Virus record (IMG/VR): IMGVR_UViG_3300036770_002724
Coordinates: 62,001 to 126,000 of that record
Length of the DNA: 64,000 bases
Reading direction: 5' to 3' (one strand)
DNA from: a virus
Part shown: one piece after another, positions 1 to 64,000 of the stretch
How positions within the stretch are numbered: position 1 is the first letter of the stretch
Layout: each line of letters starts with the position of its first letter
The notes under the pieces: generated by a model
Told to the model about the DNA's origin: nothing
Databases searched by the model: none
The model's input: the letters and a program-made list of their open reading frames with translations, nothing else
Program-made: the position numbers and the translations under genes

Positions 1-372
1 GACGTGGTTTACATCAACGGCGTCGCCTTTACCGCGATTGCGGGTGCGGCGAACCCGGCGCTCCAGCAGTTCGCGGACATCACCCAGGGTGCGGCGACTC
101 CGACGGCGGTCGCCGCTTCGCTTCGGACGGCGATCAATGACGCGGCGAGCGTGGCCCTCACCGGGATGACCTCGCCGGTCGCGAACGTCGGCCCCGCGAT
201 CACGGTACGTCAGGATTCGGGAAACCAGTTCTGGTTCTCGACCAACGCTCCGGCTCGGGTGACCTTCGGAAGCCTTCCGGCGGGTGCCGCTCAGGGCGTC
301 CAGGGGTCGCAGTTGATCTCGACCTCGGCTCGGGCTGCGACCGTGTACGACGCCTCCGGCAACGTCATCTGA
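1..372 (+). CDS. Phage structural protein, C-terminal fragment (5' end outside window)
   Basis: The frame is open from the first base, so this is the 3' part of a gene that begins upstream. The visible 123 or so residues are Ala/Gly/Thr/Val-rich and look like a beta-structured virion protein. The last residues (VYDASGNVI) match the ends of the proteins at 441-1325 (VYSETGTPL) and 1728-2663 (VYDAQGNVL), so the three may be related or share a C-terminal module. A strong hairpin follows the stop. The exact virion role is not recognisable. Confidence 0.7.
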   Translation, partial: DVVYINGVAFTAIAGAANPALQQFADITQGAATPTAVAASLRTAINDAASVALTGMTSPVANVGPAITVRQDSGNQFWFSTNAPARVTFGSLPAGAAQGVQGSQLISTSARAATVYDASGNVI

Positions 373-384
373 TTGGCTCTGAAC

Positions 385-417
385 AGGGGAGGGGTTCCGT
401 GAAGGAGCCCCTCCCCT
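385..417 (+). terminator. Hairpin terminator after the partial structural gene
   Basis: A 14-bp stem (385-398 with 404-417, one G:U pair, loop GTGAA) built on AGGGGAGGGG and CCCCTCCCCT sits just after the stop codon and is followed by TGCGTTT. It is a plausible intrinsic terminator or mRNA 3'-end stabiliser; the T-run is short. Confidence 0.75.
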
Positions 418-440
418 GCGTTTACTGAGGGAGAAGAACC

Positions 441-1325
441 ATGACCCGTGCTTTTATCGTCCTGGGGCGAAACGACCTGAGCCCGAACGGTCTTCAGGTG
501 CTCGATCTGTTCCCGAACTCGTCGCGGCGGAACCTGATCTATGACCCCGCCGGACAGACGGGCTATCTATCGTTCTTCCGCCAGAACGACCTCCCGACCG
601 TCACGGGGGCCGGTCCCATCACCGCCTCCTCGACCGTCTACGGTCTTCGGGCTTACCTGCTGTCGAACATCGACAACCAGGCGGCGGGCGGCGGAAACCA
701 CAACACTCCCTCGGTCGCCAACTGCACCACCATCGCGAACGCGATTCTTTCGGCGGTCAACGCCGGGACGGCCCTTACCGCAGCCGTGGTGGACGGTCTC
801 GTGGCGGCGACGTGCGCTAACTCCGACCTCACGGGCGGGACGGCGGCAAGCTCTCAGTCTACGGGGTCCATCGTTGGGCTTCTCCGCGTGCTTTCCGGCG
901 AGGTGTACCGGCTGTCCTCGGGCGCCGTGGTGGCGGCGGGCGTCGGGGCGACCTTCGTGGGAAACGTCGGCGCTTTCGTGACGGCTCCCGACCTGACGCC
1001 TTCGACCGGCCTCGGTGGCGGGATGAACGGCGGAGCGGATCCGGCCTACGGTTTTCCGGTTGTCCGGTATCAGGCTCCGGCGCAGTCGGGGACTCGCGAT
1101 CTGACTTTCCGCAACGTCCGTCGCTTTGATGTGAACACCTATCTCACGCTGTCCGCGAGCGTAGGGGCTCTGTCGAAGCTGGATTCGGCCACCTTCTCGT
1201 GGTTCAACCCCGGCTTCACTTACGTCGCCTCGACGGGAACGGCGCTTTCGGTTACGGGCGCGAACCTCACGAGCTACGTCCAGCGGGGCGTGACCGTGTA
1301 CAGCGAGACCGGAACCCCGCTCTGA
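441..1325 (+). CDS. Virion structural protein, paralogue of 1728-2663
   Basis: A 294-residue protein whose N-terminus (RNDL at 10-13, DLFPNSS, then YDPAGQTGY) matches the N-terminus of the 1728-2663 protein (RNDL, DLFPNTS, YDPEGQTHY). Both have Ala/Gly/Thr-rich middles with an LRxLxGExYR segment and similar C-terminal residues. This shows an old duplication. A GAGGGAGAAG ribosome site precedes the ATG. No enzyme motif is seen. The composition and the structural genes nearby favour a virion component, but head, tail or fibre location cannot be decided. Confidence 0.75.
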   Translation: MTRAFIVLGRNDLSPNGLQVLDLFPNSSRRNLIYDPAGQTGYLSFFRQNDLPTVTGAGPITASSTVYGLRAYLLSNIDNQAAGGGNHNTPSVANCTTIANAILSAVNAGTALTAAVVDGLVAATCANSDLTGGTAASSQSTGSIVGLLRVLSGEVYRLSSGAVVAAGVGATFVGNVGAFVTAPDLTPSTGLGGGMNGGADPAYGFPVVRYQAPAQSGTRDLTFRNVRRFDVNTYLTLSASVGALSKLDSATFSWFNPGFTYVASTGTALSVTGANLTSYVQRGVTVYSETGTPL

Positions 1326-1336
1326 GGAAACAAAAA

Positions 1337-1693
1337 ATGTCGAACCTACGAAAGTCACTTATCCGACTCGCCCGCTCCAATCCTGAGATTCGCGAGCACG
1401 TTTTGCCTTTGCTGAAGGCTGACAAGGTTTCGAGTTTCAGAGATCCCAAGCAGATGTCCGAAGAAAAGGCGCTGGGCATGGTAGACGAGATCCTGGCTGA
1501 AGTGGGCGGGAGGGCGAAAGACAGTATAGCGTCTATCCGAGTCGAGATCAGAGAGTTCATCGAGCAAGAGCGTGCTATTGAACGGGCTTGGGAGAAGTGG
1601 GATCTGAAGGCGCTTCAAGCCTTTGGGATCTTGAGCCGCGACGAACTGCGTTTCATCGAAGAGACTTGGGATCTCTATGGGTGGCCTAGCTGA
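1337..1693 (+). CDS. Tagged accessory protein (LRxxLIRLA...LLPLL N-terminal tag)
   Basis: A 118-residue protein of unknown function. Residues 1-27 carry the tag seen in several genes of this window: LRKSLIRLA, then P and E-I-R, then LPLLK. The rest is charged and mostly helical in character. The ATG lies 11 bp after the previous stop and is preceded by TGAGGA. The gene separates the two paralogous structural genes at 441 and 1728, as if inserted between tandem copies. A longer in-frame start upstream would overlap the previous gene and is not favoured. Confidence 0.75.
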   Translation: MSNLRKSLIRLARSNPEIREHVLPLLKADKVSSFRDPKQMSEEKALGMVDEILAEVGGRAKDSIASIRVEIREFIEQERAIERAWEKWDLKALQAFGILSRDELRFIEETWDLYGWPS

Positions 1694-1727
1694 CTCCTCT
1701 TGCTCTGAATAGAAGGGTGCGTGTCTT

Positions 1728-2663
1728 ATGCCGACCGGCCAAATGTTCATCATCCCTCGGCGTAATGACCTGGTGGGGATGAACTTTTACATCACCGACC
1801 TGTTTCCTAATACGTCGCAGCGTGGGTTCTACGACCCCGAGGGTCAGACCCACTACGTCCGGTACTCGCTCGACTTCCCGGGGACGACGAACTTGGCGCT
1901 AGGGGCTTATTCTTCAGGAAGCCTGAACACGTCCCCTATCGCGGATGCGGTCGTGGAGGATACGACGGGGGGCGGGAACGATGTCTTCGCCACGCCTTCG
2001 ACCACCTACGGGCTCGCAGGATACCTTCGGGAGCGGGTGCAGCCGGGAGGTACGGCGGCGCCTCTAGCGGGCCGTATGACCGCTGCGAACGCGGTTCTAC
2101 AGGCGGCAGCAATCCAGTCGGCAGCAAACTCCGGTTCGGCATTGACCTTGGCAGCGATCAATGCCATCTTGGTGAACGTCGGGGTCGGCGGAACGGCGAA
2201 CACCGACCTGGATGGAGCGGCGTCCAGTTCGTTTGGGTCGGTTCTCGACATCCTTCGGATTCTCGCGGGTGAGACGTACCGGACGCCGGAGTTCACCATC
2301 GTCTGCAACCAGCTCAACCAGTTCCGGTCTTTGGCGGAGCGGACCACGCTGGTCGCGGGTCAGAACACGACGGTTACTGGCCAGAACTTCGTGAGCCAAG
2401 GGTACTTCGTCGGCCCGACGGAACCGGGCTACCGGCTTCTCCCGACGTACATCGAGTCCGGCTACTTTCACGTCTCGGTCGCGGCAGGCTACCTCGCCGC
2501 CCACAAGAATCCTGTGACCTTCCGCAATCCTGTTTTCGCCTATACCGCAGCGGCGGTTACCCCGTTTCTCCCTCGTGCCTATGCCTTGGACGGTACGGCA
2601 ATTCCGTCCAGTGGCACTTACCCAGTCCTCGTGGTTTACGACGCGCAGGGTAACGTGCTGTAG
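1728..2663 (+). CDS. Virion structural protein, paralogue of 441-1325
   Basis: A 311-residue protein homologous to the 441-1325 product along much of its length: RRNDL, DLFPNTSQR, YDPEGQTHY near the N-terminus, a TYGLAGYL segment, LRILAGETYR, TFRNPVF near the C-terminus, and the end VVYDAQGNVL. It has no signal peptide, membrane segment or catalytic motif. Role as a virion component is inferred from composition, duplication and neighbourhood. Confidence 0.75.
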   Translation: MPTGQMFIIPRRNDLVGMNFYITDLFPNTSQRGFYDPEGQTHYVRYSLDFPGTTNLALGAYSSGSLNTSPIADAVVEDTTGGGNDVFATPSTTYGLAGYLRERVQPGGTAAPLAGRMTAANAVLQAAAIQSAANSGSALTLAAINAILVNVGVGGTANTDLDGAASSSFGSVLDILRILAGETYRTPEFTIVCNQLNQFRSLAERTTLVAGQNTTVTGQNFVSQGYFVGPTEPGYRLLPTYIESGYFHVSVAAGYLAAHKNPVTFRNPVFAYTAAAVTPFLPRAYALDGTAIPSSGTYPVLVVYDAQGNVL

Positions 2664-2714
2664 GGCGTCTCAGTCCGCTCGCCGGGTGGACCAGAGCCGT
2701 CAACAGGACGTACC

Positions 2715-2951
2715 ATGTCTAACGAAATCCACAAGACTTCTGACATCTACTATGCGGCGTACTTGAAGGTCGCCGGGGTCACTTTTTTGGGATCGGAGAG
2801 AGACGGGGGTCGTGTCATCTTCCAGTTCGATGCCCCCGACCCCAATGTTCTTCGCGATCTCAAGACGCAGTACTTCAATCGGACGGCCAAAGTCGTCGCC
2901 ATGACCTATGCCGACGAGTGTCGGGCGATGAAGAGCCTCACGCATACCTGA
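2715..2951 (+). CDS. Small DUF5659-like phage protein
   Basis: A 78-residue protein. The start (KTSDIYYAAYLKVAGV) and the spacing of the following beta-hairpin-like part (GGRVIFQFDAP) resemble the DUF5659 family of small phage proteins. That family has no known function. AGGACG lies 6 bp before the ATG. The assignment is from memory of the KTSD-xY-x-AAxL pattern and needs a profile search. Confidence 0.7.
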   Translation: MSNEIHKTSDIYYAAYLKVAGVTFLGSERDGGRVIFQFDAPDPNVLRDLKTQYFNRTAKVVAMTYADECRAMKSLTHT

Positions 2952-2956
2952 ACCGA

Positions 2957-3277
2957 ATGGGGAGCCGGTATCTTGATTCGATGCTCCCTGGTGCTCCTCC
3001 GGTCTTCTACTTGCTCGTGGCCTCGGGCCTGTGCTTCGCCTTGAGGAGCAAGATCGACCCCCTCTATGGGCGGTTCGGAGTCCTCGACCGGACCCTCGAC
3101 TGCGCCTTCTGTACGGGCCTTCATTGTGGCTGGATAACCTGGGGGATGTTCTGGGTCGAGTCCGGCTTCACGGAGGTCGTGTCCCTCGGTTCCCTTGCCT
3201 CATGGTGTCTGGCTTGCGGGTGGTTCTGTTACCTCTCCGAGACGGTCTTTGACCGGCTAGAGAACATCCATGACTGA
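2957..3277 (+). CDS. Small membrane protein with cysteine pairs
   Basis: About 106 residues with three to four hydrophobic segments (PPVFYLLVASGLCFAL near the start, then a W/C-rich part with DCAFCTGLHCGW, and LASWCLACGWFCYL near the end). It is probably an inner-membrane protein. The CxxC and H-C residues resemble small phage membrane proteins of the DUF1360 sort, but I am not certain. A GTG at 2918 would add 13 residues and overlap the upstream gene; the ATG at 2957 follows its stop directly. The 3' end overlaps the next gene. Confidence 0.6.
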   Translation: MGSRYLDSMLPGAPPVFYLLVASGLCFALRSKIDPLYGRFGVLDRTLDCAFCTGLHCGWITWGMFWVESGFTEVVSLGSLASWCLACGWFCYLSETVFDRLENIHD

Positions 3278-3569
3278 TCGTCGAGTCCACGGGGTCTCTC
3301 TCCATGTCCCTGACGACCTTGTCGCGGGGGCGTATGCGAACGCCTTTCGGATCCTCCAAGATGAGGGGTCGGACCTCTTCCTCGATTTTTGCTCTTATTC
3401 TGAGAGGGATAAGAAGGGGGTCGTGGTGGCGAGGGTCCGCGTACACGTCTCTTTCATCGAGCACATACGGGACCGGCTCTCTTCGACCCTCAAAGAGCTA
3501 GCCGATGACACCCTTCCCCCGACCGAGACTTTCTTGGTCAAGGGGCCGGGGGAAGGAGCGTTGAACTGA
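3270..3569 (+). CDS. DUF3467-like protein
   Basis: A 99-residue protein. The central pattern YANAFRILQDEGSDLFLDFCSYSE followed by ARVRVHVSFIEHIRDRLSSTL resembles DUF3467 proteins, small beta-rich proteins found in bacteria and phages with no assigned function. The start overlaps the upstream gene by 8 bp, which suggests translational coupling, and only 1 bp separates it from the next gene. Confidence 0.65.
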   Translation: MTDRRVHGVSLHVPDDLVAGAYANAFRILQDEGSDLFLDFCSYSERDKKGVVVARVRVHVSFIEHIRDRLSSTLKELADDTLPPTETFLVKGPGEGALN

Positions 3570-3570
3570 C

Positions 3571-4524
3571 ATGTCGTTCACCCCAGGGCAAACGCTAGGG
3601 CGAGGGGATCTCGACCTGTTCCTCACGGACGCCAACGGCATCGCGACGAACGCTGCCGTCATCACCTACGCGCTCTACTATGTAGATCCGGGTCCGCCCG
3701 AGGTCGAAGTCCTCATTGGCTCTGCGACCCGGACGCCGGTCAATCCGGCCATCGGGGAGTACTACGCAGCCCTCATGGTCCCTCCGACGGCGACGCCGGG
3801 GACTTACAGGATTCGTTGGACGTTCCAGCAGTACGTCAACTCGACGCCCCAGCAGGTCGTTCAGGAGTGGCAGGTCGTTACCCCGGATACCCAGCTAACG
3901 GCGGTCCAGTATACGCCTTGTCAGACAGACCTCATCCGGAGGCTTCGGATTCTCCTTCGTGACAACAACCCCGATAAGAACTACCATTTCCGTCCGCCCC
4001 AGCACGAGGGGGCTATCGACCAGTTCAACCGCATCTTCGGTCGAATCTGGGAAGACGACGAGCTTCTCGAATACCTGGAGCGAGGGCTCGACTGGTGGAA
4101 CATGTTTCCCCCTTCGACCCGGGGTATGGACACCCTTGACAAGCTGTGCGCTGAGTATCCTGCTTGGAGGACGGCGGTCATGTGGGCGGCGATCACGCAC
4201 GCCTGTTTTGCCGTTGCTGCGAACTGGGTTGCGGACGAGTTCGATTACAGCATCGGCGGCGTTTCTTTGAGCATCGAAAGGTCGAGCAAGTACGAGTCGC
4301 TCAAGCAGAACGCCGAAGGCCAGTTCGACAAGGCCACCGAGGCGAAGGCGCGAACCGTGAAGTTCATTCGCGGTCTACAACAGCCCAAGTATGGGGTGGG
4401 CGTGCGAAGCGCCTTCGGACCATATGTAGGTAGAGGTGTGTTGAGTCCGAGGTCTTTCCTCGTTTTGCCTTTTTTCCTGTGGTTCTCGGGACTTGCGTCT
4501 TCTTCGTTGGGCTTGATGGCGTGA
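3571..4524 (+). CDS. Neck/tail-type structural protein with repeat-altered C-terminus
   Basis: A 317-residue protein. Residues 1-110 look like a beta-sandwich (GDLDLFLTDANG ... GTYRIRWTF). The helical second half contains a tryptophan-rich stretch (LDWWNMFPPSTRGMD), a hydrophobic helix (AVMWAAITHACFAVAANWVADEF) and YSIGGVSLSIERSSKYESL, a layout I associate with phage neck or tail structural proteins. The last 26 or so residues are encoded by a 76-bp element repeated at 7580-7655. They are hydrophobic and unlike the rest, so the original C-terminus has probably been replaced. Confidence 0.7.
   Translation: MSFTPGQTLGRGDLDLFLTDANGIATNAAVITYALYYVDPGPPEVEVLIGSATRTPVNPAIGEYYAALMVPPTATPGTYRIRWTFQQYVNSTPQQVVQEWQVVTPDTQLTAVQYTPCQTDLIRRLRILLRDNNPDKNYHFRPPQHEGAIDQFNRIFGRIWEDDELLEYLERGLDWWNMFPPSTRGMDTLDKLCAEYPAWRTAVMWAAITHACFAVAANWVADEFDYSIGGVSLSIERSSKYESLKQNAEGQFDKATEAKARTVKFIRGLQQPKYGVGVRSAFGPYVGRGVLSPRSFLVLPFFLWFSGLASSSLGLMA
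4447..4522 (+). repeat. 76-bp direct repeat, copy 1
   Basis: Identical over 76 bp to 7580-7655 (offset 3133 bp). This copy lies inside the 3' end of the structural gene at 3571-4524. It begins with a short hairpin (CGAGG TCTTT CCTCG) followed by a T-rich run, like an intrinsic terminator. The two copies bracket an endonuclease gene, a tagged gene and a metalloprotease gene. Confidence 0.95.
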
Positions 4525-4549
4525 CATCAAAGAAAATACGGGTAGGGGA

Positions 4550-4578
4550 TAGACGTAACTAGAATCTTCGGCTAGATT
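4550..4578 (+). promoter_or_regulatory. Possible promoter close to the endonuclease start
   Basis: TAGACG (4550-4555) and TAGATT (4573-4578) are 17 bp apart. The second box is 6 bp from the ATG at 4585, and no Shine-Dalgarno sequence is visible. This geometry resembles the five-member promoter family in the window, but the upstream TTGTGGCTAAA box is absent, so the call is weak. Confidence 0.3.
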
Positions 4579-4584
4579 AGTCGA

Positions 4585-5640
4585 ATGAGCGACCCCGTTT
4601 CTTGTCCGGCCTGTAAGAAGACGCTACCTATCAAGGGTATTCCGAAGCACGTTTCGGGTTGTCCGAGTTGGTCATCAAAGATTAGTATTCCGCCTTCCGA
4701 TTACAACTGGGACCTATATTTCAAGCGAGGCCCCTACGCGGAAGGGCTCCTCGAAGGAACTGATTGGGTACGTTGTCAATTGTGCTTCTCTGAAGGCAGG
4801 GACGCTCGTTTCAAGAGAATGATGGACCATCTCAAGAAAGTTCATTCCCTTACTGAAGAGTCTTACCTCGCGTCCTATCCCGGAGCCTCTGTACGGATTG
4901 AAGGTACTCGCCAAAAACGAGAAAAGACAGTCCGTGCCCGGTACGGTGTTGAGAACGTCTTTCAGGCAATTTCCGTAAAACGGGAGATTCGCGATTCGAT
5001 GATTCGGAACTACGGGGCTCCGAGTCCTTTGCAGGTCCCGGCCTTACGGGCGAAGGTCGCAGCGACTAATCTAGAACGCTTCGGAGTCGAAAATCCTTTC
5101 GCCTCACCAGAGGTTCAAGCGAAGATCCGAAAGACGAACCTTGATCGTTTCGGGGTAGCGAATCCGAATCAGTCTCCGGTTTTTCGGTTAAAAACGATTG
5201 AGAGCAACATTCAGAAATACGGATCTCCCGTACCTCAAGGCTTCGGATTAGAACGCAAGACCCGCCCCGAAGAGATCGTGGACGCCTTCAAAATTGAAGG
5301 TCTCTACTACACCGGAAATCGATCATATTGGGTTCGATGCGAGGGAGGAGACGGCGTCCCTAAGAACCGCAACCCGGACTTTGTGGTCTACGCGCCGGAG
5401 CAAATCGCTCTCGTCAATTCGGGAACCCCGCCCAACGAAGTCCGAACGAATAAGATCGTCGAGGTTATAGGCGATTGGTGGCATCGCGAAGAGATTGTAG
5501 GTCTTCCGCGAGACGCATACGTCGCTTCGAGGATTAAAGAGTATGCTTCGATCCGAATCTCCTGCCTCGTCATCTGGGAGTCGGAGGTCAAGACTCAACC
5601 CGAGGAGGTTCGGGCTCGGCTAGCGGATTGGTGCCGGTAG
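4585..5640 (+). CDS. Homing endonuclease, zinc-finger plus Vsr-like nuclease
   Basis: A 351-residue protein. Residues 7-26 (CPAC ... H ... C) and about 64-86 (CQLC ... H ... VH) look like zinc fingers. Residues 105-210 hold tandem units of the form NxERFGVENPFASPEVQAK, as in DNA-binding modules of free-standing homing endonucleases. The C-terminal 130 residues contain NPDFVV, KIVEVIGDWWH and ISCLVIWE, the pattern of Vsr/EDxHD-type nucleases. The family cuts a target site and promotes copying of its own gene. The gene is visibly AT-richer than its neighbours and sits beside the 76-bp repeat, which fits lateral arrival. Confidence 0.8.
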   Translation: MSDPVSCPACKKTLPIKGIPKHVSGCPSWSSKISIPPSDYNWDLYFKRGPYAEGLLEGTDWVRCQLCFSEGRDARFKRMMDHLKKVHSLTEESYLASYPGASVRIEGTRQKREKTVRARYGVENVFQAISVKREIRDSMIRNYGAPSPLQVPALRAKVAATNLERFGVENPFASPEVQAKIRKTNLDRFGVANPNQSPVFRLKTIESNIQKYGSPVPQGFGLERKTRPEEIVDAFKIEGLYYTGNRSYWVRCEGGDGVPKNRNPDFVVYAPEQIALVNSGTPPNEVRTNKIVEVIGDWWHREEIVGLPRDAYVASRIKEYASIRISCLVIWESEVKTQPEEVRARLADWCR

Positions 5641-5678
5641 TCCGTTGTTGGTCTAGGGGGTTCGACGAAATCGCATAA

Positions 5679-6464
5679 CTAGCGCGTAGCTAGGTGGGTC
5701 TCGACCTTTCTCACCGCTTCGGAGAGGCGTTTCGACAGGTCCTCGAAGGTTGCCCCCGACACCGTGCTATCGCGAAACAGCTTTTTGTGTTCGGGTCTTT
5801 TCGGGGTGATCGTGAGTTTATAGGCCCCTTCCTTCCCCGTGATCCGGATACTCCCGTTCCCGAAAAAGTCTTCTCCCTGGCGAACAATCAACGCTTTCTG
5901 TTCGTTCAGGGTCGGACCCTTCCGCTCTTTGATTTTCTCCGGAAGGGGTTCGATCTCGACCCATTCCCCATCTTGGCTCACCGCGTAAAGGGGAAGCTGA
6001 TGGAGGTAGGGGTCGGATGAACTGAGGGCTTTTTTCCCTGTAAGGTTTTGCTGTACTTTGATTCCTGCCTTGAGCGCCCCCGATTTGTTCGATGTCTTCG
6101 TGAAGACGAGCCACGCCTTTCGATTCCAGTAGCGGACGCTAGGTTCCGCGAGAAGACCGAGTCCGGCGGGTTTGATGAGCGGACGGGCGTCTAGTACCTG
6201 GGAAGGGCTTCCCATCTTGCGCTCGATCTCGGAGATCGCCCTGGTCGTAGGGGGTGAGGGGTCTTCCTCTCCGACGTCGAAGAATTCAAAGCCGTCGAAA
6301 GCGGAGGTTTTTTCTCGCGGTCCTTCTCGTCGGGGGCCTGATGAAGTTCGACTGTTCCCTGTAACGGTAAGTTCTCCGCCTCTCTTTTTCAGCAGAGGGA
6401 GGAGTTGGGATCGAAGCTCAGGTTTGGAGAACGCGAGACGGATGACCTTGGACCGTAGGCTCAT
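5679..6464 (-). CDS. Tagged accessory protein, 261 aa
   Basis: A protein of unknown function that begins with the shared tag: LRSKVIRLA at 3-11, PELR, then LLPLLKK. Residues 28-90 are low-complexity and charged; the rest is a soluble mixed alpha/beta sequence with no motif I recognise. Its codon bias and GC look like the phage average. It lies within the segment bracketed by the 76-bp repeats, on the opposite strand to both neighbours. Confidence 0.7.
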   Translation of the reverse strand: MSLRSKVIRLAFSKPELRSQLLPLLKKRGGELTVTGNSRTSSGPRREGPREKTSAFDGFEFFDVGEEDPSPPTTRAISEIERKMGSPSQVLDARPLIKPAGLGLLAEPSVRYWNRKAWLVFTKTSNKSGALKAGIKVQQNLTGKKALSSSDPYLHQLPLYAVSQDGEWVEIEPLPEKIKERKGPTLNEQKALIVRQGEDFFGNGSIRITGKEGAYKLTITPKRPEHKKLFRDSTVSGATFEDLSKRLSEAVRKVETHLATR

Positions 6465-6555
6465 ATACGCAGGGTTCTATAGAAGGGCGAGCGGAGGGGA
6501 TCAGACGTTACGGGATTCGGATTCGTCATTATTCTTTCTCTAGCGTCTTTTAGGT

Positions 6556-7500
6556 ATGCGTCATCGTCAAGCGGCTCGACCGATTACAATTGACAAGTCC
6601 CTAATTAACTCCATCATTCATTTTCTCGTTCCGGAAATCGAGAAATGGCTAAGGCGTCGTCCGGATCAGGACTCTCCGATTGGGTCTGTTCGCAATATCG
6701 CTAAGGACGACCTTCGTGTCGAGACGGCGGACGGGTATCGCTCGCGCAACGTGAAGGTTTATGTCCACGCGCGCCCGGCTGGGTCCAAAATCAAGGGGGT
6801 GGGGTTGGCGGTTGTCGGAGGGAAGGCTCAAAAGTATTCCGACAATACTTTTGATATCCAGTTGTTCATAAACGGCGACCTAAGCCCGAAAGAGTATCTG
6901 GTTCCTAGGGAATTTTTCGGTCAACCAGTCTTTGATCGCATGGGTTGGAGGAATACCAGCCTCACTAATCTACCTCACGGGCTATACATGACTCTGATGC
7001 ACGAGGTCACCCACATCGCAGATTTTCTCCTCAACGAACGCATTAAGCAAACGTACTCCTCCAAAGAAGTGGAGGGGAAGCTCGACTCGGATCCCTCTGT
7101 TCTATCAATGTACTACAACGACCCGCTTGAGGTTCGGGCGAAAATGCAGGAGATCGCGGATGACGCGGTGCGTCTGGCCAAGCAATTGCGCCCGCTTGTA
7201 GACGGCTCTAATCAGAGGCTAATGGACACAATACTAAGGCTCAGTTCTAGCTGGCAGGAGATCGAAAAGGAGCTTACGCCCCGGAACCGGGCGCTTATCT
7301 TGAAGGCAGTCTACACCGAACTCGATGATAGGGATCTTCTTTTTGCAGACAGCCCCGCTCCGCGTATCGCCTCTCGGTACGCCCGGCGTCTACTCCCCCT
7401 ATCTTCTTCGTCTAACATGAGCGATCTACGTTCTCGTCTGGTCCGCCTCGCTTACGCTCGTTCGGACCTTCGACCCCACTTGCTTCCTCTTCTTCGGTAA
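6556..7500 (+). CDS. Zinc metalloprotease-like protein with C-terminal tag
   Basis: A 314-residue protein with the zinc-binding motif HEVTH at 149-153 inside a hydrophobic helix (MTLMHEVTHIADFLL). A later acidic residue in DPLEVRAKMQE could be the third ligand, as in HExxH families. Residues 272-277 read RIASRY, and the last 27 residues (288-314) are the shared tag, LRSRLVRLA, then LRPHLLPLLR, here at the C-terminus instead of the N-terminus. The substrate is unknown. It could act on host or virion proteins. Part of the 3.1-kb repeat-bracketed segment. Confidence 0.75.
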   Translation: MRHRQAARPITIDKSLINSIIHFLVPEIEKWLRRRPDQDSPIGSVRNIAKDDLRVETADGYRSRNVKVYVHARPAGSKIKGVGLAVVGGKAQKYSDNTFDIQLFINGDLSPKEYLVPREFFGQPVFDRMGWRNTSLTNLPHGLYMTLMHEVTHIADFLLNERIKQTYSSKEVEGKLDSDPSVLSMYYNDPLEVRAKMQEIADDAVRLAKQLRPLVDGSNQRLMDTILRLSSSWQEIEKELTPRNRALILKAVYTELDDRDLLFADSPAPRIASRYARRLLPLSSSSNMSDLRSRLVRLAYARSDLRPHLLPLLR

Positions 7501-7559
7501 GCTGCTGAACGGCCCTCCTATCTTCCGGGTTGGGGTCTCGTTCCTTTCACGTTGGCGCA

Positions 7560-7608
7560 AAGCGAGTTCGATTCGCTTCCCGAGGTCTTTCCTCGTTTTG
7601 CCTTTTTT
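7560..7608 (+). terminator. Double hairpin with T-run between convergent genes
   Basis: Two adjacent hairpins, AAGCGA/TCGCTT (7560-7565 with 7573-7578) and CGAGG/CCTCG (7581-7585 with 7591-7595), followed by TTTTGCCTTTTTT. They lie between the 3' ends of the metalloprotease gene and the minus-strand gene at 7679, as expected for an intrinsic terminator. The second hairpin is the left end of the 76-bp repeat. Confidence 0.6.
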
Positions 7609-7655
7609 CCTGTGGTTCTCGGGACTTGCGTCTTCTTCGTTGGGCTTGATGGCGT
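7580..7655 (+). repeat. 76-bp direct repeat, copy 2
   Basis: Perfect copy of 4447-4522, here intergenic between convergent genes. Flanking sequences of the two copies do not match, so the 76-bp unit itself is what was duplicated or transferred. Recombination between copies would remove 3133 bp and leave one copy. Confidence 0.95.
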
Positions 7656-7678
7656 AACGGAGGATCGACTAAACGGCT

Positions 7679-8497
7679 TTACCGAAGAGCCGACCGGATG
7701 TAATCCATCCACACGTCGTCGCGCGCCCACTGGGTCGCTTGGATGTCGATGCTCTTGAGATCAATGCCTTTGCGAGCGACATAGGCGTCGACCCGGTCGA
7801 GATTCAACAGTTTGTCGTACAGCTTGCCCGTGACGAACGCTTTGGCTTGTCGCTCTACTGAAGACCCTTCAGGGTCGGCCTTGAACCCCAGCGGCGTCAC
7901 TCCGCGCTCTACGTCTGAGAGAGCGCGGTCCATCGCAGGGCGAACCTCGCGGTCGAAGTACTCTCGCACTAGGTCGTCCACCTTGCGCTGGGTGTCCGTC
8001 TTGAGTTCCTCGACCCACTGTTCCAAGGCACGGGCGTTTTCATCTTCGCGACGGGACATCTCCCGCTCGATCTTGTTGTATTCTTGGTGGGTCACCCGGT
8101 TGATTTCGTTCTTCTTATCCAGTGCCCGGATCAGTCCTGCGTACTCACGAGCCCCACCTACTTCCTTGAGGTTTCCATCCGTCACCCGCCACATGGACAC
8201 TTCCTGTTTGTCCGTGTCGTACACCCATAGGTATTTCCATTGAGGCCCACTTCGGACGCGGATCTCTCGGGCGCCGGGTCCGCCGACCTCGGGCTCTTCA
8301 GCCGTGTCTCCGGCCAGGCTTCCGGAGTGCGTGGACAGGACGTATTTCGTTCCTGCGACGGTCTCAGTGTGCGTGTTCCGCACGAAGGGCCGGATCGGGA
8401 TGATGTCCACGGCAGTTTTCAGAAGGGGCAACAGGTGGGGGCGAAGCTCAGGCTTGGCGTGGGCCAGCCTGATGACCTTGGATCGTAGGCTTGCCAT
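7679..8497 (-). CDS. Tagged accessory protein, 272 aa
   Basis: Begins with the shared tag (LRSKVIRLA at 4-12, PELRPHLLPLLK). The middle of the protein (about 120-185) is highly charged and should form a long coiled coil (KKNEINRVTHQEYNKIEREM and following). The C-terminal 70 residues are a compact mixed domain. No catalytic motif is seen and the function is unknown. It ends 178 bp after the metalloprotease gene and is followed on the same strand by two more tagged genes. Confidence 0.7.
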   Translation of the reverse strand: MASLRSKVIRLAHAKPELRPHLLPLLKTAVDIIPIRPFVRNTHTETVAGTKYVLSTHSGSLAGDTAEEPEVGGPGAREIRVRSGPQWKYLWVYDTDKQEVSMWRVTDGNLKEVGGAREYAGLIRALDKKNEINRVTHQEYNKIEREMSRREDENARALEQWVEELKTDTQRKVDDLVREYFDREVRPAMDRALSDVERGVTPLGFKADPEGSSVERQAKAFVTGKLYDKLLNLDRVDAYVARKGIDLKSIDIQATQWARDDVWMDYIRSALR

Positions 8498-8506
8498 GTG
8501 ATTCGC

Positions 8507-9079
8507 TCAGGGTGCATGGAGGTGGATCTGGATGGTGATAAGCAGGTCTTTTGCGAGTTGCTCGTTGATCGTCTTTCGCATCCGGTCGAACCGCATTTCG
8601 GCAATTTCGTAGTGACCTGTGGGGTCAACGTCGTCGAGGTATTTGCTAAGGTTCGTTATCTCTCCCTTCTCGAACACCTGAAAAAGCTGTTTGAGTGGAA
8701 GTTTGATGCTTGGGTCTTGGCTCAAGAACGCGATGTAATCGCCACCCCACTTGTTCTTGATATAGTTCAAGAGTGAGGTGTCCAGATTAGCGTCGAGTGG
8801 TCCATCCACATTGAAGTCGTACCCCATGAAGTATGACTCCTCCACCCGGCGTTTCCCTGTTTCTTTGACGTACTTCCTGAGCCACGGGCTCTTCCTCATC
8901 TTGGCGAGAGCCTTTTGGTAGAGCCCTTCCATTTTCGGGTTCTGGCGGGTGGGCTTGGACACGTCATACCAGGACATGTCGTATATCGACGTCGACGCTT
9001 CTTTCAAGAGGGGCAGCAAGTGAGACCGAAGCTCAGGACGCTGGTGCGCGAGGCGGATGACCTTGGATCGTAGGCTCAT
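8507..9079 (-). CDS. Tagged accessory protein, 190 aa, with L-K-E-A junction
   Basis: The N-terminal tag (LRSKVIRLA, PELRSHLLPLLK) is followed directly by EAS, giving L-K-E-A, which fits the (L/I)-x-E-(A/G/S) site of T4-type prohead proteases. The remainder is a soluble, Lys/Tyr-rich domain with no recognised family. The first 30 bases are nearly identical at DNA level to the starts at 5679-6464 and 7679-8497. It stands 9 bp upstream of the 7679-8497 gene in transcription order. Confidence 0.7.
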   Translation of the reverse strand: MSLRSKVIRLAHQRPELRSHLLPLLKEASTSIYDMSWYDVSKPTRQNPKMEGLYQKALAKMRKSPWLRKYVKETGKRRVEESYFMGYDFNVDGPLDANLDTSLLNYIKNKWGGDYIAFLSQDPSIKLPLKQLFQVFEKGEITNLSKYLDDVDPTGHYEIAEMRFDRMRKTINEQLAKDLLITIQIHLHAP

Positions 9080-9122
9080 ACCCCAAGACGGGGAATAAGA
9101 AGGCTAACGAAAGGGCTGGGGG

Positions 9123-10022
9123 TCAGGGATACCGTCCTCGGCGGTGGTTTTGGACGATCCGCATGGCTTCCTGCTCCGACTTCGCCTTCTCGATGAGTGC
9201 GTACAAGAAGTTCAGTTCGTAAACCGTGATCTCCCCTTTGCGGTAGTCGTCGCTCACGGCATCATACGCGCGACTGTAGGACTTGGCACGTTTCAACAAG
9301 GGGAGGAGAGCAGGTCGAAACTCTGGCTTTTGGTAAGCCAGCCGGACGATTTGGCCTCGAAGGCTAGACGTCTTGCGGATGTTCGGCGTGATCGCCTGGT
9401 GCATCCAGTGCTCCGAGGTCTGGACGTGGCCCGCTCGGACGAACTTCGCAACGTGCTTGTCGAACTGCGACATCGGGAACGCCTTCGCCACCCGCACGAC
9501 GTAGCCCTCTGCTGGAGCCGACGAACTGAACAGGGACTTGAACGGATAGAGCCCCATGATTTTCTTGGTGTCCCACCGTCCGCGCCAGACGACCGGGGCG
9601 TGAGGGATGTCCAACAGCTTCGCCCATTCCTCCACCTCGTCCCAAGGACGAGCGTTGTTGCTCCCGTCTGCGACCCCGAACAATACGAAGTAGTCGGGAA
9701 GAAGGTCATACGCGATGGAGTGCTTGGCGTAGAGGTTCTCCCCCATGAACCGCCAACCATCGGGCGCCCCCATGCAACCGATCTCGCGAGCCTTGCCCTT
9801 GACGTAGTCGCGCGAAGGATGCCCCTTTGATTCCGTGGACCGAGCGTGACATTCGCCTGACGAGTAGATGGTGGTGTTCTCCCCGTCCATCTTCTCAGTC
9901 ACGACGACCTCTTTGCCCTCAAACATCTTCTCGACGGTTTCTAGGCTGTGCGTCTTGTCGTCAGACGTGGATCCTAGAGACCACGGAAGATGGTATGTCC
10001 GAGGGTATTTGGTCTTTGTCAT
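9123..10022 (-). CDS. RNA ligase (Rnl2/PF09414-like) fused to tagged domain
   Basis: A 299-residue protein. Residues 40-210 carry nucleotidyltransferase motifs of the RNA ligase family: motif I TEKMDGENTT with predicted adenylated Lys44, a motif III-like stretch ending YFVLFGV (111-117), motif IV EGYVVRV (172-178) and a motif V-like VAKFVRAG. Such enzymes seal RNA breaks, often repairing host tRNA cuts. Residues 220-244 are the shared tag (LRGQIVRLA, LLPLLKR), followed by a 50-residue helical tail. The ligase thus appears joined to a former tagged gene. The ATG at 10022 is chosen because the ligase core starts there. Confidence 0.8.
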   Translation of the reverse strand: MTKTKYPRTYHLPWSLGSTSDDKTHSLETVEKMFEGKEVVVTEKMDGENTTIYSSGECHARSTESKGHPSRDYVKGKAREIGCMGAPDGWRFMGENLYAKHSIAYDLLPDYFVLFGVADGSNNARPWDEVEEWAKLLDIPHAPVVWRGRWDTKKIMGLYPFKSLFSSSAPAEGYVVRVAKAFPMSQFDKHVAKFVRAGHVQTSEHWMHQAITPNIRKTSSLRGQIVRLAYQKPEFRPALLPLLKRAKSYSRAYDAVSDDYRKGEITVYELNFLYALIEKAKSEQEAMRIVQNHRRGRYP

Positions 10023-10169
10023 GGCTCGTCTTAGCCGGGTTATCCAAGAAATAACGGAGCCCCCAGCGTGTACACAGGAGGGCTTGGTGCGACGTGTGAG
10101 GGGGTGATTTTTTTTGTCTGGAACCGTGTCCGTTTTGAGTAGTGCCTTGCAGGACGAAAGGACGGACAG

Positions 10170-12608
10170 ATGCACAGCAAGTTCGCACTCCACAACCTCA
10201 AGGGAAACCCCACGACCTACTACTTGGTCGAGTCCGAAGCGGTCTCTGCGCCGACGACTCCGGGACCGAAAGCCAGCCACCATATCGCGATCCTCGATGT
10301 GTCGGGATCCATGTACGGGGACATGGAGGCTGTTCGTTCGACCGTCGAGAAGGTCTTTACTGCACAGGAGTTCAATGACCCCTCTCAGTTGATCTCCCTC
10401 ATCACCTATTCGTCGAACCCTGATTGTCGGGTTCACTTCAGCCGCATCACCGTGGCAGATGTTCTTGCTCCAGGCAGCCTTCCGCTACGGGAGATCCGCT
10501 CGCTTCATACGCGCGGTTTGACCTGCATCTCCCAGGCACTTGAGGCTGCCGAGGAGTTGATCCACGACGACGAGATCACCGCGATTTCCCTCCACTCGGA
10601 TGGCTACGCGAACGATCCGTCGCCCTTCGCGGAAAGCCAGCGGTTGCTCCAGGCCGCACGGGAGATTGCGGCTCACCCTAACGTCTTCTGCAACACGGTC
10701 GCGTATCGCTCTTCTTGCGACTTCGCTCTCCTCACGGCGGTAGCGAACCAGCTTTCCGGCAAGTGTGTTCAGGCAACCTCCGCCAAAGGCGTCTACGATG
10801 CCCTGGTCGATTCCCAGAGACTTCTTGGTGGTCGCGTAGCTCCCACGGTCGAGGTGGGGCTGGGCTCTGCTGACTTCGTCACGTTCGTCTCAAAGAAGGC
10901 TCGCAAGATCCTTGGAGGCACCGCATCCCTGATGGTCCGGGGGCTTTCGGCAGATGACGACATGACGGCTTACAGGTATCGGCGCGTTGATGAGGCGGCT
11001 TACGCGGCCTCCCCCGCTTCCGAGAACGATCTGGATGCTCTCTTGGCTTTTTGCCGGTCGAACATCGCCCTGGGCAACCTCAATCCGGCCAAGTACGCCA
11101 TGATCACCACTCGGATCCCTGACCTAATCGGGCCGCACGTCCGAGCGATGGTCAACGCGGAGGTAGCCTCTTGGGCGCTTGCCGTCGAGACCCTGCTGTT
11201 CCGCGACCTCACGACTCCCGTTCACCAGAGCCCTTCCTATGGGCTCTCGGGGGCATCCACGAACACCCTGGCTGTCTTGGATGTGCTTGCGAAGCACAAG
11301 GGCTCGTTGCGGGTGCATATGCCCACCCTGCTGGACGGTTACAAGCGGCGAGGGGTGAAGAGGATTCCGGGCACCCGTGAGTCGGATGGTTCCGTCACGA
11401 AGCCGGACTTCTCGACCAAGCTCCGGTCCAAGGAGGAGTGGGTTCCGGTCTCCGGGGTCGAGATCAACCGAGACACGGCCACCGTCAATCTGCGTCTGGT
11501 GCAGGATGTTGACCTCGTGGACTCCGCTGGGACGGTCATCCCAGAGGTGGCAGGCATCAAGCTCGATCTCAAGGACTTCAAGAACTACACGCTCGTGTCC
11601 GACGGACAGGTCAACGTCGGGCGTCTACAGGTGAGGACATCCGATAAGCGGTGCTTCTCGGATCTCAAGTCTCTGGGGGTCGCTCAAGGGGACTTCGACC
11701 CCAATCAGGGGTCCGAGATCCATCTTGCGGATCTCCCGTTGGTCGATTACGACCGTCCGGTCGGCAGCATCACGGCACAGGGGTATGACCGGCTTCTGAA
11801 GCTCACGGTCCTTCAGAAGATCCTGAACGGCATTTCCGGTGAGGCGTCTGAGGTGTTCACGTCTGAGCAGATCGTGGAGTTGAAGCGGCACTACCTCACT
11901 CCCGCTCTGTACTTCAGCCCTCCCACGACCACGGCCCATGCGGACTTGAAGGCTGCGCTGGCGGCAGGCGAGGTCGATGTTCGGACCTCGTACAAGGTCA
12001 AGATGGGCATCCCGTCTATCCGCTCTGTCGCAGAGCTTTACTCGGGCAACGCTTATCTCCAGCGGAGGTTCACGTTCACGGGGGAGGACGGTAAGGCTGC
12101 TGAGAAGCCTCTCCTTTCGATGTTTTCCCAGAAGGGGGTCTGGGGTATCAAGGCGCTTTCTTCTCGTACCAAGCTGGATGAGATCGACGCCTTGACGTAT
12201 CCGATCTACGCCGAGGTCTTCGGTCTCGACTCGACGGGTGCCCTCAAAGACCTTCTTTCTTCTATCGGTGTTGATTCGACGTCCGTGCTGGATGCCTTGG
12301 CTCATCGGGTCACGGCACCAGACAAGGTGGGCGAGGTTCTTCTCGGGGTCTCTCGGCAAGTGGACGCCGCTATCGAAGCGATCTACTCCGAAGACATCAT
12401 CCCGCTGGCCTTCTACGTTGGGGCCACGGGGCTTGTTCCAGATGCTCTTGGGGCCAAGGCCATGACGCCGGATGACTTCGTTTCGAGTCATCCGGCGGTG
12501 AAGCTCTCCAAGGATGAGAAGGAGGCGATGTTCTATGCTCTTCCTGGGGGTCTTGTCCTGAGCGTTTTCACTTCGGCGGAGCACTTCACGACGGATACGG
12601 CAAAGTGA
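10170..12608 (+). CDS. von Willebrand factor A (MIDAS) domain protein, 812 aa
   Basis: Residues 35-230 form a vWA domain with a complete metal-ion-dependent adhesion site: DVSGSM at 42-47, a Thr in TRGLTCISQAL, and Asp in HSDGY. The remaining 580 residues have no motif that I recognise; they are soluble and include alternating alpha and beta stretches. vWA proteins commonly bind partner proteins through a divalent metal. No MoxR-type ATPase, the usual partner, is visible in the window. The gene has its own upstream region, divergent from the RNA ligase, and ends at a strong terminator. Confidence 0.8.
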   Translation: MHSKFALHNLKGNPTTYYLVESEAVSAPTTPGPKASHHIAILDVSGSMYGDMEAVRSTVEKVFTAQEFNDPSQLISLITYSSNPDCRVHFSRITVADVLAPGSLPLREIRSLHTRGLTCISQALEAAEELIHDDEITAISLHSDGYANDPSPFAESQRLLQAAREIAAHPNVFCNTVAYRSSCDFALLTAVANQLSGKCVQATSAKGVYDALVDSQRLLGGRVAPTVEVGLGSADFVTFVSKKARKILGGTASLMVRGLSADDDMTAYRYRRVDEAAYAASPASENDLDALLAFCRSNIALGNLNPAKYAMITTRIPDLIGPHVRAMVNAEVASWALAVETLLFRDLTTPVHQSPSYGLSGASTNTLAVLDVLAKHKGSLRVHMPTLLDGYKRRGVKRIPGTRESDGSVTKPDFSTKLRSKEEWVPVSGVEINRDTATVNLRLVQDVDLVDSAGTVIPEVAGIKLDLKDFKNYTLVSDGQVNVGRLQVRTSDKRCFSDLKSLGVAQGDFDPNQGSEIHLADLPLVDYDRPVGSITAQGYDRLLKLTVLQKILNGISGEASEVFTSEQIVELKRHYLTPALYFSPPTTTAHADLKAALAAGEVDVRTSYKVKMGIPSIRSVAELYSGNAYLQRRFTFTGEDGKAAEKPLLSMFSQKGVWGIKALSSRTKLDEIDALTYPIYAEVFGLDSTGALKDLLSSIGVDSTSVLDALAHRVTAPDKVGEVLLGVSRQVDAAIEAIYSEDIIPLAFYVGATGLVPDALGAKAMTPDDFVSSHPAVKLSKDEKEAMFYALPGGLVLSVFTSAEHFTTDTAK

Positions 12609-12612
12609 AGTC

Positions 12613-12655
12613 CCTTGGGACACCGACCTGATCGAAATCAGGTCGGTGTCCAAGG
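12613..12655 (+). terminator. Bidirectional terminator between convergent genes
   Basis: A near-perfect hairpin with arms GGACACCGACCTGAT and ATCAGGTCGGTGTCC around a CGAA loop, extended by CCTTG/CAAGG with one bulged G. It lies between the vWA gene and the minus-strand methyltransferase-like gene, whose stop codon is inside it. Confidence 0.85.
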
Positions 12656-13165
12656 CACAACGTCATCGGACAACGCCGCTCGTTCCTCGGGTCTCAGATC
12701 GCGCGGGCTCCCCTCTCCCCCGTAGACGATCAGATCGTTCTGGGGATGGCGGACTTCGGCCAAGACGGTTCGCCGGGCCAAGGCCCGAAACAGGTCGGGC
12801 GTCCCGCAGGACGACCCTCCGGTGTTGCAGCCCAAGTAGATCACGACCGGGCTCGTTTCGATGATCTCCAGAAGACCTGGGGACTTCCAGTTGACCGGCC
12901 AAGCCAAGAAGGCTACGTCCGGTCTTTCCTGACGGCGAGCAGTCGCCTCAAAGTACTCGGTTCGGACGACCAGTTCCGGAGGCTCGCGGGAGAAGACCCC
13001 GAGGTTCATGGGCGTCCGGTCTATCGCGACCACCTGGGAGGCGCCCATGCCCAGGAGGGCTCTCGTGTGCGTAAGGTCGCCTGCTCCGAGATCCCAGACG
13101 GCTCGGTTCCAGACGAAGTTTGCGACGACCCGCTCCATCTCGCGGGTCAGTGAGCCGTAGGGCAT
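12638..13165 (-). CDS. SAM-dependent methyltransferase-like protein
   Basis: A 175-residue protein. Residues 23-31 (VWDLGAGDL) match the glycine-rich motif I of class I methyltransferases, and the acidic residue at the end of strand 2 is Asp49 (VVAIDRT). It is shorter than most complete enzymes and I see no clear DPPY or PC catalytic motif, so the substrate is unknown and it may be degenerate. The start MPYGSLTREME follows AGGAGGGG; a longer reading through the structured upstream element is not supported. Confidence 0.65.
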   Translation of the reverse strand: MPYGSLTREMERVVANFVWNRAVWDLGAGDLTHTRALLGMGASQVVAIDRTPMNLGVFSREPPELVVRTEYFEATARRQERPDVAFLAWPVNWKSPGLLEIIETSPVVIYLGCNTGGSSCGTPDLFRALARRTVLAEVRHPQNDLIVYGGEGSPRDLRPEERAALSDDVVPWTPT

Positions 13166-13172
13166 AGCCCCT

Positions 13173-13316
13173 CCTTGTGCCCTCCAGAGAGGACGCCTCA
13201 AAACCCGTACCCTTTGGGTAGCGGGCTTTAGCCCCGGAGCCGGACAACGAAACAGCCCCGGGACTTCATCAGGTGGGAGGCGAGATGTCGAGGCGCCCTC
13301 CCGGGAGGGCACAAGG
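13173..13316 (-). other. 144-bp structured element with 13-bp terminal inverted repeats
   Basis: CCTTGTGCCCTCC (13173-13185) and GGAGGGCACAAGG (13304-13316) are perfect inverted repeats closing a 118-bp interior. Inside are further arms: CGCCTC/GAGGCG, CCCGTACCC-TTT-GGGTAGCGGG, GGGC-TTTA-GCCC, and CCCGG/CCGGG. The right end also contains the 16-bp palindrome 13295-13310. It fills the space between the minus-strand genes at 13327 and 12638. It could be a structured RNA leader or a miniature inverted-repeat element. Confidence 0.6.
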
Positions 13317-13326
13317 CCCTCTGATA

Positions 13327-13545
13327 CTACCGGGGCCGGACCAGCCGGTAGTACTCGGTCGTCTTGTCTGCGGCGTCGGTGACGCGCATGAAGCGGGCTC
13401 CCGGCCCGCTCTCATACTTGTCGTCCGCCGCGAACTCCAGGGTCACCATCTGACCCTGGAAGGCGCGGGGGACATCCCAGCGCCCCTCCGCCACCTTGGC
13501 GGGGACGGTCTTAGTCGCCTTGTAGTTGAAACCGTTGACCTTCAT
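13327..13545 (-). CDS. Small protein of unknown function, 72 aa
   Basis: Starts MKVNGFNYKATKTV and has a beta-rich look with Gly/Asp turns (EFAADDKYESGPGARFMRV), perhaps a small beta-barrel. No family is recognised. The ATG lies only 4 bp after the TAGCTA box of a promoter of the TTGTGGCTAAA class, with no room for a ribosome site, so translation is probably leaderless. A longer in-frame start upstream would cross the promoter and is rejected. Confidence 0.7.
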   Translation of the reverse strand: MKVNGFNYKATKTVPAKVAEGRWDVPRAFQGQMVTLEFAADDKYESGPGARFMRVTDAADKTTEYYRLVRPR

Positions 13546-13549
13546 GCCA

Positions 13550-13583
13550 TAGCTACTCGTGACCGAGCCCGGTTTAGCCACAA
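13550..13583 (-). promoter_or_regulatory. Phage promoter, TTGTGGCTAAA-N17-TAGCTA class
   Basis: On the minus strand TTGTGGCTAAA (13583-13573) is followed after 17 bp by TAGCTA (13555-13550), and the ATG at 13545 follows after 4 bp. The same two boxes with the same spacing occur at four other places in the window, each before a gene start. Confidence 0.75.
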
Positions 13584-13648
13584 AACGACAGACGCTTCCC
13601 GAATTCCCACGGGGGTCTCGCTTTTTGTTCAATGCACTCAATCAAGTG

Positions 13649-13984
13649 ATGAGCACCCTACGTTCCAAGCTGATCCGACTGGCTCGCCAGCAGCCTACCC
13701 TTCGCCCGCACTTGCTGCCCCTACTGAGGGAGGCTTCTTCTATGGATGATGATCTGGAGTTGTCGGTCTATGAACTCTTTCCCCGCCCCGAGACTGCTAG
13801 GGCTGAAGCTGAGATCCGAAAAGAAATCGACGACGCCGTCATGGCTACCGTCAAATCCTACAAGAACATCGAAAAACTGATTAAAAAGTACAGCCACCTG
13901 GGCACGGAAGACACCGAGTCTCGGAAGCTGATCTGGGACGACTGGGAAATCTCTATGGAGAAGGCCCTTCGCGGAAAGATGTGA
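13649..13984 (+). CDS. Tagged accessory protein, 111 aa, with L-R-E-A junction
   Basis: The tag LRSKLIRLA, LRPHLLPLLR at residues 4-28 leads into EASS, giving L-R-E-A as in prohead-protease sites. The remaining 80 residues are acidic and helical (KEIDDAVMATVKSYKNIEKLIKKY). No function is recognised. The first codons are very similar in DNA sequence to those of the next gene at 14025, so the pair may have arisen by duplication of the start region. The upstream region shares space with the divergent promoter at 13550-13583. Confidence 0.7.
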   Translation: MSTLRSKLIRLARQQPTLRPHLLPLLREASSMDDDLELSVYELFPRPETARAEAEIRKEIDDAVMATVKSYKNIEKLIKKYSHLGTEDTESRKLIWDDWEISMEKALRGKM

Positions 13985-14024
13985 CGGACGCTTCCCACAC
14001 GGGTTTGCGGGAGAGGGTTCGACC

Positions 14025-14666
14025 GTGGGTATTCTACGTTCCAAGCTGATTCGACTGGCTCACCAGCAGCCTCATCTGCGGCCCGATCTGTTGCCCCTAC
14101 TGAGGGAAGCGGGATTTGCCAGGCGCGCGGTGGATACCACCTATGAGACGAAGCTGCTTCCTCCTGTCCTCAAGACCGTATTGGGCGGTCTAGGCTTCCG
14201 GAAGCGTCTGGTCAACGTGAGGGTGAGCACCCAGTATTCGATGGCTTCTCCAGGTAACGAGGGCAGCCGGGGTTTCTTCGGTATGGTCAGCTTGAATCCT
14301 CCCAAGCTGGTCGGGTCCATCCAGTACGGTAACTGGGGCGGAGGCGGCTTGGGTAAGCCTTCCCCTGTGGACACGGATACGACCTCCCGTTCTCTTGCTG
14401 ATGGGATGGTCGTGGTCCAGGGTCAAACCGGGGGCTACGTTTACGTCAATCTCGTGATGACCCCGGAGACCTTTGAGTTCATCCAACAGGATCCCCGGAT
14501 GCCCCGGAAGCCCCAAAAGAGCCTTCTGCCGGTCTATGTCCTGAAGAATCACAATGGGGTCGAGCTGGCCCGGCATACGGACATCCGAAAGCTCACGGAT
14601 GAGATGTTGCGCTACGAGATGCAGACCGGAAATCCGACCCGAATCGAGATTCTTCAGGACTCGTAA
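14025..14666 (+). CDS. Tagged accessory protein, 213 aa, with L-R-E-A junction
   Basis: Starts at GTG preceded by GGGAGAGGG. The tag (LRSKLIRLA, LRPDLLPLLR) ends in EAG, again L-R-E-A. The rest is a beta-rich domain with a glycine-rich loop (YGNWGGGGLGKPSP) and no known motif. It follows the tagged gene at 13649 and converges on the minus-strand nuclease gene at 14675. Confidence 0.7.
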   Translation: MGILRSKLIRLAHQQPHLRPDLLPLLREAGFARRAVDTTYETKLLPPVLKTVLGGLGFRKRLVNVRVSTQYSMASPGNEGSRGFFGMVSLNPPKLVGSIQYGNWGGGGLGKPSPVDTDTTSRSLADGMVVVQGQTGGYVYVNLVMTPETFEFIQQDPRMPRKPQKSLLPVYVLKNHNGVELARHTDIRKLTDEMLRYEMQTGNPTRIEILQDS

Positions 14667-14674
14667 GCCGTAGG

Positions 14675-15043
14675 TCAAGTCTCTTCCTTTGGTTTGATCG
14701 GGGGGCAGCACCCCGTCTCAGTCCACCACCAGTCCACGACCTCCAGATCGAGCTTATCCCAGATCCACTCGGGAAGCTCGGGCAGCGAGTCGTAGGCGAA
14801 CCACTCCTCGCCTCCTCTCGTCCGTCCGCGTCGCAGTCGCTCGTGGAGCATCCCCTCCAGGTGCCCTTGATCCTTGAGCACCAGGATGATTCTTAGCTTG
14901 TAGGGGCTTCCCGTCTGAAGCTGCTTGAGGCGACGCTCCGGATCCCTCGACCGACCGATCTTCACGGCCCCCGTCGTATGGCTCTGGATGAGGTAGAGGT
15001 GAACCCCGGGTGTCGGGTTCTGTGGGGGGCTGGTGTATCGCAA
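14675..15043 (-). CDS. T5orf172/MUG113-type GIY-YIG-like protein
   Basis: A 122-residue protein with the family pattern VHLYLIQS, GAVKIGRSRDPERRLKQLQTG, a central L-rich strand, HLEGMLHERL and GGEEWFAYDSL. T5orf172/MUG113 domains are a divergent branch of the GIY-YIG nuclease fold and are common as stand-alone phage genes. Key residues KIG, R in SRDPERR and E in the HLEG helix are present. Its target is unknown. Confidence 0.8.
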   Translation of the reverse strand: MRYTSPPQNPTPGVHLYLIQSHTTGAVKIGRSRDPERRLKQLQTGSPYKLRIILVLKDQGHLEGMLHERLRRGRTRGGEEWFAYDSLPELPEWIWDKLDLEVVDWWWTETGCCPPIKPKEET

Positions 15044-15118
15044 CTCGGGGGCCTTTTTGGGGGACCGGCTATCGTCATTTTACCCTGATGGTTTTTTCAG
15101 GTTCGGGTATGTAGAGGC

Positions 15119-15397
15119 ATGACAAGGCTTCAACTCGTCAAGCTGGCAAGGCAGAGGGGCATCAAGGGGGCGTCGAAGATGCGAGTCGACGAACTCAAGT
15201 ACCATCTGTCCGATAACGGGGTGTTGCCCCAGATCCCCGAAGAGGATACGGTAGTGGAGGACGAAACGCCTCGTCCTCCTGAGATCACGATTCGACTGAA
15301 CACTCCGATGTTCCGGCACCGTCCTGTCCTGATGGCGTTCGCGGAGCTTGTCATCGCCCTCAAGGAAGCCGAGGAACTGGGCATCATCGAGACATGA
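15119..15397 (+). CDS. SAP/Rho-N-like small protein
   Basis: A 92-residue protein whose first 32 residues (LQLVKLARQRGIKGASKMRVDELKYHL) match the helix-extended-helix pattern of SAP or Rho N-terminal domains, which bind nucleic acid. The rest holds an acidic linker and a hydrophobic helix (LMAFAELVIALKEAEELG). Its stop overlaps the start of the deaminase gene (ATGA), implying co-expression. TATGTA ends 5 bp before the ATG, so a start-proximal promoter is possible, though GAGG is also present. Confidence 0.65.
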   Translation: MTRLQLVKLARQRGIKGASKMRVDELKYHLSDNGVLPQIPEEDTVVEDETPRPPEITIRLNTPMFRHRPVLMAFAELVIALKEAEELGIIET

Positions 15398-16065
15398 AGG
15401 ACAAGCACATTCGGGTTCGGATTGAGCAGTGCCTTCTGCTGGCCAAGGCGTCGAATTGCCCTCGCAGGTCTTTCGGTGCCCTTCTGCTCGACCCCGAGCG
15501 TAACGTCGTTCTCGCGGACGGCTACAACGGTGCTCCCCGTGGAGGAGGGTCTCTCTGCGGGGGGCACCGTTGTCTTCGCGACGGGCTCGCTCCCGATCAG
15601 GTCGAGATCCGTTCTTTCGGAGACCAATGCGCCGTCCACATTCGTTCGGGACAATCTTGGGAGTCTGCCCTCTATCCAGACGGGCGGGTCTTGGGGTCTC
15701 CCGATCAAGCAGATGCCTTGAAGGCCCGGCTCCTCAAAGAAAACCTCCCCGTCGCTTCGGGGACGCGCGTCGAGATCGGGTGCGTCCACGCCGAAATGAA
15801 CGTCATCTGTAACGCGGCGGCGGGCGGGGTAAAGTCAGCAGGGGCTTGGTTGATCGTGACCGGCGAGCCCTGCCTCCAATGCGCCAAGCTCGTCCATCAC
15901 GCGGGAATCGTCCACGTCATCGTGGTCGCGGGCGGGTACGCCGGGGCGAATGGACTGGAGTATCTGCGGGAGCACAAGGTTCGAGTGACCGAGGTGGACG
16001 GTCCGCAGGATCCCCGGCTTGGGAAGGCGGTTCAGTCTGGTATGTGTACGTCCTCCAGTCTTTAG
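15394..16065 (+). CDS. Deoxycytidylate (dCMP) deaminase
   Basis: A 223-residue cytidine-deaminase-fold enzyme. The zinc and catalytic motif HAEMN begins at residue 132 and PCLQC spans 159-163, giving His132, Glu134, Cys160 and Cys163. The N-terminal half has the NGAPRG loop and the CGGHRC segment with a long insert before HAE, as in ComEB/T4 cd-type dCMP deaminases. It would convert dCMP to dUMP for thymidylate synthesis. The last 15 or so residues run past the fold and overlap the next gene by 22 bp. Confidence 0.88.
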   Translation: MKDKHIRVRIEQCLLLAKASNCPRRSFGALLLDPERNVVLADGYNGAPRGGGSLCGGHRCLRDGLAPDQVEIRSFGDQCAVHIRSGQSWESALYPDGRVLGSPDQADALKARLLKENLPVASGTRVEIGCVHAEMNVICNAAAGGVKSAGAWLIVTGEPCLQCAKLVHHAGIVHVIVVAGGYAGANGLEYLREHKVRVTEVDGPQDPRLGKAVQSGMCTSSSL

Positions 16066-16382
16066 AGCCTCGACCCCGAGGACTCCCTGGCTTCCACTAC
16101 GTCGGCTGTACCACAGATCCCGTCCGGCGACTTCGCCAGCACAACGGTGAGATCGTCGGCGGAGCCAAGTACACGTCAAAGCATCGCCCGTGGGTCGCCC
16201 GTGCATTGTACGGTCCCTATTCCGGAAAGGTCTCTGCCATGAAGGCGGAGTACGCCCTGAAGCATGGGAAGCGGGGGACGGCCCGTACTCGATGGTCCCC
16301 CGAGGATTCGATCTGGTGTCGCGGGGCGGGACCGGATCATCCTTGGGTAAGCGACCCGACGAAAGACCCTTCCTGGGACTGA
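16044..16382 (+). CDS. GIY-YIG nuclease-domain protein
   Basis: A protein of about 112 residues starting at or near the GTG in the VYVLQS strand. The core YVLQS ... FHYVGCTTDPVRRLRQHN ... GGAKYTSKHRPW ... MKAEYALKHGKR fits the GIY-YIG domain (UPF0213-like): Tyr in YVG, Arg in RRLRQHN and Glu in AEYALK. Such small proteins may be structure-specific or homing-type nucleases. The start is uncertain because the reading frame is open much further upstream inside the deaminase gene. Confidence 0.7.
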   Translation: MYVLQSLEPRPRGLPGFHYVGCTTDPVRRLRQHNGEIVGGAKYTSKHRPWVARALYGPYSGKVSAMKAEYALKHGKRGTARTRWSPEDSIWCRGAGPDHPWVSDPTKDPSWD

Positions 16383-16425
16383 GCCTAGTCCTCCTATAGT
16401 CCGTCTCCTTTCGAGGGAGATCGCG

Positions 16426-16713
16426 ATGCCCGAATCTGCACCGAGGCGGGGGAACGAAGTTACCGTCACGCTGAACTGGGTTGAGATCCTGTTCAAAGTT
16501 CTTGCGGCTTCCGTCTTACCGCTCCTCTTGTGGGGGGTTCGGCTGGAGTCCAAGCAGACGACGCAGGAACTGAAGATCCAGCAGATAACGGAGGAGGTGG
16601 CGGCGACCCGGGGTCACGCCACGGCGCTCGTTCGACTGGAGGAGCAGGTCAAGTCCGCGAACGAAAAGCTGGTCGAGATCAAGGTTCTTCTGAACAAGAG
16701 GCCCGTGGAGTGA
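16426..16713 (+). CDS. Small membrane protein with coiled coil, possible lysis or anchor protein
   Basis: A 95-residue protein with one membrane segment (VEILFKVLAASVLPLLLWGV, about 18-37) followed by a charged helix with heptads (IQQITEEVAATRGHATALVRLEEQVKSANEKL). The size and order resemble holin-like or coiled-coil anchor proteins, but the endolysin gene is 36 kb away, so a lysis role is only a guess. TATAGT at 16395-16400 is a possible -10 box and GAGGGAGA is the ribosome site. The stop overlaps the next start (TGATG). Confidence 0.65.
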   Translation: MPESAPRRGNEVTVTLNWVEILFKVLAASVLPLLLWGVRLESKQTTQELKIQQITEEVAATRGHATALVRLEEQVKSANEKLVEIKVLLNKRPVE

Positions 16714-17075
16714 TGAAGGATTTACGGAAGCCGCTTTTCCTAGCGGTCATTTTCACGACGATCTTTGTTTCCGTGCTATTCGTGAGCTTTCCCTCGCCGC
16801 TCCCTTCCGAAGAGGTTACGGTCATACGGCTACCTCTCCCGAAGTCGGAGACGAGTACCTTGACGCTAGGGACCGCGACGACGGCGATCAGTCGGATCGA
16901 GAGGGACCTGTCGGCTATCCAGAAGACCCTCGAAGATCGAAGGGCGAAAGAAATCGAAGGTTACGCACGAAGAAACGGCTGGGACAAAAAGCTCCCCACC
17001 AAGGTCAAAGACCCGATCCTCTACGACGAGTGGAAAGACCTTCGGGCCAAGGGAAAGGTCTATGGGACTCCCTAG
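16713..17075 (+). CDS. Signal-anchored small protein
   Basis: A 120-residue protein with a short basic N-terminus and one membrane segment (FLAVIFTTIFVSVLFVSFP, residues 8-26), followed by a periplasm-type segment with a coiled coil (ISRIERDLSAIQKTLEDRRAKE). There is no lipobox. It is coupled to the upstream membrane gene by one shared base and overlaps the next gene. The pair could form an inner-membrane or spanin-like unit; the sequence does not decide this. Confidence 0.65.
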   Translation: MKDLRKPLFLAVIFTTIFVSVLFVSFPSPLPSEEVTVIRLPLPKSETSTLTLGTATTAISRIERDLSAIQKTLEDRRAKEIEGYARRNGWDKKLPTKVKDPILYDEWKDLRAKGKVYGTP

Positions 17076-17256
17076 AATCTACGAATACAAGGCCGAGGAC
17101 GGAACGACCTACTGGACGTTCAAGCTCATCCAAGGGAAGATCACCCCTCCTACGAGGCTAGAAGTCCAGAGCCGTCTAGGCATACACCTGATCAACTTTC
17201 TTGTCTGGCTTCGGGCCGAGGGTCGCCGTCGGTCTGAGGGTAACATCCCGGAATGA
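17062..17256 (+). CDS. Small conserved-looking protein, 64 aa
   Basis: Starts inside the end of the previous gene and ends overlapping the next, so it is translationally coupled on both sides. The sequence (YEYKAEDGTTYWTFKLIQG) suggests a small beta-rich fold followed by a basic C-terminus. No family is recognised. Confidence 0.6.
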   Translation: MGLPRIYEYKAEDGTTYWTFKLIQGKITPPTRLEVQSRLGIHLINFLVWLRAEGRRRSEGNIPE

Positions 17257-17585
17257 ACGACACCGAGATCCCCACTCCTGTTGAAACTTCGTCCGAGGCT
17301 TCGAGCGATCCTCGCATCAAGGGTTACCTGAGCCCTCAAAAGCTGAAAGCCATGCAGGCACTCCGGCAATCTGGGCGTGACCTCGTGACTGAAATCGGGA
17401 TGCTGGAGGTCCGCAAGACTCGGCTCATGTCGAATCTCGCTCAGATCGAGGCTCAGGGAGAGGCTCTTGTGACTGAAGAAGCTCGAAAGGTGGGTGTTCC
17501 CGAGGGTGCTGCTTTTTCGGTGACGCCCGAGGGTGCGATTCTCGTGAACGGACCCGTTGCAGTACCTGCCCCCGACGGGGGTTGA
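17253..17585 (+). CDS. Coiled-coil protein, 110 aa
   Basis: Starts at an ATGA overlap with the previous gene. Residues 28-80 are predicted helical with heptads (SPQKLKAMQALRQSGRDLVTEIGMLEVRKTRLMSNLAQIEAQ), and the C-terminus is Pro/Gly/Val-rich. The size and position ahead of structural genes fit a small virion or assembly factor, but no family is recognised. Confidence 0.65.
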   Translation: MNDTEIPTPVETSSEASSDPRIKGYLSPQKLKAMQALRQSGRDLVTEIGMLEVRKTRLMSNLAQIEAQGEALVTEEARKVGVPEGAAFSVTPEGAILVNGPVAVPAPDGG

Positions 17586-17603
17586 GAACACCAGGAGGGG
17601 GCC

Positions 17604-19097
17604 ATGCCCGAGGGATGGGATCCGACATCAACCGACCGACCGTTGCCTCCGCAGAACGGTCAGGCGGTCAGTCCTTTCATCACGGGCATCTTGGACATCC
17701 GCTGGGATGACCCCGCCCTTCTCGCGGGAAACAGCATCTACACGGTCGTAGGCGTCAACGTCTATCGCTCTGACGCCTCCGACCGTGGACCCTACTTTCG
17801 GCTCAACGCCCTTCCCGTCGGCGGCGGGTTCTACCGCGACCTCACCGACATGGTTCCGGTTCACCGGGAGGTCATCCCCTGGGATACCGGCTGGATCTTC
17901 CGAGGTGACGCCCCTAACCTTCGGCGGTGGACTCTGCGGACCTCGCAGCCTATCGTGAAGGCGGTCTTTCAACCGCCCTACAGCCGGGCGACGCCTGCGA
18001 ACTCGCCTTCTGACGTTACCGTTTACATCAACGGCATCCTCGTTCCGGTCGAGTCGGTTTTCGGTCCCACGGGAGAAGTGACCCTCGTCAATCTGGGGGA
18101 CATCGACGTTGCTCGCCAGAAGATCGACAACCCGGTTTTGCCGACGGAGACGTCCACGGTCGAGGTTTCTTACTTCGCCGCCCAGAACATCGTTCGGTCG
18201 GGCCTCGAACTCCACAGCTACTACCGGCTGACGACGGTCGTGATCGATCCGACGACTCCTTCCGGATACCGGGAGTCGGGTCTAGGCTACTGTCCGCCGA
18301 TCATCAGCAAGCAAACGGAAGCCCTCGATTACATCTGGCGCGAGGCGGTTCGTCGGAACCAGTGGATCGTTCAGCAGGGCGGGGAGCGGGCCAAGATTTT
18401 CATTCGCAGAACCGCTGGGATCCCTTGTACGCACGGCATGGATCCCCGGACCATTGAGTTTGGGGGTCAGCCTTCGATTCGGTGTCAGATTTGCTTCGGC
18501 ACGGGTTTCGTCGGGGGCTATGACGGGCCTTTCGACGTTCTTATCGCGCCGGATGACGCCGAGCGGAAGATCACCCAGACGATGACGGGTCGGCGCAGGG
18601 AGCACACGCAGGACGTCTGGATAGGGCCGAGCCCCGTCGTCACGATGAGGGACTTCATCGTGAAGCAAACGAACGAGCGGTACTCCATTGGGCCTGTCAG
18701 GAGGCCCACCAATCGAGGCGTCTACCTTCAGCAGCACTTTATGATCGGCTCTCTGGACGAGGCGGACATCCGTTACGCGGTCCCCATCGACGGAGTCGAG
18801 AAGTACGCCTGGCCCCAGAACCGCTGGTCTATCGTCCAGACGCCGACCTCTTTCGTGGACGGCTACCCGCCGACCCCCCAGCAGCGCCAGATCAACGGTC
18901 TCACGCCGACTGCCGATCCGTGGCCCCTTGGACCTACGGCAGAGGCTCCGATGGGAACCTCGAACGGTTCCTCTCCGCCCGAGCTTGAGCAGAGAGGCCG
19001 AACGACGGTCTGGTCCAACATTTCTCGCGCTTTCTGGCCTATACTTCTGCTTCCTAGTATGTGGGAGACATTCTGTGCAGTATCTTGGCCCCTGTGA
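17604..19097 (+). CDS. Virion structural protein with embedded zinc-binding segment
   Basis: A 497-residue protein. The N-terminal 200 residues contain beta modules typical of tail proteins (VNVYRSDASDRGPYFRLN; VTVYINGILVPVESVF; a closing VEVSYFAAQN). At about 275-310 the segment CTHGMD ... CQICFGTGFVGGYDG looks like a zinc-binding loop, as in some phage neck or tail proteins. The last 23 residues are hydrophobic (FWPILLLPSMWETFCAVSW) and overlap the start of an endonuclease gene. The C-terminus has therefore probably been changed by that insertion. Confidence 0.7.
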   Translation: MPEGWDPTSTDRPLPPQNGQAVSPFITGILDIRWDDPALLAGNSIYTVVGVNVYRSDASDRGPYFRLNALPVGGGFYRDLTDMVPVHREVIPWDTGWIFRGDAPNLRRWTLRTSQPIVKAVFQPPYSRATPANSPSDVTVYINGILVPVESVFGPTGEVTLVNLGDIDVARQKIDNPVLPTETSTVEVSYFAAQNIVRSGLELHSYYRLTTVVIDPTTPSGYRESGLGYCPPIISKQTEALDYIWREAVRRNQWIVQQGGERAKIFIRRTAGIPCTHGMDPRTIEFGGQPSIRCQICFGTGFVGGYDGPFDVLIAPDDAERKITQTMTGRRREHTQDVWIGPSPVVTMRDFIVKQTNERYSIGPVRRPTNRGVYLQQHFMIGSLDEADIRYAVPIDGVEKYAWPQNRWSIVQTPTSFVDGYPPTPQQRQINGLTPTADPWPLGPTAEAPMGTSNGSSPPELEQRGRTTVWSNISRAFWPILLLPSMWETFCAVSWPL

Positions 19098-20106
19098 AGT
19101 TTGCGGGAAACTGAACCGAAACTATAGGGCACTGGCAGCACATCTTCGTCACACGTCCGATCAAGCACATCGGGATTTGCTCTTCAAATGGCATCATTGG
19201 CGTTCCGAGTACAGGGCTACTCTTCGTTGTCGAAAGTGTGGTCAGCTTTGGACCACGAAACACAAAGCTGACCACGAAAACAAGCGGTGCCCAAGATGTG
19301 AGGAACTGAGGCGTGTTCTTGGGAAACGTCGATATGAACAGCTAAAGTTTGATATGGTCTCCGACACCCGCCATGTGATGACTGATTCTGGAACGAAGGC
19401 GGGTTGGGACGGGCTGGAAAAACGACATACCGTTTGGGTTATGGGGGATGACCTAACTTGGAAGGTTTTCGAGGCTTTTGAGGAGGGGCTTCCAGTCAAT
19501 AAGGTAATTCATAGCCTGGGCATTACATATCAGGTCTATGCTGACATTTTGATGGCTATTTTAGGTGCGGACGTGTATCAAGCCGCCCACAAAAGACGTA
19601 AGAGATTGGTGGGGTCGGTAAACGTGCAGCGCGCCCATGCTAAGTGGGCTTCCATGTCCTCAGACGACAAGGCTGCGTATTATCAGAAGCATTTCGGTAA
19701 AGGTTCAGCCTTAGAGGCAGGTTTTGCTGGTGCTTTACGTCGTTCTGGGATTACCGATCTATTGCTGAACGTGTGGCAATCTTTGAGTGTGGGGGGTCGT
19801 GTGTGTCCCCGTGAAGCGGACATCAAGATTTCCCTCGAAGACGGTCGAAAAGCGGTCATATTGTGTGACGGTGAGGCTTTTCACGGCCCCAGATTCATTT
19901 ACGGGTCACCAACTGCCCGCATCGCAGAAGACGTTGCAACCGCAGAGGCTTACTTCGATGTAGGCTATTCTGTGTTTCGATATTCAGAAACGGAGATAAA
20001 GTCTGGTTGGGCTTTAGATCATCTATTGGGTGCTCTAATAAGGCTTAGGTCAGGTACGTCGAAGATTTACCGCACTTGGTGTCCTTCGGAAGAACGGGCT
20101 TCTTAG
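19075..20106 (+). CDS. Free-standing homing endonuclease, zinc-finger plus PD-(D/E)xK-like domain
   Basis: A 343-residue protein starting at GTG, 8 bp after GGGAG. Residues 7-25 (CEVCGK ... H ... H) and about 51-75 (CRKCG ... CPRC) look like zinc-binding modules; a helix-turn-helix-like part (GLPVNKVIHSLGITYQVYADIL) follows. The C-terminus has ADIKISLEDGRKAVILCDGE and a helix ending in GYSVFRYSE, like Vsr/PD-(D/E)xK nucleases. It is AT-richer than the flanking genes, overlaps the upstream structural gene, and leaves the downstream gene intact, which is typical of a mobile endonuclease gene. Confidence 0.75.
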   Translation: MQYLGPCEVCGKLNRNYRALAAHLRHTSDQAHRDLLFKWHHWRSEYRATLRCRKCGQLWTTKHKADHENKRCPRCEELRRVLGKRRYEQLKFDMVSDTRHVMTDSGTKAGWDGLEKRHTVWVMGDDLTWKVFEAFEEGLPVNKVIHSLGITYQVYADILMAILGADVYQAAHKRRKRLVGSVNVQRAHAKWASMSSDDKAAYYQKHFGKGSALEAGFAGALRRSGITDLLLNVWQSLSVGGRVCPREADIKISLEDGRKAVILCDGEAFHGPRFIYGSPTARIAEDVATAEAYFDVGYSVFRYSETEIKSGWALDHLLGALIRLRSGTSKIYRTWCPSEERAS

Positions 20107-20108
20107 TT

Positions 20109-20714
20109 ATGGCGAAGATCCAGATGCGGAGGGTTCGAGGGAAGCCTTGGTCCAAGACCAAGGAGATTCCCTTGACCCCTTCGACGTTGCGGCGTCTCGG
20201 TTATGCCATCGTCAAAGAGTTGAAACGGGAAGCAGCCAAGGACTTCGCCAAACGGGGGTGGTCAGGCGAGGATCCGATGGGAGGCAAGCCGATCTGGGAG
20301 TCCTTCCACTTCAGCGTGAGGGGTCAAGATGTGATCGTTTACTCGACCTTCTATGGGATGAAGGAACTTGCGAAGGGGGACATCCCGGCTCGGAAGATGA
20401 CATGGCTCACGCAGAAGGCCAAAGAGGAGCACCCCTCCCAGTATGCACTCACCGACCGCGAAAAAGAACTCGGTATGAGGGTCACGGGCAAGCCGAGCAA
20501 AGGTGAGCGTCTGCCTCTGATCGTTCCGGTGGAGTCGAACGGGTCCGTTGTTTTTCGGGTCGCGCCGCTTCGTTTCGCAGATGCTTGGGTCCATCCTGGG
20601 ATTGCCAAGTTCACGTTCTTTGGGCGGGCGATACGAAAGGGTCGGGAAGCCTGCATGGAGATCATCGCGGAGGAGATCGCGAAAGCCCTTGCCGAAGGGG
20701 ATCCGACCCGATGA
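20109..20714 (+). CDS. Neck or tail-completion-type protein
   Basis: A 201-residue, basic protein. The segment FRVAPLRFADAWVHPGIAKFTFFGRAIRKGRE resembles the conserved WxHPG region of HK97 gp10-like and virion-morphogenesis proteins, which join head and tail or end the tail tube. The N-terminus includes two amphipathic helices. Its stop overlaps the next start (ATGA). The family call is from this one segment. Confidence 0.6.
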   Translation: MAKIQMRRVRGKPWSKTKEIPLTPSTLRRLGYAIVKELKREAAKDFAKRGWSGEDPMGGKPIWESFHFSVRGQDVIVYSTFYGMKELAKGDIPARKMTWLTQKAKEEHPSQYALTDREKELGMRVTGKPSKGERLPLIVPVESNGSVVFRVAPLRFADAWVHPGIAKFTFFGRAIRKGREACMEIIAEEIAKALAEGDPTR

Positions 20715-21313
20715 GAGAAGCGGAGATCACCTGCTTGTGTTCGCCTGGGGTCCAGATTGCGGACCTGGGACTCTCTTTGAAACGTGGGGATGTCATTTAC
20801 CTCTCCGAAGACAAGATCCGTCGGTCGCAGCACTTGGAGACGGTTCGGCGCGCGAACGGGGTGTCCGTCCGATGGGTCGAACGCTGTCGAGAAAAGCGCG
20901 AACCTAAGATCGAAGCTCCCTTCATGGCTCCTGTCTCATCATCCCCTTCGCCTGTTCTGGGGGTTCCCCTTGCACCCATTCCGGAGACTTCCTCTGGGTT
21001 GCCCTTGGATATGGTCGAACTGGAAGCCCTCCTCAAGCGGGTCGTCAGTCCTTTGATCGAACAGGTGTCCGCCTTGCGGCAAGAGATCGCCCAGCGACCT
21101 TCCGTGGTCATGGCCCGTGAGGCGGTTCCTGTTTCTTCACGACCCTCGATTCCCGGGTCGGGTACGGTGGCTTCTGAAGCCCCTTTGTTCATCCCTAGCG
21201 ATCTGGTGAATTCGGGGCTCAAAGCGGACATCGCCTTCGTCGAGAAGGAGCAGTCGGTAGGGGGGCTGGACTCTGCTACTGAGGCTCTGAAGGCGCTCAA
21301 GAAAAAACGGTGA
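20711..21313 (+). CDS. Structural-module protein with Pro-rich linker, 200 aa
   Basis: The N-terminal 70 residues form a small domain (GLSLKRGDVIYLSEDKI) and are followed by a Pro/Ser-rich linker (about 75-115), a coiled coil (DMVELEALLKRVVSPLIEQVSALRQEI) and a flexible tail ending in KALKKKR. The start domain is like tail-region proteins that begin with a ligand or ring contact, but no family is certain. It is co-transcribed with both neighbours. Confidence 0.6.
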   Translation: MREAEITCLCSPGVQIADLGLSLKRGDVIYLSEDKIRRSQHLETVRRANGVSVRWVERCREKREPKIEAPFMAPVSSSPSPVLGVPLAPIPETSSGLPLDMVELEALLKRVVSPLIEQVSALRQEIAQRPSVVMAREAVPVSSRPSIPGSGTVASEAPLFIPSDLVNSGLKADIAFVEKEQSVGGLDSATEALKALKKKR

Positions 21314-21317
21314 AATC

Positions 21318-22325
21318 ATGTCGGAGAAGATCATCAAGGGGCGCGGCCTCGACATCGGGACGATGAACATCGTAGCGGCTCGTCGGACTTCCAAGGGGGT
21401 CACGACGTCCCGTATGCGGGACGTGTTCCTCGACCTCCCGGCAAGCGCCAAGAAGATGCTCCGTCTCGCGAAGACGAGCTTCGTGGAGCGGGGAGACGAG
21501 GTCTATATCCTGGGGGATGCCGCTCTGGAGACGGCCAACATCTTTGGTCGCGAGCCCCGTCGCCCGCTCTCCGCCGGTCTGGTTTCGGCAGGGGAGACTG
21601 AGGCTCTCGAAGTCCTCGCTCTCCTCATCAAGCACGTCTTGGGCGAGCCTTCGTCGCCGGGAGAGGCTTGCTACTTCTCGGTCCCGGCGGCGCCTATCGA
21701 TCAGCCGGATCGGGACATCGTTTACCATCGAGGGGTCTTTGACCGCATCGTTCGGGACTGCGGTTATCGCCCTGTCGCCTCGAACGAGGCTATGGGGATC
21801 ATCTTCAGCGAGTGCGCCGAAGACGGTTTCTCTGGAGTGGCGCTCTCCTTCGGAAGCGGGATGACGAACTGTGCCCTCGCGATCAACACCATCGAAGGTC
21901 TTTCCTTCAGCGTCGCGAGGGGCGGCGATTGGATCGACGCCGGAGCGGCCAACTCGGTCGGTTCGACCAAGGCCCGTATTTGTGCGATCAAGGAAGCGGG
22001 GGTGGACCTCAACGCCCCCAAGGGTCGAGATCAGGAGGCTATCGCCTTCTACTACAAGAACTTGATTGAGTACGCGCTCGACCAGATCGCGCTCCGCTTC
22101 AAGGCCATGCAAGGCCAGTTTGCCCTCCCTCGGCCTATCCCGATGGTCATCTCAGGGGGAACGAGCATGGCGGGCGGGTTCATGGAGTTCTTCACCAAGG
22201 TTTTTGAGGAGAAGCAAAAGCGGTTTCCGATCCAGGTGTCGGACATCCGGGCTGCCAAGGATCCGCTGAACGCTGTGGCTTATGGGATGCTTGTTCAGGC
22301 CATGCAAGATGACGATGATGCCTGA
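21318..22325 (+). CDS. Actin-like ATPase (ParM/MreB superfamily)
   Basis: A 335-residue protein with the three signature regions of the actin/Hsp70 ATPase fold: phosphate 1 GLDIGTMN (9-16), phosphate 2 VALSFGSGMTNCAL (about 173-186) and the adenosine motif VISGGTSMAGGFMEFF (about 276-291). Such proteins polymerise with ATP into filaments that move DNA or position structures. Here it lies inside the tail gene run, 4 bp after one structural gene and 17 bp before the next, without a ParR-like adaptor or obvious centromere repeats beside it. A role in assembly or positioning is possible; a scaffold or chaperone-like ATPase is the alternative. Confidence 0.85.
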   Translation: MSEKIIKGRGLDIGTMNIVAARRTSKGVTTSRMRDVFLDLPASAKKMLRLAKTSFVERGDEVYILGDAALETANIFGREPRRPLSAGLVSAGETEALEVLALLIKHVLGEPSSPGEACYFSVPAAPIDQPDRDIVYHRGVFDRIVRDCGYRPVASNEAMGIIFSECAEDGFSGVALSFGSGMTNCALAINTIEGLSFSVARGGDWIDAGAANSVGSTKARICAIKEAGVDLNAPKGRDQEAIAFYYKNLIEYALDQIALRFKAMQGQFALPRPIPMVISGGTSMAGGFMEFFTKVFEEKQKRFPIQVSDIRAAKDPLNAVAYGMLVQAMQDDDDA

Positions 22326-22342
22326 ACGGCGGAGGCGTTGAC

Positions 22343-23557
22343 GTGTACTACCAGCTTTCGGCGGCGCTCAAGAACCGTTTTGTCATGGAGCTACGCCGGT
22401 TCTGGGCGACGCATCCGAAGTACCGAGACCTTGTGGACCGAATCCAGGGCAAGTACAGCTTTCGTGAGCGCCCTCAGTTCGGGATCATCGTCAAGACCTC
22501 GGGGGCCAACAAGATCGATCTCGCCGCCGATAACTACGTCGGTGTCGTCCAGAGCTACACCTATCTGACGCGGGTCAAGAACTCTCCCGGTCTAGCTATC
22601 GAGTGGGTTCGCGAAGACTCCCTGGCGATCCAGCGGAACGATGGGATGTTTCCTTCTCCACCTGGGGTCTACTACATCGAGATCGTGGAGGGTCCGAGAA
22701 CCGCGACCGGGCTGGAGACTCTTCAGTTCTACGTCGACCCCCTCTTGGACGTGAACCACGAACAGGTGATGCAGATCGACGAGACGACGGCGCAGCTTGC
22801 TCACCCTCCATTGGACGGGACGCTGCGGCTGTACGAGTCGCCCTCCGGCTATATGCTTCAAGAGGGCATTGAGTACGTCGTAGACTCCACGGGCCTCATC
22901 ACGATGACTCGTCCGGTGAACCGGGGTCGGTCCTTGGTTGCAGACTACAGGTATCCCATCGACACCCGGGGGCCTTTTCCTTATCACGAGAACACGGCGA
23001 ACAACTCGGCCATCCCAGGGGTGGTCATGGCTTTTGGGCGCCGGGGGGAAAAGGGGGACAAGCTCGCGGTGGTCGTTCACCCGATCCGTATGCCAGCAGC
23101 TTTGGAGTACGGGGGACGCTGGGACGTCAGCCTGGAGTTCGAGGTCATCGCCCGTGATGTCTATGCCCAGCAGGAGATCACCGATCTTTCGGTCATGTTC
23201 ATGCTAGGCGTCCTTCGCACGGCCCTCACCAAAGAAGGCATCGAGATTACCGAGCTTTCGATGGGAGGGGAGAGCGAGGAAGTCTACGACGAGACGGGAG
23301 ACGACTATTTCTACAACGCGACCTTCTCTGCGACCGTCCAGACTGACTGGTCGATCCACGTCCCCCTCGACCTGATGATTCGTGCCGTCACCCCTCTCAC
23401 GAATGAGGAAGCCAAGATCCAGGCGAACCTCCCTGAAGACGAGCAGGAGTCCATGAGTCAGGCGGGGAACATCAGAGTCCTTGAGGGGCTCGGTCTTGAG
23501 GGGCTCACGGATCCGTTTTTCCGGGACCGTACAGCGACCTTTGAGCTTATCCGCTAG
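22343..23557 (+). CDS. Tail structural protein (terminator/stabiliser-like)
   Basis: A 404-residue protein starting at GTG after GGCGGAGGCG. It has a helical N-terminus (ALKNRFVMELRRFWATHPKYRDL), then beta modules including YVVDSTGLITMTRPVNRGRSLVADYRYPID, which is like the repeated strands in the sheath protein, and a C-terminal part with paired strands (WDVSLEFEVIARD; YFYNATFSATVQTDWSIHVP). Position before the sheath gene suggests a tail terminator or sheath-stabilising protein. No decisive motif is present. Confidence 0.6.
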   Translation: MYYQLSAALKNRFVMELRRFWATHPKYRDLVDRIQGKYSFRERPQFGIIVKTSGANKIDLAADNYVGVVQSYTYLTRVKNSPGLAIEWVREDSLAIQRNDGMFPSPPGVYYIEIVEGPRTATGLETLQFYVDPLLDVNHEQVMQIDETTAQLAHPPLDGTLRLYESPSGYMLQEGIEYVVDSTGLITMTRPVNRGRSLVADYRYPIDTRGPFPYHENTANNSAIPGVVMAFGRRGEKGDKLAVVVHPIRMPAALEYGGRWDVSLEFEVIARDVYAQQEITDLSVMFMLGVLRTALTKEGIEITELSMGGESEEVYDETGDDYFYNATFSATVQTDWSIHVPLDLMIRAVTPLTNEEAKIQANLPEDEQESMSQAGNIRVLEGLGLEGLTDPFFRDRTATFELIR

Positions 23558-23566
23558 GGGGCCGTC

Positions 23567-24013
23567 ATGCCTGTGTACCGATGGCAGTGCTTTGAGTGCG
23601 GTCTTCAGTTCGACGCCTCGGCGTCGCTGTCTCAGCGTAACGACAAGAAACCCTGCCCGGACTGTCAGGCTCTCTCTGAGCGCATGGTCCCCGAAAGCGT
23701 CACCGGATTTTTCAACAAGTCCGTCACCGGGCCGGTCCCTCAGAACACGGGCATCTCTCAGCTTGATACCCACATTGATCGGGCCATCGGAACACACGCT
23801 CATCAAGGGTGGGAGGCACACCAGCAGCGCGAAGTGGACAAGCGCAAGACCTTTGCCCACCAAGGGGTTCATAGGGCTCCGCTTTCCAAGAATCCTGATG
23901 GCTCCTACCGGGTGATGTCTGCGAACGAAACCGAAGTCCAGAGACGCGCCCTCAACATTCACGATCTGGCGATGCAGAATCGCAAGGTCGCCAAGGGTCC
24001 GCCCTCTCGCTAA
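23567..24013 (+). CDS. FmdB-type zinc-ribbon protein
   Basis: A 148-residue protein. The N-terminus MPVYRWQCFECG followed by CPDCQ gives two Cys pairs (CxxC at 8-11 and about 31-34) as in the FmdB regulatory-protein zinc ribbon. The rest is hydrophilic with histidine-rich segments (HAHQGWEAHQQREVDK). Zinc ribbons of this type occur as small phage proteins of unknown role; here it lies between structural genes. Confidence 0.75.
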   Translation: MPVYRWQCFECGLQFDASASLSQRNDKKPCPDCQALSERMVPESVTGFFNKSVTGPVPQNTGISQLDTHIDRAIGTHAHQGWEAHQQREVDKRKTFAHQGVHRAPLSKNPDGSYRVMSANETEVQRRALNIHDLAMQNRKVAKGPPSR

Positions 24014-24123
24014 TCACCTTATCCGAAGCCCGTTTCAGAGAACCCTCAGTTCTTCCGGCCCCCGGGTCGGCCTGATGCACAACTCTCCTTGGGCTACGCT
24101 TCGGATACGAGAGGATAACCCCG

Positions 24124-27100
24124 ATGGCATTTCCGAATGATCAGTACGCCCCTCCTGGGGTATACACCCAGACCAACTTTGAGAACCCGCTGGCCTCGAC
24201 CCTTGCTTCGGTCAAGGTGCCCGTGATGATCGGGGAGGGAAACGAGTCCCTCTTTCAGCGAAACCTCGAAGTCGTCCGGGGTTCCTCGAAGTCCGTAGAC
24301 ATCTTTGTTCCCCAGGAGGACGAGACGGGTCGGGCGGTCGTTTCGATTTCCCAGACGGGCCAGGTGACCCTCGGGGACTTCGACGGAATCCGCACCCGTT
24401 TCCGGGTCCGCCAGTTTCCCATCGTCACGGGCGACGGGACCGCGACGACCACGAACAATCGGTCGGACGTTCAAGTCACGACGACGAACAATCAGCCCCT
24501 CGTGGTCCTCTCGGTCGATGGCGCTCGGGGCATCATCGAACTGGCCCAGCCCCCGGCGGTCGGTCAGGTCGTCCGCTGCTCTTACTACTTTGACCGGACG
24601 GACACCCTGGCGACCGACAACGTGTCGGATCAGGTGACCCCGACTCCGGCTCTTATCCGAGCCGTCACCGGGATCATCGACGCCAACTCCCCGAACCAGA
24701 CGGGTCCGCAGACGCCCCTCACTTTCTACGGGGACGTCCTGAACTCGCTCGGTCAGGTGGTCGTTCCGGCGAACAACGTCCTCCTGCTTACCGTGGACGG
24801 GGTCGGACGGAACATCGTCATTCCGCCTCGCACCGGGTACACGATGGCTCAGGTGGCTTCGGCCATCTCGGCGGCGGCGGTCGGAACGCTCACCGCTTCG
24901 ACCTTCGTGAACCAGTACGGTATGTCCGCCCTCTCCCTCTCGGCGGACTTTGACATCACCGTAGGGGCAGGGTCGGCTAACGCGCTCCTGGGCCTGGTCG
25001 AAGGGGCTTCGTCGAACCGGACGAATGTCTTTTACGTCTTCAACGGGCCGATCACCGACGGCTCAAACGGCGGCGTGACCACCACCGACACCGCACACGT
25101 CACCGTGAAGGTCGATGGGCGTCAGGTCATCCCGACCAAGGTAGACGGTACGACCCGGGCGGTCACGCTCCCCTACGCGCCCAAGGCGGGCTCGACGGTC
25201 GCGATCACCTACTACTGGAACACTTGGCAGGATACGTTCGATTACCTTGCGAACATCGGGGTCAGCCAGATCACCGCTTGCGGCTTTACCCCGGGCGGTT
25301 CGGACTACATCCAGGGGGCCGACTTCATCCTCAAGGATGACAAGGTCGTCTGGGGTACGGCTTCTTTGGTGGCGGCGGGGGTCAATACCTCGGGGAGCGA
25401 GTTCTTCAACGAGTCGAAGATCACTCCGGTCCTCGTGGACAACAAGACCTTCCTCTCGCCGTGCGACCCTATCGTGGACGTGACCACGGGCGTCGCTTCG
25501 GCGCGGGACTTCACCCTTCCGTTCCAGCCGACCCTCGGAAACGGTCGAGACACTTCGCTCGGCCAGAGCCTTTTCCAGAGCGTCAGCAACGGGCGTATCG
25601 ACCTCCCGGTCAATCGCCCAGACGTGATCGACGCCTACTGGGGCTATGACGTTCCCGACGCTCTCGCTCGCGGGAAGATCAACGTCACCAAGGTCGATGG
25701 TCTGGTCATCACCCTGGAGTCGGATGTCCCGGTGGGGGCGAACGTCTACGCGACGTTCTACTACAACCGGCTGGTCGATCAGGAGTACACGCTTACCTGC
25801 ACGATTCCCGGGGTCTCGGGTGTCGGTCAGTACACGATTCAGGACAATGGCGCGAACGACCTCTTCAACGCCAAGTTCCCCACTAGCTCGAAAGGTTCGT
25901 CGCTCAACGGCGTGACCATCGAGTTCCCGTCAGGCTCGGAGTTGACTCCCGACCTTCGTCACGAGGGGTTGAGCGGGTCGGACTTCATTGGTCCGGTCGA
26001 AGAAACCGTGACCGTCCAGTTCGCCTCTCGGTGGGCGGGTCCGGCTCGGTTCTCCCTTCCGGGTTCGGCTCCATACCAGTTCATCCCGGGCCAGTCGGAT
26101 CGTCTGCGGATCCAGATCGACGGTTCGGATCTCGTGTCGGGCCTTACGGGCGCGAGCCTCAACGCGATCACGACTTCGACGAGCGCGTTTGGCAGCCTCC
26201 TCGGAAACGAGATTGCGTACACGGGCGGGACGGGCGCTACGGTCGGCCTGACCTACAGCCTAGACTCCGATGAGACGGTCAGCCTTCTCATCGACGGTTC
26301 GGATGTCGAGGTCACGGTCCCGGCGGCGAACAACGTCAACGCTAGCGTTTTCGTGGATCGCATCAACGAGGCGGCGTCGGGTCACTCCAGCACGGCGGCG
26401 GCGGGTGCAGCGGCGAACACCGAGATCGTCCTCAACGCGACGCCTCGGTCGAGCATCAACGGCTACTATGTGGGCTGGGTGGTCGTCATCGGTAACGGCG
26501 CAGCCGGTGCCGTTGCGGGTACGACGGCGGTCGTTACCGCGTACAACGGGTCCACGGGCGTCGCGACCGTGGGTTCTTCGCTCGGTGGTATCCCGCTGGC
26601 TCTCGACCCATACCACATCTACAATCCGACGGCTCGAAGCTACCTGAAGGGTGCGACGAAGTTCAGCGGTCCCGTCACGATCACGGCGGGTCAGCACGAC
26701 GACCTCCAGTTTACCTACATTGGAACGCCTTCTGGAACCTTCACGGATACCATCACGATCACGGCGGGGACTTACGCGAGCGTCGCAGCCCTCGTGACCG
26801 AGATCGAGACCCAGCTTGCGGCTTCCATCGGCGGTGCGGGTGCGGCGTTCGCGGGCCTCGACATCGAATGTTCGGCGGACGCCGACGGACGGCTCCAGTT
26901 CGCTATCCAGCTTCCGGGTGCCGATTCGGCGGGGTCGCTCCAGTTCCTCAACGCAGCTTCGGTTGCTCAGGACTTCGCCATCCTCGCCGGACTCGATACG
27001 GCGGCGGCAAGCGGCGGCGGTCAGGCGGCGCTCATCCAGGCTCCGGTCGCGGTCCTCTATACGGTCACTTCGGGCGGTGTCCGACCGTATGACCGGATTA

Positions 27101-29400
27101 TCCTACGGAACCGGATTCTTTCGGGCGGCGGAGCCAACAGTTCGATGGCTCCGGCTTCTGCGGAAGCCCAGACGGGCCTCGTAGTCCGGGGTGGAACCGG
27201 GCTGACGAAGGCAGGTTTGGAGCAGGGGTCGTTCGCGGAGGCCACGGCGAAAGCGGTGGTTCGTGCGGCGACGATTGCGGGCGAGGTGGTTCAGGACGGC
27301 GGTTACAGCGCCAACAGCGAGCTTCAGGTCACGTTCTATGACGGGACCGGAAGCGTGGCGGCGAACAACCAGTTCGCCTTCACGATGGACGGAGTTGCGG
27401 TGAACTTCGCTTTCATCGCTTCCGCGACGGGAACCGTCACTCCGCTGGGTCCGATCACGACTGCGACTACGGTCCTCGGTCAGATTGCGGCGGCGATGGC
27501 GGCGGTCGCCGGGCAGCCCTTCGGTAACGCGGCGGCGATCATCGCGGCCCGCTATGTCCGTCAGGAAGGTCTGGGGATCCGGCTCACCAGTTCGCTCTTC
27601 TCGGAGCAGTCGGTCATTACCGTCGGTTCGGGGAGCGCCAACGCGGTCCTCGGATTCACGGCAGGGACCACGGTGCAGAGGACGCTGGTGACGGCTAAGG
27701 CTTTGGCTTCGGCGGTCATGGGTCAGCGTCACGCGACGTTCAGCACCCTCCTGCTCGGGCTCGCGTCGTCGAACACCTACTTCTTCGACGAAGCCTTGGC
27801 GGGCGTCATCGAGGATGCGGCGGGGGCGGAGTACCTGTACCTCCAGTCTCGGACGGTCGGGACTAGCTCCCAGGTTCGGATTCGCTTCACGAGCGTGGGC
27901 GGTATTCGGACCCAGGACGCGACGTTCCCGGGAACCGGCCTCGACGTTCAGGATTCGGCGGGCGACATCGGAGAGGCGGCGATCAACGGGTTCTTTGTGA
28001 CCTCGAACGTCGTGAACGGCTCCGGGTCGGCTAACGACTCCATCTTGAACAACGGGACCGGGTCGGACGGTGTGATCGGCCAGACGTACCGGGATGCGGT
28101 CACGGGCCTGACCTTCACCATCTTGCCGAGGGGCTTCCAGACGAACTCGACCGGCCCGTGGGTTGCGTATCCGACGGGGGCCAATGCGACGTTCCGGGTC
28201 CAGGTCTCGAAGACGGTCACCTGTGACGCGAACCTTCCGATCACCGCTTTGCCGGGGGTCGAGTTGAAGGTGGCGAACACCTTCAACGTAGCGGCGGGGG
28301 ACACGGGCATCGTCAGCACCTTCAAGCGAGGGGGCAACGAGCCTGCGATTGGCGACCTCTACTACGTCAGCTACATCTACGAGAAGCAGGACTACAACAC
28401 CCAGTTCTTCACGAAGATGTCGTCCATTGAGGCGGCGTTCGGTTCGATCTCGCCGGACAACCCGGTTTCCCTTGCGAGCTACCTGGCGATCTTGAACGGC
28501 GCGATCCTGATCGGGATCAAGCAGGTCAAGAAGGCAGAGGGGTCGCAGCAGGGCAGTTTGGAGTCGTACCGGGCGGCTATCGAGGATCTGGAAGGGGTGC
28601 AGCCGGGCCAAGTGGCTCCGGATCTCATCACTCCGCTTCGCGGGGATTCGCTGGAGCTATTCCAGATCCTCAAGAAGTCGAACGCGATCATGTCCTCGAT
28701 TCGCTATCGCTCGGAGCGGACGAGCATCATCGGGCTCTCGGCGGGGACGCTTCCTGATGCGGCGCAGCGGGTCGCGGAGCAGCTTCGCGATACTCGGATG
28801 CGTCTCGTCTATCCGGACATTGTGACCGTGGACATCACGGATGCCTTTGGCCGGATCAAGGAATACCTGGTAGACGGGACGTACCTTGCGGCGGCGATGA
28901 CGGGTTCGGTGGTCTCTCCGAACTACGACGTAGCGACTCCGTGGACGAACCGGCTTCTCACCGGGTTCAACAGTCTCGCTCGCATCCTCGATGCGGTCGA
29001 GATGAACCAGATCGCGGTGTCGGGCGTCACGGTGCTTGAGCAGCGGGGGAACAATATCCGGGTGCGCCACGGGCTTACCACGGACATGACCAACCAGCTA
29101 ACCAAGCTCCCGACGATCATCCAGATCGCGGATGAGGTTCAGCGTCAGGCTCGGGCGACGTTGGAGCGGTTCATCGGCCTCAAGTACCTGCCGGGCATCG
29201 CTTCGCAGGTCGAGGGTCGGTTGTCGATGATGTTCAAGAACCTGGTCGCCGCTCAGATTGTTGCGGCGTACACGGGGGTGAAGGCGACTCCGGATGCGGA
29301 GGATCCGACGCTCTTGAACGTGGAGGCGTACTACAGCCCGATCTTCCCGCTGCTGTACATCGTGATCACGTTCAACCTGCGGTCGCGGTTGGCTGCCTAG
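24124..29400 (+). CDS. Tail sheath protein, giant form (1758 aa)
   Basis: The C-terminal part (about 1395-1758) is the conserved contractile sheath core, with SLASYLAILNGAILIGIKQV, a MRLVYPDIVTVDITDAFG-like strand, PWTNRLLTGFNSLARILDAVEMN and a helix ending KYLPGIASQVEGRLS. The N-terminal PGVYTQTNFENPL is typical of sheath proteins. About 1200 residues lie between. They contain repeated modules: VDGxxGxIxLxxPPxxGxxVxxxYYY at about 130, 345 and 525, and flagellin-IN-like units ending VGxGSANAxLGF at about 279 and 1166. T4 gp18 has 659 residues, so these are large surface insertions. A strong terminator follows. Confidence 0.92.
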   Translation: MAFPNDQYAPPGVYTQTNFENPLASTLASVKVPVMIGEGNESLFQRNLEVVRGSSKSVDIFVPQEDETGRAVVSISQTGQVTLGDFDGIRTRFRVRQFPIVTGDGTATTTNNRSDVQVTTTNNQPLVVLSVDGARGIIELAQPPAVGQVVRCSYYFDRTDTLATDNVSDQVTPTPALIRAVTGIIDANSPNQTGPQTPLTFYGDVLNSLGQVVVPANNVLLLTVDGVGRNIVIPPRTGYTMAQVASAISAAAVGTLTASTFVNQYGMSALSLSADFDITVGAGSANALLGLVEGASSNRTNVFYVFNGPITDGSNGGVTTTDTAHVTVKVDGRQVIPTKVDGTTRAVTLPYAPKAGSTVAITYYWNTWQDTFDYLANIGVSQITACGFTPGGSDYIQGADFILKDDKVVWGTASLVAAGVNTSGSEFFNESKITPVLVDNKTFLSPCDPIVDVTTGVASARDFTLPFQPTLGNGRDTSLGQSLFQSVSNGRIDLPVNRPDVIDAYWGYDVPDALARGKINVTKVDGLVITLESDVPVGANVYATFYYNRLVDQEYTLTCTIPGVSGVGQYTIQDNGANDLFNAKFPTSSKGSSLNGVTIEFPSGSELTPDLRHEGLSGSDFIGPVEETVTVQFASRWAGPARFSLPGSAPYQFIPGQSDRLRIQIDGSDLVSGLTGASLNAITTSTSAFGSLLGNEIAYTGGTGATVGLTYSLDSDETVSLLIDGSDVEVTVPAANNVNASVFVDRINEAASGHSSTAAAGAAANTEIVLNATPRSSINGYYVGWVVVIGNGAAGAVAGTTAVVTAYNGSTGVATVGSSLGGIPLALDPYHIYNPTARSYLKGATKFSGPVTITAGQHDDLQFTYIGTPSGTFTDTITITAGTYASVAALVTEIETQLAASIGGAGAAFAGLDIECSADADGRLQFAIQLPGADSAGSLQFLNAASVAQDFAILAGLDTAAASGGGQAALIQAPVAVLYTVTSGGVRPYDRIILRNRILSGGGANSSMAPASAEAQTGLVVRGGTGLTKAGLEQGSFAEATAKAVVRAATIAGEVVQDGGYSANSELQVTFYDGTGSVAANNQFAFTMDGVAVNFAFIASATGTVTPLGPITTATTVLGQIAAAMAAVAGQPFGNAAAIIAARYVRQEGLGIRLTSSLFSEQSVITVGSGSANAVLGFTAGTTVQRTLVTAKALASAVMGQRHATFSTLLLGLASSNTYFFDEALAGVIEDAAGAEYLYLQSRTVGTSSQVRIRFTSVGGIRTQDATFPGTGLDVQDSAGDIGEAAINGFFVTSNVVNGSGSANDSILNNGTGSDGVIGQTYRDAVTGLTFTILPRGFQTNSTGPWVAYPTGANATFRVQVSKTVTCDANLPITALPGVELKVANTFNVAAGDTGIVSTFKRGGNEPAIGDLYYVSYIYEKQDYNTQFFTKMSSIEAAFGSISPDNPVSLASYLAILNGAILIGIKQVKKAEGSQQGSLESYRAAIEDLEGVQPGQVAPDLITPLRGDSLELFQILKKSNAIMSSIRYRSERTSIIGLSAGTLPDAAQRVAEQLRDTRMRLVYPDIVTVDITDAFGRIKEYLVDGTYLAAAMTGSVVSPNYDVATPWTNRLLTGFNSLARILDAVEMNQIAVSGVTVLEQRGNNIRVRHGLTTDMTNQLTKLPTIIQIADEVQRQARATLERFIGLKYLPGIASQVEGRLSMMFKNLVAAQIVAAYTGVKATPDAEDPTLLNVEAYYSPIFPLLYIVITFNLRSRLAA

Positions 29401-29420
29401 TCCATGACGGATTAGGACTG

Positions 29421-29458
29421 GGAAGGGGGTGTCGGGTGAGAGCCTGACACCCCCTTCC
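29421..29458 (+). terminator. Terminator after the sheath gene
   Basis: A perfect 13-bp stem, GGAAGGGGGTGTC (29421-29433) with GACACCCCCTTCC (29446-29458) and a 12-base loop, followed by TGTTTCCT. It separates the sheath gene from the convergent minus-strand gene and could act both ways. Confidence 0.85.
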
Positions 29459-29472
29459 TGTTTCCTGGGAGT

Positions 29473-29940
29473 TCAAGCGGCAGCGGCGAGTCCGTCAAGC
29501 TGCTTGAGGATCTGCACCTTCCGCTCATTCGAGGGCTTCACGCCCGAGGGGAAGTAGCTGTTCACGGTCTCAGCGTCCACACCGAGGTCCAGAGCCCGCT
29601 TGCAAATCTCCTCCTTCGAGGGGAGCGCCACCCGGCCCTTGTCCGAGACGGTGAGCGTGAAGCCCGCGAGGGTGCGAGTCTCACCCGACGGGGCCTCGGC
29701 CTTGTCGGTGGCCTCCTCGACCTTGGCCTCGGCCTTGGGCTTCCGCTTCACCACGACCTTCTCGGCCTTCGGAGCCTTGGGCGCCTTCGGAGCCTTCTCG
29801 GCCTTGGGCGCCTCGACGGTCTCGGTGGTCGCGGCGGGCTTCGCCTTCAGCGACTCGATCTCGTTGAGCGCCGCCTGAGCGGCGTTCGCGAGCGCGAGCG
29901 ACTGGTGGTACACGGTCTTGAGGTGCATTTCGAGCGACAT
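29473..29940 (-). CDS. Histone H1-like Ala/Lys/Pro-rich protein
   Basis: A 155-residue protein. Residues 1-30 are an Ala-rich helix, residues 35-90 are low-complexity with KAPKAPKAPKAEKVVVKRKPKAEAKVEE, and residues 90-155 are a small folded domain (GRVALPSKEEICKRALDLGVDAETVNSYF). The middle resembles histone H1-like tails of bacterial Hc1/AlgP-type DNA-binding proteins. It lies on the opposite strand between the sheath and tube genes. Whether it binds DNA, host nucleoid or a virion part is not shown. Confidence 0.65.
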   Translation of the reverse strand: MSLEMHLKTVYHQSLALANAAQAALNEIESLKAKPAATTETVEAPKAEKAPKAPKAPKAEKVVVKRKPKAEAKVEEATDKAEAPSGETRTLAGFTLTVSDKGRVALPSKEEICKRALDLGVDAETVNSYFPSGVKPSNERKVQILKQLDGLAAAA

Positions 29941-30141
29941 TGTTTTGTCCTTTCGTTTTGAGGTCTTTGCTGACCCGGCCTTTACCTTACCTGCCTTTTC
30001 GTTTTCCGCTACCCTTTTTTTATCGCGTCTTCGTTTTTTTCCTTTTCTCGTGCGCTAGGCTTTACCCTTCATTGAGGGTTCTGGCCTCCCGTTTGCCAGC
30101 CTATACTGACCACTTCAGAGAAGACCTCGGGAGGTCCACAC
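29941..30141. promoter_or_regulatory. Divergent intergenic region with pyrimidine-rich strand
   Basis: A 200-bp region between the histone-like gene and the tail tube gene. The plus strand is strikingly T/C-rich over about 29941-30060, giving the minus-strand gene a purine-rich 5' leader. TATACT at 30101-30106 with CTCGGGAGG before the ATG at 30142 makes a plausible promoter and ribosome site for the tube gene. A similar CCTATACT occurs at 19038-19045 before the endonuclease gene. Confidence 0.5.
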
Positions 30142-30978
30142 ATGGTTGCCAGCAGCGATAAGAACCCACAGAACGGCGTACAGGGTACGTCGTACCTCTA
30201 TCAGTTTGGTACGACTCCAAACACGAGGACTGCGGTATCTCAGCGTAACCGCGTCCTGACTCCCGTCTACGGCAACAATGCGGCGCTTCATCAGATGGGC
30301 GTCTTGGGGACGTTTGGTGTCGATCAGTCGCGGACCATCGACAATGTCCGTGGCATCGGCTTCGGAGACAAGGTCGCGGAGCTTGTCCCTTCGATCCAGG
30401 AGCCTGTGACCGTCAGCCTGGAGCGTGCCCTTCTTTACCTCTGCAACATCTGGCAGGCGACCGGCTACGCAGCGGGAGTAGACGGCCCCGTGCGTATGCT
30501 CACGCACCATCGCTGGCCCTTCGACATTGAGCAGCAGTTGGTTTTCTCGACGCTCGCGGATGCGGACATCGGGGCTGCTTCGACGGGCGGTTACGGTGGG
30601 ACTTCGGGTAACTTCGACGGTGGCGTAAAGGCCATCGCATATCCCGAGGTCACCCAGGATGCGGGCAATCCTCGGAGCCCGACTTCTGCATCGCGCGGTC
30701 ACACGGCGATCATCACGATCTACGAGGCGTGCTGGTTCAACGCTACGGGCTCTTCTTTTGCCAAAGACTCCGGGCTTGTCATGGAGACGGCGAACGTCAC
30801 GGTGTCGGACATTCACGATTTCGCTTCGGTCTACGGCGAGTTTCTCGCGACCGGAAACGATCCGACCATCGGGCAGCTAGGCTCGATTCGTTTCGCTTCG
30901 CTGGAGGGCGCTCGATTCGACGGCGCTAGCGGTAGCGGAATCGGGGGCGGGGGTGCTGCTCTTCAGCTAGGCGGATGA
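30142..30978 (+). CDS. Tail tube protein candidate
   Basis: A 278-residue protein placed one plus-strand gene after the sheath, where myoviruses encode the tube. It has a beta-rich sequence with conserved-looking stretches (MGVLGTFGVDQSRTIDNVRGIGFGDKVAELVP; HTAIITIYEACW; ANVTVSDIHDFASVYGEF) and a glycine/serine-rich C-terminal tail (ASGSGIGGGGAALQLGG). It is longer than T4 gp19 (163 residues) but within the range of large-phage tube proteins. The call depends mostly on gene order. Confidence 0.7.
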   Translation: MVASSDKNPQNGVQGTSYLYQFGTTPNTRTAVSQRNRVLTPVYGNNAALHQMGVLGTFGVDQSRTIDNVRGIGFGDKVAELVPSIQEPVTVSLERALLYLCNIWQATGYAAGVDGPVRMLTHHRWPFDIEQQLVFSTLADADIGAASTGGYGGTSGNFDGGVKAIAYPEVTQDAGNPRSPTSASRGHTAIITIYEACWFNATGSSFAKDSGLVMETANVTVSDIHDFASVYGEFLATGNDPTIGQLGSIRFASLEGARFDGASGSGIGGGGAALQLGG

Positions 30979-31051
30979 TGCTAGCCCCTTTGATGGGGTA
31001 ACGTGACCTCAACAGCTTCGGTGGCATCCGACCGACAGACGTACAAGAACG

Positions 31052-31096
31052 TATTATCCTTGTGCTTTCCCCGGCCCGTGTTGATAAGGGTCGGGG
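31052..31096 (+). promoter_or_regulatory. Possible promoter and leader hairpin before chaperone-like genes
   Basis: TATTAT at 31052-31057 is a -10-like box without a good -35. It is followed by a 9-bp stem (31069-31077 with 31088-31096, arms CCCCGGCCC and GGGTCGGGG, one G:U). The element lies in a 227-bp space ahead of the 31206 gene and could give a structured leader or be the end of the tube transcript. Confidence 0.4.
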
Positions 31097-31205
31097 CCTC
31101 CGGCCAGACAAGCCGGTCAGACAGACGAGACGACTGAGAACGACATCGCATTGTGCTGTCTAGGGCCGACCGTTGCTGTTCCCTACCAGGACCAAGGGAG
31201 CAGAT

Positions 31206-32351
31206 ATGACCCTCACACTACAGGCACTAGAGAAAGCACTTGATACCATTGGCTCCGTCGGCAAAGGCGAGATTGCCTTTGATGTCGCCGGTACGTCCGT
31301 TGTTCTTCGGATCATTCCCCCTGAAGAGGAAGCCCTGATTCACAGGCAAGCCTCTCAGATGATCGTCGCTGACGAGTCCGGGAAGCAAGATCAGTATTCC
31401 GCTTTGGCCTACATCAACGAGGTCAAAACCGGCATCGTCGCCCATGCTCTCATCGAGATCGATGGGATAGACCTCCGGGGCTCCCCGTTCATTGAGACAG
31501 GGGAGAAGCTCCCGAACGGCAAGGCGGTCAAGATTTCGCGTGCGGAGGCCATCCGCAAGATCATCCGGCAAAAGGAGTGGTCAAGTACGCTCCAGGCCAT
31601 GATGTTCCGCAAATACGGCGAGTTGATCGAAGAGGTCGAACGCCAGGCGGAGAAGGCCATCGTCTTCAACCCTTCGGATCGACCTGCCGAGATCGACCGG
31701 CTGCGGAAGCGGCTTGAAGAACTTGAGGAGCAGGAGCGCCAAGCCAAGGAAGAGGGTGAAAAGACCGTAGGGACCGAGTTCGCCCGGAAGGTCCGGTCCA
31801 TCGTCGCGATGGAGGACCGCGAGGAGTCCCCAGAGCCCCCCGTCCAGGAGGTCCCTCCCCAGCCGGAACCTCAACTACCGGAGCAGGAGCCTATGGGGGC
31901 GGCTCCCAGTCGTCGTCCCTTGATCCCGCAGAGGGCCACCCCTCCCGCCCCCGTGGCTCAGACGGTAGTCCCTGATAGCCCTCCCCCCCAAGTTCTTCCT
32001 GTGGTGGACGACTCGTTCCTCGACACGAGCGACTCCGATGAAGCGATGCGGGAAATCGAGGCAGAGAATCAGCGGTTGCTGCGGGCTCGCATGGGGGCGG
32101 GTCAAGCCCTATCCCCGGCCCCTGAGTCGGCGCTTACGGCTCCGAGGGCAGCACGGCGTCCACCACACCTCGATGCCTTGGAGGCCAGTCAGCCAGACAG
32201 GAACTTTCTTGGTGGTCTGAACCAAGGGTCTTCTTCGCTCAAGGCTCCAGTAGAGGAGGTGTCGCGAGGCCCACAGCCGTCACGTCAGGTGTCGATCAAC
32301 ACGCCCGCCAAGGGTGGGTCGAATCCTCGGTTCAAGCCCACGGGTAGGTGA
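31206..32351 (+). CDS. Tail assembly chaperone candidate, first of pair
   Basis: A 381-residue protein starting at the ATG after GGGAGCAGAT. The first 130 residues form a compact domain (GEIAFDVAGTSVVLRIIPPEEEALIHRQA; KEWSSTLQAMMFRKYGELIEEV). The rest is a charged helix and then a long Pro/Gln/Ser-rich disordered tail. Its position between the tube and tape measure genes is where tail assembly chaperones are usually encoded. It overlaps the next gene by 4 bp in the -1 frame, but that frame has a TAG immediately before the overlap, so no frameshift fusion is possible there. Confidence 0.65.
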   Translation: MTLTLQALEKALDTIGSVGKGEIAFDVAGTSVVLRIIPPEEEALIHRQASQMIVADESGKQDQYSALAYINEVKTGIVAHALIEIDGIDLRGSPFIETGEKLPNGKAVKISRAEAIRKIIRQKEWSSTLQAMMFRKYGELIEEVERQAEKAIVFNPSDRPAEIDRLRKRLEELEEQERQAKEEGEKTVGTEFARKVRSIVAMEDREESPEPPVQEVPPQPEPQLPEQEPMGAAPSRRPLIPQRATPPAPVAQTVVPDSPPPQVLPVVDDSFLDTSDSDEAMREIEAENQRLLRARMGAGQALSPAPESALTAPRAARRPPHLDALEASQPDRNFLGGLNQGSSSLKAPVEEVSRGPQPSRQVSINTPAKGGSNPRFKPTGR

Positions 32352-33559
32352 GCCTCATGTCGCTTCTCCCGGAGACGACGGCGGCGCAACGGGATCCTTT
32401 TTACGAGGACGTCGAGTCCTTGTTGCTCCCGGGTTTTTTGTCTCATCCCGTCGTCGTCCAAGACACCCCCCTTTGTCTGCGGACCCTTGGGCCGGGTGAC
32501 ATGTTCGCCCTCAAGGCCCGGATGACCACGTTGAGTTCGGAGTGGCGAGCCTGGACCGTAGCCTCGTCAATCTGGATGATCAACGGGATCAGTCTGTTGG
32601 ATGAGCCGGGTCTGGTTCCTCGATTGGCCGACACTGTCCGGTCGCTCCCAAAGAACGCCCAAGACATCCTGTTCGCCGTCATCGTCGGTTTGTTCGCGCG
32701 CCAGAACCGGGCGGGGACTTCCATCGAGTCCTACTGTTACGAGATCCAGTCCCGCTACCAATGGCGGTCCTTGAAGGGCACCAGTTTTCCGGACCATGCG
32801 GGCATACCGGGTGTCCAGCGGCTTGGGACGAACGTCATCCAGCGGATGTGGTCGGCGTACAACATGTACGAAGACCAGCGGGAGCAAGATGACACCTTGT
32901 GGGAGGGCTTCAAGCTCTCCGCGTCTGCGATGTCACCCAAGGGCATCCAGAAACTCGACCAAAGGGACAAGGAGCGACGCTCCAAGGAGAACCAGCGTCG
33001 CCAGGAGGTGATGGATCGGTTCTTCTACTGGAAGCTCGGGATCTTGGATACCCCGAAGACGTCCGGTGACCGTCGCAGGTCGCTCGATCACGGGTCTGGC
33101 GGGTCGAAGTCGGTCGAGGAACTAGAGGAGGAGATGCGGCGTTGGGTCAGCGGGGAAGAGGACTGGCACGACCGCGTTGTCCGCGAATACAAGCAGAAGA
33201 TCGTCGCCCGGATCGAATCTGACAAGATCGAACAGGACCGACGTATCGCAGCCCTACAAGCAGAGGCTGCGGCACAGGGTGCAGACCTGCGACCGAGTAC
33301 GGCCCTTGTCGGCTACACCCCGGATCAGCTTACCAATATCGTGGGGGATCGTCAGGTAGGTGCTCCTGGAACCCGCAGGGTCTCCTTGGGTGGCGGTCAG
33401 CAAGAATACCTCTATGAGAAGTACCTTGGGAGTGCTCTGACGCCGGGCAAGCTCAAGGTCGAGGGTGAGAAGCTCGTGGTGGAAGAGGACGCACAGCGGG
33501 CCAGTTTGTCCGAGCAGGTTGCTCAACGGCAAGTGCCCTTCACAAATGGGGGTAGCTAG
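32348..33559 (+). CDS. Tail assembly chaperone candidate, second of pair
   Basis: A 403-residue protein (GTG start; an ATG lies 9 bp later). The N-terminal 180 residues contain SLLLPGFLSHPVVVQDTPLCLRTLGPGDMFAL and a hydrophobic helical part (WTVASSIWMINGISLL), a layout like phage tail assembly chaperones that handle tape-measure assembly. The remainder is charged and helical, with coiled-coil stretches around KERRSKENQRRQEVMDRF. It ends 2 bp before the tape measure gene. Role from position and domain feel, not from a strong motif. Confidence 0.6.
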   Translation: MSLMSLLPETTAAQRDPFYEDVESLLLPGFLSHPVVVQDTPLCLRTLGPGDMFALKARMTTLSSEWRAWTVASSIWMINGISLLDEPGLVPRLADTVRSLPKNAQDILFAVIVGLFARQNRAGTSIESYCYEIQSRYQWRSLKGTSFPDHAGIPGVQRLGTNVIQRMWSAYNMYEDQREQDDTLWEGFKLSASAMSPKGIQKLDQRDKERRSKENQRRQEVMDRFFYWKLGILDTPKTSGDRRRSLDHGSGGSKSVEELEEEMRRWVSGEEDWHDRVVREYKQKIVARIESDKIEQDRRIAALQAEAAAQGADLRPSTALVGYTPDQLTNIVGDRQVGAPGTRRVSLGGGQQEYLYEKYLGSALTPGKLKVEGEKLVVEEDAQRASLSEQVAQRQVPFTNGGS

Positions 33560-33561
33560 CG

Positions 33562-36453
33562 ATGGCTTCATCGGCAGTACTGAATCTTCTTGTAACTCCC
33601 CAGTTCACCAATGATGCGAGCTATCTCAGGCTATGGAATAGGCTGGCGGGTAGGCAGGGGGATACTCTCCGTAAGAAAATTCAGGAGGCCGTCGGAGCGG
33701 CTACGACCAAGGGCTTTTCGATCCAAGCGGCGGATCGATATGGTCAGAGGCTATTGCAGCAAGCCTCCAGGATCTCGGACCTTCAGGAAGCTCAGATCCA
33801 TCGGGACGCCGAGCTTGAGCGGAAACTCCAGAGTGAACTTCTCAGCGACCGGGAGAAGCAGACTCTACGAATTGAATACCTCCGTCACCAGCAGGAAATC
33901 GACAACCTTGAACGCAAGTTCAAGCGTGAGATGGAGGAAGCTGAGAAGATAGGTGACGCGATTGCGGAAAACGCCGCCAAGTCTTTCAGTGAGCGTTCCG
34001 AAGAAATAGGTGAAGGGATTTCGGGTGCCTTCCAAGACGCTATGAAGGCGGACCTCAAGAGCTGGGGTGATCTGCTGAAAAGCGCAGGCCAACAAGCTCA
34101 AGTCTCTGGTGCCCAAATGGGGGACGCTGGTGGCATCGGGAAGATGCTCGGACCCCTCCTCGGGAAGATCGGCAAGTTTCTTACCCTCGTAGGTCCGCTG
34201 CTCTCTGGGTTTGGTTCCATCCTGACCATGTTCTTTGAGCTAGACGCTGCCTTGAAGGAATTCAACAAAGAACTGTTTGATGGCGGGGCGGCGGCAGGCG
34301 AGTTGATAGACCAGTTCGGGGACATGGAGCAGAGCCTCGACAATGTTCGCGACGCTTTCACCAGCTTTGAGGGAATCAACATCAGTCGGTTGTATGGGAC
34401 AACCGCCAAGGAAAACGCCAAGATCATCGGTCAGTTCGCCGCAGCCGGGCATACCTATCAGGAGTTGACCCACGGGATCCAGGACGCCACCAAGGCCCAA
34501 GAAAAGCTCCGTGACGCGACTGAGACAACGCTCATCTACTCCCGGCTCTTCGGTGAGGAGGCGGGGCAAATGTCGGAGCGGGTCTCTGACTACATGGAGT
34601 CTCTTGGCTACAGCCTAGAATCGGTCGCTCAGAGTCTATCCCAAGTCCACATGCAGGCCATGCAGTCGGGGTTCGGGATCAAGCGGTTCTTCACCCTGCT
34701 CAACCAGGCGACGGCGGACATGTCCATGTACAACGTCCGTCTGGAGGAGGCAGGTCAGCTTCTCGCTAATCTCGGGAAGGTCATGGGGGCTGAAGAAGCC
34801 GGACAGCAAGTCGCGGGCTTGACTAAGGGCTTTGCCGAGGAAAGCGTTGAGGCGAGGCGCAAGCGCATCTTGACCACGCCGGGGATGGCGGAGTTGATGA
34901 AGAGGAGTGCCGAAACTGCCTCTGACATGTTTGTCAAGAACCTTGAGACGGCCAGAGGCGGCAGTATACTCAAGGACGTGCTCACAGGGGCCGGGTTGGA
35001 GGTCACCCCTGGTGGTCTTGTCTCCGGATTGGGCGCCATGTCCAAGGAGGAACAGGCAAAACTGCTGGTAGAGGCCGGGAAGTCGGGGAACGACGATCTG
35101 GTGCGATCTCTCGAAGTCTTGATGAGGGCTTCGGCAGGGGCTACGGGATCTATGGAGGGCATGATTGCGGGTATGGGAGCCCTTGGTCCTGGAGCGAAGC
35201 TCGTCGCCATGATGACTCAGGGCATGGATATCTTCGGGGCGGGCAAAGCTCTGTACCAGTTCACCAGCGTCCAGAGGCAAGCCTTTGAGACCTTCACGGG
35301 CATCTCTGGTCAGCAGTACGAGCAGCTTTCCGCTCTCAGCAAGATGATGGAGGGTCGCTTCCTGAAGCTCCAGGAGGTCTTGAAATCGGGCGAGACCATG
35401 ACTGAGGCTCAAGAAAAAGAGCTGATCAAGCTGACCGGCGCGACGATTGAAAACGGCAAGATCGTCCAGGCTGCCATCAAAGATGACCAGATCGTGAGAG
35501 GCAAGCGGGAGGTGAAGTCCTCCAACGACCTTCTGATGATGGACGAAAGTATGTCCAACATCCTCGCGCAAGGTGTGGATCAGGACAAACTTCTCGCGCA
35601 ACAGATGGCGAGCCGTGTCACGGAAATCTCCAAGATCCTTGAGGTTGGGATCGAAGCGTTGCTTCTTCGGATCGCGGGGGCTGTAGACAATATCTGGTCC
35701 CACATCAGTTTCTCTGGCCTAGATGAAGACGAGAAGGCAAACCTCAGAGTCATCCTCGAAAAGCTGGAGGCCCGGACCAACGAACTCCGAAATCAGGAAG
35801 CAGAGACAACCAAAGAGCAAAGAAGAATCTCAAGTGAGATTGAGAGGGCGTCCCAAGCCGGAGATGTGGCGAAGATCACCGAACTGAAAAGTGAAGGCGA
35901 TCTACTGGAAAAGAAACTCGGTCAGATCAGAACGCAGCAAGACATTATCGCTAAGGCTCGCAAAGAGGCTAGGGAGTCCAAAGGTCAGGGCATAGGCAGC
36001 AAGACCGTTGATGAATTCTCAGTAGCAATCACTAAAAAACTGAAGGAGACGGCTCGGGAAGAGGACGTCTATGAGGCTCTGGGGTCTATTGCTGCGAAAG
36101 CCCGCGAGGAATACCTGCCGGGTGAGACCTACTTGATGCGACAGGAAAGACTGAGGGCAAGTGGTAGTCAACTCCCAACCGATAGTGCCCAAGGCATCCC
36201 TCCTGCACAAGACTTCTTGCTCCAGGTGGGTTCCGGTGGTCGGGTCAAGTTCGCTCAGAGGGTGGACGCGAACGACGTCGCCGTCCTGTCCAAACCGGGT
36301 GGCGCCATCGACCGAGCACGAGGTTCTGCTGCGATAGCAGGTACGGCTGCCGTCCCTGGGGCCGGGGGTGTGACCAACGTCTTCCACCTGTATAATGACG
36401 CTCCGGGCATAGTCAGCGCCATCGCCAAGGCGCAGCGCGCGGGGGTTCTCTAA
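33562..36453 (+). CDS. Tail tape measure protein
   Basis: A 963-residue protein with long helical/coiled-coil stretches (about 60-140 and 735-800), a hydrophobic segment at about 202-225 (FLTLVGPLLSGFGSILTMFF) and Gly/Ala-rich helices in the middle, which is the usual make-up of tape measures. It follows the chaperone-like pair and precedes the baseplate genes. At about 0.15 nm per residue, the common rule for these proteins, a tail near 145 nm would be expected. No lysozyme or peptidase domain is seen inside it. Confidence 0.85.
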   Translation: MASSAVLNLLVTPQFTNDASYLRLWNRLAGRQGDTLRKKIQEAVGAATTKGFSIQAADRYGQRLLQQASRISDLQEAQIHRDAELERKLQSELLSDREKQTLRIEYLRHQQEIDNLERKFKREMEEAEKIGDAIAENAAKSFSERSEEIGEGISGAFQDAMKADLKSWGDLLKSAGQQAQVSGAQMGDAGGIGKMLGPLLGKIGKFLTLVGPLLSGFGSILTMFFELDAALKEFNKELFDGGAAAGELIDQFGDMEQSLDNVRDAFTSFEGINISRLYGTTAKENAKIIGQFAAAGHTYQELTHGIQDATKAQEKLRDATETTLIYSRLFGEEAGQMSERVSDYMESLGYSLESVAQSLSQVHMQAMQSGFGIKRFFTLLNQATADMSMYNVRLEEAGQLLANLGKVMGAEEAGQQVAGLTKGFAEESVEARRKRILTTPGMAELMKRSAETASDMFVKNLETARGGSILKDVLTGAGLEVTPGGLVSGLGAMSKEEQAKLLVEAGKSGNDDLVRSLEVLMRASAGATGSMEGMIAGMGALGPGAKLVAMMTQGMDIFGAGKALYQFTSVQRQAFETFTGISGQQYEQLSALSKMMEGRFLKLQEVLKSGETMTEAQEKELIKLTGATIENGKIVQAAIKDDQIVRGKREVKSSNDLLMMDESMSNILAQGVDQDKLLAQQMASRVTEISKILEVGIEALLLRIAGAVDNIWSHISFSGLDEDEKANLRVILEKLEARTNELRNQEAETTKEQRRISSEIERASQAGDVAKITELKSEGDLLEKKLGQIRTQQDIIAKARKEARESKGQGIGSKTVDEFSVAITKKLKETAREEDVYEALGSIAAKAREEYLPGETYLMRQERLRASGSQLPTDSAQGIPPAQDFLLQVGSGGRVKFAQRVDANDVAVLSKPGGAIDRARGSAAIAGTAAVPGAGGVTNVFHLYNDAPGIVSAIAKAQRAGVL

Positions 36454-36456
36454 GCC

Positions 36457-37155
36457 ATGTTGCCGGGAAGTCGCAGCAAAAGCGCGCCGGTATTCCGAAG
36501 TGCCTTTATGAGCCCCGACGATGGGGCCACAGGGCTCGGTATCCGTCCCGTCGTTTTCGACATCCTTGCTCCTGATATGGAGACCAGCATCCTCCCTCCC
36601 GACATCCGCATGGTCCTCCACGTCAATCCGAACTCGATGGCCCTCCAGTACGAGAAGGCCATTGAGCGGATCCAGACGAAGGGGGGCTATGTCGAGCAGC
36701 ACTGGGGCGAAGGCTCGAAGTCCATCGACTTCACCGCAGCGACCGGGGGGTTCAAGCGGCTTTACACGGGCCTGTCTCACATCACCGGAGGCGGGATTGA
36801 CGTCGGCGGGACACGCCGTGAAACCATCGCTTACGACAAGTACCTGGATTTCTTGGCTCTGTTCCACAACAACGGGTCGGTCTATGACACCACGGGCCAG
36901 ATCGTTTTCCAGGGAATCATCAAGGTTCTCTTCGACGGGGGGATCTACCTCGGCTGGTTCAACAACTTCGTCGTCACGGAGACTGCCGAAAAGGGCTTCA
37001 TGTTCGAGCTAACCGCCAGCTTTGGCATCAAGCACGAGGTCTTGCGCCTCCGGTCGCTGCCGTACACGGCCCCCACTCCAGACCAGAGCCGTAATGGCTC
37101 CTTGGTCTCTCGTGCAGGAAACTTCGTCGGCGGTCTCTTCTCCGACGAGACGTAG
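36457..37155 (+). CDS. Baseplate/tail-tip protein, paralogue of the 37165 gene
   Basis: A 232-residue protein. The central stretch VLHVNPNSMALQYEKAIERIQTKGGYVEQHWGE, the following GFKRLYTG and the FLALFHNNGSVYDTTG segment have a counterpart in the C-terminal half of the next gene product (LLINPQSLQRTFTK ... GYIFQAWGE ... LFHVYKNNGYIYDTIG). This pattern is one I link with baseplate wedge or hub-adaptor proteins of large phages. It starts 3 bp after the tape measure stop. Confidence 0.65.
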   Translation: MLPGSRSKSAPVFRSAFMSPDDGATGLGIRPVVFDILAPDMETSILPPDIRMVLHVNPNSMALQYEKAIERIQTKGGYVEQHWGEGSKSIDFTAATGGFKRLYTGLSHITGGGIDVGGTRRETIAYDKYLDFLALFHNNGSVYDTTGQIVFQGIIKVLFDGGIYLGWFNNFVVTETAEKGFMFELTASFGIKHEVLRLRSLPYTAPTPDQSRNGSLVSRAGNFVGGLFSDET

Positions 37156-37164
37156 GAGCGAGTC

Positions 37165-38652
37165 GTGGTAATTCGTGTAGACTCCGTCGATTTCTCTGAG
37201 TCTGAGGGGGCTCGCATAGAGGTTCCACGACCCGCAGGGGCGTCTCCTGGTCGAATCGCCTCTCCGCCTGCGGCCCAAGGGGGGCCTCTTGCGGCCTCCC
37301 TTGGGGCTGATGCAAATGTCTCCACGCCTGACCCGCAGGCAGCACAGGCAGACCGGGTGGGTTCCGTGGCGGTCCCGGAGCGTGGTGGGACCACCCTCAA
37401 TGCACAACGGGTGACGGAACCCTCGCCCCCTCTCGCTTACCAAGGGTTGCGAACCGGACCTGAACTACAGATCGAGTACGAAGCCCCTCAAGAACTGCCC
37501 GTGTCGGCAGCTTCCAACCTTCTTCGTAATCTGTCCCCCTTCGTCATCCAGGTCGAGCCTCCACTAGTCTTTGGAAATCTCCCGCCCCGTGAAGGTCGTG
37601 CGAAACGTCGCCTGGTGGGGATCTACGACTCTGCCGCCAATGCTTCGGCGTCTAGCTACAGCGCCGCACGGTCCCGTCTTGACCAAGAACCCTACGCGAG
37701 CCCTAGCTTTGGCGGGGCTACTGATGAGGTGCGGGCTCTCAACTCTACGGGGGTTCAGAAATCTAGTTCTAGTGATGGGCAGGCTCCCCCGGTATCGGCG
37801 GACGGCTCAGGGCGACTGGCGGCACCCGCCATCGCGGATCTCCAGACCGCTATGGACATCGCGATGCAGCTACGGGCGATTCGGGACACGCCTCCGCTTG
37901 TCCTGTTGATCAACCCCCAGAGCCTTCAGCGGACCTTCACCAAGGTCCAGCAGTACAGCGACCGATCTCGGTACGGGTACATCTTTCAGGCATGGGGTGA
38001 GGATCAGCCCAAGCTCGGGATCAGCGGCAAGGTCGGAGCCTACATATCAGGGACACGAGGCGTCCAGTTTGCCAGTCGCAGGGACTCTGCGGCTTGGCAG
38101 AACTTGATGACGCTTTTCCACGTCTACAAGAACAACGGCTACATCTACGATACGATAGGCCGGTCGAACGCTCACCATCACGTTGGAGCCCTTTCCATCC
38201 GGTATGACCAATGGGTCTACTACGGGCACATGCAGTCATTCAGCTTCACGCTCGACGAGTCCAACGTCTATGGCGGGTTGACCTTTGAGATGCAGTTCGT
38301 GGTTTCGGCCATGCAGGATACGGCTCAGACCGTCACGGCTGTGCAGCCTATGAGGGCTCCTACGCCAAGCTGGAGCGACCCTCGCTATACAGGACAAGGG
38401 AGTCGGGCTCGAAATGAACCTGGTGCCTACTACGGTTTCGAGTCCGAGGAGCCCATCCAGTACTCCCCACCTCCGACCGGATTCGAGGCGAGGACCGCAT
38501 CCTCGGCGCGACCTACTTCGCAGCCGGTGAACAGTCAAGGTTTTCAGCCGGTAGTCTCGACTTCTCCGGCGCAACCACAACAGGCTCCGGCCAATAGCCG
38601 GTCCCTTCGCGTTCCCTTCACCTTGGCTCGGACGGGGGTCAACCTTCCATGA
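37165..38652 (+). CDS. Baseplate/tail-tip protein with disordered N-terminal half
   Basis: A 495-residue protein (GTG start after TAGGAGCGAG). Residues 1-215 are Pro/Ala/Ser-rich and look disordered. Residues about 245-395 are homologous to the 36457 product (INPQSLQRTF, QAWGE, LMTLFHVYKNNGYIYDT). The last 80 residues are again Pro/Ser/Gln-rich. It overlaps the next gene start by 4 bp. The duplication with divergent flanking tails suggests two related ring components of the tail end. Confidence 0.65.
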   Translation: MVIRVDSVDFSESEGARIEVPRPAGASPGRIASPPAAQGGPLAASLGADANVSTPDPQAAQADRVGSVAVPERGGTTLNAQRVTEPSPPLAYQGLRTGPELQIEYEAPQELPVSAASNLLRNLSPFVIQVEPPLVFGNLPPREGRAKRRLVGIYDSAANASASSYSAARSRLDQEPYASPSFGGATDEVRALNSTGVQKSSSSDGQAPPVSADGSGRLAAPAIADLQTAMDIAMQLRAIRDTPPLVLLINPQSLQRTFTKVQQYSDRSRYGYIFQAWGEDQPKLGISGKVGAYISGTRGVQFASRRDSAAWQNLMTLFHVYKNNGYIYDTIGRSNAHHHVGALSIRYDQWVYYGHMQSFSFTLDESNVYGGLTFEMQFVVSAMQDTAQTVTAVQPMRAPTPSWSDPRYTGQGSRARNEPGAYYGFESEEPIQYSPPPTGFEARTASSARPTSQPVNSQGFQPVVSTSPAQPQQAPANSRSLRVPFTLARTGVNLP

Positions 38653-41600
38653 CGCTTGCCAACTCCCCTTATGTCGGGACGTGGAAGATCGACGGGAAGC
38701 GGCTCGTCCAGCACACCCCGGACGCTCTCGTTTACCTGAACGGGGATACTGCTCTTCCCGGTTGCCAGAAGTGTCATCGGCGCATCGACGTCCAGCAGTT
38801 TTTGACCGAGGTCGGTGTCGAGGCCGGGACGGAACCGGGAGGGGCGTCGGCCAACTTCAGCCTCACCGTCCCGATGCACCACACGGACAGCTTCGCTCGG
38901 GACGCCAAGTTCTTGTTGCGTCCTGGCTTGGAGGTCCACATCTACTACCGGGGCTACTTCCCTACGGATGGGATGTTTTCAGCCCTGGACAAGCCGACCA
39001 TTCAGGCCGAGGTTCAGACTGGGACGACGGTCGTCGAAGAAGCCCAGCTTACCGAAGAAGAGCGAAAAGAGCGCGAACTCAAGCTCCAGCAGCAGCGAGA
39101 GCAAGAGGCCAAGGCACGTCAGCAGCAGGGCCGCATATCGGCGGAGTACGTCAATCCGCCCATCTTTGACCCGGAGAAGGGTTTGACGCGCCGAGACGTG
39201 AACGACTGGGCTCGCCGTCTCAACGTCACCGAAGACATGCTGATGGCGGCTATCGTCGTGAAGTCCGAGACGGAACGCCCCGACGAGTCGATCACGATTG
39301 CCCACACGCTGTTCAATCGCCAAGCGACGGGTCAGTACCGGAATCCCCGGAACGGCGACAACTCCATCTGGTACATCGCCAACAAGGGCAACACCTATAC
39401 TGCGGCTCAGGATGTTGGGTCTCGGGAGTATAGCACCGGACGAATTCCGACCGGAAAGGATCTGGATCGAAGGCTTGCTTTGGTTGAAGACACCCTTCGT
39501 CAGCGCCAAAGGGGCGAGACTGCGGAGGCGGTCGTCAACTTCGTCCACAGCGACACCCAAGAGAAAGAGCACGCGGAATGGGTAGCCGGTGGAAGAAAAG
39601 GGACGCGCTATCGGAGCACGGCTGAAGTCTTGAAGTCTTGGGAAAAAGAGGGGCTGAGTCCTGTTTCCCTTGGCTACAACCCGAATCGGGTCATTTTCCT
39701 CTCCTCCAAGTACCAGAGAAGACGAGCGACCCCAAGCGCAGCCGCTTTCTTTGCGACTCAGGCGCTCGGACCTTACGACCCTACAGCGGCCCCCCCATTG
39801 GGGACTGTGGCGGAACCCGGAAAGCCCTATGTCCTGAAGCAACAGGTCGGAGACGCTGACCCCAAGCAGGGACCATCCCTTCTCGACACCCTCGGCTTGG
39901 GGGACTCTGGGATCGATGAGGTCATCGCTTACCCTTACTACCATGTCTTTCATGGTGTTGTGACCCAGGTGACCTTCAACTACTCAGGGGGCTTTCAGAA
40001 CATCACCGTTCAGTGCGGGTCGATCCTCCACTTCTGGTCGTACCAGCAGCTATCGGAAAACGCTTCCTTCCTCGGCGCGCGTCCCACCAACTCCAAGCTG
40101 AAGATGAGTCTCGTGGGGAGCAACTTCAGCGGCAAGCACCCCTACCAAGTTCTTTACGAGCTATACTCCGACGTAGGCGGAGCCGCTCACGGGGTGGGCT
40201 GGGCGCTCGGGTCTACGACTAACCAAGAGGCTCTGTCTTTCAACGGGGAGAGCCTGTTTTCCATCAACCTGAGCTACTGGGAAAAGCGGTTCAAGAGCCG
40301 GATGAACAAGCTCCGGCTCCACGGAGCTTCGGGAGAGCTTTTCAGTGCCGCTCAGGCAGCGTACCTGTCTCGACTCTCGACGACGGACCTCGTCAACCAG
40401 ATCAAGAATCGCCATACGCTCGCCCAACCGGCCTCCAACGATGCCAAGGCTTTCCTCAACAACTCGTGGGCCTTGCACGTCAGGACCAAGGCTGCGCTAG
40501 ACGCTTTCATCCAGCAGCAGCGAAGTCGCCCCCAAGGAGAGGCTCGGGAGGAGTCCCAGATCCAGGAGCTTTCCGAAGGGGAGCTTCAGGGGTCTTCGGC
40601 CAATCCGCAGGTCAACATCGCGGAGATGCAGCCCTTCCCCTTGGATCTCGGGAAGATAGGCCAGTTCGAGCTTTTTGAGTCCACCTACGTCTCGAAGCTC
40701 GACGTGGCCCAAAAGGTCATGGAGGTCACGGGCTTCGAGTTCTATCAGGACGTGGACGGGGATTTCGTCTTCAAGCCCCCCATGTACAACCTCGACACCA
40801 GTTCATCGCGCGTGTACCGGATCGAGGACATTGACATCATCAGCATCAACTTCTCAGAGAAGGAACCCGAGGCGACGTATGTCACAGCCAAGGGGTCGCA
40901 TTTCAAGAACCTCCAAGGGACGGGTCTCGAAAGCGAGTGGGGTGTTCGAGGTCAGTACATCGACTATCGCTTGGTGGCTCAGTTCGGGTGGCGACCGGGA
41001 TCGCTGGATACGACGTACTTCAATGACCCCAAGTCCTTGTTCTTTGCGGCGGTCAACCGACTCGACATTATGAACGCCGGGGTCAACTCCGCATCCGCGA
41101 CCATCCCTCTGCGTCCGGAGATGCGGCCCGGTTACCCCGTCTACATTCCGTATCTCGACTGCTACTACTACTGTCCGAGCTTCAGCCATTCCTTCTCGGT
41201 CGGGGGTTCGTGTCAGACCACCCTTCAGCTTGTCGCCAAGCGGTCAAAGTTCTTTGCGCCTGGTGTAGTGACCCCCGGCATCGAAGGGATTGACGCTATC
41301 GACCTCAGTCGTCCGGAACTGCCGGAACGCCCACTACAGGTGATGGGCCAAGACGGGCGTCCTCGACTGTCCGGGTTTCCCAACGTCGTCATGGCGCTCG
41401 ATCCGTACCGACTGAACCCCGCGTTCTTTTTGCTCGGGACGGACATTGATAACCTGTCTGACCCGGAGACGCTGCAAAACCTGCTCGACATGGCAGTCGA
41501 GTTTGGGGTCATCCGATTCGACGACAAGACGGGCTTCTACACCTACGAGGCCCTGGACGCCTCCTCTCAGCCCCAGAATGTCTACTTCAGCTTGCAGGCC

Positions 41601-44021
41601 CCCGGTAACAATCCGGACCCACGGCTACCAAGAGAGGGGGCCAAGGTCATCGACCTTCTGACCGTGGGTGAATCCTACACTCAGCTTACCGCGACCCGAG
41701 CCAAGGAGAAGGATGCCCTTCAGACCCAACTCATCGAAGTCCGAAGCGAGATTCAGAGGAACGAGAACATCCTCCAGGATGCTCGACCCAATGTCCAGCC
41801 GGGGGAAAAAGAAATCGCTCGCGCTCTCTTGTACGGGGCTCCGGCAGGGTCCACTCCGACACCGCAAGCCCAGACCGACGCAGGTCAGCCGGGGTCGAAC
41901 CCAAGTGGTCAGCAGGCTCAGAGCATCAAGGATCAAGAGGTCCGTACCGGGCTCTACGACCAGCGGAGCGACTTGGAAAAGCAACTCAGCGATCTCAATA
42001 ACTCGACCACCAACGATAAGCTCAACGCCCAGATCAACGGGCTACCTGAACTGATCCAGCTTATCGAGCGGACAGGGTCGAAGCTGCGGATCTCCGGGCG
42101 CCAAGAAGTTCCCGATCTGGAATCCACGGTCAACCTTCTCGACCTTCTCAGCGAAAAGAAGGCCGTCTTTTCCAACGGTCAACAGCCCGGTTACTACCGC
42201 TACTACTCGGCCTCGCACCCCAAAAAGGAGATGCAGGGTCAACCTCTCATCCGGCAAACCCGGGAGCCCAAGACCCCTGCTGGGGGCGAAAACGCCAAAG
42301 GGGCTCCTATTCTCGACCCTGTCTACCAGAACGCCACCGTCTTGGGTTATCGCCCTGCGCCGACATCCATTTTCCCTGGTGGGGAGCGTCCTGAGTCGGA
42401 GCTTGCCGAGGACCAGCCCGTGACCTGGGGCATCCGCATCCAGACATCGGATGTGACCAAGTATCCCAAGGGCATAGTGACTCCAACCCACTTGATTCGT
42501 GAACTGTCGTTCGCGCGGCATGAATCAAAACTCCGCCGCCCTTTGTCCAACACGAACAGGACCGAGATCCCCTTGGTGTCCACCGGGGTCACGGAAGCCC
42601 TCAATGGGGTCTTCGAGCAGCAGAGCAACAACTTGCCCGACAAGGCAGCCTCTATCTCCAGTTTCTTCAAGGAAATCTGGACTGCCAACGCAACCTATCT
42701 GAAGGACGCTCGGGATGTCGCAGCGTTGGCCGTCCAAGGGCAAGAGACGGTCCCCGACATCACCCCGCCTGAATTTCCCCTGTCCGTCTTGCTCAATGGA
42801 CTCGATGTCGAATCCATCGTGGCCTTGGAATCCTTCTTTGGCGCGATGGACTACTCCGGAACGTCTTCCTCTCTGGAGGACCTGACGGCTCCTGACCCCC
42901 AAGCCCAAGCAGTCCAAGCGATGACCTCCAACTCGCCGCAGACCTTCATGCAGATGGCTGGGGTGTCCTTGGGGCTTGCCCTCAGTGTGGACGTCCAGCA
43001 GGTTCGCGGGGATTGGATAAGCCGGATCGAGGTCAAAAACCCTGAGAACCGGGAGAAGATCATCGCGACCTTCGACTCGACCCTTTCCGCCAAGCTAGGG
43101 GTCAAGAGCGTCCCGAACGACAAGGTCAAGAAAAAGGAAGACTTCTCCCTAGAGACGGTATTTGAGAGTCCCGTGTTCCCGGTCTCGGATGAAAAGGGCT
43201 ACCACGTCTATGGGACGTACCGCTACGGTCGCGGTATCAGCGTCGAGCCTAATGGGGTCTTCGACGTCCTGCACAAGCAAGATCCTGTTTCGATGTTGTC
43301 CCGACCTCTCGTGGAGAACATCATACGGGTGCTGGTGGACGGACAGGCTGATGTCACCGTCTTCGTCGAGGAAGTCACCCCGAACGGGCAGATCAAGCGC
43401 GTGCCCAGGACACCACAAGGCGAGGGTGCAGCAAGACTCCAGAGCGCCCTCTCCCTGCTTGAACAAGCGGCGCTCCAAGAGCTACGGAACAAGAACGTCA
43501 CGGACAAAGACCTTCTGGACCTCGGACTGGCGACCCGGACGGACAACCCTTCGGTCATACAGCTTTCGCTCCAGAACTTCTACGCGAACAAGAAGGAATC
43601 CTTGATGAAGGTTCCTTTGCTGAACGCCGCGTACTCCTTGGCTGACCTTACTGAAGTCTCTTCGGGGTACGTCTGTTCCTGTAAGGCTGCCGAAGCTGGA
43701 GTTCTTCTGGAGGCTTTCGGCCAAGCGGGCTTCGTGAGCGTGGATCCCACAGCCGCTTCGTCCGAGGCCCTGGAGAGCCCCGACAAGTTGACTCAGTGGC
43801 TCGGACAGCGTGTAGCCGAAGCCGTTCCTCCGTGGGCGCTTCAGCAGCAGGCGCTTCGTGGGACGGTCCTCGACCGAAGAGGGACGAACATCATCGACAC
43901 CTTCAATGATCTAAGGAACTTCTCCGCTAGTGATGCCATCACCCAAGCGGAACGATCCTTCAACACCTCTGTGGGCCGGTTCAACCAAGCGGTTGAAAAC
44001 CTGGGTGACGAGGAGGCTTGA
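38649..44021 (+). CDS. Giant baseplate hub-like protein with cell-wall hydrolase-like segment (1790 aa)
   Basis: The N-terminal 120 residues (NFSLTVPMHHTDSFARDAKFLLRPGLEVHIYYRGYF) are like gp27/late-control-D hub domains. Residues about 180-330 (DMLMAAIVVKSETERPDESITIAHTLFNR ... GDNSIWYIANKGNTY) resemble SleB-type or related peptidoglycan hydrolases, with Glu in SETERP a candidate catalytic residue. Residues 420-900 hold more hub-like beta modules (FHGVVTQVTFNYSGGFQNITVQCGS; YIPYLDCYYYCPSFSHSFSVGG). The rest includes coiled coil (about 1020-1065) and long low-complexity linkers. A fused hub, enzyme and scaffold is likely. It overlaps the spike gene by 4 bp. Confidence 0.7.
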   Translation: MTLANSPYVGTWKIDGKRLVQHTPDALVYLNGDTALPGCQKCHRRIDVQQFLTEVGVEAGTEPGGASANFSLTVPMHHTDSFARDAKFLLRPGLEVHIYYRGYFPTDGMFSALDKPTIQAEVQTGTTVVEEAQLTEEERKERELKLQQQREQEAKARQQQGRISAEYVNPPIFDPEKGLTRRDVNDWARRLNVTEDMLMAAIVVKSETERPDESITIAHTLFNRQATGQYRNPRNGDNSIWYIANKGNTYTAAQDVGSREYSTGRIPTGKDLDRRLALVEDTLRQRQRGETAEAVVNFVHSDTQEKEHAEWVAGGRKGTRYRSTAEVLKSWEKEGLSPVSLGYNPNRVIFLSSKYQRRRATPSAAAFFATQALGPYDPTAAPPLGTVAEPGKPYVLKQQVGDADPKQGPSLLDTLGLGDSGIDEVIAYPYYHVFHGVVTQVTFNYSGGFQNITVQCGSILHFWSYQQLSENASFLGARPTNSKLKMSLVGSNFSGKHPYQVLYELYSDVGGAAHGVGWALGSTTNQEALSFNGESLFSINLSYWEKRFKSRMNKLRLHGASGELFSAAQAAYLSRLSTTDLVNQIKNRHTLAQPASNDAKAFLNNSWALHVRTKAALDAFIQQQRSRPQGEAREESQIQELSEGELQGSSANPQVNIAEMQPFPLDLGKIGQFELFESTYVSKLDVAQKVMEVTGFEFYQDVDGDFVFKPPMYNLDTSSSRVYRIEDIDIISINFSEKEPEATYVTAKGSHFKNLQGTGLESEWGVRGQYIDYRLVAQFGWRPGSLDTTYFNDPKSLFFAAVNRLDIMNAGVNSASATIPLRPEMRPGYPVYIPYLDCYYYCPSFSHSFSVGGSCQTTLQLVAKRSKFFAPGVVTPGIEGIDAIDLSRPELPERPLQVMGQDGRPRLSGFPNVVMALDPYRLNPAFFLLGTDIDNLSDPETLQNLLDMAVEFGVIRFDDKTGFYTYEALDASSQPQNVYFSLQAPGNNPDPRLPREGAKVIDLLTVGESYTQLTATRAKEKDALQTQLIEVRSEIQRNENILQDARPNVQPGEKEIARALLYGAPAGSTPTPQAQTDAGQPGSNPSGQQAQSIKDQEVRTGLYDQRSDLEKQLSDLNNSTTNDKLNAQINGLPELIQLIERTGSKLRISGRQEVPDLESTVNLLDLLSEKKAVFSNGQQPGYYRYYSASHPKKEMQGQPLIRQTREPKTPAGGENAKGAPILDPVYQNATVLGYRPAPTSIFPGGERPESELAEDQPVTWGIRIQTSDVTKYPKGIVTPTHLIRELSFARHESKLRRPLSNTNRTEIPLVSTGVTEALNGVFEQQSNNLPDKAASISSFFKEIWTANATYLKDARDVAALAVQGQETVPDITPPEFPLSVLLNGLDVESIVALESFFGAMDYSGTSSSLEDLTAPDPQAQAVQAMTSNSPQTFMQMAGVSLGLALSVDVQQVRGDWISRIEVKNPENREKIIATFDSTLSAKLGVKSVPNDKVKKKEDFSLETVFESPVFPVSDEKGYHVYGTYRYGRGISVEPNGVFDVLHKQDPVSMLSRPLVENIIRVLVDGQADVTVFVEEVTPNGQIKRVPRTPQGEGAARLQSALSLLEQAALQELRNKNVTDKDLLDLGLATRTDNPSVIQLSLQNFYANKKESLMKVPLLNAAYSLADLTEVSSGYVCSCKAAEAGVLLEAFGQAGFVSVDPTAASSEALESPDKLTQWLGQRVAEAVPPWALQQQALRGTVLDRRGTNIIDTFNDLRNFSASDAITQAERSFNTSVGRFNQAVENLGDEEA

Positions 44022-46456
44022 TGAGCCGCACGCATTTGACTCGACGCCCTATCACCGTACTGGAATCCGTCCGTCGGGGCAGCCTCCTTGTCTCCTCGGA
44101 AAAAGCTCGCCGTGACAAGGAGCGGATGCGCCCTGAGTCGGGCAACGTCCTCGGTATCGGACGGGTCGTCAATCTCGACTACGAGGAGTTCTTCGTCACC
44201 CTGAAGATCGTCGGCGGGAATTCCGTGGACTCTGTCCGGGTGCCCGTTCCTATGACCTTCCCTGGTGCTGGGAACCGGCATTTCTTTGGGGCTCTCCCCC
44301 AGATCGGGGACTACTGCGTTGTCGGCTGGATGAACCAAGAAAGCAGTCAAAAGTCGGATCGGTCTCCCGTCATCTTGGCCTGGCTACTCCCCGGCATCTT
44401 CCCGGGCCGTGACTGGGTCACGACGGCGGAGTTTGAGAAGGACGAGTTCGACATCGAGTCCCCCAAAGACAAGGCTCTCTTTGACGGGATCTTCAATCCG
44501 ATTCGACACAAGCTACGGCACATCCAGCCGGGAAACATCGTCGGCTCCTCGGCCCAAGGCTCTGACCTCGTGCTCGACGAAGGCGTGATCTTGGCGAACC
44601 GGCGAGGTAACGAGTTCCGTCTACGGGACCAAGATCAAGCGGCGGTCACTCGCGCCCTTCAGCGATTCGACGCCTTGGCGGGTGTTCGGGCCTATCAGGG
44701 CATGGTCCAGCGGGACGCGACGCTGCTCGCCCCGTACATGGTGTCCGACAGCTACCAGTGGGATGCTAAAGAACAGATGATCGGGGATGACCCGGTTCGC
44801 CAATCTCAGCTTCCCCTCGACGCTCGCGCACCCAAAGGCTTCCTGACACCTGCGGGAGTCCTCCGCAAATCCCCCCAACTTGGGACAGCGGATCAACCTT
44901 CCGCGACCTTGAGTCGTCCTCGTCTGCCCTTGGACCGTGACCTCGACCCCTATGAGTTTCTTCAGCGCGGCGGCTTCATTGACTCGACAGGTTTCGTTGT
45001 AGATGACAAGCACCTCCCAACGGCTCTGTATGGTGGCAAGCCCATCCTGCGGGTCGCCGCACAGACCCGCGCCAATCCGGTCTTGGACCCAGATGCTCCG
45101 ACCCTGACCGAATACCGGGTCGAAGTCACGCACACGTCGGATGGCCGTCTCCCGGTTACTGAGCAGACCGACCTCTTTGACGCGGAACGTCTGCCGGGGG
45201 TCAATCCTTCGAGCATCCAGGGATTGCCGCCCAACATGCCCTTCATCGAATGGGTCATGGGCAGCGTGGTCGGCAACGATCCGTTCAGTCAGACAGGTCG
45301 AGCCAAGTACGGCTTGCCCCTGAAGGCCATCATCTTCGAGGGGGACCGTCCGGTCCCTAGACTCGAAGCCATTCCCCTCCCTCGGAACGCAAACAACCAG
45401 ACGAAGCCTGTATCCCTGGGGGACCATGCCGCTACCCTGTTTCGCCTCTCTCCCATAGCGGGAGGGGCGGACACCTTCTGGTCCGTCAACAAGAAAGGTC
45501 AAATGCGGGCTTCTCTCGGAGGCCCTGCTGCGGAAAACTCCCTTGAGGCTTATCTCCAAGGAGGGCTCAAGCTGGGGGTCGCTGGAAAGTTCGACATCCT
45601 GCTGAACGGCCACATTGGCTTTCGGACGCTCGGGAAGTCGAGCATGAACTTCACGGCAGATGACGGGTCCGTCGTCATCTACGGTGGAGGTCCGGTCAAA
45701 GACGCCTCCGCGATGGGCGAACGTCTCTTCGGCTCGGGCGGTGGCGAAGGCGCCCTCCCTGCGGTGAAGATCGAAGCCCGGACGAACACGCTGATCACGT
45801 CGGGAAAGACCACGACCGTCCAAGGGAACATCGTAGACGTCCAGGGGCCTTCGGTTCGTTTGCGGGCGAATCAGGACATGGCCCTTGAAGCCGTGGACCG
45901 CATCGGCATGAGCACAGAGACGCTCAGTGTCGCGGTCAACGGGAAGGCGTCGGAGACGTTCAGCGGCCCGAAGAACCTGCTACCGACGAACGGAGCCCTC
46001 CACGAACGGACCTACGTCCACTTGCTCGCTGGGACGTGCGAGAGCGTGACCTATGCTCTCGGAAGCCGGGAGGAGACCTTCGTCCTCGGAAATCACGATA
46101 CGACGATTCTCGTGGGGAACCTGTCGTACACGACTTTGGCCGGGACGTACACGGCGAGAGCGGTCACGTCGAGCATGGAGCTAGGCCCGACCGGAGTAGC
46201 CGGAACGGCGCTCGCGGGCAACGTGACGCTCCAGGCAGTCGCAGGAGCGGCGGTGATGACGGGGCTGACCTCGGCTAGCCTCGTGGCGACCGCCGGTCCT
46301 GCGGTCGTCCGGGGTTCTACTAGTGTCTATCTAGGGGCGCCCGTCGTCGGGACGGAGTTCGGCGGCATCCTGTCCTCGGGGACTCGCGAGCCCTTCACGA
46401 ACTTGCCCTTCGCGACCTGGGGCCTCGGGAGCCCGACGCATATCCTCGGCGTGTGA
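44018..46456 (+). CDS. Baseplate central spike protein (gp5/VgrG-like)
   Basis: An 812-residue protein. Residues 45-130 (NVLGIGRVVNLDYEEFFVTLKIVGG ... VPVPMTFPGAGNRHFFGALPQIGDYCVVGW) form an OB-fold like the gp5 N-terminal domain. Residues 490-700 have short beta repeats typical of spike helices (SSMNFTADDGSVVIYGG; SVRLRANQDMALEAVDRIGMSTETL), then Thr/Val/Gly repeats to the end. No lysozyme domain is visible; the hydrolase function may sit in the upstream protein. The last 62 bp overlap a convergent minus-strand gene. Confidence 0.8.
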   Translation: MMSRTHLTRRPITVLESVRRGSLLVSSEKARRDKERMRPESGNVLGIGRVVNLDYEEFFVTLKIVGGNSVDSVRVPVPMTFPGAGNRHFFGALPQIGDYCVVGWMNQESSQKSDRSPVILAWLLPGIFPGRDWVTTAEFEKDEFDIESPKDKALFDGIFNPIRHKLRHIQPGNIVGSSAQGSDLVLDEGVILANRRGNEFRLRDQDQAAVTRALQRFDALAGVRAYQGMVQRDATLLAPYMVSDSYQWDAKEQMIGDDPVRQSQLPLDARAPKGFLTPAGVLRKSPQLGTADQPSATLSRPRLPLDRDLDPYEFLQRGGFIDSTGFVVDDKHLPTALYGGKPILRVAAQTRANPVLDPDAPTLTEYRVEVTHTSDGRLPVTEQTDLFDAERLPGVNPSSIQGLPPNMPFIEWVMGSVVGNDPFSQTGRAKYGLPLKAIIFEGDRPVPRLEAIPLPRNANNQTKPVSLGDHAATLFRLSPIAGGADTFWSVNKKGQMRASLGGPAAENSLEAYLQGGLKLGVAGKFDILLNGHIGFRTLGKSSMNFTADDGSVVIYGGGPVKDASAMGERLFGSGGGEGALPAVKIEARTNTLITSGKTTTVQGNIVDVQGPSVRLRANQDMALEAVDRIGMSTETLSVAVNGKASETFSGPKNLLPTNGALHERTYVHLLAGTCESVTYALGSREETFVLGNHDTTILVGNLSYTTLAGTYTARAVTSSMELGPTGVAGTALAGNVTLQAVAGAAVMTGLTSASLVATAGPAVVRGSTSVYLGAPVVGTEFGGILSSGTREPFTNLPFATWGLGSPTHILGV

Positions 46457-46667
46457 CCTGGGGCTCGGGGAACAACCTTCGGTACATGAACCGGGTCGGT
46501 AGATAGGCCAGCCCTAGCGCCAGCGGGACCGGGATCAACAAGGCCATTGGAGGCATCCAGTCGGAGGCTGCGATACCTTGGAGCGAAAGGCCCAAGGTCG
46601 CTCCGAAGACCGCTCCGAAGGTCACGATGACGGTCAAGAACCGAGTCCAGAAATCCAGTGTCCACAT
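46395..46667 (-). CDS. Two-span small membrane protein
   Basis: A 90-residue protein with two membrane segments (FLTVIVTFGAVFGATLGLSL and MALLIPVPLALGLAYLP) and a basic, Arg/Ser-rich C-terminus. GAGGAGGG 6 bp before the ATG supports translation. Its 3' end overlaps the end of the spike gene by 62 bp on the other strand. Holin-like size and topology, but no proof of function. Confidence 0.6.
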   Translation of the reverse strand: MWTLDFWTRFLTVIVTFGAVFGATLGLSLQGIAASDWMPPMALLIPVPLALGLAYLPTRFMYRRLFPEPQVTRRGYASGSRGPRSRRASS

Positions 46668-46668
46668 A

Positions 46669-47712
46669 TCAGACCCTCCTCTGCGCCAGGAACGACGCGA
46701 CGGGCTTCGGCCCCCTCGGGCCTCGAACCGTCTTGTCCTCTGGGTTCTCTGAGTCCGGGTTCACCGGGCGACTCACCGTATCGAGGGGCTTCCGGACCCC
46801 CACTTTCAATCGCGCCCCCTTGTCGATCTTGGTCGTCTCGGTCGGCGTCGTCACCCCTTCGGTCTTTCGACGCGCGATGGCGTCCTGATTCACGGCTCCC
46901 ACGTCCGCCTCTTCGACCCCCGGACGAGTTGCGAGTTCACGACGGCTGACCCAGCCCGTGCGCTCGTGTCGCGAGGGCGGGACGATGAGGACGCCGTCGG
47001 GAGCGGACTCCTGACCGGGCACCATGCTCGACTTAGCTTTCTGCTCGGCAGGCTTCGTCTCAGACGGCTTTTCCGTAGGCTTTTCGGACCCTTCCGTACC
47101 CTCCGCCGCTTTCGGCGGAGGGTCTTTGGCGGCGGGCTTCGGTGCGTCCGGGTTCATCTTCTCGTAGACGGTGTCGGCCATCGTCTCTCCCGCGAGAGCC
47201 GTGTACGTCTCGTCGATCAGGTTCCCGACCGTAGCGCCCGCCAACCCGGCTGCGCCTACGGCACCAGCGGCGCCGACGATCTCCGCTACGGTTCCGGCTC
47301 CGGCGATCAGTCCGACCCCTTCCTTGAGGATCGATGAGACGCTGACCGCTTCCTTGATCGCGTTGAAGGCTGCGGCACCTGCTGCGATAGCGGCGTCTCC
47401 GACCTTCGAGCCCAGTTGGTCCCCCATAGAGGGTCGATCACGTCCCGACATAGAGCCCGGCATCGGAACGTCGGATCCGAAGAAGTCTGCCTTACCGCCC
47501 GTCTGGCTCGCGAGCTTCTCGTTGGGGAGCAGATCGCCCTCCCGGTCCACGGGCTTCTTTCCCAGATCGAGTTCCGTCAGTCGGGTCGCCGCCCGATCCA
47601 GTCCGTGGCGCTCGAAACGGTCTACGGGCTTTTGGGCTACAGGCTTCTCGGCCAGGGTCAGGAGATTGGTTGAAAGGGTCGTCTGTCGAACGTCGTTTTT
47701 CGTGATTTTCAT
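46669..47712 (-). CDS. Pro/Lys-rich protein with Gly/Ala hydrophobic core
   Basis: A 347-residue protein; the ATG at 47712 is favoured over a GTG 9 bp upstream because GTGAGG is well placed. Residues about 100-170 are a Gly/Ala-rich hydrophobic stretch (AAIAAGAAAFNAIKEA; AGAGTVAEIVGAAGAVGAAGLAGATVGNLI) able to insert in or cross a membrane. On both sides are charged, low-complexity segments (PAAKDPPPKAAEGTEGSEKPTEKP). This make-up recalls ejection or pore-forming proteins. No family is recognised. Confidence 0.65.
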   Translation of the reverse strand: MKITKNDVRQTTLSTNLLTLAEKPVAQKPVDRFERHGLDRAATRLTELDLGKKPVDREGDLLPNEKLASQTGGKADFFGSDVPMPGSMSGRDRPSMGDQLGSKVGDAAIAAGAAAFNAIKEAVSVSSILKEGVGLIAGAGTVAEIVGAAGAVGAAGLAGATVGNLIDETYTALAGETMADTVYEKMNPDAPKPAAKDPPPKAAEGTEGSEKPTEKPSETKPAEQKAKSSMVPGQESAPDGVLIVPPSRHERTGWVSRRELATRPGVEEADVGAVNQDAIARRKTEGVTTPTETTKIDKGARLKVGVRKPLDTVSRPVNPDSENPEDKTVRGPRGPKPVASFLAQRRV

Positions 47713-47722
47713 GTGTCTCACC

Positions 47723-48184
47723 TCACCGGAGGTACAGGGTCAAAGCTAGGCTCGCCAGGATCATCGTGACCCCACAGAACACTCCACAGGCGAACGCCAA
47801 GGGGGGCCAGGAGGGCAGGTAGGAGCCCGTCGGGATGATCTCCCGACGGCTTCTCTTCATGTTGACGGGAGCTTCGGCCCCCGGAGGAAGACGAGGTGCA
47901 ACCAGAAGTGGAGGTGGCACCTCTTTGACCACACGGCTCGTTTTCCTTGGAGCAGGCGCAGGGACCAAAGTCGGAGTTGGCAGAGGCAGGTTCCTAGCGT
48001 ACTCGGGAACCTCCATGTCTTTGAGCGTCGGCCCTGATGACCTCCAAGAGAAGTCGGCTGGAGGGGGCGGAAGCTCCGCGAAAAGGTCCAAGAGCATGGG
48101 GACCGTATGGACAATCTCAGGTCTCTCCCTTGAGATGTCCCTCGGGTGTACGAGATGTCCAGGTGATGTTTTTGCTCGGTTCAA
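47723..48184 (-). CDS. C-tail-anchored membrane protein
   Basis: A protein of up to 153 residues with a Pro-rich soluble part (LPLPTPTLVPAPAPRK) and one membrane segment at the end (PPLAFACGVFCGVTMILASLALTLYL). The start is uncertain: TTG at 48184 has a GGGAAAGG sequence upstream, while the first ATG is at 48097 with no clear ribosome site. It is 10 bp from the next minus-strand gene and may act with it at the membrane. Confidence 0.55.
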   Translation of the reverse strand: MNRAKTSPGHLVHPRDISRERPEIVHTVPMLLDLFAELPPPPADFSWRSSGPTLKDMEVPEYARNLPLPTPTLVPAPAPRKTSRVVKEVPPPLLVAPRLPPGAEAPVNMKRSRREIIPTGSYLPSWPPLAFACGVFCGVTMILASLALTLYLR

Positions 48185-48362
48185 GGTCGCCTTTCCCTGA
48201 CCCTCGTTTCGGGGGGTCCGTCTGACCCTTGCTACTCGGTTCCGACGGGAACCGACGAGGGCCGCACCGCTTTTAGCGAGCGGGACGCCGACGGAAAGGA
48301 TTGGGTTTTTCGGGCTGCGAGGCGTAACGCGAACGTACAGGGGTGTACGTCCAAGGCTGGAG

Positions 48363-49031
48363 TTACGCTTTCAGGGCATCCAGAAAGCGTCCCAAGGCTC
48401 GCTTACCCGTAGGGGTCGAGAGCCACCGTTCGGCGTAGGGCTTGTCCGGGTCGGGGTGCTCGAAGTCGAGGTCTTGACTCCGCTGCCACACGAGCGAGGT
48501 CGTCTCGAACCCGTAGAACCGGAAGACTTCTTCAAGGTGTTGGGCGACACCCTGCGCGTTCCAATGGAGTCCGCCGACCACGACTCCGAGACGCTTTCCT
48601 CGGAGCGGGTTCGGCTCCCCGTAAGAAACGTGCCGGTTCTCCAGGGTGTTCATCCGCTCGATGATCGACTGAGCGAGGGCGTTGTGGCTTCCCCATCGAA
48701 CGGACACCCCGAAGAGGACCGCGTCGGCCCAGGCGAGTCCGTCGTAGATGACGGGCATCTCATCTTTCCCCCCGTACTTCTCGGGATCCTGTACGGACAG
48801 GTGATGCGCCCAGCATCGGTAGGGACCAGCCTTGGGGTCAGCGCAGTTCTTTTTACCTCCCGCGTAGCAAGAGAGGTTGGGGACGATGTGGAGGTCCGCC
48901 GCATGGACGGTCTTCACCTCCACGTCGAGGTCGGGCTGCGTCTGTAGGGCGACGAGGGCAGCGTCGATCAGGGCGACCGACGTGGACTTCTTGGGGTCGT
49001 GGGTCGTCGTCGAGAGGGCAAGGACGCGCAT
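48363..49031 (-). CDS. Flavodoxin-fold / NADPH-dependent FMN reductase-like protein
   Basis: A 222-residue protein. The start RVLALSTTTHDPKKSTS is the FMN phosphate-binding loop of the flavodoxin-like fold, WADAVLFGVSVRWGSHNALAQSIIERM is the second flavin contact region, and GKRLGVVVGGLHWNAQGVAQHL the third. A cysteine-containing insert (LSCYAGGKKNCADP ... CWAHH) resembles iron-sulfur flavoprotein relatives. It would bind FMN and transfer electrons. Partner and substrate in the phage are unknown. Confidence 0.75.
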   Translation of the reverse strand: MRVLALSTTTHDPKKSTSVALIDAALVALQTQPDLDVEVKTVHAADLHIVPNLSCYAGGKKNCADPKAGPYRCWAHHLSVQDPEKYGGKDEMPVIYDGLAWADAVLFGVSVRWGSHNALAQSIIERMNTLENRHVSYGEPNPLRGKRLGVVVGGLHWNAQGVAQHLEEVFRFYGFETTSLVWQRSQDLDFEHPDPDKPYAERWLSTPTGKRALGRFLDALKA

Positions 49032-49055
49032 CAAAGACCGGAAACTATCGGGCCT

Positions 49056-49232
49056 TTAGGGTCCAGTCCACGAGTCCTTCTGATTTCTTTCGATGATCCG
49101 GGCTCGTTGTCGGAGCGAAGGAATGACGTGGACTCGAATGTGCTCGATCTCCTCGGGTGGCCCATCCTTTTCGGTCAAGGCTTCAAGGAGGTCCGCTGCG
49201 AGATCCCAAGCTCTAGCCTTCATCGACTTCAT
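49056..49232 (-). CDS. Small helical protein, 58 aa
   Basis: Starts MKSMKARAWDLAADLLEAL (a second ATG lies at 49223). It overlaps the end of the helix-turn-helix gene upstream by 20 bp, so it is probably coupled to it. The sequence is charged and amphipathic with no recognised domain. A longer reading to 49280 is less likely because it would overlap the upstream gene more deeply. Confidence 0.5.
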   Translation of the reverse strand: MKSMKARAWDLAADLLEALTEKDGPPEEIEHIRVHVIPSLRQRARIIERNQKDSWTGP

Positions 49233-49731
49233 CAGGGAGGTCATACGCTTTCGGCAGGGGCTTCCCGATGTGTTCGGCATGATTCCGACCTCGGTAGACG
49301 ACTCGACGGATTTGCGCCTCAGTCATTCCGAGCGTTGCGGCGAGCATCGCCCATCGCTTCGTCCCGTGACCTTCGTTACGCAACCGTAGCTCTTCCTGAG
49401 CTACGCGGAGGGCTTCGGCCTTGGGAGTCAGCCCTTTTCGCTCGTGGTCGGTGACGGGGGCGAGCCATCGTCGGATGCTCTGCGCTCCGACTCCTAGACG
49501 GCGAGCGATTTCCTTCTGGTTTAGCCCTTCGAGGGCGAGGTCCAGGGCAGCGATCTCCAGGGCCTCTCGCTTGTACGCCTGACTTCGGATCATGGCGGGG
49601 TCGCGAAGAACAAGGTGGTGGTAGACGGTTCGGGCAGACCGACCTTCGCGCTTCGCGATGCTCGCGGTCGATTCCCCTCCCTGGTAGGCTTCAGCCCACC
49701 GGGAGACATCCTCTTCGGTCACGGCTCTCAT
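49213..49731 (-). CDS. Helix-turn-helix DNA-binding protein
   Basis: A 172-residue protein with two clear helix-turn-helix units, STASIAKREGRSARTVYHHL (21-40) and NQKEIARRLGVGAQSIRRWL (71-90), and a possible third at about 124-150 (GHGTKRWAMLAATLGMTEAQIRRVVYRGRN). The start MRAVTEEDV overlaps the upstream gene stop. Multiple units of this kind occur in transposase-like regulators and terminase small subunits. Which applies is not clear. Confidence 0.7.
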   Translation of the reverse strand: MRAVTEEDVSRWAEAYQGGESTASIAKREGRSARTVYHHLVLRDPAMIRSQAYKREALEIAALDLALEGLNQKEIARRLGVGAQSIRRWLAPVTDHERKGLTPKAEALRVAQEELRLRNEGHGTKRWAMLAATLGMTEAQIRRVVYRGRNHAEHIGKPLPKAYDLPDEVDEG

Positions 49732-50156
49732 TCGGGCTCGTCCAGGTACACGGGATTTGCGCCTTCGGGAAGCGGCTCGACCTTGATCATGGATCGGCCA
49801 ACATAGCCCGTCACCGAATCCCTGTACTCGCATCCGGTACAGCGCACCGCTCCCGACCAAGGGGAGGAGAGCATGAGCCCCTTGGTCCGCTCCAGCCTTG
49901 CGTTGCACCGGGGGCAGTCGAAGCCTTCGGGCGCCGGTTCCCAGGAGATAGAGAAGAGGTTAGTTATCTGGAGCGGGATCGGGTTCTTCAGAGCTTCGAG
50001 AAGCAGCCGCGCTTGTTCGGTGGTGTCCGGCAACCGCTTCTTCAGGCACCACTTGCACGTCACGTCCGTCCAGTCGGCGGACTGTTGAGCGACGGCTTTA
50101 GGGGTGCGACCGCAGATCGGTTCGGCGTCCGGCTTTTCGCGGTAGTGGGTTTTCAT
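49728..50156 (-). CDS. Double zinc-ribbon protein
   Basis: A 142-residue protein with two metal-site pairs: CxxC at CKWC (34-37) preceded by C15, and CPRC (about 80-83) with CTGC (about 105-108). The second set is a typical zinc ribbon. The start MKTHYREKPDAEPICG matches other small phage proteins I have seen. It is coupled to the helix-turn-helix gene by an ATGA overlap, so it could be a nucleic-acid-binding partner. Confidence 0.65.
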   Translation of the reverse strand: MKTHYREKPDAEPICGRTPKAVAQQSADWTDVTCKWCLKKRLPDTTEQARLLLEALKNPIPLQITNLFSISWEPAPEGFDCPRCNARLERTKGLMLSSPWSGAVRCTGCEYRDSVTGYVGRSMIKVEPLPEGANPVYLDEPE

Positions 50157-50171
50157 GTCCTGCCTTTCGGG

Positions 50172-50342
50172 TCAAAGACCGATCTCAACGAAGCCTTCGG
50201 GGAGAGATTCTTCCGACACCCCGCTGAACGAGCACCTAGTACATCCTATGGCGACCCCTTCATCCGGGGGCGTAAGCGGGGTGGATTGAACATCGGACCC
50301 GCACTCCGGACAAGTCTTTGGGATGACGGGAGCGTCGCTCAT
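50172..50342 (-). CDS. Small zinc-finger protein, 56 aa
   Basis: A short protein with CPECG at 11-15 and CTRCS at 34-38, making one four-cysteine zinc site, in a Pro/Glu-rich context. GAGTAAGAGAGAAG before the ATG is a fair ribosome site, and it lies 15 bp upstream of the next gene in the same direction. Another four-cysteine protein follows at 50371, which supports it as a real gene. Confidence 0.65.
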   Translation of the reverse strand: MSDAPVIPKTCPECGSDVQSTPLTPPDEGVAIGCTRCSFSGVSEESLPEGFVEIGL

Positions 50343-50370
50343 CTTCTCTCTTACTCAAAAATCGTCTGTC

Positions 50371-50604
50371 TTACCGCTCGCCCGGCGGATAACATCGAGT
50401 GCAGCCGACGCCAGTCCCATCGACGGGGAACGGGCGAACCGGGGCTCCGCAGAGGTCGCACATCGCGCTAGGAAGCTCAAAGACCTCGGTCGGAGGTCCG
50501 ACCTCAGTACAGGGGTTTCGTTCCCGCTCGGGGAACGGGATCAGGTGTCGGTCCCCGACGAGGGTTCCGAAGGGAGGGGCGGAAGGGAAGTTTCGGTTCG
50601 TCAT
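50371..50604 (-). CDS. Small zinc-finger protein, 77 aa
   Basis: The C-terminal half holds CDLCG (about 49-53) and CTRCY (about 69-73), one four-cysteine site. It resembles the 50172 protein in the second half (GVGCTRC against AIGCTRC), so the two may be paralogues. The first half is Pro-rich. GTAAGAAG precedes the ATG. Confidence 0.6.
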   Translation of the reverse strand: MTNRNFPSAPPFGTLVGDRHLIPFPERERNPCTEVGPPTEVFELPSAMCDLCGAPVRPFPVDGTGVGCTRCYPPGER

Positions 50605-50643
50605 AGCTTCTTACCCGGTCATGTTTGATCAGAAACTGAGATT

Positions 50644-51231
50644 TCACCCCGCCTTCTTTTTCAAGATGAGGGGGCGAGTGAGGTCTCCCGGACGCAATAC
50701 CAAGAAATCCGTGCTGCCGTCAATTTGAAGAAAGTCCGCAGACCTCAGAAGCCCCTCTTCCCAGCAGGCTTGTACGACAAGCTGGTTTTCCATGATTGGG
50801 AGTCCTGCCCAGGTTTTGATGTCCATCCCGCTAGGGATCATCGTCCTGGTGCGGGAGAGCCACGGGGCGATCAGACGGTCGTCCCTCACGACGATGCTAT
50901 GCTGGGATGATCGTATGACGCTTCCAGGTCTCAATCTGAGGTCGTTGCGAAACGAAAGCGGGGTTTCTACGGAAACCCGAATGTCCTCTTCCACCCAGTT
51001 CAGTTCGACTTGTGTGTCCCGGAACTTCGGTACACACAGCCGCACATGGATCTGGTGCATTTCAGCCAGCCTGCTTGGGGCCGTGGCTGATGCGACATAG
51101 GCGTGGACTTCCAAGGCTTCGATCTGGTGAAGAACTTGGATGACTGCCAGAGGGAAAAGCGTTGTCAGGTAGTTGATGACCGTCTTCGTCCGTTCCAGGG
51201 CAACGGCTTCCTTCTGTTCGGCAGGTGTCAT
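50644..51231 (-). CDS. Unknown soluble protein, 195 aa
   Basis: A protein with a hydrophobic helix near the N-terminus (INYLTTLFPLAVIQVLHQIEAL) and a beta-rich remainder (VRLCVPKFRDTQVELNWVEEDIRVSV). No family or catalytic motif is recognised. Its start overlaps the stop of the 51228 gene by 4 bp, so the two are likely translated together. Confidence 0.6.
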   Translation of the reverse strand: MTPAEQKEAVALERTKTVINYLTTLFPLAVIQVLHQIEALEVHAYVASATAPSRLAEMHQIHVRLCVPKFRDTQVELNWVEEDIRVSVETPLSFRNDLRLRPGSVIRSSQHSIVVRDDRLIAPWLSRTRTMIPSGMDIKTWAGLPIMENQLVVQACWEEGLLRSADFLQIDGSTDFLVLRPGDLTRPLILKKKAG

Positions 51232-51500
51232 GGGATTTCTTCCGAACGGATCCGGGCTGCCAGGTCCGACCAGACCTTGTGGTCTTCGGGCCAGCCCAGC
51301 GTCTTACCGACACGGGTTCGCATCTCAAGCTCCTCTTCGATCTCGCGCATGACTTGGAGCCTCATGTCTCGGCTCAAGCAGCCCCGGTATCGCGCGTACA
51401 TCTCCGCGCAAAGAGTCGGCATGTAGGTCGCCCTGCCCATCGAATACCGGATCGTCGAGAGGAGCATGACCCAGAGGTCTTCCAGCGGAACTTCGTTCAT
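51228..51500 (-). CDS. Small conserved-looking phage protein, 90 aa
   Basis: Starts MNEVPLEDLWVMLLSTIRYSMGRATYMP and continues as an acidic helix (REIEEELEMR). The TIRYxxGRxTY pattern is one I recall from other phage small proteins without known function. The longer in-frame reading overlaps the 51539 gene in full and is rejected; the ATG chosen lies 39 bp after that gene's stop. Confidence 0.6.
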   Translation of the reverse strand: MNEVPLEDLWVMLLSTIRYSMGRATYMPTLCAEMYARYRGCLSRDMRLQVMREIEEELEMRTRVGKTLGWPEDHKVWSDLAARIRSEEIP

Positions 51501-51538
51501 TGGAGCGGGTTTCCTTCCGTCAGTGGGGAAGCGTCGGT

Positions 51539-52501
51539 CTAGGACGAGGGCTTCGACTCCCAGGAGTATGCCTCCTGACCGTGGATCGCTACGCGAGCGG
51601 AGACCTTCTGGTCCTCTTGCGGACCCGGACTCGCTTCGTATTGCTTGTGCGCCTCGCAACAAGCCGCGAACTCTGCCTCCAAGACTTCGAGTCGAGGCTT
51701 GGGGTCGAATCCGTCCAGACGCCTGACCATATCCTTGAACTTGTGCTCGTAGTGGAAACGTCGTCCCGCGATGCGAAGGGCCAGGACGAGACGGTTTTCC
51801 GGCGTCATCTCTCGCTGAAGCCTCCAAGCGTCCCACTCCATGATCTCGGCCAGGTCCGAGTCGACCATCGGTCGAGACAGATCGTGGTGGATGTGTTCCT
51901 CGACGAAAAAGGTCCGGACGGGATCGTTCTGGTCTACTCCGTAGAGAGCCGCGACAATCCGGTGAAGGACGTAGGCTTTCGTGAACGCCTCGCTCTTCCT
52001 GAAAAAGCCGTAGCAGGCCCCCTGTAGATCCGCTACGACCTTGTCGAGCCGGGAAAGCTCGCGAAGGAAATCGTCGTCGTATCGACGCAAGGCGTAAGAC
52101 AGACTCTCCGATAGCGCGAATACGTCGTAAACGATCTTACAGACCCGCCCCTCCCGATCCTGGGCGATCAGGGACGACACGCTAAGACCGTCGAAGACGG
52201 GATCGTACTCCCGACAAGAGTCTTCGTTTCGCGAATCGGAGATGTTCCGAAGGATCGCGGCGCTCCAAGGACCGTTCGGGGCCACGACATCGTTCGAGGC
52301 GTCCCCCCCGAAGATCCAGAACCCCGAGTGCCGGTGGTGTCCGATGAAGGCGTACCAGAGCTTGTCGGCTTCCTTTCGGATCGCCTTGAAGTCGGCCCTC
52401 TGATGAGAGGGGATCTTGATCCCCGTCGTGTCGAGGCAATCCTTGATCTGGCGGATCACCTCGTAGATGTTGGAGGTCCGCTCCTCGTTTGACAGCCCCA
52501 T
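51539..52501 (-). CDS. Unknown protein, 320 aa
   Basis: A soluble, mostly helical protein with several aromatic motifs (KLWYAFIGHHRHSGFWIFGGDASND; FFVEEHIHHDLSRPM). The histidine clusters GHHRH and EEHIHHD could bind metal, but I see no complete known catalytic motif. It is the largest gene of the minus-strand run and appears to be co-transcribed with its neighbours. Confidence 0.6.
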   Translation of the reverse strand: MGLSNEERTSNIYEVIRQIKDCLDTTGIKIPSHQRADFKAIRKEADKLWYAFIGHHRHSGFWIFGGDASNDVVAPNGPWSAAILRNISDSRNEDSCREYDPVFDGLSVSSLIAQDREGRVCKIVYDVFALSESLSYALRRYDDDFLRELSRLDKVVADLQGACYGFFRKSEAFTKAYVLHRIVAALYGVDQNDPVRTFFVEEHIHHDLSRPMVDSDLAEIMEWDAWRLQREMTPENRLVLALRIAGRRFHYEHKFKDMVRRLDGFDPKPRLEVLEAEFAACCEAHKQYEASPGPQEDQKVSARVAIHGQEAYSWESKPSS

Positions 52502-52527
52502 ATGATCCTCTGATCCTCAGATCGCGA

Positions 52528-52674
52528 TCAGCGAAGGAAAGGCCCGACCTCGTAGGCGAGGAGGCAGGCCACGGCTACGGCCAGCCCCAGCAGGGCAGAC
52601 AAAGCCATGTTGAGGAGGACCGGCTCGCGGTCCTCGACCTCGATCTTCGACTGGCGGTTCATGTGGCGGTTCAT
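52528..52674 (-). CDS. Small single-span membrane protein, 48 aa
   Basis: Residues 1-20 are hydrophilic (MNRHMNRQSKIEVEDREPV) and residues 21-43 are one membrane segment (LLNMALSALLGLAVAVACLLAYEV). AGGAGAGAGCGACC precedes the ATG. Single-span proteins of this size are common in phages, sometimes as lysis regulators. Its function is not shown. Confidence 0.6.
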   Translation of the reverse strand: MNRHMNRQSKIEVEDREPVLLNMALSALLGLAVAVACLLAYEVGPFLR

Positions 52675-52714
52675 GGTCGCTCTCTCCTTACTCGATCTGG
52701 GGGTGGAAGGGATG

Positions 52715-52737
52715 GGGGCGGGAGCACATCCCGCCCC
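52715..52737 (-). terminator. Hairpin after the 52744 gene
   Basis: A 9-bp stem GGGGCGGGA / TCCCGCCCC (52715-52723 with 52729-52737) lies just past the stop of the minus-strand gene at 52744-53175. There is no T-run, so it may be a processing or attenuating hairpin instead of a complete intrinsic terminator. Confidence 0.55.
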
Positions 52738-52743
52738 TCCGTC

Positions 52744-53175
52744 TCAGTAGTCGTCGCCGCTGCTCCAGCGTGCTTCCAGGGCGCACGAGTAGCCCTTCGC
52801 CTTCGCTGCCCGCTCCTTGGCGGCGTAGGCGAACTCCTCCGCCACCGCTTCGGCGGCGTTGACCCACGCGGCGGGGGTCACGTCGCCGTCCATGCGGCGG
52901 CGGCAGAGGGTCTCAAACCCCCGCGCCGACCGCACCCCGGAGGCCAGGGCCTCCGCCCGGAAGGTCGCGAACGCCTTCCGGTACTGGAGTCGGACGTGCT
53001 CCGAGATCCCCTCAAAGTCGTCCGACTCCGGGTGGAACTTGTCACCTGCGTTGTGCAGGTGGCACGGGTCCACCGAGTCAAAGTCTGAGACGGCCCAGCC
53101 GTGACCCCGGCAAGGGCAGCGGGCGGGGTTCATTTCCGCCCAGTTACGCGAGTCAACTTCCTGCCAGATTTCCAT
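52744..53175 (-). CDS. Unknown soluble protein with Cys-His-rich N-terminus, 143 aa
   Basis: Residues 14-45 contain NPARCPCRGHGW and DPCHLHNAG, a possible metal site (C20, C22, H25, C38, H40). The rest is an alanine-rich helical domain (WVNAAEAVAEEFAYAAKERAAKAKG). It has its own promoter of the TTGTGGCTAAA class and, unlike most genes with this promoter, an 18-bp leader with GGGAGG. Confidence 0.65.
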   Translation of the reverse strand: MEIWQEVDSRNWAEMNPARCPCRGHGWAVSDFDSVDPCHLHNAGDKFHPESDDFEGISEHVRLQYRKAFATFRAEALASGVRSARGFETLCRRRMDGDVTPAAWVNAAEAVAEEFAYAAKERAAKAKGYSCALEARWSSGDDY

Positions 53176-53193
53176 GATTGCCTCCCTACACCA

Positions 53194-53227
53194 TAGCTAT
53201 CCGCGACCCGGCTCGGTTTAGCCACAA
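53194..53227 (-). promoter_or_regulatory. Phage promoter, TTGTGGCTAAA-N17-TAGCTA class
   Basis: On the minus strand TTGTGGCTAAA (53227-53217), 17 bp, then TAGCTA (53199-53194). The gene start is 18 bp further on with a ribosome site, so this copy gives a short-leader mRNA. Confidence 0.75.
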
Positions 53228-53285
53228 AAGTGATGCAGGGTTTTCCGGCAGCAGGTTTCTTATCTAGCGGGTGGTACAGTTGAGC

Positions 53286-53804
53286 ATGAGCGACTTCGAG
53301 CAAGCCCTTGCCTTGACCCTTCAGTTTGAGGGTGGCTATTCCAACCATCCCAAGGATCCGGGGGGCGCCACGATGAAGGGTGTCACGCAGCGGGTTTTCG
53401 ACAAGTACTGCACGGACAACCGGATTCCTCATCGGGACGTCCGCACGATCACGGACGACGAGGTGGAGGACATCTACCTCAACCGCTACTGGATTCCGGC
53501 GAAGTGCATGTTGTTTTCTTGGCCCCTCAACGCGGCCATCTTCGACTTCGCGGTGAACTCGGGGGTCTCTCGGGCCATCATCGAGCTTCAGCGATGTGTC
53601 GGGGTCAAGACGGACGGGATCTTCGGTCCCGTCACGAAGAAAGCGGCGACTCAGATGGACCAGACGAAGCTCGTCGGTCAGTATCTCGACGCGCGCGTGG
53701 CTTTCCTGGAGGTCATTATGAAGCAGAACCCGGCGCTCGAAGCCTTTAGGAAGGGCTGGATGCGTCGGGTCGCTACGCTTCGGAAGGGGCTTTTGGGGAA
53801 GTGA
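53286..53804 (+). CDS. Endolysin, GH108 lysozyme with C-terminal PG-binding domain
   Basis: A 172-residue enzyme. The N-terminus LALTLQFEGGYSNHPKDPGGATMKGVT is the GH108 signature, with catalytic Glu15 and the conserved Asp24. The second half (FAVNSGVSRAIIELQRCVGVKTDGIFGPVT) fits the PG_binding_3 domain that normally follows it. No signal peptide or anchor is seen, so export would need a holin. The ATG at 53286 starts at the family's usual position; an upstream GTG in frame is less likely. It converges on the 53773 gene, overlapping by 32 bp. Confidence 0.9.
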   Translation: MSDFEQALALTLQFEGGYSNHPKDPGGATMKGVTQRVFDKYCTDNRIPHRDVRTITDDEVEDIYLNRYWIPAKCMLFSWPLNAAIFDFAVNSGVSRAIIELQRCVGVKTDGIFGPVTKKAATQMDQTKLVGQYLDARVAFLEVIMKQNPALEAFRKGWMRRVATLRKGLLGK

Positions 53805-54333
53805 TGTTCGCGGCCTTACGTTCCATGCGCCGGGCTCGAAGGCTCTTTTTCAGTTCGTCGAACAACGCCCACAGGTGAGGGTCATGGGGTTTACGGACTT
53901 GCTCAAGGACATCTTCGACGGTGGCTTCGGGCAAGGCTTTCTTCAAGTGGGAGAGGCACTTCTGGTAGAAGACGTAGAGGATTCCTCGGGGCTGCGCCGA
54001 CCATCCCAGAGCCTCCACCACGTCCAGGGAGTCTCCGGCAGCCATGATCGTCTGGGCGATGACCTCGGGAGCGATGATCGCCCCCTCGTAGATCGTAGGG
54101 AACAGGGGTGTCCAGGAGCCTTCGTCGGCGTTTGATGTCAGATAGTTCGCCCCTTGGCATATCCAAAATAGCTGGTCCTCAAGGGGGAAAAGGCTGACCG
54201 GGGGCCAGCCTTCGGGCAAGGCATTGGTGGACGCTTTCGGGCGGTCGTGTCGAAGGTTCCGTTGCTTTTCGAGTCTTTTGCGTCGGGACGTTTTCTTTTC
54301 GTCCGCCCGTTTATCTCGTCTCGTTTTGGTCAT
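53773..54333 (-). CDS. Unknown protein with very basic N-terminus, 186 aa
   Basis: Residues 1-35 are strongly basic (TKTRRDKRADEKKTSRRKRLEKQRNLRHDR), which suggests RNA or DNA contact. Residues 45-170 form a soluble domain with a helical end (LYVFYQKCLSHLKKALPEATVEDVLEQV). No family is recognised. The ATG at 54333 is preferred to an upstream alternative at 54363. Confidence 0.6.
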   Translation of the reverse strand: MTKTRRDKRADEKKTSRRKRLEKQRNLRHDRPKASTNALPEGWPPVSLFPLEDQLFWICQGANYLTSNADEGSWTPLFPTIYEGAIIAPEVIAQTIMAAGDSLDVVEALGWSAQPRGILYVFYQKCLSHLKKALPEATVEDVLEQVRKPHDPHLWALFDELKKSLRARRMERKAANITSPKAPSEA

Positions 54334-54445
54334 GCCGAAGAACCTTACCCGCAGACCCTGCAAGCCTCGTTAGACTTCTTATAGCCTCGCTTCAAGTGAC
54401 GACACGGGTTCGTGTCGATGGACCGATCTCTGGAGGAAGATTGAC

Positions 54446-55333
54446 ATGAGCAGGTCTCGTTCTCAGATGCTTCGTATGGCGGCTTCGCTCCCTGCGGGGT
54501 CTCCGCAGCGGCGTCACATCCTTGACCGCCTTGAGGCTACTCGTACCGCTTCGCTCTCGAAGCTGGCCGTCTCTGCCGACACCGAGGACTTCATCGAGTG
54601 GGTGCTAAAGACCCAGGCACCGATGAAGTCGGATAAGGTTGAGCGGATCATCGAAATGGCGACCGGGATGACGCCGAAGGCTCCGTCGGCCAAGGCTCCC
54701 CGCAAGACCGGCGACCTTTCCGTTGGTGAGACCGTTCTTGTGGACAGATACAAGAACACCAATCCGGCCAACACGGACGCCTGCGAGCAGTATCACAACC
54801 GGGTAGGCATGGTTGAGAGCCTGACCTCTAGTGGTGTGTCCATCGCGTTTTACCGGGGCGATGCTGAGAATCCGAGCACGGACCTCTCGGGGGACAAGCA
54901 GTTCTTTGACGGTCTCGCGACGGGCAAGTCGAGTGGTCTGTATCGCTGGACCCCGAAGCCCGCTTATGCTTCGGGCGTTGGCGATGGTGAGGGGGGCGGC
55001 AAGCGCATCATGTTCGAGCTTGTCTATCTCCGCGAGGGTCAGGCCGTGGATCGTCGCTCCATCGAGCAGATCGAGAAGTACGTTGAAATGGGTGAGCAGA
55101 AGGGCGAGAACCGGAGCCGGGTCTATTACACCGGCCTGATCGTCAACTTCGCTTACGGCCAGGATGGTTCTATGTACTTCGGTCTTGCCGCCCAGCAGCG
55201 AGATCGTCCGACCTTCATCAACCCCTCGAAAGGCAAGCTCCTCTACATCGCTCCTCTCGGTAAGCGCCCGGCGGGCTGGAAAGCCGAGGCTATCGAGTTG
55301 GGGATTCGCACGGACTCTTCGTCGGAGGAGTAG
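54446..55333 (+). CDS. Accessory protein with basic RxxMLRMAASLPAGS leader
   Basis: A 295-residue protein. The first 30 residues (SRSQMLRMAASLPAGS, then RRHILDRL) are basic and amphipathic. They echo the tag on other accessory genes in this window but differ in sequence. Residues 90-290 form a beta-rich domain (GDLSVGETVLVDRY; KRIMFELVYLREGQAVD; RVYYTGLIVNFAYGQDGSMYFGLAA). Function unknown. GGAGGAAG before the ATG. It ends exactly where the convergent thymidylate kinase gene ends. Confidence 0.65.
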   Translation: MSRSRSQMLRMAASLPAGSPQRRHILDRLEATRTASLSKLAVSADTEDFIEWVLKTQAPMKSDKVERIIEMATGMTPKAPSAKAPRKTGDLSVGETVLVDRYKNTNPANTDACEQYHNRVGMVESLTSSGVSIAFYRGDAENPSTDLSGDKQFFDGLATGKSSGLYRWTPKPAYASGVGDGEGGGKRIMFELVYLREGQAVDRRSIEQIEKYVEMGEQKGENRSRVYYTGLIVNFAYGQDGSMYFGLAAQQRDRPTFINPSKGKLLYIAPLGKRPAGWKAEAIELGIRTDSSSEE

Positions 55334-55999
55334 TCACTCTCTCCCAAGGGAACCGTCCAGCACCCGCCTCACCATCTCCGTCACCCGGTCGATCTCCGAC
55401 TGCCCGTCCAGGATGACGGGTTTGCAGTCTGGGTGAAGAAAAGCCCCCAACCGGGCGTCGTCGAGCAAATTGAGATACCTCTGACGGACCCTCTCCAGGA
55501 TGTCCCGTTGCTCGTAGACCTCGACGTTCGTCCGCAGGTCGATTCGCTCTGCACTTGTCTTGGGGTCTACATCAAGGACGACCAGGTGCGTCGGTTGAAC
55601 GGGGAGCTTCGTGTGCAGCGCGTAGAGCCAGTCAAGGGGCCATTGTTCTTGCTGGTACACAAGGGTCGAGAGGAACGACCGGCAAGAAATGACCGGGCGC
55701 CCCTCCGCGAGCGCAGGCAGGATGACCTCGTGCTGAAGCGCCAGACGGTTTGCAAGAAAAAGGGCTGCGTGGCTCTCGGGATGCCCGCCCGTTTTCAGTA
55801 GCTTGCGAAGAAGCTGGCCGAACGGGTTTTTCTCGTAGGGCTCCTCGACGCGAAGTACGTCGTAGCCTTCCCCGCGCAAGAGCCCGGACAGGCGATACGA
55901 CTGCGTGGACTTCCCAGAACCGTCCGGGCCTTCGATCACAATGTAGACAGGTTTTGAGGTTCGACGGGACACGGCGAACCGTACCCCGTCGGACCTCAA
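55334..55999 (-). CDS. tmk: Thymidylate kinase
   Basis: A 221-residue P-loop kinase: Walker A GPDGSGKST at 24-32, the DR-type helix (RPVISCRSF), and a LID-like TSAERIDLRTNVE segment. It phosphorylates dTMP to dTDP and with the dCMP deaminase at 15394 serves thymidine nucleotide supply. The usual family signature DRY/F is here CRSF, so the aspartate is replaced by Cys, which may alter activity. The start is TTG with GAGGA 5 bp upstream; a GTG 27 bp later is the alternative. Confidence 0.85.
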   Translation of the reverse strand: MRSDGVRFAVSRRTSKPVYIVIEGPDGSGKSTQSYRLSGLLRGEGYDVLRVEEPYEKNPFGQLLRKLLKTGGHPESHAALFLANRLALQHEVILPALAEGRPVISCRSFLSTLVYQQEQWPLDWLYALHTKLPVQPTHLVVLDVDPKTSAERIDLRTNVEVYEQRDILERVRQRYLNLLDDARLGAFLHPDCKPVILDGQSEIDRVTEMVRRVLDGSLGRE

Positions 56000-56005
56000 A
56001 AGTCC

Positions 56006-56359
56006 TCAGTTGGGGATCCCAGCAGGGGTCGGGCGCAAGCGCCACACGCGGGCATACTGCGCGACGAAGCCCGCAGGGACATCGACGCCCAGATCGTCGA
56101 ACAGCCCCGTTGCGAGGATGCGCTGGAGGCAATCCTCGTAGTTGTGGGACCGGACGAAAAAGCACCCCTCGGGCAAGGGCTCATCCGGCAGGTTGACGGT
56201 GAGCATCATGTCCGGTTCCCACCAGACTTCACCGTCTTCCCGCACCTCGACCTCCAATCCCAGGGCAGGACGCCCGTTGGGATAGGCCCCCGTGGTGAAC
56301 CGGCGAACACCCTGCTCGCCGGGGATCTGGACCTCTCGGCCCTTCAGGGACTCAAACAT
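56006..56359 (-). CDS. DUF4313-like small protein, 117 aa
   Basis: A compact acidic protein with a strand-rich centre (RPALGLEVEVREDGEVWWEPDMMLTVNLPDEPLPEGCFFVRSHNYED), a layout I associate with the DUF4313 family. Confirmed function is lacking. It is coupled to the upstream 49-residue gene through a TGATG overlap and stands 6 bp ahead of the kinase start. Confidence 0.55.
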   Translation of the reverse strand: MFESLKGREVQIPGEQGVRRFTTGAYPNGRPALGLEVEVREDGEVWWEPDMMLTVNLPDEPLPEGCFFVRSHNYEDCLQRILATGLFDDLGVDVPAGFVAQYARVWRLRPTPAGIPN

Positions 56360-56508
56360 CACACCCCCTCCTTGGGCCGGACGACCAGCCAATGATGCCC
56401 GTCCACGACTTCGTGGACGACCGTGAAACGGGGCGCCACAGGCGCCTCGTCGCAGTCGGGCTCCATCGCGAGGAGCTGGACTGCGGTGAAGTCGATCTCG
56501 TTGCTCAT
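56359..56508 (-). CDS. Small protein, 49 aa, first gene of kinase operon
   Basis: Starts MSNEIDFTAVQLLAMEPDCDE and ends in VVRPKEGV. It lies 4 bp after the TAGGAT box of the promoter at 56513-56546, so it is probably translated from a leaderless mRNA. Its stop overlaps the next start. The operon order is this gene, the DUF4313-like gene and thymidylate kinase. Confidence 0.65.
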   Translation of the reverse strand: MSNEIDFTAVQLLAMEPDCDEAPVAPRFTVVHEVVDGHHWLVVRPKEGV

Positions 56509-56512
56509 GTCT

Positions 56513-56546
56513 ATCCTATCCGCGACCCGACCCCTTTTAGCCACAA
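56513..56546 (-). promoter_or_regulatory. Phage promoter, TTGTGGCTAAA-N17-TAGGAT class
   Basis: On the minus strand TTGTGGCTAAA (56546-56536), 17 bp, TAGGAT (56518-56513), then AGAC and the ATG at 56508. It is arranged back to back with the plus-strand copy at 56572-56605. Confidence 0.75.
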
Positions 56547-56571
56547 TCGGAAAAGGTCGCCCCTTGTCGTT

Positions 56572-56605
56572 TTGTGGCTAAACCGAGGTCGGTCGAGAGT
56601 AGCTA
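56572..56605 (+). promoter_or_regulatory. Phage promoter, TTGTGGCTAAA-N17-TAGCTA class
   Basis: TTGTGGCTAAA (56572-56582), 17 bp, TAGCTA (56600-56605), AGGGGAG and the ATG at 56613. Only 25 bp separate it from the divergent copy at 56513-56546, so the two promoters may be controlled together. Confidence 0.8.
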
Positions 56606-56612
56606 AGGGGAG

Positions 56613-56960
56613 ATGAACATCATCAACCTCACTCCCCACCCCATCAACCTCCGAGCCGCCGACGGCTCGGACACCATCATCCCCGCTTCGGGGACCGTCG
56701 CCCGGGTGACCTCGACCCCGGGCACCGCGACCTCGGTCGCGGGCGTGCCTGTCCCGGTCTATGGCCGGGACTCCTATGGGGAGGTCACCGGCCTCCCCGC
56801 CCCCTCCGAGGGGACCTTCCTGATCGTCTCCGCCCTCGTGGGCGGGGCGGTCGCCGGGACTCGGGACGATGTCCTGGTCCCGGGCACTGGCCCCGCCGAC
56901 GGGGCCATCCGCGATGATGCGGGTCGCATCATCGCCGTGACCCGCCTCAAGCGGGTCTGA
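56613..56960 (+). CDS. NLTPHPINL family phage protein
   Basis: A 115-residue protein starting MNIINLTPHPINLRAADGSDTIIPASGTVARV. Proteins with NLTPHP near the start and an SGxxARV turn are common in phages and have no known function. The remainder is a beta-rich, Gly/Pro-rich domain (FLIVSALVGGAVAGTRDDVLVPGTGPADGAIRDDAGRIIAVTRL). It has its own promoter and is followed by a hairpin. Confidence 0.75.
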   Translation: MNIINLTPHPINLRAADGSDTIIPASGTVARVTSTPGTATSVAGVPVPVYGRDSYGEVTGLPAPSEGTFLIVSALVGGAVAGTRDDVLVPGTGPADGAIRDDAGRIIAVTRLKRV

Positions 56961-56966
56961 CCCGGC

Positions 56967-57000
56967 ATCCCCATGCAGCCTCCCCCGCCTGCATGGGGAT
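56967..57000 (+). terminator. Hairpin after the NLTPHP gene
   Basis: ATCCCCATGCAG (56967-56978) pairs perfectly with CTGCATGGGGAT (56989-57000) around a 10-base loop. It has no T-run. The next gene starts 16 bp later with GGAACCCCCC before its ATG, so partial read-through is likely. Confidence 0.65.
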
Positions 57001-57015
57001 CAAACGGAACCCCCC

Positions 57016-57501
57016 ATGAACATCTTTCACGTTGACCGAAGCCCTGTGGTCGCGGCTCAAGCTCTGTGCGACGTCCACGTCGTCAAGATGGTGGTCGAAA
57101 GCGCCCAACTCCTTTCGACCGCCCAGCACACGTTCGGGCTCGCCGCTCCCTACAAGCCGACGCATCGGAAGCATCCCTGCGCGCTATGGGTTCAGGAAGG
57201 GGTCGAAAACTACCTCTGGCTCCTCGACCATCTCAAAGCCCTGTGCGTTGAATACACGGCGCGCTACAAGCGCAAGCACTCCACGGAGCGTCACCTGTGG
57301 GACTTGATGCACGTCCCTACTGACATCCCAATCCGGTGGACATCCCCACCTCAAGCGATGCCCGATCAGTTCAAGCACCATGACCCCGTTCAGGCGTACC
57401 GAGCCTACTACCGCCACAAGGCAAAGACCCTGCCCCGTTTCAGCTACAAGGGACGCCAGCCGCCCGCTTGGCTCTCCGAGGTTCCGGATGCGACCAGATG
57501 A
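57016..57501 (+). CDS. Conserved phage protein of the CDxHVVKM family
   Basis: A 161-residue protein with the family pattern MNIFHVDRSPVVAAQALCDVHVVKMVVESAQLLSTAQ, then YKPTHRKHPCALWVQEGVENYLWLLDHLKALCVEYTARY and QAMPDQFKHHDPVQAYRAYY. Proteins with this pattern occur widely in large phages as hypothetical proteins. The conserved His/Cys/Glu residues and basic C-terminus suggest an enzyme or nucleic-acid protein, but no activity is established. It overlaps the next gene by 14 bp. Confidence 0.8.
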   Translation: MNIFHVDRSPVVAAQALCDVHVVKMVVESAQLLSTAQHTFGLAAPYKPTHRKHPCALWVQEGVENYLWLLDHLKALCVEYTARYKRKHSTERHLWDLMHVPTDIPIRWTSPPQAMPDQFKHHDPVQAYRAYYRHKAKTLPRFSYKGRQPPAWLSEVPDATR

Positions 57502-57745
57502 GCGCCAGTCGGGTTCGAGGGTCCGGGTCGTCCAACTGCTCTCGACGCAGGGACTCCTGGTCGAGCCTGCCTATCTGGACCAACGCCGATCAGGGGCCGA
57601 GGGCGTCCTGGTTCGGGCGCTCCGAGGCAACGCCGACTTCTGGTGGGTTCGACATCCTGACGGGTCGATGGCCCCCTACTCCTATCTGGAGGTCCAGCCC
57701 CTTGAGCCCCTGGTCTCCGAGGGCTGGGAAGACTCGCCCCTGTAG
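57488..57745 (+). CDS. Small unknown protein, 85 aa
   Basis: Starts MRPDERQSGSRVRVVQLLST in the end of the upstream gene, with CGAGG before it. The body is a small beta-rich domain (GVLVRALRGNADFWWVRHPDGSMAPYSYLEVQPL). No family is recognised. A longer in-frame start would overlap the upstream gene further. Confidence 0.6.
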   Translation: MRPDERQSGSRVRVVQLLSTQGLLVEPAYLDQRRSGAEGVLVRALRGNADFWWVRHPDGSMAPYSYLEVQPLEPLVSEGWEDSPL

Positions 57746-57803
57746 ACGACGCGGGTATCTTTCATCCTGTGAACCGTTACGACGGTAAACACAGGGCAGC
57801 TAG

Positions 57804-60800
57804 ATGAAGACCGCCGTTTTCTTTGTCGCCACGACGTACCGGCCCACGCTTCTTCGACAATCCTTGAAGCGGCTCACGAGGCAACGGGGCGTCCCTTCCG
57901 ATTGGAGGATCGAGGTCCATGTCGCTGGCGAGCCCGGAGATCCAGGAAAGGGGGTCGTATCGAATCACCCAGGGACTTTCTACCACGATGTCGGTAGCAG
58001 GTCGGTCACGGACAAGCTCAACTCGCTTCTGGTAGCCACCAAAAGCGATCTGGTGATGCTCGCGGACGATGACGACATCCAGTCATGGGATCGAGCGGCA
58101 GAAGCTATCAAAGCCTACGAGAACGGAGCGGAGTGGTCCTGTTCGGGGACGTGTCTCTACTACGATCTTCACCACGATCTGTTGACCCGGTGGACCGGGG
58201 TGTCCGCCGAAGGGCTCATCGGGACGATGGCTTCTTTCGCGACCCCCTTGCTCCAGGCGGTTCGCGGATGGCCCTCGGTGTCTCGCGGCAAGGACGGTCG
58301 GTTGGTAGCCCGGATACGGTCGCTCCGGCGTCCTGTTCGGTTCGCGGATTTGACGGTGGCTCTAGGCAACAAGACGATCTGCCTCCAACACGATAAGAAT
58401 CTTTGGAACCGCCCCCTTGTCCCTCAAGGGGCAACGGATCGTCGAGGTCGTCATGCTATCCTGGGCTTGGGGGGAATCGCGAGCAACGTCGCCCTTCTGG
58501 GGGAGGACACCGTAAGTCTCTTGACTGAAACGGCGGGAGAACTCAGGTCCAGAAAAGCCGAAAGCTCTTCCCTCCCGCCGCCTTCTCCATCCCAGCCTCC
58601 CCCTCCTATTCCGGCGAGGATTTCTGCCTATCTACCGAAGGCTCCTGCTCCGTTCCAGGCTCCGGCTCCTCCCTTGTCACCCGCTGTTCTGGAACGACCC
58701 CCGCGACCCGCACACCCGAAAGAAAGCCTTGGAACCGTTTGCGACGTACACGTCGCCATAACGACCTACAATCGTCCGGGTCCGCTTGCGGATCTTCTGA
58801 AGGACCTTGTTCGGGAGCGCGGGGATCGAAAGGTCCACGTCGTCATCTACGACGATGGAAGCGATCAGGATTACAGCGAAGTGCGCGCTTTCGCTATTTC
58901 CCAAGGGTGGTTGTTCCGTAGGTCGGATTCCAATCGGGGCAAGAAAGGCTACTACAGGACGGTGTCCGAGGCTCTGAAGGAAGCAGAGCGGAGTCAGACA
59001 GATCGCTTCCTGTTCATACAGGACGATATGCGCTTGTGTGCCGATTTCTTTAGTCGGGTCTTTGACTTGTGGGACCAGATCCAAGACCCCAAAAAAGTCT
59101 CGCTCTATCTTCTCAGGGACAGTAACAGGTCCGAGATCGGGACCGTCTGCTGGACTGGGTTTCGGTCCCGGGTCGAAGGTCCCGTCGAACGAACCCAATG
59201 GGTAGACTGCAACGCTTTCCTTTTCAACCGGGACTTCTTGGATGTCCTGGGCGCGGAGCTTCGACCCATACCGGAAAGCCGTTGGCTCAAAGGCGACGTC
59301 TTGTCCTCGGGTGTCGGCCAACAACTCAGCCTTCGTCTTCACCACGCCGGGAGGGGGCTCTACCGGAGTCTCTTGTCCTACGTCTCTCATTCCGAGGGTC
59401 CGTCTAGGATGAACCCGAAGATCCGAAAGAGGGTTCCGATGACGACAGAGTCCTTCGCAGACGAGAAAGTTGTTCAGAAGGCCCGCTACTCGGATAAAGT
59501 TACGGCCCCGGCCCTACCGGAAGCTGGACGAAAGTCGCTTCCTTCCGCCCAGACTGTCTCGGTCTTGATTGCCGCCTACAGGGCCGACAAGTGGCTGATC
59601 GAATCCGTGAATAGCGTTCTGAGCCAAGAACTTCCTCCTGGCTGGAATCTGGAAGTCCTCGTAGGGGTGGACGGTTGCCCGGAGACGCTCGCCGTCGCTC
59701 AGACTATTGAGGACAGGCGGTTTGGCGTGGTTTCCTTCCCGGTAAATAGCGGGACTTACGTCACCTTCAACTCCCTCGTTCCCTTGTCCAGAGGCTCTAT
59801 TCTTGTACGTCACGATGCGGATGACGTGATGCTTCCGACGCGCCTGCACAAGATGATCAGAGCGTTCGAGGACCCGGAGGTGGGCCGCGTAACGACGTGG
59901 GTCGCGGAAAAAAATGTATACCCTGAGCCTCTTATAGAGTCCCCCTCTAAGGGCCGCAAAATACGCGACGGAACGTGGTCTTACCGTCGAGATGTCTTTG
60001 AGAATCTTCTCGGAGGTTTCCTACCTTGGAGGTGTGCGGCAGACACGGAAATGGATCTCAGGTCTCGTTCTTTGGGGGTCAAGTCGCACATAGTGTGTGA
60101 ATACTTATATCTTCGACGTTCGCATCCCGGCCAACTCACTCAGACTGAAGAAACGGGCTACGGAAGCGCCCTTCGGAAAGACTACGCGAAGCGTATAGAC
60201 GAATTGATAATAGAATACGCGGCGAATAAGCCTAAGCCCGTCGTCCCCACCAGAGTTGAGGGGGTCAGGCTTGGGGGCTTGTTCTCCGACAAGATCACAG
60301 CCTCGATGGCTTCGATCCCCGGTCGTCGCGAAGGGCTTGAAAAGGTTGTCCGAAGCCTGCTCCCGCAGGTCGATCACCTGAACGTCTACCTGAATGAGAC
60401 CCCTTCGATTCCGGGGATTGAGTATCCGCACACCCCGGATTTCTTGAGACACCCTAAGATCACGGCGATCTGGTCACGGGATACGCCGTTCGGAGATAGA
60501 GGGGATGCCGGGAAGTTCTACTGGGCGGATGAGGTCCAGGGTTACCACGTCATCTGCGACGACGACCTCCTATACCCTTCAGACTTCGTTGAGACGTTGA
60601 TCGCGGGTGTCGAAAGGTACGGTCGAAAGGCTGCGGTCGGGTTCCACGGGGCCGTGCTTACCGAACCTTTCACCGAATACTACAGGTCGCGCCGGGTTTA
60701 CCACTTTCAGCGATCCCTCGACGCCGACGCTCCCGTTCACGTCCTCGGGTCAGGCACGCTCGCCTACCATACAAGCGCGCTCGTCTTGACGCGAGAGGAC

Positions 60801-61718
60801 TTCAGAACGGCGAACATGGCTGACATCTGGTTTGGCTTGAAAGCCCAGCGAGAAGAGGTTCTTCTAGTCTGTCTGGCCCACAAAGAAGGGTGGTTGACGG
60901 ACGATTCGTCCACAAGGACGGATTCGATCTACGCGCACTCAATCAAGAAGGCTCAGACTCAAAAGAACACGGCGGATCTACAGACGAAGGTAGTCAAAGA
61001 GTCTTGGCCTTGGACGCTCCCAGTAGACAGGAAGGGAGGGGCCGTCTGCAAATCCGATCCTTCGGTACTTGAGGTCAAAGGACCGACTCGGACTGCTAGG
61101 ATCTCGGTCGAGTCTGGAGACCATACCCACAAGTTCATCTGCGCTACAGGGACCTACTACGAGTTCGACCTTCTTCATGCCGTTCGAGACCTGAAGATAG
61201 AAGGGCTCTATGTTGACGTTGGGGCTAATACGGGGAACCATACGACGTTCTTCCGTCTGGAGTGCCCTTCGACTCGGGTGGTAGCTATCGAGCCCGACTC
61301 GGAAAACCTGGCCCATCTTTACAGGACGATCCGTCTGAACGACCTCGAAGAGTCCGTGGACGTGCGACCTGTCGCGATCCACCCGACGCTTTCTCGCGTT
61401 TCGATGGTCCAAGGTATCCCGAAAAACAAAGGGACCATGCGAATCGAAGGCGAGGGGGACATCGAGGCTCAGACCTTGGATCGTTGCCTGGAAGGTCTTG
61501 AACCCGCCTTGATCAAGATCGACGTCGAGGGCTTGCCCCTAGAAGTGCTTCGCTCTGGGAGGAGTATCGTCGAGCGTTGCCTTCCCGTGATTGTCTGCGA
61601 AGCCAATGATCACGAGGCTTCCTCGATAGACGCTTTCCTCGGTGATTTGGGGTACGAAAGAAACCCCAAGCGGTACTGCGCCACCGCGACTTGGATATGG
61701 CAGGCGAAGACCGGGTGA
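57804..61718 (+). CDS. Multi-domain glycosyltransferase-FkbM methyltransferase fusion (1304 aa)
   Basis: Four glycosyltransferase-like domains and one methyltransferase in a row. Domain 1 (1-210) has VFFVATTYRPTLLRQSL and a DDDD metal loop (LVMLADDDDIQ). A Pro-rich linker (255-305) follows. Domain 2 (312-545) has VAITTYNRPGPL, VIYDDGSDQ and FIQDDMRLC. Domain 3 (583-790) has SVLIAAYRADKW and LVRHDADDVM. Domain 4 (828-1070) has ITASMASIPGRREGL and HVICDDDLLYPSDF. Residues 1131-1304 are FkbM-type: YVDVGANTGNHTTFFR, VVAIEPDSE and LIKIDVEG. Each GT domain has a DxD-like site. The substrate (virion glycan, host glycan or modified DNA base) is unknown. Confidence 0.85.
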   Translation: MKTAVFFVATTYRPTLLRQSLKRLTRQRGVPSDWRIEVHVAGEPGDPGKGVVSNHPGTFYHDVGSRSVTDKLNSLLVATKSDLVMLADDDDIQSWDRAAEAIKAYENGAEWSCSGTCLYYDLHHDLLTRWTGVSAEGLIGTMASFATPLLQAVRGWPSVSRGKDGRLVARIRSLRRPVRFADLTVALGNKTICLQHDKNLWNRPLVPQGATDRRGRHAILGLGGIASNVALLGEDTVSLLTETAGELRSRKAESSSLPPPSPSQPPPPIPARISAYLPKAPAPFQAPAPPLSPAVLERPPRPAHPKESLGTVCDVHVAITTYNRPGPLADLLKDLVRERGDRKVHVVIYDDGSDQDYSEVRAFAISQGWLFRRSDSNRGKKGYYRTVSEALKEAERSQTDRFLFIQDDMRLCADFFSRVFDLWDQIQDPKKVSLYLLRDSNRSEIGTVCWTGFRSRVEGPVERTQWVDCNAFLFNRDFLDVLGAELRPIPESRWLKGDVLSSGVGQQLSLRLHHAGRGLYRSLLSYVSHSEGPSRMNPKIRKRVPMTTESFADEKVVQKARYSDKVTAPALPEAGRKSLPSAQTVSVLIAAYRADKWLIESVNSVLSQELPPGWNLEVLVGVDGCPETLAVAQTIEDRRFGVVSFPVNSGTYVTFNSLVPLSRGSILVRHDADDVMLPTRLHKMIRAFEDPEVGRVTTWVAEKNVYPEPLIESPSKGRKIRDGTWSYRRDVFENLLGGFLPWRCAADTEMDLRSRSLGVKSHIVCEYLYLRRSHPGQLTQTEETGYGSALRKDYAKRIDELIIEYAANKPKPVVPTRVEGVRLGGLFSDKITASMASIPGRREGLEKVVRSLLPQVDHLNVYLNETPSIPGIEYPHTPDFLRHPKITAIWSRDTPFGDRGDAGKFYWADEVQGYHVICDDDLLYPSDFVETLIAGVERYGRKAAVGFHGAVLTEPFTEYYRSRRVYHFQRSLDADAPVHVLGSGTLAYHTSALVLTREDFRTANMADIWFGLKAQREEVLLVCLAHKEGWLTDDSSTRTDSIYAHSIKKAQTQKNTADLQTKVVKESWPWTLPVDRKGGAVCKSDPSVLEVKGPTRTARISVESGDHTHKFICATGTYYEFDLLHAVRDLKIEGLYVDVGANTGNHTTFFRLECPSTRVVAIEPDSENLAHLYRTIRLNDLEESVDVRPVAIHPTLSRVSMVQGIPKNKGTMRIEGEGDIEAQTLDRCLEGLEPALIKIDVEGLPLEVLRSGRSIVERCLPVIVCEANDHEASSIDAFLGDLGYERNPKRYCATATWIWQAKTG

Positions 61719-61773
61719 GGATCGAGGAGGCGGGTCGGAGACTTCGCGATTTTCTTTATAGCCAAAGATAGAG

Positions 61774-62079
61774 GTGAGCAACCTTATCAGGCGCATCGCT
61801 TCGCGCTACATCCGAGCCGCCCGTTTCCGACGCGGGGATCTCGCGACTTACAAGGGTAAGACCTATCGGATCGGCTTCGCTGGTCCGACGAAGTTCGGGG
61901 ATCGGGCGAAGCTCGTGTTCCTCGACGGAAGCAAAGAGTTCTGGGTCGATCTTAGTCTCGTCTCTCCCGCAGAGGAGAGCGAGGAGCGCGTCTCCTGGGA
62001 GGAAGCCCAGCTTCTCGACGAAGACATGGGAATCTACCGGCCCGATAGCTACTACCGCAGCCGTTACCGCCGGGGCTGA
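61774..62079 (+). CDS. Small protein with RRIASRYIRAA leader
   Basis: A 101-residue protein, GTG start. Residues 1-18 are a basic amphipathic helix (NLIRRIASRYIRAARF). Residues 19-70 look like a small beta-barrel (GDLATYKGKTYRIGF ... AKLVFLDGSKEFWVDLSLVSP) resembling an SH3-like fold. The acidic and Arg/Tyr-rich tail ends the protein. The RIASRY string also occurs near the C-terminus of the metalloprotease at 6556-7500. Confidence 0.65.
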   Translation: MSNLIRRIASRYIRAARFRRGDLATYKGKTYRIGFAGPTKFGDRAKLVFLDGSKEFWVDLSLVSPAEESEERVSWEEAQLLDEDMGIYRPDSYYRSRYRRG

Positions 62080-62089
62080 TCCGACTTGA

Positions 62090-62455
62090 TCAGGCGTCGT
62101 AAGCGCCCTTCAGAAGCGCGATCTCCGTTCGGGCCTCTACCAAGGCTTTCTCGGCTTGTTCAGCCCGCCGCTTCCAGTCATCCGCGTCCACAGGGCTTGG
62201 TTCCGCACCCAGAAGGAAGGTCGCGAACCCTGGGGTATACTCCCCAACGTAGGCCCCTTGCTTGTTGGACGAGAAGTAGTCCTCGGCTTCTTCGTAAGAC
62301 ATGCCCTCATCAATGAGGATGCGGATGCACTTGTCCCGGTCGTACAAGGCCACGACGCTGGTGAACACCTCAACGTAACCGACCAAAGCCTCATCAAACC
62401 CGTCTGCGAACATTAGGTCCGGATGGATCTCTGCTAGGCGTTCTTTTCTGTTCAT
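62090..62455 (-). CDS. Conserved phage protein, 121 aa
   Basis: Contains FADGFDEALVGYVEVFTSVVALYDRDKCIRILIDEGMSYEEAEDYFSSNKQGAYVGEYTPGF, a pattern shared by many small phage proteins of unknown function (conserved FDxAxxG, KCIxxL, GAYVGExTP). The C-terminal 40 residues are a coiled coil (DDWKRRAEQAEKALVEARTEIALL). The start is coupled to the upstream gene by an ATGA overlap. Confidence 0.75.
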   Translation of the reverse strand: MNRKERLAEIHPDLMFADGFDEALVGYVEVFTSVVALYDRDKCIRILIDEGMSYEEAEDYFSSNKQGAYVGEYTPGFATFLLGAEPSPVDADDWKRRAEQAEKALVEARTEIALLKGAYDA

Positions 62456-62877
62456 GGTTCCTCCTCCCCGTCCAGGAGGCTCACGGGAGTCTCGGGTGTC
62501 TTGAGGTAGGTGCAGGCCATTGTGATAGCCTGCACGACTCCCATGAGGCTCTGACGGACCCGCTCTAGTTCCGCTCGAAGCTCCGGCATATCCCCTGTTG
62601 CCAGGGACCTGACGACCCGGGGCTGTTGCTTCATGTCATCCGAGGGGTACTCCATGAGCATGAAGACAGCATCCCCAGATTTCTCAATCTCGTTCATCGC
62701 CTCCAGCGTGACCGAGACGTTGACCTTGTAGCGCCATACTTGGACTTCGTAGCAGACTCCGCCAATGCGGTCCCACTTCTTCAGTCGCGACCCGGGAAAC
62801 AAGTCATTGAGCGCGACCTCTACGGCGTTGGGTCGGACCTTGATTTTCACCGGCTCCAACGGATCCAAGGTGTCCAT
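62452..62877 (-). CDS. Unknown soluble protein, 141 aa
   Basis: Starts MDTLDPLEPVKIKVRPNAVEV and has alternating strands (EVQVWRYKVNVSVTLEAMNEI) and a helical end (RAELERVRQSLMGVVQAITMACTYL). No family is recognised. The longer in-frame reading covers the next gene upstream and is rejected. Confidence 0.6.
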   Translation of the reverse strand: MDTLDPLEPVKIKVRPNAVEVALNDLFPGSRLKKWDRIGGVCYEVQVWRYKVNVSVTLEAMNEIEKSGDAVFMLMEYPSDDMKQQPRVVRSLATGDMPELRAELERVRQSLMGVVQAITMACTYLKTPETPVSLLDGEEEP

Positions 62878-62885
62878 TTCGCCCC

Positions 62886-63146
62886 CTACCCAGAGATCAT
62901 GCTGAAGACCAAGACAAGAAGCCCTGCAAAGAGCAGTAGCCCGCCTAGTCCTGAAGTCACAAGGGCGCGGATGATCTTCTGATCTTCCGCATCTTCGTCG
63001 ATGATCGGGTCGTTCCAAGACCGGAGGTGACTCATGGATCCCCTCCGGTTCGGTCGCTTCCGGTACACGGACGCTAGCTCGGATGCGATCACCGCGATGA
63101 CCAAAGTCAGTCCGAAGACTGAGAGGAGAAGCCCCAAGATGATCAT
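62886..63146 (-). CDS. Two-span membrane protein, 86 aa
   Basis: Membrane segments at about 2-22 (IILGLLLSVFGLTLVIAVIAS) and 66-85 (LGGLLLFAGLLVLVFSMI) flank an acidic/basic soluble part. It overlaps the LuxR-type gene by 4 bp. Function unknown; co-transcription with the regulator suggests a membrane-linked control or signalling role, but this is not shown. Confidence 0.65.
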   Translation of the reverse strand: MIILGLLLSVFGLTLVIAVIASELASVYRKRPNRRGSMSHLRSWNDPIIDEDAEDQKIIRALVTSGLGGLLLFAGLLVLVFSMISG

Positions 63147-63445
63147 GTCGTCTGGCGGGTGGCCAACTCGGTTGTCAGTTCTTCCGTCGAATAGAAGCTC
63201 AGAGGCGTGCGAAACATCCCCCTCTGGAACGAGAGGACGATAGCCTGGGGCGCGTTCACGGCACCCAGCTTCTCAAAGATCCGCGCGCGGTGTGCTTCGA
63301 CGGTCTTGACCGAGATCGACATCTTCTGTGCGATCTGGCTGTTTGTTTCACCCCCGGCGAGGCTCAAGAGAACCTCGGTTTCCCGAGGGCTCAAGTCTCG
63401 ACCCAAGAGCTTCTTTCGATCTGACGGCAACTCGACTTCGTTCAT
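63143..63445 (-). CDS. LuxR/GerE-type helix-turn-helix regulator
   Basis: A 100-residue protein with the LuxR DNA-binding domain at 18-62: LSPRETEVLLSLAGGETNSQIAQKMSISVKTVEAHRARIFEKLGA. The full set of family-invariant residues is present (E in PRE, LxxG, NxxIA, SxxTVxxHxxxIxxKL). There is no receiver or ligand domain, so it is probably a small stand-alone regulator. It is divergent from the ligase gene; promoter 63549-63582 lies between them. Confidence 0.85.
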   Translation of the reverse strand: MNEVELPSDRKKLLGRDLSPRETEVLLSLAGGETNSQIAQKMSISVKTVEAHRARIFEKLGAVNAPQAIVLSFQRGMFRTPLSFYSTEELTTELATRQTT

Positions 63446-63548
63446 GTCTTTTTTACTCCGTAGGCAGGAAACCATACCCGCCGCCGCTTTTCTACTCGAT
63501 CCAGGGCTTCTTTCAACCGTCCGGCCTGTCTTCGTTGGGCTTTTACGA

Positions 63549-64000
<452 letters not shown>

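Follow-up and report, generated by a model that had tools for sequence, protein, structure and literature searches.

The cytoskeletal systems known from phages are tubulin spindles (PhuZ, TubZ) and actins of the partition type. Plasmid partition by ParM/ParR relies on a two-gene layout in which an actin is paired with a small adaptor, and the related fold of MamK serves to position bacterial organelles. In the Corynebacterium prophage CGP3, an adaptor (AlpA) was found to link DNA to filaments of the actin-like protein AlpC (PMC4446434); the two are co-transcribed, AlpA attaches to repeats in the DNA, and together they function in early DNA replication. PhuZ, the tubulin of nucleus-forming jumbo phages, has been linked to capsid delivery, and particles of phage PhiPA3 were seen to cluster tails-inward in 'bouquets' by a mechanism that is unexplained (PMC9067925). 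Another virus-encoded ATPase of the actin/Hsp70 fold, closterovirus Hsp70h, has been reported to be integral to the virion and to be needed for assembly of its tail (PMC3622897). Finally, within the recently named archaeal cytoskeletal family Volactin (PF25216), dynamic polymerisation has been reported for the volactin of H. volcanii (HVO_2015) only, which polymerises and depolymerises in vivo (PMC10869688).

The window described here (a 64-kb stretch, positions 62001-126000 of a virus record of 139,036 bases that is itself probably a fragment) encodes a protein that resembles each of these systems in part. As in ParMRC and AlpC/AlpA, a gene for an actin-like protein lies beside one for a small proposed adaptor; however, neither centromere repeats nor an array resembling AlpA sites was found around the operon, and the surrounding genes are those of a virion rather than of early DNA replication. 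As with PhuZ, the protein would represent a phage-encoded cytoskeleton in very large phages, but its fold is that of actin, not tubulin; Pfam tubulin models found no match in 20 records tested, a search that a divergent PhuZ might escape. MamK is both the nearest solved fold and the best PDB profile match, yet it carries a canonical phosphate-2 aspartate where the window protein has a serine. The ATPase Hsp70h likewise serves a virion tail, but it belongs to the Hsp70 family of a plant RNA virus, and that tail is not homologous to a phage tail. The family of H. volcanii volactin matches the window protein over its full length, and haloarchaeal relatives share its motifs, including the serine; the H. 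volcanii protein is cellular, with a reported role in disk-shape formation, whereas the window volactin is phage-encoded, and the haloarchaeal loci sampled, unlike the window, have no upstream partner with an [FY]IP tail.

A literature search of partial coverage found no paper linking volactin with phages (one haloarchaeal paper names each of them once), and the main text of a survey of huge phages mentions tubulin and not actin. While the Volactin family itself is known, its phage branch, the fixed place of the gene and its partner thus appear to be undescribed, and a family named from archaea is now tied to phages.

Identity, active site and relatives of the window protein

An earlier note on this DNA had proposed that an actin-like ATPase of the ParM/MreB superfamily is encoded within a run of tail genes. 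The open reading frame is intact, with an ATG start, and its product matches Volactin in Pfam with E=1.7e-74 and 251.7 bits (cut-off 35), across residues 9-328 of the protein and positions 3-321 of the 321 in the profile. Pfam returned no other family, PHROGs and NCBIfam returned none, and the MreB models of NCBIfam and Pfam did not match the protein; nor did the MamK model NF040964, for which the relatives reach 29-41 bits against a cut-off of 400. Using an alignment of 132 phage, planctomycete, omnitroph and archaeal sequences, AlphaFold2 produced a model with a pLDDT of 94.5 and a pTM of 0.92, in favour of which a single-sequence model (pLDDT 33.6) was set aside. Comparison with solved structures by Foldseek and VIA-align placed MamK (5ljv) first, with E 5e-15, Z 28.9 and an rmsd of 2.9 across 294 residues, followed by BeeR (Z 27.4) and MreB (Z 26). 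Searches of PDB sequences matched MamK (1e-9), FtsA and MreB only when a profile was used, the single window protein yielding nothing. The product is an actin-fold protein of the Volactin family, and chance resemblance is excluded; the earlier reading was therefore right as to the fold, and the ParM/MreB assignment gives way to Volactin.

A somewhat different emphasis emerges from a viral fold library, in which the strong matches were mostly of Hsp70 type, closterovirus Hsp70h among them. These matches favour the chief rival to a filament-based function, namely that the protein is an assembly ATPase comparable to Hsp70h: a monomeric or small-oligomeric switch of the actin/Hsp70 fold that either stays in the virion or acts as a chaperone for the assembly of neck and tail or of the sheath. 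Several properties of the protein itself point the other way: by sequence it is nearest to the volactins, a family with one member reported to polymerise; its nearest solved folds (MamK, BeeR and MreB) are all filament formers; and its 335 residues include no substrate-binding domain.

The active site bears the mark of the family. Among the nucleotide-contact motifs, all three of which had been claimed by the earlier note, phosphate-1 and the adenosine motif (SGGTS) are canonical in the window protein, and phosphate-2 departs from the pattern, reading LSFGSGMTN, with S177, against VVDIGGGT in MreB. Profile alignment to MamK and MreB places E157 on the glutamate of their EEP/SEP motif and S177 on the aspartate of VVDIGGGT. 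Fifteen residues are invariant in 132/132 aligned sequences (D12, G14, T15, E157, S177, G179, G181, N184, G203, D204, D207, K225, G280, G281 and G323), and the window protein carries the family pattern D..GT / NE / SxGxGMxN / GD..D / GGT; D12 and the catalytic E157 have thus not been lost in these homologues. Because the serine is invariant among these relatives, it is a mark of the family rather than a sign of decay, and a reading of the gene as a pseudogene or inactive ATPase was rejected, since the serine is family-wide and the remaining catalytic residues are invariant. Haloarchaeal volactins (approximately 36-39% identical to the window protein) possess an equivalent serine, and since the H. 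volcanii protein is reported to be dynamic, we infer that a serine at this position does not preclude polymer dynamics.

Inteins are inserted in several phage volactins, at three positions: after N184 in L011 (where a Pfam intein domain and an HNH domain were matched), after R201 in L289, L354, L355 and L397, and after G179 in L373 (the latter two sites from the sequence by eye, on the basis of a Cys start and, in L373, an HN-Ser end). All three lie at nucleotide-binding motifs, in or just after the phosphate-2 stretch, and inteins favour such sites in important proteins. The corresponding coordinates are L011:7965-10178, L289:3559-5688, L354:7634-9757, L355:9652-11754, L373:11310-13418 and L397:9841-11925; the endonuclease of the L011 intein is of HNH type, and the longer insert in L373 is possibly of LAGLIDADG type.

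Relatives were gathered from the best 80 of 434 contigs in a viral scan, the best 80 of 108 in a second scan that started from phage LR756511 (595 kb), and the best 80 of 220 in a scan of genomes. Records with relatives reach 618 kb, and the huge-phage records tested have exactly one volactin apiece; those of the public records LR745208 (485 kb) and LR756511 are 68.6% and 30% identical to the window protein, respectively. In a quick, unrooted tree of 97 proteins, the window volactin falls in a phage clade of 30 rows (support 99), to which another group of phages (L009, L174 and the Neomarinimicrobiota-binned contigs L055 and L069) is sister; beyond these lie Planctomycetota and related bacteria, then archaea, and the LR756511-type phage clade is far removed from that of the window. 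Five contigs with phage-type volactins that were binned into bacterial or archaeal genomes (L015, L016, L017, L055 and L069) are likely mis-binned viral contigs or prophage-like. Two adjacent volactin paralogues were noted in the Omnitrophota contigs L029 (5986-7029 and 7153-8550) and L033.

The virion gene block and the upstream partner

The features of the locus are collected in Table 1. In most phage loci of the window clade, the genes follow the same order, from the 497-aa gene through the 212-aa gene, the partner, volactin, the 404-aa gene and the Zn-ribbon gene to the sheath.

Table 1. Coordinates within the window of the volactin gene, its motifs and the surrounding module
Feature	Position	Strand	Basis
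Conserved module gene, 497 aa	17604..19097	+	Synteny; one relative gave a weak PHROG match (virion structural)
Conserved module gene, 212 aa, neck/tail-completion-like by position only	20109..20714	+	Synteny
Proposed volactin adaptor, 200 aa (N-domain, variable linker, conserved C-tail)	20711..21313	+	Sequence comparison
Adaptor N-terminal domain, ~60 aa	20711..20890	+	Retained in phages without volactin
Adaptor C-terminal tail PLFIPSDLV...LDSATEALKALKKKR, proposed volactin-binding element	21182..21310	+	Tail/volactin association
Phage volactin, 335-aa actin-fold protein	21318..22325	+	PF25216, AF2 model, MamK match
Phosphate-1 motif GLDIGTMN in residues 9-17; D12, G14, T15 invariant	21342..21368	+	132-relative alignment
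E157, counterpart of the MreB/MamK catalytic Glu, invariant	21786..21788	+	Alignment and profile alignment
Phosphate-2 motif GVALSFGSGMTNCAL; S177 in place of Asp family-wide	21834..21878	+	Alignments
Adenosine motif MVISGGTSMAGGFM; G280, G281 invariant	22143..22184	+	Alignment
Conserved module gene, 404 aa	22343..23557	+	Weak PHROG major tail/virion structural matches in relatives
Zn-ribbon module protein, 148 aa	23567..24013	+	PF09723 E 5e-9; synteny
Giant tail-sheath protein, 1758 aa	24124..29400	+	PHROG 2839 E 1.6e-26, C-terminal 366 aa

When 174 loci were searched with profiles of the genes that neighbour volactin in the window, none of the cellular loci L019-L094 proved to possess any of these genes. 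Reverse searches begun from two of the neighbours recovered volactin in 58/66 and 59/73 informative loci, respectively; the two sets share contigs, and only loci with enough sequence were counted. The location among tail genes that the earlier note had described was confirmed by the tail-sheath domain (PHROG 2839) at the end of the downstream 5.3-kb frame, and relatives keep volactin at the equivalent position; the close spacing (4 bp from the upstream gene and 17 bp to the next) makes the suggested co-expression likely. Scans for promoters and terminators gave scores no higher than those of shuffled sequence.

The sheath assignment is firm, resting on PHROGs (the C-terminus gave no sequence match among solved structures), and the same sheath family was found in 13 of the 20 records examined, among them all of those belonging to the window clade. 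The 497-, 404- and 212-aa genes and the partner gave weak matches or none (the 212-aa gene, which overlaps the partner's start by 4 bp, gave none in family searches), and for that reason 'neck' is a guess from position. This fixed place between neck-like genes and a sheath also recommends an assembly ATPase. It is offset by some lineages whose volactin-bearing records lack this sheath family, and an assembly ATPase is, on the whole of the evidence, a rather unlikely account.

A tail of this kind can do without the gene, as several phages that lack it keep the module intact: the 536-kb record L276, for example, is entirely devoid of volactin. Mapped on a tree of the two neighbours, its presence and absence require six changes, at least four of which fall on well-supported branches.

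Three further observations concern the same block. More than 1300 residues precede the sheath domain, as also in relatives, whose open frames span 1600-2500 aa. Probable free-standing mobile endonuclease genes occupy differing sites in the module (window 18928-20106 and L002:9457-10983, the latter of a zinc-finger DUF4379 / DUF559 type). Upstream of the module, a gene conserved in L011 and in phage L013 (485 kb) encodes an 812-aa product (window 10170-12608) that contains a von Willebrand factor A domain.

The partner gene is closely linked to that of volactin. Of 183 loci, a total that counts redundant contigs, 165 place the start of volactin at -20 to +30 nt relative to the partner's stop, and 85 show an exact 4-bp overlap, so that by gene overlap volactin is translationally coupled to its partner. 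Partner proteins are only 18-37% identical overall, with conservation in two parts, the N-terminal domain of about 60 residues and the C-terminal tail. The best conserved part is the tail, with the motif [FY]IPS...DDAaaALkAlRKk and the consensus ePvFIPsgIV..d.ka.i.V.se.s.gg.lDDAaaALkAlRKkkk. The [FY]IP element occurs in the last 75 residues of 83/91 distinct partners adjacent to volactin (the other eight have FVP, YVP, YMP, YLP or FFP in a similar tail), as compared with 2.8% of background open reading frames of similar size and 0-2% of other module genes. The tail profile also matches the partner in L018 (6e-11), whose volactin is 45% identical.

The three distinct partners that lack an adjacent volactin (L276, L281 and L282) keep the N-terminal domain, and the tail profile scores 0/3; L276 has FVPAP, with the second half of the tail absent. 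As L276 and L281 are sisters in the tree and L282 is separate, about two loss events are implied, and the association of tail and volactin (Fisher p 0.0012 for the strict motif) rests on just these three volactin-less partners and ignores kinship. Across the sequences compared, the tail goes with volactin, as a correlation. That the N-domain is retained after loss of volactin points to an independent, plausibly structural function for this domain; that the tail disappears together with volactin suggests that volactin is the purpose of the tail. The N-domain matched no family, no PDB sequence and no DNA-binding family in the corresponding searches, and in the cellular loci sampled no tail motif was found within 5 kb, save in L018, L055 and L069, which group with phages.

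These observations bear on a second alternative, in which volactin reshapes the host cell and its linkage to tail genes is accidental. The effect of the H. volcanii protein on cell shape is in keeping with such a host-directed cytoskeleton, and the phage clade adjoins the volactins of Planctomycetota in the tree, as capture from a host would allow. A linkage maintained across diverse huge phages is, however, far too conserved for accident, and the tail motif is missing near the sampled cellular volactins (within 5 kb, phage-grouping contigs aside), which makes this account highly improbable.

A proposed role in virion handling

The earlier note had suggested that the protein could position virions as they assemble or take part in building the tail, an idea that is consistent with the data and is strengthened by the co-encoded adaptor. 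A cargo, an adaptor and an actin constitute the simplest reading that covers the fold, the place, the coupling and the tail. According to this mechanism, to which we give an even chance, an ATP-driven volactin polymer or oligomer would be tethered by the upstream protein to assembling neck or tail intermediates. Its steps would be as follows: (i) volactin, with its ATP-binding actin fold, most likely polymerises or oligomerises; (ii) the upstream protein would act as cargo adaptor, its N-domain seated on a virion neck or tail intermediate, its variable linker acting as a leash and its conserved C-tail binding volactin directly; and (iii) late in infection, volactin would assemble and turn over in an ATP-dependent manner and thereby bring together, position or orient nascent tails or virions where virions are very large, or alternatively would power an ordered step in the joining of neck and tail. 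The contact between adaptor tail and volactin is offered as a short, peptide-sized prediction.

The two-gene layout is also that of ParMR and AlpAC, and volactin might therefore be imagined to move phage DNA in the manner of ParM or AlpC, with the upstream protein as a DNA-binding adaptor; the cassette of L009, in which volactin lies between a ribonucleotide reductase and a UvsX-type recombinase, stands among replication genes and lends itself to that reading. Genome segregation or positioning is nevertheless improbable for the window: around the operon there is no iteron- or centromere-like repeat array, only isolated two-copy repeats; the adaptor matches no DNA-binding family; and in the main lineage volactin is embedded in virion genes.

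The other volactin-bearing lineages broaden the range of settings in which a cargo-adaptor-actin system might operate. In L009, L055, L069 and L174, a gene of 113-172 aa lies directly upstream and ends in an [FY]IP stretch, and volactin of the LR756511-type clade is preceded in 74/85 loci by a 76-aa gene whose product ends in ..W.IPDF..s.K(I/V).FGK. The adaptor-tail profile does not recognise the upstream genes of the L009, L055, L069, L174 and LR756511 types, and for that reason only resemblance, and not common descent, is claimed for these tails. This sheath family was not found in the L009, L174 and LR756511-type records tested; because two phage lineages thus carry volactin without it, a purely tail-assembly role is not the sole possibility. 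The portable unit may be volactin together with a small upstream partner, with the tail operon as one of its homes.

More broadly, we tentatively propose that in at least one large lineage huge phages possess a dedicated actin system for the handling of virions, in which a filament would be gripped by an adaptor seated on the neck or tail, and possibly that two further phage lineages have such a system with different adaptors; this reading falls somewhat short of an even chance. If it is true, it would describe a prokaryotic actin whose cargo is a virus particle, as distinct from DNA, organelles or the machinery of the cell wall. An actin within the virion operon of genomes of up to approximately 600 kb would bear on how the largest phages organise the assembly of their particles, and the clustering of particles in phage bouquets exemplifies the question that it would address.

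Elsewhere in the window, three other genes were noted: an open reading frame (15394-16065) with a zinc motif, HAE..PCLQC, resembling that of cytidine/deoxycytidylate deaminases by eye; a Lys/Ala/Pro-rich frame on the minus strand (29473-29940) with 9- and 18-bp repeats and a composition like that of histone tails; and a 1304-aa protein (57804-61718) that combines two glycosyltransferase-2 stretches with an FkbM-type methyltransferase domain.

Follow-up and report, generated by a model that had tools for sequence, protein, structure and literature searches.

A five-domain polypeptide gene in a tailed phage

The window analysed here is a 64,000-nucleotide stretch (positions 62,001 to 126,000) of the 139-kb IMG/VR record IMGVR_UViG_3300036770_002724, which carries the terminase, portal and capsid genes of a tailed phage. 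Near the end of the window, a single unbroken ATG frame encodes a polypeptide of 1304 aa with four glycosyltransferase (GT) domains, D1 to D4, followed by an FkbM-family methyltransferase domain (Table 1). The third-position GC of the frame (0.66) falls at the low end of neighbouring calls (mostly 0.65-0.8) and every domain has independent homologues, which together support a real gene. The surrounding genes are of nucleotide metabolism or of unknown function, with a dTMP kinase and a dCMP-deaminase-like gene present in the phage, and since the capsid gene (50139-51011 of the record) lies ~69 kb upstream in the record, the gene sits outside the head block.

Table 1. Coordinates of the gene and its domains in the window.
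Feature	Residues	Position	Strand	Motif	Basis
Polypeptide gene, 4 GT domains + FkbM methyltransferase, complete	1-1304	57804..61718	+		ORF, Pfam, NCBIfam
D1, GT-A domain	1-225	57804..58478	+	ADDDD 87-91	Relatives at 36-44% identity; Foldseek GT-A folds
Pro/Ala-rich D1-D2 linker	250-308	58551..58727	+		Translation
D2, GT2-like GT-A domain	309-560	58728..59483	+	QDD 406-408	Pfam, structure model, relatives
D3, GT2 domain	581-815	59544..60248	+	HDADD 670-674	Pfam PF00535; PDB GT2 matches incl. chondroitin synthase
D4, GT45/KfiA-type N-acetylglucosaminyltransferase-like domain	829-1072	60288..61019	+	CDDDLLYP 918-925	PmHS2, KfiA matches; relatives
FkbM-family SAM-dependent methyltransferase domain	1100-1304	61101..61715	+		PF05050, TIGR01444, motifs

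The original prediction of four GT-like domains and an FkbM methyltransferase in one polypeptide was confirmed by Pfam, NCBIfam, PDB sequence matches, relatives and Foldseek. PF00535 (GT2) matched the protein three times (best E 4e-26), and the methyltransferase domain scored well above the cut-offs of both PF05050 (E 8e-15; 55.8 bits vs 22.7) and the NCBIfam family fkbM_fam TIGR01444 (E 4e-21; 76.1 bits vs 37.7), with its SAM motifs intact (VDVGANTG 1137, AIEPD 1161, KIDVEG 1238). All four GT domains were also correctly said to retain acidic metal sites (ADDDD, QDD, HDADD and, at 918-921, CDDD) and not to be closely similar to each other, as their pairwise identity is 19-23%; recent internal duplication is thereby ruled out, the best internal BLAST match having an E value of 0.04. 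The structure model of D2 is a confident GT-A fold (pLDDT 86). Foldseek searches with D1 and D2 returned generic GT-A neighbours only, giving no donor assignment, and two long proteins from uncultured Caudovirales in BFVD, A0A6J5T3W3 (1119 aa) and A0A6J5LLV3 (1443 aa), contain a GT-A domain resembling D2, as judged by fold match and database title alone.

The fourth domain had been read as GT-like, and its identity was missed; on alignment evidence it is a GT45/KfiA-type GlcNAc-transferase domain. Its best PDB match is PmHS2, the heparosan synthase of Pasteurella multocida (E 1e-39; domain i-E 1.3e-33), with E. coli K5 KfiA also matched (E 2.3e-16). The alignment of D4 with the C-terminal GlcNAc-transferase domain of PmHS2 covers almost the whole of D4, and the DDD, YP.D and HG motifs are common to D4 and both enzymes, DDD and YP being invariant in the alignment that includes them. 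PmHS2 is, however, a two-domain capsule polymerase, whereas the phage protein adds D1 and the FkbM domain, and D2 and D3 are generic GT2 domains by sequence; the N-terminal GT2 domain of PmHS2, its GlcA-transferase part, matches D3 with just 17.8 bits, a generic GT2-level score.

Relatives in phages and bacteria

A search for close relatives with the whole protein returned one locus, and domain-level alignments were therefore used. Family searches undercount these GT domains, since at genome level PF00535 overlooked those of a related 402-kb jumbo phage (L010) which alignment-based searches recover. This jumbo phage, which shares 55% identity with ours over a 1758-aa protein and 56% over the terminase, encodes a single 1266-aa protein with the order D1-D4-D2-FkbM near the same dTMP kinase, indicating that the multi-GT plus FkbM composition has been kept while the order was shuffled. 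Fragments carrying the related 1758-aa protein yielded neither FkbM nor GT2 matches; as the dTMP-kinase neighbour is missing from all of them too, they say nothing on whether the lineage as a whole has kept the GT gene. D1 shares 36-44% identity with domains in L010, L087 and L096, and its homologue in L002 is a separate gene adjoining a GT45 gene (E 1.6e-4). Dozens of phage loci have a D2-type domain next to GT45 or joined to it in one protein. Independent multi-domain versions are found in L008, L009, L010, L087 and L096. Loss of catalytic residues in relatives, named beforehand as evidence against the proposal, was looked for in D2 and D4 and the residues were found to be kept: the DD of D2 in 16/16 sequences, and the DDD of D4, aligned with 30 dereplicated relatives, with a single exception at the first position (30/31) and none at the other two (31/31).

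Single-domain GT45 genes occur in many uncultivated phages, often beside GT2 and sometimes beside FkbM or sulfotransferase genes. At least two head gene families lie within 4 kb of the GT45 gene in 63 of 67 such loci, and after dereplication at 70% identity 14 of 18 are head-linked (binomial P 0.0013, computed against an assumed background of 40%). In head blocks the modules stand side by side as separate genes, with the gene orders portal-MuF-GT2-(FkbM)-GT45-S78 protease-capsid and terminase-GT-GT-Rhamno_transf-GT45-portal-protease-capsid, and enzymes found next to the GT45 relatives include sulfotransferase, pyruvyl transferase, PIG-L and FkbM. No GT45 match was obtained among 50,697 records of deposited phage genomes. 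The fused multi-domain GT45 proteins are placed differently, only 1 of 12 having two or more head gene families nearby and 11 of 12 lying outside head blocks, and D4 belongs to a clade (99/92 support) separate from that of the head-linked single-domain genes. Head-block linkage was for these reasons dropped as direct evidence for the 1304-aa gene.

The D4 clade mixes phage proteins with proteins from bacterial genomes. One of its members, L089, has the layout FkbM...GT45-GT2-GT25 in 1626 aa; its gene follows closely after those of an ABC-2 polysaccharide-type permease and an ABC ATPase, and the contig also carries ParA/ParB-like genes. FkbM-GT45 fusions are also present on Rhizobium chromosomes (L100 and others), and by eye a Legionella GT45 gene is placed among transporter genes. 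The bacterial fusion proteins (608-1626 aa) resemble the phage polypeptide in joining FkbM and GT45, but their order is reversed, with FkbM N-terminal, they lie on bacterial contigs and, in the case of L089, the locus is linked to an exporter.

Predicted activity, acceptor and alternatives

The proposal that one protein could build and cap an oligosaccharide is partly supported: the anatomy of the protein bears it out well, and one of the proposed targets is favoured. The anatomy is backed by sites that look active in each of the five domains, by the recurrence of GT2, GT45 and FkbM as neighbours or fusions, and by a viral precedent, and the 1304-aa protein very probably has the predicted build-and-cap activity. 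The precedent is A064R of chlorovirus PBCV-1, a GT-GT-methyltransferase polypeptide whose C-terminal sugar O-methyltransferase adds the cap to the last sugar of the glycan on the capsid protein, a process independent of host secretory organelles; together with A111/114R it shows that virus-coded polypeptides may hold several GT domains (PMC7826918). Like A064R, the phage protein combines two or more GTs in a single polypeptide with a sugar methyltransferase at its C-terminus. A064R differs in its length (638 aa), its two rhamnosyltransferase domains and its algal host, whereas the phage protein carries four GT domains, including one GT45, together with an FkbM-type methyltransferase, and its acceptor is putative. 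No chlorovirus chain appeared among the PDB sequence matches with E up to 1, a search in which only the solved part of A064R could match, and from the sequences the two proteins are analogous and not detectably homologous.

We infer what the enzyme does, from which donor sugars, in what order and when, and on which acceptor, as follows. The polypeptide would be a soluble, cytosolic assembly-line enzyme, which fits its lack of a membrane segment (the highest Kyte-Doolittle mean over 19 residues is 1.19). D1-D3 would each transfer one sugar, three in all, D4 would contribute GlcNAc with UDP-GlcNAc as the likely donor, and the FkbM domain would O-methylate a sugar hydroxyl, in the simplest form as a terminal cap. 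The product would be a short oligosaccharide, methylated and built during infection from the nucleotide sugars of the host, with a virion surface protein as the most likely acceptor; candidates include the Thr-rich collagen-like (G-X-T)n proteins and further fibre-like proteins that are coded downstream. In the record, collagen-like/fibre proteins are coded at 1-1389 and 130020-130532. The glycan may serve to shield or diversify the particle surface, and domain shuffling among related phages may alter its structure. A scan for the G-X-T repeat pattern in 22 records behind related loci found none besides this phage; as relatives lack such proteins, a collagen-like acceptor is not generally linked to these loci and was dropped as a general explanation, being a candidate for this phage only. 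For the whole statement, a cytosolic build-and-cap enzyme placing a short methylated GlcNAc-containing glycan on a virion protein, we estimate a probability of about 0.5.

Three targets had been put forward, namely virion protein, host surface glycan and a modified DNA base. The target is probably virion protein, favoured by the placement of the related cassettes among head genes. A serious rival is host surface glycan, given that polysaccharide export loci house some of the bacterial relatives; the enzyme would then make or remodel a lipopolysaccharide/O-antigen or capsule precursor at the cytosolic face, with FkbM capping the chain, for example in superinfection exclusion. The exporter-linked member of D4's own clade, the Rhizobium and Legionella genes and the capsule-making role of the founding GT45 enzymes all point this way, but the phage gene showed neither a membrane segment of its own nor an exporter or flippase nearby, head genes surround many of the phage relatives, and for a large and probably lytic phage long-term serotype conversion would be less useful, which leaves this reading somewhat unlikely.

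A role in producing a small soluble sugar, or in modifying one host protein or a metabolite, for instance as counter-defence, is improbable for the enzyme. FkbM enzymes also methylate natural products, and the gene lies among nucleotide-metabolism and unknown genes; four different GT domains nevertheless exceed the needs of such a task, and relatives adjoin sulfotransferase, pyruvyl transferase and PIG-L genes, which are typical glycan finishers. Glycosylation of a hypermodified base in the phage DNA looks very unlikely, despite the dTMP kinase and dCMP-deaminase-like genes and the common occurrence of phage DNA glycosyltransferases in work cited in PMC12619734. D2 matches phrog_842, an HMC glucosyltransferase family, at the chance level of E 0.14, PF00303, the family sought for a companion base-hydroxymethylating enzyme of thymidylate-synthase fold (thymidylate synthase/dCMP hydroxymethylase type), was absent from the 139-kb record, which may be incomplete, and the GT45 and FkbM relatives are tied to polysaccharide or head contexts instead of base-modification genes. 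That the polypeptide is decaying, or is an accidental fusion, and has little activity, a reading to which the slightly low third-position GC might point, is highly improbable given five intact active-site signatures, conserved across relatives where tested, and the independent multi-domain versions.

Possible virion glycans in uncultivated phages

Glycans on capsid and tail-tube subunits of mycobacteriophage virions act as a shield (Freeman et al., 2023, cited in PMC12619734), a role like that proposed here for a particle glycan. GT45 was found in none of the deposited phage records searched. The recurring modules point, tentatively, to a widespread and unrecognized virion-glycan system in uncultivated tailed phages, with a GT45 GlcNAc-transferase core, GT2 partners and swappable finishers (FkbM, sulfotransferase, pyruvyl transferase, PIG-L), which would usually lie in the head block, be fused into one build-and-cap polypeptide in large phages such as this one and give particles heparin-like or otherwise finished glycans. 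To our knowledge, very few cultivated systems have revealed glycosylated virions in tailed phages, and the head-block GT45 cassettes suggest that glycan-coated heads are possibly common yet unseen in uncultivated phages. As a single gene whose one protein can be purified and whose product mass spectrometry could read, the five-domain polypeptide makes a compact test case; if active, it would be an assembly line for a glycan within one protein, with a heparosan-type GlcNAc-transferase.

Anatomy of the five-domain protein

The open reading frame at 57804-61718(+) runs over 1304 codons, and its product joins four glycosyltransferase (GT) domains (D1-D4) and a C-terminal FkbM methyltransferase in one polypeptide, as originally predicted. 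The GT2 domains and FkbM scored well over the Pfam and NCBIfam cut-offs, residues 833-1070 (D4) are of the KfiA/heparosan-synthase (GT45) type (Pasteurella PmHS2, E 1e-39, PDB sequence search), support for D1 comes from its predicted fold and from homologues carried by one MAG contig and two large phage contigs, and D2 has a confident GT-A structure model. The GT domains are as unlike as claimed, sharing just 19-23% identity, and so are not recent duplicates. Their acidic motifs, said to be retained, and the SAM motifs of FkbM are all intact; in D4 and D2, which were checked for loss of catalytic residues in relatives, the motifs persist across 30 and 15 dereplicated homologues, respectively. 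No transmembrane segment was found in the protein.

Putative working and acceptor

That such a protein could build and cap an oligosaccharide is well grounded in this anatomy, and of the targets proposed (virion, host glycan or DNA) a virion protein is the favoured, if putative, one. Host nucleotide sugars would supply D1-D4, with D4 most likely adding GlcNAc, and methylation of a hydroxyl by FkbM would terminate or tag the chain. The acceptor would be cytosolic, such as a virion protein prior to assembly, which would suit a soluble enzyme without an exporter. Collagen-like proteins encoded in the virus record consist almost entirely of G-P-T/G-D-T triplets (see table). Threonine-rich collagen repeats of the Bacillus exosporium protein BclA carry O-glycosylation. 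Mimivirus encodes its own collagen glucosyltransferase (PMC9614988). Relatives are without such proteins, which are thus a candidate acceptor only.

Chlorovirus PBCV-1 offers the closest precedent: its A064R combines two rhamnosyltransferases with an O-methyltransferase, all serving the capsid glycan, and its A111/114R has three GT functions (PMC7826918). On paper the phage protein would work like A064R, but the two have no detectable homology. Phages do glycosylate virions, mycobacteriophage capsid and tail-tube proteins being examples (cited in PMC12619734).

The phage and its lineage

The record of 139,036 bases has genes for terminase, portal and the major head protein upstream of the window (positions 62001-126000) and therefore belongs to a tailed phage; its first base falls within a collagen-like gene, so it is probably incomplete. 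A 402-kb jumbo phage (the parent record of L010) shares 55% identity in a 1758-aa protein and 56% in terminase, and both phages keep a multi-GT and FkbM polypeptide near a dTMP kinase that they also have in common. Domain order differs (D1-D2-D3-D4-FkbM vs D1-D4-D2-FkbM), a reshuffling that would be compatible with selection for altered glycan structure.

The 1758-aa protein (24124-29400(+)), sheath-like at its N-terminus by eye and without a PHROG match, has relatives in 16 other IMG/VR contigs (45-69% identity) and marks a lineage of large phages. Four otherwise unlike window proteins share an N-terminal motif, perhaps a common sorting or cleavage tag.

Features of the phage record and of related loci
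Feature	Location	Remark
D2-D4 fusion	L008, L012, L050	
D4-D2 fusion	L015, L016	
GT4-D3-D4	L009	
D1-D4-D2-FkbM	L010	1266 aa
D1-GT4-radical SAM	L087:7959-11603	1214-aa phage protein; D1-type GT, GT4-type and radical SAM domains fused
Sulfotransferase-like gene beside GT45	L002:7474-7986, L030:8887-9423, L008:5165-6019	Unrelated phage contigs
PIG-L GlcNAc de-N-acetylase-like gene directly 3' of GT45-GT2 fusion	L015:9404-10408, L016:9230-10393	Pfam (L016), by eye (L015)
Collagen-like protein	G000:1-1389 (L003:1-1389)	Record start; 51 triplets in a row
Shorter collagen-like protein	G000:130020-130532 (L007:6020-6532)	~6 kb downstream of GT gene; long G-P-T/G-D-T and G-A-T runs across the two collagen-like proteins
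MSLRSKVIRLAHxxPELRSHLLPLLK-like N-terminal motif	window 5679-6464(-), 7679-8497(-), 8507-9079(-), 13649(+)	Four proteins

GT45 relatives and head-gene linkage

A GT45 alignment scanned against IMG/VR matched 111 loci, of which 80 were retained; most matches are single-domain genes of ~220 aa, and D2 is also present in 44 of 79 loci. Pfam and PHROGs searches on representatives identified portal, Mu F-like, S78 prohead protease, HK97-type capsid and terminase genes as neighbours. Three verified arrangements are clearly different from one another: portal-MuF-GT2-(FkbM)-GT45-protease-capsid, terminase-GTs-Rhamno_transf-GT45-portal-protease-capsid and portal-MuF-GT45-(sulfotransferase)-gp13-like capsid. 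A further pair of arrangements, in L012/L017 and in L015/L016, is less secure, as the capsid/terminase candidates there lack confirmed family matches; L016 has a portal gene. In many uncultivated phages (viral contigs L018-L084, e.g. L052:4456-11311), GT2, FkbM and GT45 genes lie between the Mu F-like head gene and the prohead protease/capsid. At least two head families occur within 4 kb in 63 of 67 single-domain loci vs 1 of 12 multi-domain loci; the P value for this linkage uses a background of 40%, which was assumed rather than measured for small phage genomes. Sulfotransferase-like neighbours and, in L008, an additional polysaccharide pyruvyl transferase near GT45 hint that phage glycans may be sulfated or pyruvylated.

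GT45-like domains were also found in 66 bacterial or archaeal contigs. FkbM-GT45 fusions of Rhizobium (L100:5239-7065; also L099-L105, L107, L111, L115-L117) are likely surface polysaccharide enzymes, and a 1626-aa FkbM...GT45-GT2 protein adjoins an ABC-2 exporter (bacterial contig L089). By eye, some of these contigs look prophage-like (L098 has the gene order of L012, L093 has tail-fibre-like and sulfotransferase-like neighbours), and a PIG-L-like gene lies beside the Legionella GT45 (L094). In a tree of 77 domains, D4 pairs with L008 (support 100/99) and then joins L010, L009, L096, L093, L089 and L090 (99/92), most head-linked single-domain genes form a separate supported set, and KfiA and PmHS2 fall elsewhere. 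Head linkage therefore bears on cousins of the gene, not on the gene itself.

Three different queries found no GT45 relatives, head-block GT2/FkbM/GT45 sets included, in 50,697 deposited phage genomes, and no description of phage GT45 genes was found in the literature searched, weak evidence given that subscription papers fell mostly outside its coverage. The five-domain protein is a known type of enzyme in a novel variant form, and the wider family of head-block GT45 cassettes is a by-product more interesting than the protein itself.
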